From: a virus
Strand: one strand, 5' to 3'
IMG/VR virus record: IMGVR_UViG_3300036820_000068
Span: 1 to 23,322 of that record
DNA: 23,322 bases
This document shows, in pieces, positions 1 through 23,322 of this stretch. The notes beneath the pieces are model-generated. The model ran no database searches. It was not told the origin of the DNA and saw nothing but the letters and a program-made list of their open reading frames with translations. Both the position numbers and the translations under genes were made by a program. Position 1 is the stretch's first letter. Each line of letters begins with the position of its first letter.

Positions 1-72
1 TCACCCCTACGGACCTCTCGGAGTCCCTCAACCATCCCGTGCGATCGGTGTCTTCGCTGGTCAAAGTGCGAG

Positions 73-118
73 TCGGGCTGCCGGGATTTGAACCCGGGAC
101 CTCTTGACCCCCAGTCAA
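73..118 (-). other. Prophage attachment-site core: orphan 3' half of tRNA-Pro(GGG)
   Basis: Read on the minus strand, this stretch is the 3' half of a tRNA. It has an anticodon loop CTGGGGG with anticodon GGG, a 4-bp remnant of the anticodon stem (TTGA/TCAA), a variable loop, a perfect 5-bp T-stem (CCGGG/CCCGG) around TTCAAAT, and the acceptor strand CAGCCCG followed by discriminator A. A G72 (implying C1) plus A73 fits bacterial tRNA-Pro. No D-arm or 5' acceptor strand follows upstream; the match stops at the top of the anticodon stem, where the 27-43 pair would be G-G. CCA is not encoded after it. The fragment sits beside a tyrosine integrase, so it is read as the attL/attR (or attP) core. 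In an integrated state, bases 1-72 would be host DNA downstream of the original tRNA, and the rebuilt full tRNA would be at the far end of the prophage. Confidence 0.85.
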
Positions 119-121
119 CTA

Positions 122-179
122 GATAAGTCGACAATCGGCCAGGTCAACGGCCTATACGCCATGTCGCTTCCGACTTATC
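122..179. repeat. 9-bp inverted repeat between att core and integrase
   Basis: GATAAGTCG at 122-130 is exactly inverted as CGACTTATC at 171-179, with 40 bp between. The pair lies in the phage arm next to the att core and upstream of the integrase start. A weak promoter-like pair (TCGACA at 128-133, TATACG at 153-158, 19-bp spacing) falls between the arms. Tyrosine integrases and excisionases bind short repeated arm sites in such regions, so these could be arm-type sites or an operator for int. The repeat is seen; the function is inferred. Confidence 0.45.
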
Positions 180-235
180 CCGAAATCCGTCCCGAAGTGC
201 GCTACGGTGGCCGTTCCACCGACGAAAGGGACGCC

Positions 236-1516
236 ATGAAAGGCACCATGCGCGAGCAGTCCAAGGGCAAGTGGGAGCTTCGGGTATCGACGGGCAAGAA
301 CCCTGTCACCGGAAAATACGGGGAGGTTTCCCGCACCTTCGTCGGCACCAAATCGGCGGCGGGCACCGAGTTGGCAAACCTCGTTGCCGACGTGTCCAAG
401 GGCAAGCACAAGCCCGGCGCGGTCGGGTTCTCGTCGGCCACCACCGTGGCCCAACTGATCGACCTGTGGCTTGACGACGCCGCCGCCCGCTTGAAGCCAT
501 CGGCCGTTCGCAACTACCGAGTGGCCGCCGCCTTCGTCGTCGGCAAGCCCGCCGTGGCCCGTGAGGTCGACCCGGACGGCACGGTCATCGTGCACCCCGC
601 CAAGGCGTTGCCCGGGACCAAGCTGGCCAAGATGCAGGCGGCCAAGGCCGGGCCATACGACGTCGACCAGTGTTACGCCGAACTCACCCGGCAGGGCTTG
701 TCGATCCACCAACGGGTCCAGGTCGCCAAGGCGTTGTCGGCGTGCTTCGGCCAGGCCGTGAAATGGGGGTGGATGGACACGCGCCCGACCACCCGGGCCA
801 ACAACCCCGTGGCGCCAGACACCGAGGCGAAGGCGTTGGACCGGGGCGCCATCACCGAGCTTCACGCCGCCGCGGTCAAGGACCCCGACCTGGCCGACAT
901 GATCGCCTTTACCTACGCCAACGGCCTACGCCGCGGGATCGTGTGCGGCGCCCGGTGGGGTGACTTCGACTTCGCCAAGGGCTTGTTCATCCACGGTGAG
1001 AACCACGTCGTGGTCGACAACGTCATTTGCGTGGGGTCGGCCAAGGGCGTCAAGCCCGGCGCCAAGTCGCCCGTGTCGTTCCTGTCGCCCGACACGGTGG
1101 CCACCCTGACGGCCCTACGGGACCGCCAACAAGTCCGGTGCAACGGCTTAGGCGTGGCGTGGGACCCCAACGGGTACCTCCTGACGGTCGACGGGCTGGG
1201 CCACGAACCCCGCCACCCCGACAAAGTCGGGTCCAAAATGACCCGCCTGGCCCGCAAGTTCGGCGTGTCCATGTCACCCCACGCCCTGCGCCACTCGGCC
1301 GGGACGCACATGTTCCAAGCCGGGGTCGACCCCGCCACCGTCGCCGCCGTTCTCGGCCACCACGACCGGGGCGAAACCGCCATGCGCTTTTACAACCACA
1401 CCGACGAGGCGGCCGGGCGCCGGGCGGTCGGGTTCCTGTCGCTCGACCCGGCCGACGACGTCATCGACGTAGAAGTGGTCGAGGACGACGACCCGCCCGC
1501 CCTGGCCGCTGGGTGA
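236..1516 (+). CDS. int: Tyrosine-family site-specific integrase
   Basis: A 426-aa tyrosine recombinase that would catalyse integration and excision at the adjacent tRNA-Pro att site. The N-terminus (about residues 5-55, with KGKWELRVSTGKNPVTGK) looks like an AP2-type arm-DNA-binding domain, followed by a core-binding SAM-like domain (about 68-195) and the catalytic domain (about 200-400). Catalytic residues are visible: Arg in GLRRG (about 232), HALR (His349, Arg352), His in LGHH (about 375) and the nucleophile Tyr in RFYNH (about 386). The ATG at 236 is chosen because AAAGG lies at 225-229 and the arm domain normally begins within the first residues. A longer frame reaches back to 104 (TTG) or 161 (ATG), but that would overlap the att core and has no Shine-Dalgarno. 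The gene points from the att site into the prophage. Confidence 0.93.
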   Translation: MKGTMREQSKGKWELRVSTGKNPVTGKYGEVSRTFVGTKSAAGTELANLVADVSKGKHKPGAVGFSSATTVAQLIDLWLDDAAARLKPSAVRNYRVAAAFVVGKPAVAREVDPDGTVIVHPAKALPGTKLAKMQAAKAGPYDVDQCYAELTRQGLSIHQRVQVAKALSACFGQAVKWGWMDTRPTTRANNPVAPDTEAKALDRGAITELHAAAVKDPDLADMIAFTYANGLRRGIVCGARWGDFDFAKGLFIHGENHVVVDNVICVGSAKGVKPGAKSPVSFLSPDTVATLTALRDRQQVRCNGLGVAWDPNGYLLTVDGLGHEPRHPDKVGSKMTRLARKFGVSMSPHALRHSAGTHMFQAGVDPATVAAVLGHHDRGETAMRFYNHTDEAAGRRAVGFLSLDPADDVIDVEVVEDDDPPALAAG

Positions 1517-1580
1517 CCCCCCGGACCGGGCGCACGATTTCCTGCCTTTCGGCCCCTGTCGCGCCTGGTCGTTGCCCATG

Positions 1581-1609
1581 TTGGCACCTGTCCACCATTG
1601 GGGTACACT
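1581..1609 (+). promoter_or_regulatory. Sigma-70-type promoter for a probable leaderless transcript
   Basis: TTGGCA (1581-1586) and TACACT (1604-1609) are separated by exactly 17 bp, close to the primary-sigma consensus. Counting about 7 nt past the -10 box puts the transcription start at about 1616, which is the A of the ATG of the next gene. No Shine-Dalgarno precedes that ATG, so a leaderless mRNA is expected, a common arrangement in Actinobacteria. A near direct repeat (TTGCCCATG at 1572-1580 and TTGACCCATG at 1609-1618) brackets the promoter and might be a regulator site. Confidence 0.65.
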
Positions 1610-1615
1610 TGACCC

Positions 1616-1825
1616 ATGACCAAAACCACCACCCAACCCAAGGTCGGCGACCAAACCACCATGTGGGACGAGGACGAAGGCCGGTGGTTCACCGGCGTGA
1701 TCGACCACACCGACGACGCCGGGACGTACTTCTTCATCCGATGCACCGATGGCGTCATGGCCGAGTGCTTCGGCGACGACCTCACATGGGACGGTTCCAA
1801 GTGGGTCGAGGCGGTGGCGTCGTGA
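1616..1825 (+). CDS. Small acidic protein, first gene of the post-integrase operon
   Basis: A 69-aa acidic, Trp-rich protein that I do not recognise. Residues about 10-60 (VGDQTTMWDEDEGRW, FTGVIDHTDDAGTYFFIRC, DDLTW) suggest a small SH3/Tudor-like beta barrel, but this is only a pattern impression. It starts at the predicted transcription start of the promoter at 1581-1609 and lacks a ribosome binding site, so it is likely translated as a leaderless message. Its stop (TGA) overlaps the GTG start of the next gene by 4 bp, which makes it the leader of a translationally coupled chain that includes the putative excisionase. Its position suggests a role in early or lysogeny control; nothing in the sequence proves that. 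Confidence 0.7.
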   Translation: MTKTTTQPKVGDQTTMWDEDEGRWFTGVIDHTDDAGTYFFIRCTDGVMAECFGDDLTWDGSKWVEAVAS

Positions 1826-2010
1826 TCATCGCCACCAACGACCAGGGCGTCGTCCTGTGCGGGTGGTTCGCCATGTGCGACCGGCCCGCCGCGGGCGTCG
1901 TCGCCCACCCCGTGTTGGGTCCCGTGCCCACGTGCGAGCCGTGCGCCACTGACCACGACCTCGACCTAGAGGTCGGCACCGTCACGTTGGTGGGTACGGA
2001 CGAGGCATGA
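1822..2010 (+). CDS. Small putative zinc-binding protein
   Basis: A 62-aa protein starting at GTG 1822 (GTGA overlap with the preceding stop) and ending in an ATGA overlap with the following gene. It has four cysteines arranged as two pairs: CGWFAMC near residues 14-20 and CEPC near 41-44, with several histidines nearby (VAHP and TDHD). This looks like a small zinc-ribbon or zinc-knuckle fold. Short Cys-rich proteins of this kind are common in actinobacterial phage early regions, but I cannot name a function. The reading frame is open for a long way upstream in this GC-rich DNA, but the overlap with the preceding stop and the start of the Cys-rich domain support 1822. Confidence 0.65.
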   Translation: MIIATNDQGVVLCGWFAMCDRPAAGVVAHPVLGPVPTCEPCATDHDLDLEVGTVTLVGTDEA

Positions 2011-2204
2011 CGAAGCGCAAGCCCGACGTTCTCGCGGTCGGCCTGGTCGAAATAGCCGAACGACTCGGCGTCGAGCGCACCACCGCCGTGAAGTGGAACC
2101 AGCGCGGCCTACTGCCCGAACCGGCGTGGACCGTGTCGGGCGCGCCCGCGTGGGATTGGGCGGAAATCGAAGCATGGGCCAAGTCGACGGGTCGCCTGTC
2201 GTGA
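2007..2204 (+). CDS. AlpA/MerR-like helix-turn-helix protein, candidate excisionase
   Basis: A 65-aa basic protein with a winged helix-turn-helix of the AlpA/excisionase type: VEIAERLGVERTTAVKWNQ (about 13-31) forms the helix-turn-helix, RGLLPEP the wing start, and AWDWAEIEAWAKSTGR the final helix. Proteins of this size and architecture act as phage excisionases (recombination directionality factors) or small transcriptional activators. Its position shortly after the integrase in a separate promoter-driven operon fits an excision role. The ATG overlaps the previous stop (ATGA) and its stop overlaps the next GTG (GTGA), so expression should be coupled. It could equally be a DNA-binding regulator of the operon. 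Confidence 0.75.
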   Translation: MTKRKPDVLAVGLVEIAERLGVERTTAVKWNQRGLLPEPAWTVSGAPAWDWAEIEAWAKSTGRLS

Positions 2205-2455
2205 AGATCGACCTAACCCGCCCGCAAATCGACGCCCTGTTGGGCGCGGCCGTCGCGATGCTGGCCGGTGAAGAAGCCGAAGGTGACGCGGTGGGCGTGT
2301 CGTTCGCCGTCTTGAACCGTGCCGTCGACAAGCTGGCCGACGCCATCGGACCGACGCCGTCGCTTGGCGTCGGTCACGTACTGGTCGAAGGTCACGACCC
2401 CGCCACCTGTCCAACCTGCAACACCCAAGCCGATCAAGGAAGGAACACCCAATGA
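2201..2455 (+). CDS. Small helical hypothetical protein with C-terminal CPTC
   Basis: An 84-aa protein of unknown function starting at GTG 2201 inside the stop of the HTH gene (GTGA). The first 50 residues are predicted helical (LTRPQIDALLGAAVAMLAG, then FAVLNRAVDKLADAIG) and the end carries HDPATCPTCN, a single CxxC with a nearby His, which might bind metal as a dimer. The last codons contain the Shine-Dalgarno of the next gene (AAGGAAGG at 2436-2443), and its TGA overlaps the next ATG. Clearly part of the same coupled operon. Confidence 0.65.
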   Translation: MKIDLTRPQIDALLGAAVAMLAGEEAEGDAVGVSFAVLNRAVDKLADAIGPTPSLGVGHVLVEGHDPATCPTCNTQADQGRNTQ

Positions 2456-2961
2456 GAATCACCACCAAGGTCGCCGTCGTCGCGGCCATCGCGATCGCCG
2501 CCACCGCCTCGTCCGTCGTGGCATCGGGCGCCCTGACGTCCACCCCGCACCGCGGACCCCCTGTCGTCCACGTAGCTGCGGCCACTGTGCCCGTCCTGAC
2601 ATCAGGCCCGGCGCCCGCCCCCGCCGCCACCACGACGACCACGGCACCCGCACCGGCGCCCGTGGTGGTTCCTCCGGTGACGGTCAAGGCGACCCCGGCC
2701 CCGGTACCCGTGGCCAAGCCTGCGCCCGTGCCGGTGGTGGCGCCGCCGGTGACAACCACCACCACCTTGCCGCCCGAGTGCTATATCCGTTATGTGGTGC
2801 CAGCCGGTACGGCGAACGTCAACCAACCGGGCGTCACGACCAATGCGGCCGAACCCGGAAGCGGCACATACCCGTGTTCGGTAATCCCAGCAGTCGAGGC
2901 GAAGCTGCCGCCTGGCACAACGGACGTGACGGTGACCCCCGCAATCATCCCCGGCGGATAA
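2452..2961 (+). CDS. Secreted or membrane-anchored Pro/Ala/Thr-rich protein, possible lysogenic conversion gene
   Basis: A 169-aa protein with a clear N-terminal export signal: basic MRITTK, hydrophobic stretch about 7-24, and a possible cleavage site after VVAS. Residues about 50-108 form a low-complexity Pro/Ala/Val/Thr linker with two runs of five Thr. The C-terminal part (109-169) carries two cysteines (C110 and C142) that could form a disulfide outside the cell. It has the best Shine-Dalgarno of its operon (AAGGAAGG, 2436-2443), is the last gene, and is followed directly by a strong terminator. A secreted product encoded by the prophage end region, and not by the late operon, suggests a cell-surface role in the lysogen (conversion or superinfection exclusion). 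No enzyme motif is visible. Confidence 0.75.
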   Translation: MRITTKVAVVAAIAIAATASSVVASGALTSTPHRGPPVVHVAAATVPVLTSGPAPAPAATTTTTAPAPAPVVVPPVTVKATPAPVPVAKPAPVPVVAPPVTTTTTLPPECYIRYVVPAGTANVNQPGVTTNAAEPGSGTYPCSVIPAVEAKLPPGTTDVTVTPAIIPGG

Positions 2962-2978
2962 AAGCCAAGGGCAACGCG

Positions 2979-3014
2979 AAAAAACCCCCCGGCCGTGTAG
3001 GTCGGGGGGTTTTT
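2979..3014. terminator. Bidirectional Rho-independent terminator between convergent operons
   Basis: Six A, then CCCCCCGGCC, loop GTGTA, GGTCGGGGGG, then five T. The stem is 10 bp with one G-T pair (arms 2985-2994 and 3000-3009). Because it has A's on the left and T's on the right, it can end the rightward operon (stop at 2961) and the leftward late operon (stop at 3105). The 90 bp between it and 3105 hold nothing else I can recognise. Confidence 0.92.
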
Positions 3015-3104
3015 CGTTCTTCTGACCAGGACGGACGCCCTGTGCTTGCGTGTGTGCCCCGCAAAACGGGTGGCCCGCTACGAACCCCCGGGATTTTGTG
3101 CGCC

Positions 3105-3389
3105 TCAGAGCTTGGCGGCGACCTCGATTGGGATACCGCCCAGCACGGCCGCCGTCTTTGCTTTCATGTGGAACAGGTGGGCAACGAGTGGCACCAACGC
3201 GCCGACCATCGACACTGCGGCGCCGACAATCAGGTTGACGTCGGTGGCGATGCCGGACGGCACGGTCACCCCGGCGGCCGTCAGCGTGCCAAGGACGAAC
3301 AACGCCAGGGCGCCCACGTAGGCGATGGTTGCTTGGGGCGTCAGGGTCGCCGGTGGCGTGGGTACGGGTGGCACTGCGGTGGTGGTCAT
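3105..3389 (-). CDS. Two-TM holin-like membrane protein
   Basis: A 94-aa protein, last gene of the late operon. A Pro/Thr-rich N-terminus is followed by two hydrophobic helices (about 22-42, IAYVGALALFVLGTLTAAG, and about 52-72, LIVGAAVSMVGALVPLVAHLF) and a short basic tail. Small size, two TM segments and a place two to four genes after the lysin are typical of class II holins, which open the membrane to let endolysin through. The ATG overlaps the previous stop (ATGA). Three other small membrane proteins lie just upstream, so which of them is the holin cannot be settled from sequence. Confidence 0.65.
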   Translation of the reverse strand: MTTTAVPPVPTPPATLTPQATIAYVGALALFVLGTLTAAGVTVPSGIATDVNLIVGAAVSMVGALVPLVAHLFHMKAKTAAVLGGIPIEVAAKL

Positions 3390-3658
3390 GGTTTCTTCTC
3401 CGGGTTGAAGGGTGGAATGTCGGGCGATTCAGAAATGATGTGGTCGAGCTTGGCGTGCAACTTGCCCTGTTCTGCCTCGACGTGCGCCTTCAAGTCGTCG
3501 GCGTGTCGCTTGGCAAATCGTTCGATCGCCTTGCGCGCCGGTGGCCACACGACGACGGCAACGGCGCCATACACGACGGTTTGCACCAAGGCTTCGGGGC
3601 CGTTGCCCTGCAACGACGGCCAGAAATAGCCGAACCACATTGAGTGCAACCAGTTCAT
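3386..3658 (-). CDS. Single-TM, coiled-coil small membrane protein (lysis cassette)
   Basis: A 90-aa protein. An aromatic N-terminus (MNWLHSMWFGYFWPS) leads into one TM segment (about 26-47, LVQTVVYGAVAVVVWPP) and a charged, His/Lys/Glu-rich helix (about 50-80) likely to form a coiled coil, ending in a short Pro-rich tail. The N-terminal pattern matches small membrane proteins that recur beside lysins in actinobacterial phages, often annotated as holin-like or of unknown function. The ATG at 3658 overlaps the preceding TGA (ATGA) and is preferred to the longer frame starting at 3685. Confidence 0.7.
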   Translation of the reverse strand: MNWLHSMWFGYFWPSLQGNGPEALVQTVVYGAVAVVVWPPARKAIERFAKRHADDLKAHVEAEQGKLHAKLDHIISESPDIPPFNPEKKP

Positions 3659-3954
3659 CGCGACGGTTCCTGTACCACGCGGCACATTTTCGCGATTGTG
3701 GCGTAATCGTGCGGGTTCGCGTCTTGGGAGAACGCCAAGGGCACGTCCTGTAACAGTCCGTCAAACGCCTTCTGTTGGCACTTGAACGCTTTGACTAACT
3801 CGGCCACCTGTGCTTGCCCGTTCTGTTGTGAGTCGTGGATAACCACGTAGCCGCCGATGGGCACCACCAACATGACGATGGCGCCCGCGCCCGCGATCCA
3901 CGGTGCCAGCCGTTCCCATGCACCGACCGCGCGCCTGGCTATCTGCGCGCCCAT
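3655..3954 (-). CDS. Single-TM membrane protein with extracytoplasmic-type coil (spanin/holin-accessory candidate)
   Basis: A 99-aa protein. A basic, amphipathic N-terminus (MGAQIARRAVGAWERLAPW) is followed by one TM helix (about 20-40, IAGAGAIVMLVVPIGGYVVI) and a soluble Gln/Lys-rich region with two cysteines (CQQ near 59 and KMCRVV near 91). This layout would fit an accessory lysis protein such as a Rz-like spanin or an antiholin, but there is no family signature. The start overlaps the previous stop (TAATG). Function is inferred from context only. Confidence 0.65.
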   Translation of the reverse strand: MGAQIARRAVGAWERLAPWIAGAGAIVMLVVPIGGYVVIHDSQQNGQAQVAELVKAFKCQQKAFDGLLQDVPLAFSQDANPHDYATIAKMCRVVQEPSR

Positions 3955-4256
3955 TATTCGATCCCCGTTCCGGTTCTCAATGCCTCGATGATTTCGCCGG
4001 GCAACGCGTCCAGGCGCTTGTCGATGCGGTCGAACTCGCCATCCAGCTTCTTGGCGCCGGTCACCGGATCGGGGGGCAACCCAAAGAGGCGGATTTCCAG
4101 CAACTCAATCCGACGTCGGCCCAAGCGTCGATCCCCCATCCAGTTCTTGCCGACGCCGACGACCGCGCCACCGATCACAATGAGAACACCGGCCACACCA
4201 GCCACCGCACCGACAGCACCCCAATCAACCGTGCCGAACACGGCGGCCGTCATCAC
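3954..4256 (-). CDS. Single-TM membrane protein directly after the lysin
   Basis: A 100-aa protein with one strongly hydrophobic Gly/Ala/Val-rich TM helix (about 13-36), a basic stop-transfer segment (KNWMGDRRLGRRR) and a C-terminal amphipathic helix (about 70-95, LDGEFDRIDKRLDALPGEIIEALR) that looks like a short coiled coil. It follows the lysin stop with no gap (GTG at 4256; an ATG at 4253 is the alternative start). Its place makes it a holin or lysis-accessory candidate. The short N-terminus before the TM suggests the C-terminal coil is cytoplasmic, but topology is not certain. Confidence 0.65.
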   Translation of the reverse strand: MMTAAVFGTVDWGAVGAVAGVAGVLIVIGGAVVGVGKNWMGDRRLGRRRIELLEIRLFGLPPDPVTGAKKLDGEFDRIDKRLDALPGEIIEALRTGTGIE

Positions 4257-5000
4257 TCACGCCGTGGCCCAAATGAACACCGTGGTCGGAGTGTGGGGCG
4301 CGGCGCCTGTCACCGACACCAAGACGTTGCCACCCCGGTCTTGCACGTGCACATCGCCGGTCCAATAGCCGCCATCGGCGGCCGGGTCCGATCCTTGGAT
4401 CGTGGCCGCGCAATACGACGACCACGGAATGGTCGTCGTCACGAACCCGTTGCCGTTGGCATCGGTGGCGGGCATCGGGATTGTGTGCAGCACGGTGTCA
4501 CCCCTTGGGGAACTCGTCGGTGGCGGGATAGGGACAGGAGCGGGAACGGCGCCAGGCGGCCACGTGGGCACCGTCACGGACTCGTCGTAAGCGCCGTGGT
4601 CGATCCACTGGTGAGCGACGGCACCGGCCGGGACGGCGGCGCCTGCGCCCGGGTAGGCGGCCACCCAATAAAACGGTTGCGGCACCCCGGCGTCGTTGAA
4701 GGCGGCGATGACCGACGACCACACCGATTCGCTGCAATACACGGTGGGCCATGTGTGCCCGTCGGCCCGGCGACGTTGCACCCATGCGGGCGCCTGTTGC
4801 GGTGTGGCGTCCCCGGACTCGACGTCGAGGACGTCGCCTTCGTTGTCGCCCGGCAGAACGGTGATGCGAACGACAGGCTTACCCCCGAACCGCGCAGCGA
4901 TGGCGGCGGCGTCGGGCCAATGGCCGTCGTCGTATCCGGCATACACGTCGGCCCCCGCGGGCAACGACGTGACGTCGATGGCATCGAACATGACGGGCAC
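4257..5000 (-). CDS. GH25-like lysozyme/endolysin candidate
   Basis: A 247-aa protein. Residues about 4-145 resemble a glycoside-hydrolase-25-type TIM barrel used in phage and actinobacterial muramidases: FDAIDVTSLPAG at the start, RITVLPG, the acidic DVLDVESGD (Asp59 and Glu61, equivalent to the GH25 D-x-E catalytic pair), PTVYCSESVW, YWVAAYPG and AHQWIDHG. A Pro-rich linker (about 148-166) leads to a C-terminal beta-rich domain (about 168-247) without a recognised cell-wall-binding repeat. The start is GTG at 5000 because GGAGG (sense, 5013-5009) is 8 nt upstream; an internal ATG lies at 4991. There is no signal peptide, so release would need a holin, and four small membrane proteins follow. 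It might instead be a tail-associated lysin. The GH25 assignment is from motif pattern only. Confidence 0.6.
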   Translation of the reverse strand: MPVMFDAIDVTSLPAGADVYAGYDDGHWPDAAAIAARFGGKPVVRITVLPGDNEGDVLDVESGDATPQQAPAWVQRRRADGHTWPTVYCSESVWSSVIAAFNDAGVPQPFYWVAAYPGAGAAVPAGAVAHQWIDHGAYDESVTVPTWPPGAVPAPVPIPPPTSSPRGDTVLHTIPMPATDANGNGFVTTTIPWSSYCAATIQGSDPAADGGYWTGDVHVQDRGGNVLVSVTGAAPHTPTTVFIWATA

Positions 5001-5028
5001 GTGCGCGACCTCCGAAAGGTGGGGTTTG

Positions 5029-5502
5029 CTACGGGAGAGGAATAACAGTGATGGACCGATTGGCGAACGTGCCCGTTCCCGATCCGACGCGGTATTTCGC
5101 CGTGAAGGTGTTGGACCCTGCGGTAAGTGCGCTTGCCCGGGTGAGTTCACTGACCTGTTGCCCGATACTCCCGGTGGGCGTGGCAATACTCAAAGCGGTC
5201 ACGTCCGCGGCAGCGAGCGTTGTAGCGCCCGAGATTGCATATCCCATGTTGCTGAACGTGCTGGCCGAGTTGTTGCTGATGTTGGTGGTCAGGATGACAA
5301 GTGCGTTTGCGCCCGTCGTCACCGTCACGGCAGGGCCTACCGTTGCCAAGTCGACATATGACGTTGACGCCGTACCTTGCGAGGTCACCACCGACGCGCT
5401 CGTCGTGCCCGCAAGGAACGACAGGTCGTTGGACGAAATGTTCCAATCTGACGCGGTAAGAATGTCGCCTACGGCGTGGATGATCGGTGTGGCCCAAGCC
5501 AT
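5029..5502 (-). CDS. Small tail/fibre-like structural protein
   Basis: A 157-aa Ser/Thr/Ala-rich, beta-type protein. The opening MAWATPIIHAVGDILTASDW resembles the start of small tail or fibre-tip proteins found downstream of tape-measure and baseplate genes in actinobacterial phages. The remainder (about 35-157) has alternating hydrophobic/polar strands (VDLATVGPAVTVTTGANALVIL, NTFTAKYRVGSGTGTFANRS) typical of a beta-sandwich receptor-binding or fibre domain. It starts at ATG 5502 in a TAATG overlap with the preceding gene. Lacks cysteines and TM segments. Likely a distal tail component; the exact role is unknown. Confidence 0.65.
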   Translation of the reverse strand: MAWATPIIHAVGDILTASDWNISSNDLSFLAGTTSASVVTSQGTASTSYVDLATVGPAVTVTTGANALVILTTNISNNSASTFSNMGYAISGATTLAAADVTALSIATPTGSIGQQVSELTRASALTAGSNTFTAKYRVGSGTGTFANRSITVIPLP

Positions 5503-5912
5503 TACATGACTCCGCGGGATTCGTTCTCGGCCAACAGGTCGGCCACCGTTTCGTGGGCGTGCCAGTTGCGTGTCGCCGGGTTCGGCCGCATGACCAACAA
5601 CGATTCGACGTCGTCGGCATTATCCGGCCAATCGACGCCAACCCACTTTCCACCAGCCGGACGGTTCAAGCACTCGACGCAAAAAAACCGGTGGTCGAAG
5701 CGCGCCGCCATCGACGCCGAGAAGCACCACGGACACGACACAATCCACCGGCCGTGATTCACTGCGGCGGTGGCCCGTAGGGTCGGGTGCGTGGCGTCGG
5801 GGAGCTTGCCGCAATGCTTGACGACTTCGACCTCGACCGGACTAAGCCCCGACGTCGCGTCGTGGTTACGATCCTCGGCCGCCGTGATGGCGCCACGAAA
5901 CACAAGGGTCAT
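5502..5912 (-). CDS. Zinc-ribbon protein of the tail module
   Basis: A 136-aa protein starting at ATG 5912, just after the stop of the large tail protein; the frame is open further upstream to 6035 but that overlaps the tail gene. Two CxxC knuckles (CPWC near residue 60 and CVEC near 78), preceded by a Cys/His-containing stretch (HCGKLPDATHP), indicate zinc binding. Aromatic/charged context WIVSCPWCFSA and HRFFCVECLN is that of a small zinc-ribbon protein seen in actinobacterial prophage tail modules. Function unknown; it could be a minor virion part or assembly factor. It overlaps the next start by one base (TAATG). Confidence 0.65.
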   Translation of the reverse strand: MTLVFRGAITAAEDRNHDATSGLSPVEVEVVKHCGKLPDATHPTLRATAAVNHGRWIVSCPWCFSASMAARFDHRFFCVECLNRPAGGKWVGVDWPDNADDVESLLVMRPNPATRNWHAHETVADLLAENESRGVM

Positions 5913-5914
5913 CG

Positions 5915-8320
5915 TCAGTACCCCAATCGGTTGCCCGCCACGGTGGCGCTTGTGCCAAGGACCCCCAACACGGGGTCGTTGAGCGTGAAATACGATTGCG
6001 TTTCGGCGACCGACAAGCCCCACGTGGTCGACCACTTGTCCGGGGCGAAGGTGTGCGCGATCGACTCAACTAATGAGTCCTGAGCAAAGGGCGTGGCGGT
6101 CCCGTCGAGCGGTTGCCATTGCACGGTGATTCGGTCGAGCAACTTACGCCCCAACATTTGCGGGATGTTCGACGGGTTCGTGCCGGTCGAATCCACTTGC
6201 ATTTCCCGCACCCGGGCCAACGGTTTCGCGTAGTGCGTCACCAACCATTGCGACAAGGACAACGCTTCGGTGTCGGTCGTCTGCAACATGGACGCGTAGC
6301 CCTGCAACGAGCGGCGGCGGTACCACCGTTGACTATCCACGTTCGGTGCGTCCTGCGTGTCGCCGGTCACGCCGATGGTCGCGTTGGCCACGGCACTTAC
6401 CGGTGCGTCATTCCAGAGGTCCAAGGCGTCATCGCCCGGAATCAGGGACCCGCTTACGTAGTGGAAGTGGGCGCCATTGTTGTCCGACGCGAAGATGCCT
6501 TGCGAGGTCATGGCGTTGGTGCTTTGTAGGACGTAGTGCCGGTTATAGAAGGTGAACAATCCCGACTCGTCCACGAAGAACAAACCTTGTTCGGTGTTCT
6601 CCACCGTTTGGATATAACTAAGGGCTTGCGTCGTGGCGAGAGTCGAGGTCGGCGCTTGCACGGCCGAGATACCTGTCGCGATGTTTTGCGACGATGACGG
6701 CACGCCCATCGCGGTGCACACGGCGGCGATGCGTTGACCGGACTGTTGTTGAATGAAGCCTGTTTTCGACAGAGCCGCGTGCACTGCAACTTGCGCCGCG
6801 GTCAGAACTGACGGCGTGATCGCCGTACCGGCGACGTTGAACGATTGCCCGGAAATAGACCCATCAATAAGGACCTCGTAATCGCCAGCACCCGGCGCGG
6901 TCGCCGCACCCGACGACAACGACACGCCGTCCACATAGAAGGCATACGCGCCCCCCGATGAAATACTTAGGGCGACATGGTGCGGCAACCCGTCATTGAG
7001 AACTTGGGACGTCGTGATCGTCCCGGCCCCCGCGACAACGACCTGTGCGACCTGTGCGGTCCCATTCCAAAAGAAGGTGACCGCATAAAGGTGCGCGCCG
7101 TTGAGGGTAAGGAAAGTCGGCCCCGTTGCTTGCGTCGTGGTTTCAACGACGGTTTCGACCGTCAAACCATTGGTTCCGACATATGCGAGGTTGCTGCTCA
7201 GATTCGCCGTGGTGATGGACGCGCATGTGGAGTTATCGCCAAACAGAAGGCCCGCCTGTCCGAAAATCGGGTAACCCATTGCGCCGGTCGCGAACATGGG
7301 ATCGTTGCCCACGGAATCGGCCGCTTGCGTTGACCCGACCGGATCGCCGAAGCCCCAATAGGCCGCCGCACCATCCGCCAACACCTGCGCCAAGTACCCC
7401 GACGTCGTCAGGTACGCCAACGCCAATAGGTTCATCCCGTCCGTGCACGTGATCACTTGGTCCGACGCCACCGAGCCGTACGCGGGCACCCATGAGTCGA
7501 TGTACCCGTAATAAACGGGGTATTGCGTCGCGCTCCACGTGGCGACAACTCGCACCGGCCGGGCCGGGACAAGACCCCGACCTCCGGGCGCCCACCCTGG
7601 CGACACGTAGCCGTACCGGTCGGCCGTCGAAATCATGGCCCGGGTGATGTAATGGACTTCGTTGAGGACCACCGGCGTGGTGACCGTGGCCACGATGGCG
7701 GCGAACGCGGCGGTGCCCGGCGCTGTGGCCGTCAACGTCGCCTTGGTGTAGCCCGTCGTCAGGTCCGCGACCGCCGTGCCAGTGGTGGTCGAAATGGACG
7801 CGCCCGCCGCCGTGTACCACGTCACCCCGACCGTGCACGACCTCGACGTCACGGCAGTCTTGAACGACGCCATGAACCCGTACGTGGTGCCCGCCGTCAC
7901 GGCGTAGCCCGAGGTCCCCGTCGCCGTTTGCGCCACCATCGACCCGGTGCCCGTTGCGGTCAGGGCTAAGGCGTTCAAACTGTCGAACCCTTGACTGGCC
8001 ACCACTGCGGCCGTGGCGCCCCCTGTGGCCGTCCACGTGCCCGGGGTGGCGCTTGGCGCCAAGTCCACGAAGTAGGAGTCCACGCCCGACAGGAGGTTCA
8101 CATACGGCCCTGTCGTGTTGAACGTCGAGAAGCGACCGTCTTGGTTGGTGATCTTCAACGAACATGACCCGGCGACACACCGTTGCAGTTCGTGTTGTCG
8201 CCCGCGCTTGGTGGTACCCGACCGGACGAACCGTGTTATGTCGACCCAATCGGGCGTGTCGAACGGGTCGGTGAACGACACCGACACGGCATAGGCCGGA
8301 ACGTTGAGTCCTGCGGTCAC
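5915..8320 (-). CDS. Large tail (baseplate/receptor-binding) protein with CBM-like and LamG domains
   Basis: An 801-aa protein directly after the tape measure (GTG at 8320, adjacent to the TAG at 8323-8321). It seems to be a tail scaffold split by insertions. Residues 1-78 (FTDPFDTPDWVDITRFV, GSCSLKITNQDGRFSTFN) and about 250-305 (PARPVRVVATWSATQYPVYYGYIDSW) match parts of a known actinophage tail family in which they are normally close together. Between them, about 82-235 looks like a carbohydrate-binding jelly roll. Residues about 312-515 form a LamG/concanavalin-like domain (AYWGFGDPVGSTQAADSVGN, LTVETVVE, HHVALSIS and AFYVDGV). Residues 520-801 continue the tail protein. It is the best candidate for host-surface recognition. 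Confidence 0.8.
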   Translation of the reverse strand: MTAGLNVPAYAVSVSFTDPFDTPDWVDITRFVRSGTTKRGRQHELQRCVAGSCSLKITNQDGRFSTFNTTGPYVNLLSGVDSYFVDLAPSATPGTWTATGGATAAVVASQGFDSLNALALTATGTGSMVAQTATGTSGYAVTAGTTYGFMASFKTAVTSRSCTVGVTWYTAAGASISTTTGTAVADLTTGYTKATLTATAPGTAAFAAIVATVTTPVVLNEVHYITRAMISTADRYGYVSPGWAPGGRGLVPARPVRVVATWSATQYPVYYGYIDSWVPAYGSVASDQVITCTDGMNLLALAYLTTSGYLAQVLADGAAAYWGFGDPVGSTQAADSVGNDPMFATGAMGYPIFGQAGLLFGDNSTCASITTANLSSNLAYVGTNGLTVETVVETTTQATGPTFLTLNGAHLYAVTFFWNGTAQVAQVVVAGAGTITTSQVLNDGLPHHVALSISSGGAYAFYVDGVSLSSGAATAPGAGDYEVLIDGSISGQSFNVAGTAITPSVLTAAQVAVHAALSKTGFIQQQSGQRIAAVCTAMGVPSSSQNIATGISAVQAPTSTLATTQALSYIQTVENTEQGLFFVDESGLFTFYNRHYVLQSTNAMTSQGIFASDNNGAHFHYVSGSLIPGDDALDLWNDAPVSAVANATIGVTGDTQDAPNVDSQRWYRRRSLQGYASMLQTTDTEALSLSQWLVTHYAKPLARVREMQVDSTGTNPSNIPQMLGRKLLDRITVQWQPLDGTATPFAQDSLVESIAHTFAPDKWSTTWGLSVAETQSYFTLNDPVLGVLGTSATVAGNRLGY

Positions 8321-11300
8321 CTATTCCAACCCCAAGGTTCCGAAAGACCGCTTCGTCTGCAACATTTGGGTGAGCAACGCACCAGGGAACAACGCGCGGG
8401 CGACCTCCGTGGTGTCCATTTGCAAGATGATCGTGGACGACGCCTGCGCCGAGTTCGCCCCGGTAGTGGACGGTGCTGCGCCGGGGCCGTTCGCGGTGAA
8501 CGAACTGTTGACCGACGATGCCGCGGACAGGTTGGTCCCGGCGATGGTCGCGCTAAGTCCCGAGAGATACGGGGCGACGTTGGTGTTGAATCCTTCTTGA
8601 AGTCCTTGGTGTAGTCCTTGCATGATCAGTCGTCCGTTTTCAAACAAGAGGACGGCATCGACGCTTGGCGGTCCCTTGTGCGACGTGATCCAACTACCAA
8701 TCCCCCCAATGAAGGACGTCACGTCGTTCCACGCCGCCTTCAACCCGTTCAACAGGCCGGTCAAAATGTCCTTGCCCGCCTGCAAAAGCCATGTCAACGC
8801 GTTGGAGAAGAACCCGGTCACCTTGCCGACCAAGAGCGCAAGCCACGCATAGGCGGTGTTCCATGCCGCCTCAATCCCGTTGAGTAGCCCGGTGATCACG
8901 TCGGACCCGGCTTGCAACAACAGCGTCCCGAGCGCGCCGATAGCGGCAAGGATTTTTCCGGGGATCGACACGACCCAACCGAGGAACGTTCCGAGCGCGG
9001 ACGTTGCCCCGGACAACAAGAGGTTGAATGCCGTGGTGATCCACGTGACAAGGTCGGACCCGAGGTTCACCAGTTGCGTAACGATCAGCGTGGGAATCTT
9101 CAACCACCACGCCAGATACGTGGACAACAAGGACGCGGCTTCGGACACCAGCCCGGACCATGCCGTGTCGATCCACCCGAGCAAGTCGGACCCGAAGTCG
9201 GCCAGGGCACCGACGAGCTTGCCCGGGATCGACTCAAAGAACGTCGTGACTTGGTCCCAATGCGTGACGACGTAGGGCACGATCAACGACAGGCCGCCGG
9301 TGAACGGAACCAAGATCAGTTCCGCGATAAGCGGCCCCCACTTTTCGAGAAAATGCACGACGTCATCGAACGCCGACTTCAACGGTTCGATCAGGTTGTC
9401 GTCAAGAAAGTGCCACGCATCTTCGGCGACCTTTTTTATGTCCTTCCAAACGGTTTTCCAGTGAGTCGCCAACTCGATGATGATGGGCACCAACAGGAGC
9501 AAACCGCCGGTCATGGCGTCGAGTCCGGCGCCACCTGTTTCCCCGGCCGCGAGTTCGGCGTCACCCATGCCTTCGACCGCTTCACCGCCGATCGTGCTTG
9601 CTTCGGCCATCATGTCGGCCATTTCGTTGGCCGCCGCGCCGGTCGCCATAAATGAACCCTCTAGGCCGCTTAGGCGTTCTTCTTCGGCCGCGAACGCGTC
9701 GGCCATTTCGTTGGCCGCGGACCCCACCGCCATTTCGGCCATGTCGAGTTCTCCGGCCGAGTCCGCCGTCACACCTTGGGACTCGGCCAACGACTCAGAC
9801 GCCGACGCGGCGCGGGCCATCGAGTCGGCCACTAGCCCGAGCTTTTCGCCAAGCACACCAAGCGCGTCGTTCAACTCTGCGGTCGACGCCTCGGTGTCGT
9901 CCTCGGCGCCCATCGCCTTGCGCAGTGAGTCGATCGGGCTGGCCAGCGATGCCCCGAACTTCGTCACGGCCCGGACGGCGTCGGCGCCGATCCCGACCAC
10001 GAACATGGCCACCGACGCGACCAGCGGGCCGCCGATCAGCACGCCCAACGCGATCAACACGGGCTTGCTTTTCATCACCCATTCGATGACTTCGGCGAAC
10101 GCCTTGCCGACGTCCTCTAGCTTGGGGATCAGGAACGACCCGAACTTGACCGCCTCGTCCTCGACCGTCGCCTTCAAAAGTTCTAGTTGGTGCGCCAGGG
10201 TTTGGCTTTGCTTCTCGGCCGCCGCCTGCGCGGCGTCGTGCTTGTCCACCGAGGCGGTCGCCTTGTCATAGGCCGCCGGACCCGCCTTGACGGTGTCGTA
10301 AAGCTGGGCCGCCGCCTTGGCGCCGAACACGTTGCCCAATGTGGCCAGCGCGTTCGCTTGGGTCATCCCGGCGATTTTCGTGTGCAGTTGGCCAATCACC
10401 GAACCGATGCCGACGAACTTGCCTTGCGCGTTCGTGACGGTGATGCCCGCTTCCTGCAACTTCAAGTTGGACGAAGTGATCGCGCTATCTGCGGTAGTAA
10501 ACGCCTTCCATGAGTCGGACTGCGCCGTCGTCATGTTCTTGGTTGCCGCGGTGAACACTGACGCCGCCGTGTTGCCCTTCTCGTACTCAGTGCCCAAGGC
10601 ATCGAGTGATGGCGGCAACGCCTTGTAGGCGGTCGTGAGATTCGTTTGCGCCTGTGCCGCCTTTTCGGTCGGGGTAAGAAGCGTGGTGAGCGCCGTACTC
10701 ACTGACCGGATGGCACGTGACCCGGTCTCACCGTGCCCGGCCAGATCGACCAATAGGGCACCCGCTTGGCCAAGCGGTGGGGTGGCCACACCGAGTTGTT
10801 GGTGCATCTTCGTGATGGCACCCGACAACGAATCGACCGAGTTACCCGACAGCCGCGCGGCTTGGAACAACTGGTCGGAGGCGGTGCCCGCCCCGGCCGC
10901 CTTGATCCCGTAGACCTGCATGACCCCGGCCAACGCGGACGTTGACGACCCCAAAGACGTACCCGAACCTTCGGCCAGATTCATGGCCGCGTTCATTACG
11001 GTCATGGCTTGGGTCGCATTGAGCGCGTGCCCTTGGGTGGCGCCAAGCTGCGCCGCCACCGAGGCATACGACGTGGCGATTGACTGTGCCGAATAGATCG
11101 TCGTTCCGGCCGTGCCCAAGAAGGCGTTGCCGATTTTCTGCGCGGCGGCCACGGTGATCCCGGCGTTGCCCGCAATCGAGGTCACCGAGCTTTGGAACTT
11201 GGTGGCCAGGTCGATCGACGCGGCCCCGAACGCGACAACGCCGACCGCCGCGGCGGCCAGCGTCACGCCTCCAATGGTCGACAGGGTGTCGCCGAAGGAC

Positions 11301-11548
11301 TTGCCTTTTACGTCGGCGTCCGAAACGCTCGACCCGATTTTGGAAAATGCGGCGGCGCCCGGGATGCCAAGGGCTTCCAACTTGGAACCGATCTTGTCGA
11401 AGATGTTGCCGACCTCGGTGCCCGCCCCACCAAGCCCGCCACTCATAGCGTCCGACGCGGCGTCGGTCGACGCGGCGGCGGCGTCCATTCCTGCAATGAG
11501 TCCGGCCGGGTCGGCCGTCAAAAGAACGGTCGCGGTGCGGGTACTCAC
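8321..11548 (-). CDS. Tail tape measure protein
   Basis: A 1075-aa protein, the longest in the window, sets tail length and takes part in DNA ejection. It is Ala-rich and largely helical, with hydrophobic segments near residues 92-112, 498-525, 678-692 and 740-762. It has the usual C-terminal tape-measure pattern of repeated amphipathic units (LLQAGSDVITGLLNGIEAAW and LLQAGKDILTGLLNGLKAAW, 60-odd residues apart), followed by SHKGPPSVDAVLLFENG and LIMQGLHQGLQEGF. The start is GTG 11548, overlapping the preceding TGA (GTGA). At the usual ~0.15 nm per residue the tail would be about 160 nm long, a siphovirus. No peptidase or transglycosylase motif was noticed. Confidence 0.93.
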   Translation of the reverse strand: MSTRTATVLLTADPAGLIAGMDAAAASTDAASDAMSGGLGGAGTEVGNIFDKIGSKLEALGIPGAAAFSKIGSSVSDADVKGKSFGDTLSTIGGVTLAAAAVGVVAFGAASIDLATKFQSSVTSIAGNAGITVAAAQKIGNAFLGTAGTTIYSAQSIATSYASVAAQLGATQGHALNATQAMTVMNAAMNLAEGSGTSLGSSTSALAGVMQVYGIKAAGAGTASDQLFQAARLSGNSVDSLSGAITKMHQQLGVATPPLGQAGALLVDLAGHGETGSRAIRSVSTALTTLLTPTEKAAQAQTNLTTAYKALPPSLDALGTEYEKGNTAASVFTAATKNMTTAQSDSWKAFTTADSAITSSNLKLQEAGITVTNAQGKFVGIGSVIGQLHTKIAGMTQANALATLGNVFGAKAAAQLYDTVKAGPAAYDKATASVDKHDAAQAAAEKQSQTLAHQLELLKATVEDEAVKFGSFLIPKLEDVGKAFAEVIEWVMKSKPVLIALGVLIGGPLVASVAMFVVGIGADAVRAVTKFGASLASPIDSLRKAMGAEDDTEASTAELNDALGVLGEKLGLVADSMARAASASESLAESQGVTADSAGELDMAEMAVGSAANEMADAFAAEEERLSGLEGSFMATGAAANEMADMMAEASTIGGEAVEGMGDAELAAGETGGAGLDAMTGGLLLLVPIIIELATHWKTVWKDIKKVAEDAWHFLDDNLIEPLKSAFDDVVHFLEKWGPLIAELILVPFTGGLSLIVPYVVTHWDQVTTFFESIPGKLVGALADFGSDLLGWIDTAWSGLVSEAASLLSTYLAWWLKIPTLIVTQLVNLGSDLVTWITTAFNLLLSGATSALGTFLGWVVSIPGKILAAIGALGTLLLQAGSDVITGLLNGIEAAWNTAYAWLALLVGKVTGFFSNALTWLLQAGKDILTGLLNGLKAAWNDVTSFIGGIGSWITSHKGPPSVDAVLLFENGRLIMQGLHQGLQEGFNTNVAPYLSGLSATIAGTNLSAASSVNSSFTANGPGAAPSTTGANSAQASSTIILQMDTTEVARALFPGALLTQMLQTKRSFGTLGLE

Positions 11549-11973
11549 CGGTACCCGATTTCGACCAACGAGTCGTCAATGATCAATGAGATTTGGTCCG
11601 CCAGTTCGGTCGCCTTGGCGTCGAGCGCCGGGGCCAGGTAGGCCGGGTGGGACCCCTTGGCCGTCCACGCGTCGAGGTTGCCGAAGATGGGATGGCGCAC
11701 GAACCCGGCCCCGTTGTTTTCGATTGGCGCGGCTGGCCGTCCACGTGCCACGACCTTGGCCGCGAACACGCCGGTCACCGAGGGACGAACGGAAATCTGT
11801 TTGGAGTACGACACGCGGTTCGACGCCTCGTCCGACACGATCTTGGCCGCCGCCTTCATGCGGAGTGACGCCGCCTTGGCCGCCACCGGTGACGCCGACT
11901 TCAAGTCGCGGGCGAGTTGCTTTAGGTCGTCAACGTTCACGTAAAACATGCCCGACGAGAGGGAGGTTTTCAC
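11545..11973 (-). CDS. HK97 gp10-like tail/neck protein
   Basis: A 142-aa protein. An N-terminal helical region (VDDLKQLARDLKSASPVAAKAA) is followed by a beta region (about 60-95) and the pattern VRHPIFGNLDAWTAKGSHPAYLAPALD, typical of the HK97 gp10-like family of tail completion/neck proteins (phage proteins that close the tail end or join head and tail). The GTG start at 11973 overlaps the previous stop (GTGA); an internal ATG at residue 9 lacks a Shine-Dalgarno. Its location between the tail assembly chaperones and the tape measure, and not upstream of the tail tube gene, is unusual for this family. Assignment is by motif, moderate certainty. Confidence 0.65.
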   Translation of the reverse strand: MKTSLSSGMFYVNVDDLKQLARDLKSASPVAAKAASLRMKAAAKIVSDEASNRVSYSKQISVRPSVTGVFAAKVVARGRPAAPIENNGAGFVRHPIFGNLDAWTAKGSHPAYLAPALDAKATELADQISLIIDDSLVEIGYR

Positions 11974-12182
11974 GATGATGACTCACCCCTTCGGCGCAAG
12001 CGTTCGCGCACACCGTGGACGGCGCGCAGTTCGTCCAACACGATCGCCGGGGCGTTGTCGATGGCGTCGAGACTCCACCCGGTGATGCTCACGATTTCGT
12101 AAAGCTCGACCGCCTCGTTCAACCAATCGGGCAACTCGTCGGCGCTACTGCCGCCCCGCAACGCCGTCGCTTCAAGGCGCAT
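11970..12182 (-). CDS. Second tail assembly chaperone-like gene
   Basis: A 70-aa protein starting at ATG 12182, which overlaps by one base the TAA of the upstream gene (TAATG). It contains DELPDWLNEAVELYEIVSIT and a basic C-terminus. Two overlapping genes between tail tube and tape measure normally encode tail assembly chaperones (lambda G/GT style). This frame is -1 relative to the upstream gene and stays open some 75 nt into it, so a frameshifted fusion is possible, but no canonical slippery heptamer is visible. Simple coupled re-initiation at TAATG is the other option. Confidence 0.65.
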   Translation of the reverse strand: MRLEATALRGGSSADELPDWLNEAVELYEIVSITGWSLDAIDNAPAIVLDELRAVHGVRERLRRRGESSS

Positions 12183-12736
12183 TAGGGCGTAGTAGGGCTT
12201 GCCTCGTCCTCCGTGGGTTCGGTGTTGACGAACACGTCGCCGACAAACGTGGAGCAATGTTCGACCAAGGCGTCCGCCGCGTCGGCCGGAAGCTCGTTCA
12301 ACGTGGCCAATGACACCCCGCCGGTGAACGACCAGTCAGCCACCAATGCCACGGTCAATGCTTCTTGCATCCGGTCCAACATTTCGATTTCAGCTTCGTT
12401 AGGCAAGTACATCGGTTCGGCGGGTTCGACCGCTCCCGTCCCCGCACAATCGGTACACGGTGTCCCGTCCTCGTCCGTGCCGATGCCTTCGCATGTCTGG
12501 CAAGGTTCCTTGGCCACGACCTCGTCGGACAAGGGAATGGCGCCGATGATCCCCGGGTTGGCGGCCGACGCCTCCTGTTCGGCCACCGCCGTCGACCATT
12601 CTTGAAGGTCGGACCGGTAGCGGTGAAGCGTCAGCATGGCCGCACGGATCGGCTTACGCGCCCCACGGGTCATCTTGCGCGGGTCACGAATGTCTGCCCA
12701 CTGGTCGCCGGGTAGGTCGAGTCGGTGGTCGGGCAT
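12182..12736 (-). CDS. Tail assembly chaperone with DnaJ-like Cys motif
   Basis: A 184-aa protein following the tail tube gene (TAATG overlap), in the place of a tail assembly chaperone that coats the tape measure during assembly. N-terminus MPDHRLDLPGDQWADIRDP and basic KMTRGARKPI fit chaperone-like proteins of actinophages. Unusual is CQTCEGIG (C79, C82) and CTDCAGTG (C94, C97): two CxxCxGxG motifs, like half of the DnaJ zinc finger, flanked by a C-terminal acidic helical domain (about 110-184, EIEMLDRMQEALTVALVADW). The Cys region should bind one zinc ion. The same double motif occurs in the prohead protease. Confidence 0.7.
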   Translation of the reverse strand: MPDHRLDLPGDQWADIRDPRKMTRGARKPIRAAMLTLHRYRSDLQEWSTAVAEQEASAANPGIIGAIPLSDEVVAKEPCQTCEGIGTDEDGTPCTDCAGTGAVEPAEPMYLPNEAEIEMLDRMQEALTVALVADWSFTGGVSLATLNELPADAADALVEHCSTFVGDVFVNTEPTEDEASPTTP

Positions 12737-13941
12737 TACACGTACACGCCGGTGGCGACGACGTTCTTCAACGTCACCTTGGCCGGGCTAAGCCCACCGC
12801 CCGCAGTGGTGGCGTCGGTCGTGTTGGCAATACCTTCGTAGTCGATTTCCTCCGTGACATACGACTTGCCCTGCATCCCGACCTTGGCTGTGTTGTAGTT
12901 GCACTTCGTCATTTGCACGTTCAACGCGGTGGCCGTGCCTCCGGTTCCCTGCGCCGACGAAATGACGATCGCCGGTTGGGTTTCGTTGAAGTAGTTGGCG
13001 AGTTGGGTGTCGTCCTCTTTGACGTAGGTGACCTTGCCCTTGGCCGTGAGAGGTCCGACGAACACCGAGTAAGGGTCTTGGATGCCCAACAGGGTGGGGA
13101 TTTCTTCGGATTCCTCACGCGTGAACGTAATGTCGAACGTCAGGCATTTCAGCGTGACCGCCCCAGCGATGGTCATGGCCCCGGTCCACGATGGCACGGT
13201 CGTCAGGGTCGAGAACGACACCGTTGGCGTCGTGACCACACCCGATGCGCGGCCCATAAACTTGGCCGTGTACATCATGAGCTTGGTGGGGTCGAGCGTC
13301 AGCGTCAGGTCGGTGAACTTGCCCCCGGCGAAAATGCGGGTGTTGTACCCGTCGAAGTTATAAAGGACATACGGCACCGGTTGGAACTGTGATGCCGCGG
13401 TGTTGAGGACACCGAAGGCGTGGGTGGCCGGTGTGCCCGCGGTGAAGTCCTCTGACCCGAACACGCCGCCCAACAGGTAGCCGACCGTGTCGGCGAACAC
13501 GGCGCCCGACAGGTCGAACGCCGAGGTCCGCATACCGGCCACGGCGCCCACGGTCTTGACGGCCGAGCCGCGGTAGGACTCGTCCAGAAGCTGCGCGTAG
13601 GTGTCGACCGGGTCGAACTTTTCCAAGGGAATGTACGCGGTCGGTCCAATCGACGCCGTCAGTTGGAAATACACGTACACGTTGGCCGGGTGTGCGTTGG
13701 CCGTGGCGCCGCACGCGATGGCGCCCGCCGTCAGGTTGCCCGAGCAGGCCACCGTTTCGGTGTTGACGCCGTCCACGATGATGGCCGAGTACGTGGCGCC
13801 CGTCGTCGTCAGTGTGCCCGTCGTGCCCACCGTGTTTTGCAGCGGCAACGACACCGCCGCCGTAGTAATGGCCGAGGTCAACATGGCGTTGACCCGGTCG
13901 GCCGCAAGCCCGACATAAGACTTGTAAGCGTGGATGGGCAT
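12736..13941 (-). CDS. Major tail tube protein
   Basis: A 401-aa beta-rich protein forming the tail tube, in the position and of the kind expected for a siphophage major tail protein. Typical pieces include IPLEKFDPVDTYAQLLDESY, AGTPATHAFGV, LYNFDGYNTRIFAGGKFTDL and TLTLDPTKLMMYTAKFMGR, then the late part SVFVGPLTAKGKVTYV and SYVTEEIDYEGIAN. Residues about 30-100 look like an added Thr-rich beta domain (LPLQNTVGTTGTLTTTGATY onwards) that could be exposed on the tube. ATG 13941 is preceded by GGAGG about 9 nt upstream. It ends in a TAATG overlap with the chaperone gene. Confidence 0.85.
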   Translation of the reverse strand: MPIHAYKSYVGLAADRVNAMLTSAITTAAVSLPLQNTVGTTGTLTTTGATYSAIIVDGVNTETVACSGNLTAGAIACGATANAHPANVYVYFQLTASIGPTAYIPLEKFDPVDTYAQLLDESYRGSAVKTVGAVAGMRTSAFDLSGAVFADTVGYLLGGVFGSEDFTAGTPATHAFGVLNTAASQFQPVPYVLYNFDGYNTRIFAGGKFTDLTLTLDPTKLMMYTAKFMGRASGVVTTPTVSFSTLTTVPSWTGAMTIAGAVTLKCLTFDITFTREESEEIPTLLGIQDPYSVFVGPLTAKGKVTYVKEDDTQLANYFNETQPAIVISSAQGTGGTATALNVQMTKCNYNTAKVGMQGKSYVTEEIDYEGIANTTDATTAGGGLSPAKVTLKNVVATGVYV

Positions 13942-13944
13942 TGA

Positions 13945-14181
13945 TCAAGCCTCCGTGGTTGGCGCCGGGTCGGCGGGTGTGTCTGCGGGCGGTTCGGGTT
14001 CGGGTTCCGGCGGTGCGTGCGGTGGTGGCTGGGTGTTGAGCTTGGGCGCCGGGGCGTTGACGTCGGCGAAGAAGTTGCCGTCCGGGTTCTCGTCGGCGGT
14101 GATCGTTTCGCCGGGCGCCAACGTCACCCCGAGTGACGGGAAGTAACGGCCATACGGGTACGTCATTTCAAAGGTGGGCAT
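13945..14181 (-). CDS. Small Pro-rich protein before the tail tube gene
   Basis: A 78-aa protein starting at ATG 14181, with GGAGG just upstream. The first half (MPTFEMTYPYGRYFPSLGVT, LAPGETITADENPDG) resembles a short beta-type segment; the second half (about 43-78) is Pro/Glu-rich and probably disordered (PPEPEPEPPADTPADPAP). It sits between the neck protein and the tail tube gene. Small proteins here are common in actinophages. Function unknown; the disordered tail might tether or decorate. Confidence 0.65.
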   Translation of the reverse strand: MPTFEMTYPYGRYFPSLGVTLAPGETITADENPDGNFFADVNAPAPKLNTQPPPHAPPEPEPEPPADTPADPAPTTEA

Positions 14182-14192
14182 GTCGCCTCCGA

Positions 14193-14678
14193 CTAGTTGA
14201 GAACTTCGACGTGTATCGGGAAAGTGATTTCGACCATGAGTCCGGCCGGGTTCGTCGTCCATGTCGGACCTTGCGTCGTAGCCGCCGCCGGATAGGCCAC
14301 GTTCACCAACTCGCCCAACGATGGATCGAGGCGGACCGCGGCTTCGACGTAGGACAACAGTTGCCACGCCCGCAACGTCAAGGCGTTCGGCACGGTGAGC
14401 GCACCGGCGGTCGGGCCGTCACCGGTCCACGTCGACACGCCACAATCGACGTCGAAGTGTTCGCTAATCCAGTACCGGCCACCGCTCCCGATGAACGTTT
14501 CAGGTCCGGTCGTGCGACGAATGGCGCCGATGTTCACAATGTCCGGCGGCAGGTCCGGTCCGGGGTCACCGAGTGCCAAGAGGATTTGCCCACTCAACGG
14601 GTCCGTGTCCAACTGCGTTTGGATCGCCGTGGCCAGATAGGCAACGACGGACGGAACCAGGGAAACCGGAATGGTCAC
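14193..14678 (-). CDS. Neck/tail completion protein
   Basis: A 161-aa protein with helical N-terminus (SLVPSVVAYLATAIQTQL) and a beta region (RYWISEHFDVDCGVSTWTGD, LMVEITFPIHVEVLN). By size, place (after the head-tail connector, before the tail tube) and the repeating helix then sheet layout it matches head-tail joining or tail-terminator proteins. GTG 14678 overlaps the connector stop (GTGA). Identity within that group is uncertain. Confidence 0.6.
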   Translation of the reverse strand: MTIPVSLVPSVVAYLATAIQTQLDTDPLSGQILLALGDPGPDLPPDIVNIGAIRRTTGPETFIGSGGRYWISEHFDVDCGVSTWTGDGPTAGALTVPNALTLRAWQLLSYVEAAVRLDPSLGELVNVAYPAAATTQGPTWTTNPAGLMVEITFPIHVEVLN

Positions 14679-15613
14679 GCGACCGCGGGGTGTCGCTTGT
14701 TCGGCAACAAGAGTTCGCGAACCTTGTTCGGCACGAAGAACCCCACGACGTCGTGGCCCGCCTCGGCTTCGTCGGGTGTCGGTGCGCCGCCCATCCGAGG
14801 TCGACCCATTTGCGACCCCTGGAAATGGAAGCGCAACAGTTCAAGCGTGCCCATCGTCACGTTGGACGGAACCGTCGTGAAGCCCGCCGTGTACACCACG
14901 TGAATCGCCTGGGGCATGTGCGGAAAGGAAATGATTCCGCCGCCCGCCGACCGGCGCACGATGCGCCCGCCGTCAATCTCCACCGAGTAAATGTCACCAT
15001 GCGCCGGGTCGGCCGCTTGGATTAGGTCGTACTCGATTGGCCCGCGGAACTCGGACACCGCGACAAGGTTGACGATGGGTCGGTGACGAAGCCGGATGAA
15101 CATTTGGCCGCCGTCGTAACGCTCGTCATACTGGCGCACCAAGATCGGGCCGGTAATGAACTCGACCACCGGCGTGATTTGGTTAATGAACCGAAGCAAC
15201 TTGGCGTCCCGCGCCTTGTCGGTATTTTGGAAGTTCAAATAATCCTTGGCTTCACCGAGCGTGACCAGTGTTTGGCCGCCCGCCGTCGTGAGGTTCTGTT
15301 CGATCGAGACTTCCAAATACCCGTCGTTTGGGTACGTGTAGGTGGCGCCCGACGATGTGGTCGTCACCTGGAACGTGCACGCGTACACCCCGGCCGTGGC
15401 CGTGTCCGCGGTCACCCATGAGTACAACACCGTGCCCGAGGTCGGCGACACGATGGTCGCCGTCGCCGTCGTGGTTGGCGTAGCGGCAGTGATGGCCCGC
15501 ATGACGAACAACACGGTGCACCCGGTCAGGTTCACCACGTTGGCGTTGTTGTCGACAATGGTGGCGTTCAAGATGGGCAGGGTGTCGCCCTGGCGCACGA
15601 TCAAATCGGCCAC
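14675..15613 (-). CDS. Head-tail connector fused to an N-terminal BppU-like domain
   Basis: A 312-aa protein with two parts. Residues 1-108 (VRQGDTLPILNATIVDNNAN, CTVLFVMRAI, GVYACTFQVT, YPNDGYLEVSIEQNL) resemble the Ig-like N-terminal domain of BppU-type baseplate/fibre proteins. Residues about 115-312 look like a phage gp6-type head-tail connector: LVTLGEAKDYLNFQNTDKAR, LLRFINQITPVVEFITGPIL, RHRPIVNLVAVSEF, AIHVVYTAGFTTVPSNVTMG and an alpha-helical end. The connector forms a ring beneath the portal. The GTG at 15613 is adjacent to the previous gene and no internal start with a Shine-Dalgarno was noticed at the domain boundary, so it is read as one protein. It is unusual for a connector to be this long. 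Confidence 0.7.
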   Translation of the reverse strand: MADLIVRQGDTLPILNATIVDNNANVVNLTGCTVLFVMRAITAATPTTTATATIVSPTSGTVLYSWVTADTATAGVYACTFQVTTTSSGATYTYPNDGYLEVSIEQNLTTAGGQTLVTLGEAKDYLNFQNTDKARDAKLLRFINQITPVVEFITGPILVRQYDERYDGGQMFIRLRHRPIVNLVAVSEFRGPIEYDLIQAADPAHGDIYSVEIDGGRIVRRSAGGGIISFPHMPQAIHVVYTAGFTTVPSNVTMGTLELLRFHFQGSQMGRPRMGGAPTPDEAEAGHDVVGFFVPNKVRELLLPNKRHPAVA

Positions 15614-15626
15614 GCCGTCACCGCCT

Positions 15627-15980
15627 TTAGATAAACGTGAACTCCACGGTCGCCCCGCCCGCGGTGGCGTGGATGATCAGCGACGTAACGCCCGACGCAA
15701 TCGAACTCGCCATCCACGGACCTGCCGGGGCAATCGGAAATCCGGTGTCGGTGTTGTCGAGGTTCGTACGAATGAACAAGTTGGACGTGTTAGTCGTCGG
15801 GATGAACAAGGCGAAGAACACCGCACTGTTCGGTACGGCCACGGTGTTGTCACCGGTGACCAACGGCACGTCCACGATGGCGGCGACGATGGCGCCACCG
15901 GTCGCCGTGTTCGGGCCGATGATCTTGGACCCCGACGCCAACCCTGCCGCTAGGCCGGAAATCGTCAGTTGCCCGGCCAC
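15627..15980 (-). CDS. Small beta-rich virion protein (unknown)
   Basis: A 117-aa protein starting at GTG 15980, overlapping the end of the previous gene by 16 bp. It has alternating hydrophobic and polar strands with Gly/Ala/Thr (GSKIIGPNTATGGAIVAAIV, SNLFIRTNLDNTDTG, TSLIIHATAGGATVEFTFI), like a single jelly-roll or beta-sandwich. No motif is recognised. Between the capsid genes and the connector it could be a capsid decoration or head protein. Its Ala/Thr-rich style is similar to the 203-aa protein two genes upstream. Confidence 0.6.
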   Translation of the reverse strand: MAGQLTISGLAAGLASGSKIIGPNTATGGAIVAAIVDVPLVTGDNTVAVPNSAVFFALFIPTTNTSNLFIRTNLDNTDTGFPIAPAGPWMASSIASGVTSLIIHATAGGATVEFTFI

Positions 15981-16225
15981 GTGTCCCCGACTTGGGGTTG
16001 CTCCGGGCGAACCTTGGGCGGGCGACCTCGACGCGGGCGCGGCGGGTCCGGCGATTCGGCTACCGGCGGGACGGCCGTGGTCGGCGCATCCCCCCGGTAG
16101 CCGTTGCGCTCCAAATCCGCCGTAATCGAACGGGCAAGGTTCACGTCACCGGTGGCCACGGCGCGTTCACGTGCGGCCACCCATGCCCGGATTTTCACGG
16201 CGTGCCGGTCCGTTGGGAGCGGCAT
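15965..16225 (-). CDS. Small AT-hook-like protein in the head module
   Basis: An 86-aa protein. The N-terminal half is helical (HAVKIRAWVAARERAVATGD, LARSITADLERNG); the C-terminal half is Pro/Arg-rich and contains RPRRGRPPKVRP, which matches the AT-hook core (RGRP flanked by basic residues). It starts at ATG 16225, one base overlapping the previous TAA (TAATG). AT-hooks bind the minor groove of AT-rich DNA; here in a GC-rich phage the motif could bind DNA inside the head or host AT-rich tracts, or be an incidental basic linker. I do not know a family for it. The function is not established. Confidence 0.65.
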   Translation of the reverse strand: MPLPTDRHAVKIRAWVAARERAVATGDVNLARSITADLERNGYRGDAPTTAVPPVAESPDPPRPRRGRPPKVRPEQPQVGDTWPGN

Positions 16226-16836
16226 TAGGACAGGAACACCAGGGGGGTCACGGTGACGGCCGTGGGGGTCGTCAGAGTGGCCGGTGCGGTGCCCGTGGTG
16301 GCCGTCACGGACAGGGCGTAGGAGAACGGTGCCCCGGTGTTCCAGGCGAATCCCCCGACCGCTGCGGCGACAGATACCGATGCCGCCGAGTTCACGGTGC
16401 CGGTTTCTTGGAACCCGGCGAACACGAACCCGTTGGGAGCATTGGCCGCCGTGATGGTGACGGCCGACGCCAACGCGATCGAGTACGGCGCCGACGCCGT
16501 GGGTGCCACGGCGGCGAAGTTCGCCGACTGCGCCAACAGGGCCGACAGCGCCCCGGTGGACATTCCCGAATAAAGCGCGGCGTAACCGATGGTCGTGGTT
16601 GGGGCGGTCGCCCCGGCGATGAATCCCACCTTTGTAATGACCGAACCGACGTCGACCGGGATGGCCACGACGACCAGCTTGTTGGTGACAAGCCCGGCGC
16701 CGTCCGTGAGTCCACCGATACCCGTGTAAGAGGCATTGGAGAAAACCGGTTGCGACGGGTTCGTCGCGTTGGTGGCTTGGCCCAAGGCGGACCAAAGCGG
16801 GTTGGTGGTTGGGTAACGACCCTTGACAAGAGGCAT
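16225..16836 (-). CDS. Ala/Thr-rich protein after the capsid gene (decoration/structural candidate)
   Basis: A 203-aa protein starting at ATG 16836, with a strong Shine-Dalgarno (GAAAGGAAA in the sense strand). It is rich in Ala, Thr, Ser and Gly, with a short N-terminal polar segment (MPLVKGRYPTTNPLW) and many beta-strand-like stretches (TNKLVVVAIPVDVGSVITKV, PNGFVFAGFQETGTV, ATLTTPTAVTVTPLVF). It follows the 545-aa capsid gene across a 97-bp gap that carries a hairpin. Such a gene immediately after the capsid often encodes a decoration protein or head fibre, but I recognise no family. Confidence 0.65.
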   Translation of the reverse strand: MPLVKGRYPTTNPLWSALGQATNATNPSQPVFSNASYTGIGGLTDGAGLVTNKLVVVAIPVDVGSVITKVGFIAGATAPTTTIGYAALYSGMSTGALSALLAQSANFAAVAPTASAPYSIALASAVTITAANAPNGFVFAGFQETGTVNSAASVSVAAAVGGFAWNTGAPFSYALSVTATTGTAPATLTTPTAVTVTPLVFLS

Positions 16837-16884
16837 TGAAGTTTCCTTTCGGTGCAACGTTGAGTGGTGTTAGGGAGGACGGAC

Positions 16885-16921
16885 CCCGGGCCGGTCGGGT
16901 TCCTACGCCGACCAGCCCGGG
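16885..16921. other. Long imperfect hairpin between capsid and next gene
   Basis: CCCGGGCCGGTCGG (16885-16898) and CCGACCAGCCCGGG (16908-16921) form a 14-bp stem with one C-A mismatch and a 9-nt loop. No T-run follows on the minus strand, so it is not a simple Rho-independent terminator. Its position in the spacer after a capsid cistron fits an mRNA processing/stability element or partial attenuator. Confidence 0.6.
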
Positions 16922-16933
16922 ACCCCCGAACCG

Positions 16934-18571
16934 TTAGAACGTGATGGACGTAACGGTCGAGCCGGTCGGTGCCGCCAGGTAGGTCCCTTGCGCAACGGCA
17001 AGGGACTGGCCGTAGCGGACCAAGAAGGCGACGTAGTTGTAAACCTGGTATCGAAGTTCCAGGGTCCCCGAGAGGATTTCGGGAAGCACGCGCACGCGCA
17101 TGTCCCCCTCAAACAACCATGCGTCGTCCCACTTGGCGCCAAGCACCACGTCGTTGGTGCCCGTCAGGACACCGGACCCGTTGTCGGTCGTCGGCACGTT
17201 GGCGTCGATGTAGGCGTTGGGGCCAAACGGGAGCTTGCCCGCGAGACCTTCGGCCGGAACGTCGCCCACGTTGATCGCGCCCGGGTTGAACGGCGAGAAA
17301 TCCGAAGCCTCAACAAGAGGTCGGCCCGTCGAGTCCAACGTCGTGGCGTACCAAAACCAACGCCGCGGGTGCATGACGTAGTTGAGGTTCGACAGGTCGT
17401 AACGGTTCCACGCGATGTTCGACGCCATTGCGCCGGTCACCTGCGGGAAATACTGACCGTTCGGCGTGCCTTCCGTCGCCGTGATCACATTGGTACCCGA
17501 CCAGTTGGTCGACGGGTACACGCCAAGCAACTGGCCGCCGTTGAGCGCGGCCGAGTTGGTGCCGTTGCCGTAGACAACCTGCCGGTCAACCAAGCGGTTG
17601 TAGTCGGAGAGCAAGTCCTCCATGATCACGCGGTCAACGATTTGGCCGGGCGACTGCTCAATCAACTGGATGGCGACGTCCTCTTGGCCCGCAAGGGTCT
17701 TGACGTTCGCCGTCACCGCGGTGTCGGTGTAGTCCACCGACGTCACGGCGCCACCGTCAGCGCCTTGGACGCCAACTTGGGTCAGCGTCGCGAGCTTCGG
17801 AATGTTGATCGAGTCCGTGCCTTCGGGCAGGTCCATTTGCCGACAAAGCCCGGCGGTGATCCGACCCGCACGAAGGCCACCGATGTATTCATCGACCAGC
17901 CACAAGGGCGGAACGAAGTAACCACCTTGGCCGTCCGTCCGGTTGGGATTCACCCGCTTTTCAAACGGGTTCGTTTGCATCCCCTGACTACGGGAACCAA
18001 CGAACGATCCGGTGAACTCGCGTTCGGCTTCGTCAACCTGACGTTGTGCCCGCGCCTCGCGGTCGGCCGCCCGCTTGGGCAACTCGACTTCGATTTCCTT
18101 GGCGTGGCGCGTGAGCCGATCCCGAGCGCCCGACACGTCGTGAAGCCGCGATTGGGCCAACGGGTGGAACATGGCGGCCAGGTCGCGGAAGTACGACACG
18201 GACTTGCCGCTCCCGTCCTTGTATTCGGGATCGGGGCGGTACGTCATCGGTTCGGACACCAAGACGATGTTGCCCTTGTGTTCGGAGGCGGCGGCGGCCC
18301 GACGTGCGACGATTTCTTCGTGTTGACGGATGCGCTCGTCAAGCTCAACGATGCCCGCTTCGTGAAGGTCGACGGCCGACTTGAAGTCGGTTTCGGCCTT
18401 GCGGTACGCCTCGACGTCGTCGTCGGTGATCTTGTCCGCTTCGGTGGCGCGCCGGGCTTCAAACTCGGCGCGTTCCGTTTCGCGGGCGTCGATCATGGTG
18501 CCCCACTCTTCGACCTTCGTTGCGCGCAGTGTCCGCAACTGGTCTAGGAGTGTCGGTTCCGGTGTTGGCAT
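16934..18571 (-). CDS. Major capsid protein, HK97 fold, with N-terminal coiled-coil scaffold region
   Basis: A 545-aa phage capsid protein of the HK97-fold family. Residues about 10-105 form a charged helical region (LDQLRTLRATKVEEWGTM, ETERAEFEARRATEADKI, ELDERIRQHEEIVARRAAAA) that should be a scaffold/delta domain removed by the protease. A second segment (about 106-205) has SVSYFRDLAAMF and HAKEIEVELPKR. The capsid core starts near 206 (RVNPN, GGYFVPPLWLVDEYI) and includes SINIPKLATLTQ, DVAIQLIEQSPGQIVDRV, VMHPRRWFWYATTLDS and the end LSGTLELRYQVYNYVAFL. The ATG is 18571, with GAAAGGAAAG about 5-8 nt upstream. It is paralogous to the upstream 416-aa capsid gene (same order of motifs) and separated by 150 bp with hairpins. 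Confidence 0.88.
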   Translation of the reverse strand: MPTPEPTLLDQLRTLRATKVEEWGTMIDARETERAEFEARRATEADKITDDDVEAYRKAETDFKSAVDLHEAGIVELDERIRQHEEIVARRAAAASEHKGNIVLVSEPMTYRPDPEYKDGSGKSVSYFRDLAAMFHPLAQSRLHDVSGARDRLTRHAKEIEVELPKRAADREARAQRQVDEAEREFTGSFVGSRSQGMQTNPFEKRVNPNRTDGQGGYFVPPLWLVDEYIGGLRAGRITAGLCRQMDLPEGTDSINIPKLATLTQVGVQGADGGAVTSVDYTDTAVTANVKTLAGQEDVAIQLIEQSPGQIVDRVIMEDLLSDYNRLVDRQVVYGNGTNSAALNGGQLLGVYPSTNWSGTNVITATEGTPNGQYFPQVTGAMASNIAWNRYDLSNLNYVMHPRRWFWYATTLDSTGRPLVEASDFSPFNPGAINVGDVPAEGLAGKLPFGPNAYIDANVPTTDNGSGVLTGTNDVVLGAKWDDAWLFEGDMRVRVLPEILSGTLELRYQVYNYVAFLVRYGQSLAVAQGTYLAAPTGSTVTSITF

Positions 18572-18593
18572 GACTCTTTCCTTTCGGGAGTAA

Positions 18594-18611
18594 GCGCGCC
18601 AAGTGGCACGC
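18594..18611 (-). other. Hairpin just upstream of the 545-aa capsid gene
   Basis: In the mRNA sense, GCGTGCC, loop ACTT, GGCGCGC form a 7-bp stem with one U-G pair. It ends 22 nt before the ATG (18571), just before the Shine-Dalgarno. Together with the palindrome at 18654-18669 it may affect mRNA stability or expression of the capsid gene. Confidence 0.4.
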
Positions 18612-18653
18612 GTGGCATTGCTCCCGGGTGGTGCGAGCGGGCGGCCGGGGTGC

Positions 18654-18669
18654 TGCGCCAGATGGCGCA
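18654..18669. repeat. Perfect 7-bp inverted repeat between the two capsid genes
   Basis: TGCGCCA, GA, TGGCGCA. The spacer is just 2 bp, so as DNA it could be a dimeric protein site; as RNA it would form a slightly shorter hairpin. It lies in the only 150-bp gap of the head region. A tandem GCGGGCC pair (18675-18688) is next to it. Confidence 0.5.
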
Positions 18670-18721
18670 ACGACGCGGGCCGCGGGCCGTGACCGGCGCG
18701 GGCGTTATGAACTGGTCGGGT

Positions 18722-19972
18722 TTAGAACCCGGATTGAACGACCATGCCCGTTCCGTTCAACGTTGCCGTTGACGACGGGTAGGCGGCGATAAATGCGACG
18801 TAGTTGCGAATCTGGATGCGGGCTTCCAGCGTGCCCGCGAGGACTTCCAAGAACACGTTGGTGACCGGCGTGCCTTCCCACAACAGGAAGTCGGATTGGC
18901 GAACCGCGATGATTTGGTCCGCGTTGGCCGTCGCGCCCGCAGTGTTGGTCACGGCGTCGTCGCAATACACGGACCACCCGAGCATCGACCCCACGGCGTT
19001 GGTGCCATCGGGGTCGAGCTTGACCGGTGCGGCGAGTTCGGGCGGCACGATCGGACGCAAGGACGAGTCCTCGGATGAGCCGATCCACGCCCACCGAGCG
19101 GTCCGCATAAGCCACGCTTCGGGTGGCAAGTTCCGGTTGTCGCCCAACTGTCCGGCGACCTGGCCGATGAATGGGTACATTTCGGACAGGGTCGGCGATG
19201 CGTCGGTGTAGGTGACTTGGTTGGCCGCCGCCGCGTTGACGGTGACGCCGGTGAATTGTCCGGCGGAGCCGGTGCCGTACAACATCGACACTTCAAGGTC
19301 GGCGTCGTAGGAGGACGACAAGTCCTTGAAGATCGCCCAATCCAAATGTGCACCCGGCGGCGACTGTTCCAACAGTTGCAAGGCAACGTCGGATTGACCC
19401 GACAGGGTCACCACCGGAGAGGTCTTGGCCGTGTCGACAATCGCTTGGTCGGGGTCGGGCACAAGGTCTTGGGCCACGGCGTCGTCGGTGCCGGTCGTCA
19501 GCAACGGAATGTTGATCGACTGACAACCGGCCGGGAGCGGGAACAGGCCGCCCGCCTCGTTGACAAGGTCGGCGAGAACTCGGCCCGGCCGCTTGGCCGT
19601 CAGGAACTTTTCAACCAGCCACAACGGCGGGGCAAAGTAGCCGCCTTCGCCGGGCGTCACGTTCGGGTTGACGCGGGTTTCAAGTTCGGCGTCGTCGTGC
19701 TTTCGTGCGAACCGGTCGCGCTTGGCGAGTTCGACGCGCATTTCTGCTTCGTGCCGGGCCAGGCGGGCGTTCGCCGCGTTGTCGCCCTGGTGCCCGTTGA
19801 CCATGTCCTTGAAGTAGGACACCGGCGCTTCGCGCTCGTAGGTCAGGGGTTCCCGCTTGACGCCTTCGCCCCAATGTGCGGTCGACAACGTCGCGGTGAT
19901 TTGTTCGTCGGGCGCGATCCACCCGGCGGCCCGCGCCTCAGCGGCGGCCGTGTCGGCCAGAGTGTCGGTCAT
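18722..19972 (-). CDS. Second HK97-fold capsid protein (paralog, shorter N-terminus)
   Basis: A 416-aa capsid protein homologous to the 545-aa gene downstream. Shared, in order: APVSYFKDMVNG versus KSVSYFRDLAAM; RHEAEMRVELAKR versus RHAKEIEVELPKR; RVNPN, GGYF, PPLWLV at residue 100; SINIPLL versus SINIPKL; DVALQLLEQSP versus DVAIQLIEQSP; and near the end LAGTLEARIQIRNYVAFI versus LSGTLELRYQVYNYVAFL. It lacks the roughly 100-residue charged coiled-coil at the start of the other protein, carrying only an Ala/acidic N-terminus. The ATG (19972) overlaps the protease stop (ATGA), so it is coupled to the protease. Two capsid genes could mean hexamer/vertex specialisation or one duplicated copy in decline, but both frames are intact. 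Confidence 0.85.
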   Translation of the reverse strand: MTDTLADTAAAEARAAGWIAPDEQITATLSTAHWGEGVKREPLTYEREAPVSYFKDMVNGHQGDNAANARLARHEAEMRVELAKRDRFARKHDDAELETRVNPNVTPGEGGYFAPPLWLVEKFLTAKRPGRVLADLVNEAGGLFPLPAGCQSINIPLLTTGTDDAVAQDLVPDPDQAIVDTAKTSPVVTLSGQSDVALQLLEQSPPGAHLDWAIFKDLSSSYDADLEVSMLYGTGSAGQFTGVTVNAAAANQVTYTDASPTLSEMYPFIGQVAGQLGDNRNLPPEAWLMRTARWAWIGSSEDSSLRPIVPPELAAPVKLDPDGTNAVGSMLGWSVYCDDAVTNTAGATANADQIIAVRQSDFLLWEGTPVTNVFLEVLAGTLEARIQIRNYVAFIAAYPSSTATLNGTGMVVQSGF

Positions 19973-21447
19973 ACCGCGACCTTCCCGGCCCGGCGGGCCA
20001 ACCGTGCCTTGGCGTCGGTGGAGTAGTTCGGCAATGTGTCGAGTGCCGACAAGGGTGCCGACTTGCCTTCGGCGGGCGGCGGTGGCTTGTTCTTGGACGG
20101 GTCCGTCTTGTCCATGTCTGCGTCCTGTGCAATGTCGGGATTCTTGACTCCCATGAGTGCGGACAGTTCCACCAACGCGTGGTCGATGTTCGTGTCCGCC
20201 CCTTGCACCAAGTCGAGGACGGCCGACAGAGTTTTCATGTTGGCCGCCGAAATAGCCGCACCGGCCCGGAGTTCCACCAACGCCGCCATGTACTCGTCGG
20301 GCGTGATGCCACGAATGGCGAAGGCGTCCCGTAGGTCAATCGCCGTCGACCCGGCGGTGTGCGGGTTGGCGCCGAAGTTCACCACGGAAACATCGCCCTG
20401 GTGCATGTTGACTTCTTGGATTTCGCGTTGGGTATAGTCCTCGTCCCACTCCTGGCGAGTGGCCCGGAAGGCGAACGACATTTCGTCAAGGTCGCCGTCG
20501 TCCACGGCGGCCCGGACGATCGACACGTCCGGTCGGGACAGGTTCAAGGTCGCTTCGGTGAACAACCCGGTCGAGTCCGACGACAGTTGCAACGTGCCCG
20601 ACTTGGTGCGGGCCATCGTGATCCCGTCGTGGTTGCACAAGAAGTTGACGTCCGCCTTGTCGTTGATCGTCTTGGCAAATGCGTTGCGTGCGATCGTTTC
20701 TTGATACGGGCCAAACATGTCGGATACCTCGTAAGGCTTTTCGACCACCGAGGCATACCCGGTGAAGCGAAGCGATGTACCGCCGCTGCCGTTGGCCACC
20801 TCGCGCATTTCAAAGCGATGGGCCGTGCGGAAGTCGGGGTCCTGTTCACGCACGCACCGGGTTTCGGTGGTCGTGCGTCGTTCGGATCGGAACTCGTCGC
20901 CGTACAACCGGGCACGTGCGGCGGCCGTCCGTGACGGTGCCGCCTTCTTTTCCGGCGCCTCCCCGCTGCCCCCACAATCGGGGCACTCACGGTTCCCGTC
21001 GAGGATCGTTCCCGATCCCTCGCACGTCGGGCACGGTGTTCCCTGGTCGTCATCGGTCCGTGTTTCGGTGCCGGTGTCGTCGGCTTCCTTTAGTTGTGGC
21101 ACGTCATCGTCCTTCACTCCCGCGTCCTTTAGGTGGGCCGCTAGATGCGCCCACACGCCATGCACATCGCCACTTGGCAGGGTCGTCCCGTTGCGCGCTC
21201 CGTTGAGGACCCCAATGCCCGTCGAACACGCAATGGTCGACGCGGCGCCAGGGCCGCCGTCCGAGGCAACAAAGTGGTGAATGAACTTCCAATCGCTCTT
21301 GTTCGTGCCATCGGTTCCGGGCGCCTGCCATGCGAACGTCCGCACGCCTTCGGCTTTGTTCATCGGAATGTCGAGGTTCTTTTCCATTGCCGGGCCGTTC
21401 CAGGTCCCGTCGTCGGTCGCGGTGTGATGTATCGGAACTGCTGGCAC
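19969..21447 (-). CDS. Prohead protease (HK97 gp4-like) with extra N-terminal and Cys-rich domains
   Basis: A 492-aa protein in three parts. Residues about 6-110 (HHTATDDGTWNGPA, AYAWQ-like RTFAWQAPGTDG, DWKFIHHFVASDGGPGAAS, GIGVLNGARNGTTLP, WAHLAAHLKDAGV) are an accessory domain also found on actinophage proteases. Residues 139-162 hold CPTCEGSG and CPDCGGSG, a DnaJ-like half zinc finger. The protease domain (about 205-400) shows LCNHD (His273), DEMSFAF (Ser324) and GDVSVVNFGANP, the S78/U35 pattern for maturation of HK97-type heads. The C-terminus is Ala- and Pro-rich. The GTG at 21447 is preferred over the longer frame from 21564 because AGGGGG lies about 6 nt upstream and the domain starts there. 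It overlaps the next ATG (ATGA). Confidence 0.85.
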   Translation of the reverse strand: MPAVPIHHTATDDGTWNGPAMEKNLDIPMNKAEGVRTFAWQAPGTDGTNKSDWKFIHHFVASDGGPGAASTIACSTGIGVLNGARNGTTLPSGDVHGVWAHLAAHLKDAGVKDDDVPQLKEADDTGTETRTDDDQGTPCPTCEGSGTILDGNRECPDCGGSGEAPEKKAAPSRTAAARARLYGDEFRSERRTTTETRCVREQDPDFRTAHRFEMREVANGSGGTSLRFTGYASVVEKPYEVSDMFGPYQETIARNAFAKTINDKADVNFLCNHDGITMARTKSGTLQLSSDSTGLFTEATLNLSRPDVSIVRAAVDDGDLDEMSFAFRATRQEWDEDYTQREIQEVNMHQGDVSVVNFGANPHTAGSTAIDLRDAFAIRGITPDEYMAALVELRAGAAISAANMKTLSAVLDLVQGADTNIDHALVELSALMGVKNPDIAQDADMDKTDPSKNKPPPPAEGKSAPLSALDTLPNYSTDAKARLARRAGKVAV

Positions 21448-21457
21448 GTCACACCCC

Positions 21458-22699
21458 CTAGAAGGACGGCGGCGGCGCCGGTGGGCCGCCGGGTTGACCA
21501 ACGCCGGGTGGCGCCGATGGCGCGGCCGAGTTGAGCGGTTGCGCCGGGTTGGCCCCGATGCCATCGGGAAGCGGTGCCTTCTTTTCCTTCTCGCGGATTT
21601 CGTCCGAGGTCAACCACCCGGCCGTCCGGGCCGCCATGTAGGCGGCATAACGAGTCGGGGTGTCACCGGCGAGCCGCGCGTCAAGATCAAACTTCACGTA
21701 TTGGTTAGGCGGCACCAACAGGTTGAACAACGACTCCCACTTGCCGAGGTAACCGCCGACCGTGTTGCGCGTGAACCCAAGCTCTTGTTGCTCGATGCCG
21801 GTGCCCCACGACGTCGACCGGTCAACGATGCCGATCATGTGCGGCGGAACCCGAAAAATCATTCCCGAGATTTCGCCTTGCGAGAACTGGCGCGACTCGA
21901 TGAATTGTGAGTCCTCCGGGTTGAGTGAGATTTGTTCCCACTTCAACCCGCCGGTCAGGACGGCCGGTAGGTTCCCGGCACCGATGCCTTGGTGCGCTTG
22001 CATCCACGACCGTGCGAGGTCCAACGTTTCTTCTTCAGTCATGTCCTCTTGCGCGTAGATCACGCCGGACGGGTTGGCCGAGTTGGCAAAGAACGAACCG
22101 CCGTACATGTCCGCCGCACGCGCCAAGCCAATGGTGTTCCGCAACATTTCCACCGGGTTCAACCCGACGACGGAACCGGGTACTTGCAAGTTGCGCACGT
22201 GGCACATGTCGTCAATCGACTTGACCATGCCGCCGACGCGGTATTCGATCGTCCCGTCCGCCAGGCGCCGCACCCGGACGTTGTCGGGGTGTAGTGGCTT
22301 CAACTGTGTGGGCAACAAGGTGTCGGGGTCACGTTGGGTGACCAACGAGTAAGAGTTCCCCCGCAAGGTCAACGACACCATGCCTTGGGTGAACCAGTCT
22401 TGTTGCGTGATTTCAACGAACGGTTGCAGCACGATCGGCGACGGCGGGAGCTCAATGTCGGGGCCGTTGTTGTTCTTTCGATACTGACGCAGCGGCAACG
22501 TCGACACCGCGTCGGCCAGCACCGACACGGACCCGTACACGGCCGCCACTTCAAGGGCCGTCTTTTCGGACACGTAGGTTCCGGCTACCGACCCGCCCAA
22601 CATGCCGTTGGACGGTGGCGTCGAATCGCCCCACGGCATCGTGGGGTCGGCGCCTCGGCGTTCAAGCAGGGCCGTCGTCGCCCGGCGAATGATGCTCAC
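21458..22699 (-). CDS. HK97-family portal protein
   Basis: A 413-aa portal protein, forming the dodecameric DNA channel at the head vertex. Signature pieces: SEKTALEVAAVYGSVSVLAD and AVSTLPLRQYRK at the start, TQGMVSLTLRGNSYSLVTQRD, LKPLHPDNVRVRRLADGTIE, LQVPGSVVGLNPVEMLRNTI, SGVIYAQEDMTEEETL, AVLTGGLKWEQISLNPEDSQFIE, FRVPPHMIGIVDRSTSWGTG and KWESLFNLLVPPNQYVKFDL. The end (about 385-413) is a Pro-rich disordered tail. GTG 22699 overlaps the stop of the preceding small gene (GTGA). Confidence 0.92.
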   Translation of the reverse strand: MSIIRRATTALLERRGADPTMPWGDSTPPSNGMLGGSVAGTYVSEKTALEVAAVYGSVSVLADAVSTLPLRQYRKNNNGPDIELPPSPIVLQPFVEITQQDWFTQGMVSLTLRGNSYSLVTQRDPDTLLPTQLKPLHPDNVRVRRLADGTIEYRVGGMVKSIDDMCHVRNLQVPGSVVGLNPVEMLRNTIGLARAADMYGGSFFANSANPSGVIYAQEDMTEEETLDLARSWMQAHQGIGAGNLPAVLTGGLKWEQISLNPEDSQFIESRQFSQGEISGMIFRVPPHMIGIVDRSTSWGTGIEQQELGFTRNTVGGYLGKWESLFNLLVPPNQYVKFDLDARLAGDTPTRYAAYMAARTAGWLTSDEIREKEKKAPLPDGIGANPAQPLNSAAPSAPPGVGQPGGPPAPPPSF

Positions 22700-22857
22700 G
22701 GGCCGCCGTGCCCGGTGAGCTTCGCCCCTTCAAGGGCGATACCGACCAGGAGTGCACACGCACCGCCGACGAGCAGGGCCACGCCGTCGCCCGCCAACCA
22801 CCACACACCGGCGACGATCGCGGCCATACCGGCGAGTTCAAACAGATTAGAAATCAC
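22696..22857 (-). CDS. 53-aa two-TM membrane protein between terminase and portal
   Basis: Translation from GTG 22857 gives 53 residues: VISNLFELAGMAAIVAGVWW as first helix, then LAGDG, then VALLVGGACALLVGIALEGA as second, and a short tail KLTGHGGP. It is preceded by AGGGG about 7 nt upstream and ends in a GTGA overlap with the portal. Two short TM segments in a tight hairpin resemble tiny phage membrane proteins found between terminase and portal in some actinophages. Function unknown. It could be a holin-type protein, but its distance from the lysin argues against it. Confidence 0.7.
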   Translation of the reverse strand: MISNLFELAGMAAIVAGVWWLAGDGVALLVGGACALLVGIALEGAKLTGHGGP

Positions 22858-22876
22858 CGGCACCCCTTGGGTTGGA

Positions 22877-23322
22877 TCAGCGCGCGGCGTTCGCCAGGGC
22901 GTCGTTTAGGTTGATCGTCGTCCGGCGCCGTTTCTTCAACTGGCTGGCACGGTCAAACGCCATAACGGCGGCAACGGCGAGGTCGATCTTTCGGGCCGAG
23001 TTCCGGTTCTCCTTCGCCAAGCGTGACCCGCGCGCGTCGGTTTTCAACACTGCGTTGTTGACGTGGCGGGCTAGGTCGCCACTTCCTGAATGGGTCATGG
23101 ACCCGTTCATCACCGCGTCGTAAAAGCGTGACGTAGCGGGCATCATGCGCGCCGGACTCTGCGGGTACTCGACCATCGGCAGGCGTTCGGCCGCCAAGAC
23201 CTGCAACGGCAACGCCCACCGCGACGGGTCACACGCGACTTCGCGCACCTTCCACCGCTTGCACGCCTCACGTATGGCGTCCATGACGTCCTCGATGGGC
23301 ACGACCCAATCGTCGGGGTCGG
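22877..23322 (-). CDS. terL: Terminase large subunit, C-terminal part (truncated by window edge)
   Basis: About 147 residues of the nuclease end of a large terminase subunit; the frame continues beyond the window edge, so the real start lies outside. Visible parts: DPDDWVVPIEDVMDAIREA, CKRWKVREVACDPSRWALPL, PQSPARMMPATSRFYDAVMN, and the C-terminal NSARKIDLAVAAVMAFDRA, whose Asp is a conserved acidic residue of the RNase-H-like nuclease. It packages DNA with the ATPase half, which is missing here. The first gene of the visible late operon; a 19-bp gap with a Shine-Dalgarno precedes the next gene. Confidence 0.88.
   Translation of the reverse strand, partial: DPDDWVVPIEDVMDAIREACKRWKVREVACDPSRWALPLQVLAAERLPMVEYPQSPARMMPATSRFYDAVMNGSMTHSGSGDLARHVNNAVLKTDARGSRLAKENRNSARKIDLAVAAVMAFDRASQLKKRRRTTINLNDALANAAR

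What the first reader, a model, noticed from the sequence alone, without database searches (positions are those of the whole stretch)
16934..19972. Two intact paralogous HK97-fold capsid genes in tandem
The 416-aa and 545-aa proteins share motif order across the whole core (RVNPN, GGYF, PPLWLV; SINIP; IEQSP; NYVAF), but only the second has a roughly 100-residue coiled-coil scaffold. Most HK97-like phages have one capsid gene. One copy may form pentons or a mixed lattice, with the scaffold supplied by only one of them.
Basis: partly seen in the sequence, partly recalled or inferred. Interest (0 to 1): 0.75.

Follow-up and report, generated by a model that had tools for sequence, protein, structure and literature searches.

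The report
Phage heads with two capsid paralogs
A group of uncultured, probably actinobacterial, tailed phages carries two different but related shell-protein genes side by side, only one with the built-in assembly scaffold, and keeps both intact by selection, an arrangement otherwise documented in detail only for phage T4.

Summary
Confirmed. The window (an IMG/VR virus record) encodes two intact HK97-fold capsid proteins in tandem: A, 416 aa without the delta/scaffold helices, and B, 545 aa with them; 33% identical (E 2e-57). The pair is not a one-off: same order and asymmetry in 34 distinct contigs including the window. A and B each form one clade, so one old duplication fits. B keeps the ancestral sequence state and delta domain; A is derived and lost it. 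A and B distances correlate, dN/dS is below 0.5 for both, and every strongly B-like gene in the B scan has A upstream. In 50,697 phage records the relatives, all mycobacteriophages, have one copy. A's start overlaps the protease stop in 15 of 20 loci; B has its own leader and Shine-Dalgarno. Best reading: one head built from two paralogs, B as scaffolded major lattice protein and A as minor subunit, most likely at the pentameric vertices, a convergent counterpart of T4 gp23/gp24. The vertex role is inferred. A-only relatives, some with a separate putative coiled-coil protein in place of B, suggest that A is not limited to vertices everywhere.

The parts
18722..19972 (-). MCP-A: 416-aa HK97-fold capsid paralog without delta/scaffold helices; start overlaps the protease stop by 4 bases (ATGA)
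16934..18571 (-). MCP-B: 545-aa HK97-fold capsid paralog with N-terminal delta/scaffold helices
18278..18550 (-). part of MCP-B that encodes the long N-terminal helices (residues 8-98), absent from A
   Evidence: secondary structure of the model and family-wide gap analysis
18585..18626 (-). hairpin in the A-B intergenic leader (CGGGAG ... CUCCCG), directly before the Shine-Dalgarno GAAAGGA (18579-18585) of MCP-B
19969..21564 (-). prohead protease (Peptidase S78), directly upstream of and overlapping MCP-A
21458..22699 (-). portal protein
22877..23320 (-). C-terminal part of the large terminase subunit, cut by the window end
16225..16839 (-). 204-aa protein after MCP-B, conserved in several tandem loci, unknown function (perhaps decoration)
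   Evidence: conserved; no PHROG match

Best explanation
An old tandem duplication of the capsid gene gave a two-protein head shell. B kept the ancestral delta/scaffold domain, drives assembly and forms the bulk hexamer lattice. A lost the scaffold, is made at a lower level through translational coupling to the protease gene, and is drawn into the B-scaffolded procapsid as a minor subunit, most likely at the five-fold vertices (55 copies if it fills 11 pentamers), as gp24 does beside gp23 in T4. Shown here: paralogy, one origin of each copy, conserved scaffold asymmetry, purifying selection on both, co-inheritance. Inferred: co-assembly in one head, lower amount of A, vertex position.
For: Tandem conserved in 34 distinct contigs; A and B each one clade with SH-aLRT 100; A and B distances correlate, Mantel r 0.52, 0 of 20,000 permutations; dN/dS below 0.5 for both; every locus with a B-profile score of 700 or more has A upstream; A lacks delta throughout while sister and outgroup proteins have it; B keeps the outgroup state at most type-II sites; A evolves faster than B in 195 of 210 phage pairs; A start overlaps the protease stop by 4 or 1 bases in 15 of 20 loci while B has its own leader and Shine-Dalgarno. 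Parallel in T4: gp23 loses 65 residues and gp24 only 10 (PMC9958956).
Against: No particle data. A-only relatives with no second capsid gene found imply that A can serve alone in some phages. Type-II sites are few (9) and only 5 lie in the A domain, about the share expected from its size. Shine-Dalgarno strength differs little between A and B (median -9.1 and -10.5 kcal/mol).
Confidence: 0.5

Rival explanations
1. Mixed lattice: A and B co-assemble within the same capsomers in variable or fixed ratio, with B supplying the scaffold for both, as in the two-component family 2B encapsulin.
For: A and B are far more alike (33%) than gp23 and gp24 (17 to 20%); two HK97-fold paralogs are known to mix randomly in one shell (PMC12407261); A-only phages suggest that A can still make hexamers.
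Against: The genes are laid out for unequal expression, and A and B have been distinct since an old duplication with no sign of gene conversion: A-B identity within a phage (34%) is hardly above that between phages (33%).
Confidence: 0.25
2. Alternative heads: A and B build different particles or set two head sizes, rather than sharing one shell.
For: A serves as sole capsid protein in A-only relatives, some with a separate small putative coiled-coil protein.
Against: Both genes lie in one operon with one portal and one protease; A in tandem phages has no scaffold of its own unless B supplies it.
Confidence: 0.1
3. A is a remnant or minor virion protein of little importance, kept by chance or for a non-shell role.
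For: A evolves faster than B.
Against: Intact in all tandem loci, dN/dS below 0.4, conserved capsid residues, presence upstream of every strongly B-like gene, and use as the only capsid gene elsewhere.
Confidence: 0.05

Closest known systems
T4 gp23/gp24 two-protein head
   Same: Two HK97-fold paralogs from a duplication, both with a head protease nearby; the main lattice protein has the longer N-terminal prosegment and the other a short one (65 and 10 residues in T4; PMC9958956).
   Different: A and B belong to PF05065/PHROG 2263, with no match to another capsid family in the Pfam scan; they are 33% identical against 17 to 20% in T4; the genes are in a small siphophage-like head operon; the vertex role of A is not shown; B-less relatives exist.
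Two-component family 2B encapsulin (Streptomyces lydicus)
   Same: Two HK97-fold paralogs, encoded together, that share one shell (PMC12407261); their chains are among the structural matches of A and B.
   Different: A cellular compartment, not a virus; the two shell proteins are about 70% alike; no scaffold asymmetry.
Mycobacteriophage single-copy capsid proteins (Baka, Courthouse, Bipper, MiaZeal and relatives)
   Same: Nearest relatives of A and B in the phage records, about 31 to 35% identical, with an N-terminal extension like that of B.
   Different: One capsid gene per genome in all 57 records; no A-type paralog.
HK97 gp5
   Same: B has the HK97 fold with an N-terminal helical domain and an S78 protease upstream.
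   Different: HK97 uses one protein for all capsomers.

Membership tests
HK97-fold major capsid protein family (PF05065 / PHROG 2263) | significant match to the family profile | tested here: met
   both over the PF05065 cut-off (29.1 and 40 bits, cut-off 24.2); PHROG 2263 E 1.4e-25 and 2.7e-39
HK97-fold major capsid protein family (PF05065 / PHROG 2263) | HK97 fold | tested here: met
   1ohg Z 19.8 (259 aligned) for A and 17.4 (247 aligned) for B on models of moderate confidence
T4-type two-protein head (gp23/gp24) | two paralogous HK97-fold proteins in one phage | tested here: met
T4-type two-protein head (gp23/gp24) | membership in the gp23/gp24 protein family | tested here: not met
   the Pfam scan of A and B gave PF05065 and no T4 capsid family at E up to 0.1
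T4-type two-protein head (gp23/gp24) | one paralog forms the pentameric vertices | not testable with these tools
   needs particle structure or proteomics
T4-type two-protein head (gp23/gp24) | long prosegment on the lattice protein, short one on the other | tested here: met
   194-255 aa before the core in B and mostly 56-136 aa in A; cleavage itself not tested
Two-component encapsulin | shell genes of a cellular compartment, without phage head and tail genes | tested here: not met
   portal, protease, terminase, head-tail adaptor and tail tube genes flank the pair

The most novel reading that the evidence does not exclude
A second, independently evolved HK97-type head that needs two paralogous shell proteins, with the scaffold fused to only one of them, in which A and B share capsomers or their ratio sets head size, instead of A merely capping vertices.
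Probability: 0.25. Interest if true: 0.85.

Novelty: new variant of a known kind. Interest (0 to 1): 0.72.

Why it matters
[quoted passage not shown] A diverse phage lineage with a conserved pair gives an independent case of one capsid protein splitting into two, with B-less relatives and single-copy relatives as natural comparison states. The division between hexamer and penton roles, and between scaffolded and unscaffolded subunits, becomes testable outside T4.

Tried and rejected
Two unrelated capsids brought together from different phages: rejected, A and B are paralogs in one supported group. Pseudogene or relaxed second copy: rejected. Assembly artefact: rejected, the pair recurs in many independent contigs. 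Direct sequence match to a solved structure: none for A (profile) or B up to E 1. Tandem pair in cellular genomes: one genome-contig scan found three relatives, all single-copy, and two samples of about 400 genomes each from the class and phylum of Paraconexibacter gave only single copies. More members of the L023-type duplication: none found. Known RNA family for the B leader: none credible. Literature searches for phages with two capsid genes of this type: nothing relevant. The per-gene table is not used for MCP-A, because the longest-hit rule picked A-to-B matches there. The L126 MCP-B row of the dN/dS script had a wrong frame and is ignored.

Full report
Observation. The window is an IMG/VR virus record of 23,322 bases. 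On the minus strand the order is terminase C-terminus, portal, S78 protease, MCP-A, MCP-B, a 204-aa protein, a 117-aa protein, head-tail adaptor, and further on the tail tube. A (416 aa, 18722-19972) and B (545 aa, 16934-18571) are both intact, 33% identical at E 2e-57, and both match PF05065 and PHROG 2263. AlphaFold2 models (pLDDT 73.9 and 75.5) have the HK97 fold. B carries two long N-terminal helices (8-43, 50-98) that A lacks. The first of these is present in nearly all single-copy sister and outgroup proteins, so A most likely lost it.

Recurrence. Scans of viral contigs with A, B and profiles of each found the same tandem, in the same order and with the same asymmetry, in 34 distinct contigs after removal of duplicates, the window included. 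The stretch before the capsid core is mostly 56-136 aa for A at its likely start and 194-255 aa for B (L046 A has a longer possible start). In the B-profile scan every locus with a B score of 700 or more has A directly upstream, and the single-copy relatives (scores up to 624) do not. In 50,697 phage records the nearest relatives are 57 mycobacteriophage records, each with one copy. One scan of genome contigs and about 800 sampled genomes gave only single copies. The host is inferred, not shown: relatives lie in Actinomycetota genomes.

Evolution. A FastTree of 125 core sequences and an IQ-TREE of 65 (SH-aLRT only, no bootstrap) agree that A is one clade and B is one clade, inside one group with a few single-copy relatives (L072, L077-L085). 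FastTree supports the A clade only at 0.81, IQ-TREE at 100. Where those single-copy relatives stand relative to the duplication is not settled: FastTree puts them with B (0.90), IQ-TREE leaves the fork open. A and B distances correlate (Mantel r 0.52, 0 of 20,000). At most of the nine type-II sites B has the outgroup state. A is less conserved than B in 195 of 210 phage pairs. dN/dS is 0.17-0.38 for A and 0.14-0.49 for B in the pairs where it could be computed; dS is high, so the values are rough. One contig, L023, holds a separate pair that branches elsewhere (SH-aLRT 92), again one copy with and one without the N-terminal helices, but its first copy is frameshifted in the contig.

A-only relatives. 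About five lineages nested in the A clade have A without B nearby (L003/L004, L048, L049, L057, L061, and L120 in Paraconexibacter antarcticus). Except for L120 these are fragments, so B could lie outside; in L120 the whole genome holds only that one capsid gene of this family. After A, L003/L004, L061, L057 and L120 encode small charged proteins that look like coiled coils by eye (126-225 aa) and have no family match. These may be scaffolds in trans; this is inference. It would fit the idea that B's N-terminal domain normally scaffolds A as well.

Expression layout. A's start overlaps the protease stop by 4 or 1 bases in 15 of 20 loci, which suggests translational coupling. B follows a leader of 127-872 nt with a Shine-Dalgarno. 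In 16 of the first 22 loci the leader ends in a CGGGAG ... CUCCCG stem just before a GAAAGGA-like Shine-Dalgarno; L064 and L068 keep the stem by a two-sided change (GGGAU/AUCCC) and L047 by wobble pairs, while L066 pairs in a shifted register. A DNA-pattern scan for this element returned 18 stretches, 12 of them at an A-B junction; two others follow other phage capsid genes, judged by eye. Only 2 of 10 further tandem loci had it by a simple pattern, so it is common, not universal.

Mechanism. The most economical reading is one head with two shell proteins: B, scaffolded and abundant, forming hexamers; A, unscaffolded and minor, drawn in by B and most likely at the vertices. T4 offers the precedent, including a long prosegment on gp23 and a 10-residue one on gp24 (PMC9958956). 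The mixed-lattice rival has the two-component encapsulin as precedent (PMC12407261). The A-only phages suggest that A is not inherently limited to pentons. Only particle data can decide.

Verdict. Observation confirmed, interpretation partly supported. New variant of a known kind: it probably works like the T4 two-protein head, but it is not a member of that protein family.

Noticed in passing
L008 5105-5339, L009 4828-5086 and 6228-6445, L175 5148-5376: Group I introns interrupt MCP-B; three of them sit at the same conserved GG(F/Y)/PPLW motif, and those of L008 and L009 carry antisense ORFs with LAGLIDADG-like motifs. L174 may be another case. No interruption was seen in MCP-A.
   Followed up: partly
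window 18585-18626; L124, L131: Hairpin directly before a strong Shine-Dalgarno in the A-B leader; similar elements follow other phage capsid genes in L124 and L131, so it may be a general element after capsid genes.
   Followed up: partly
window 19969-21564, residues 172-204; L008 456-2117: The protease frame has an N-terminal DnaJ-like zinc-finger stretch (CxxCxGxG; weak, sub-threshold PF00684 match); a like stretch is seen in the L008 protease.
   Followed up: no
L007 4012-4097: A tRNA-Ser(GCT) gene lies between MCP-A and MCP-B.
   Followed up: no
L008 3492-4174: Two small genes (98 and 128 aa) lie between MCP-A and MCP-B.
   Followed up: no
L023 1536-4059: A separate tandem capsid pair in a different clade, again one copy with and one without the N-terminal helices; the first copy is frameshifted in this contig.
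   Followed up: partly
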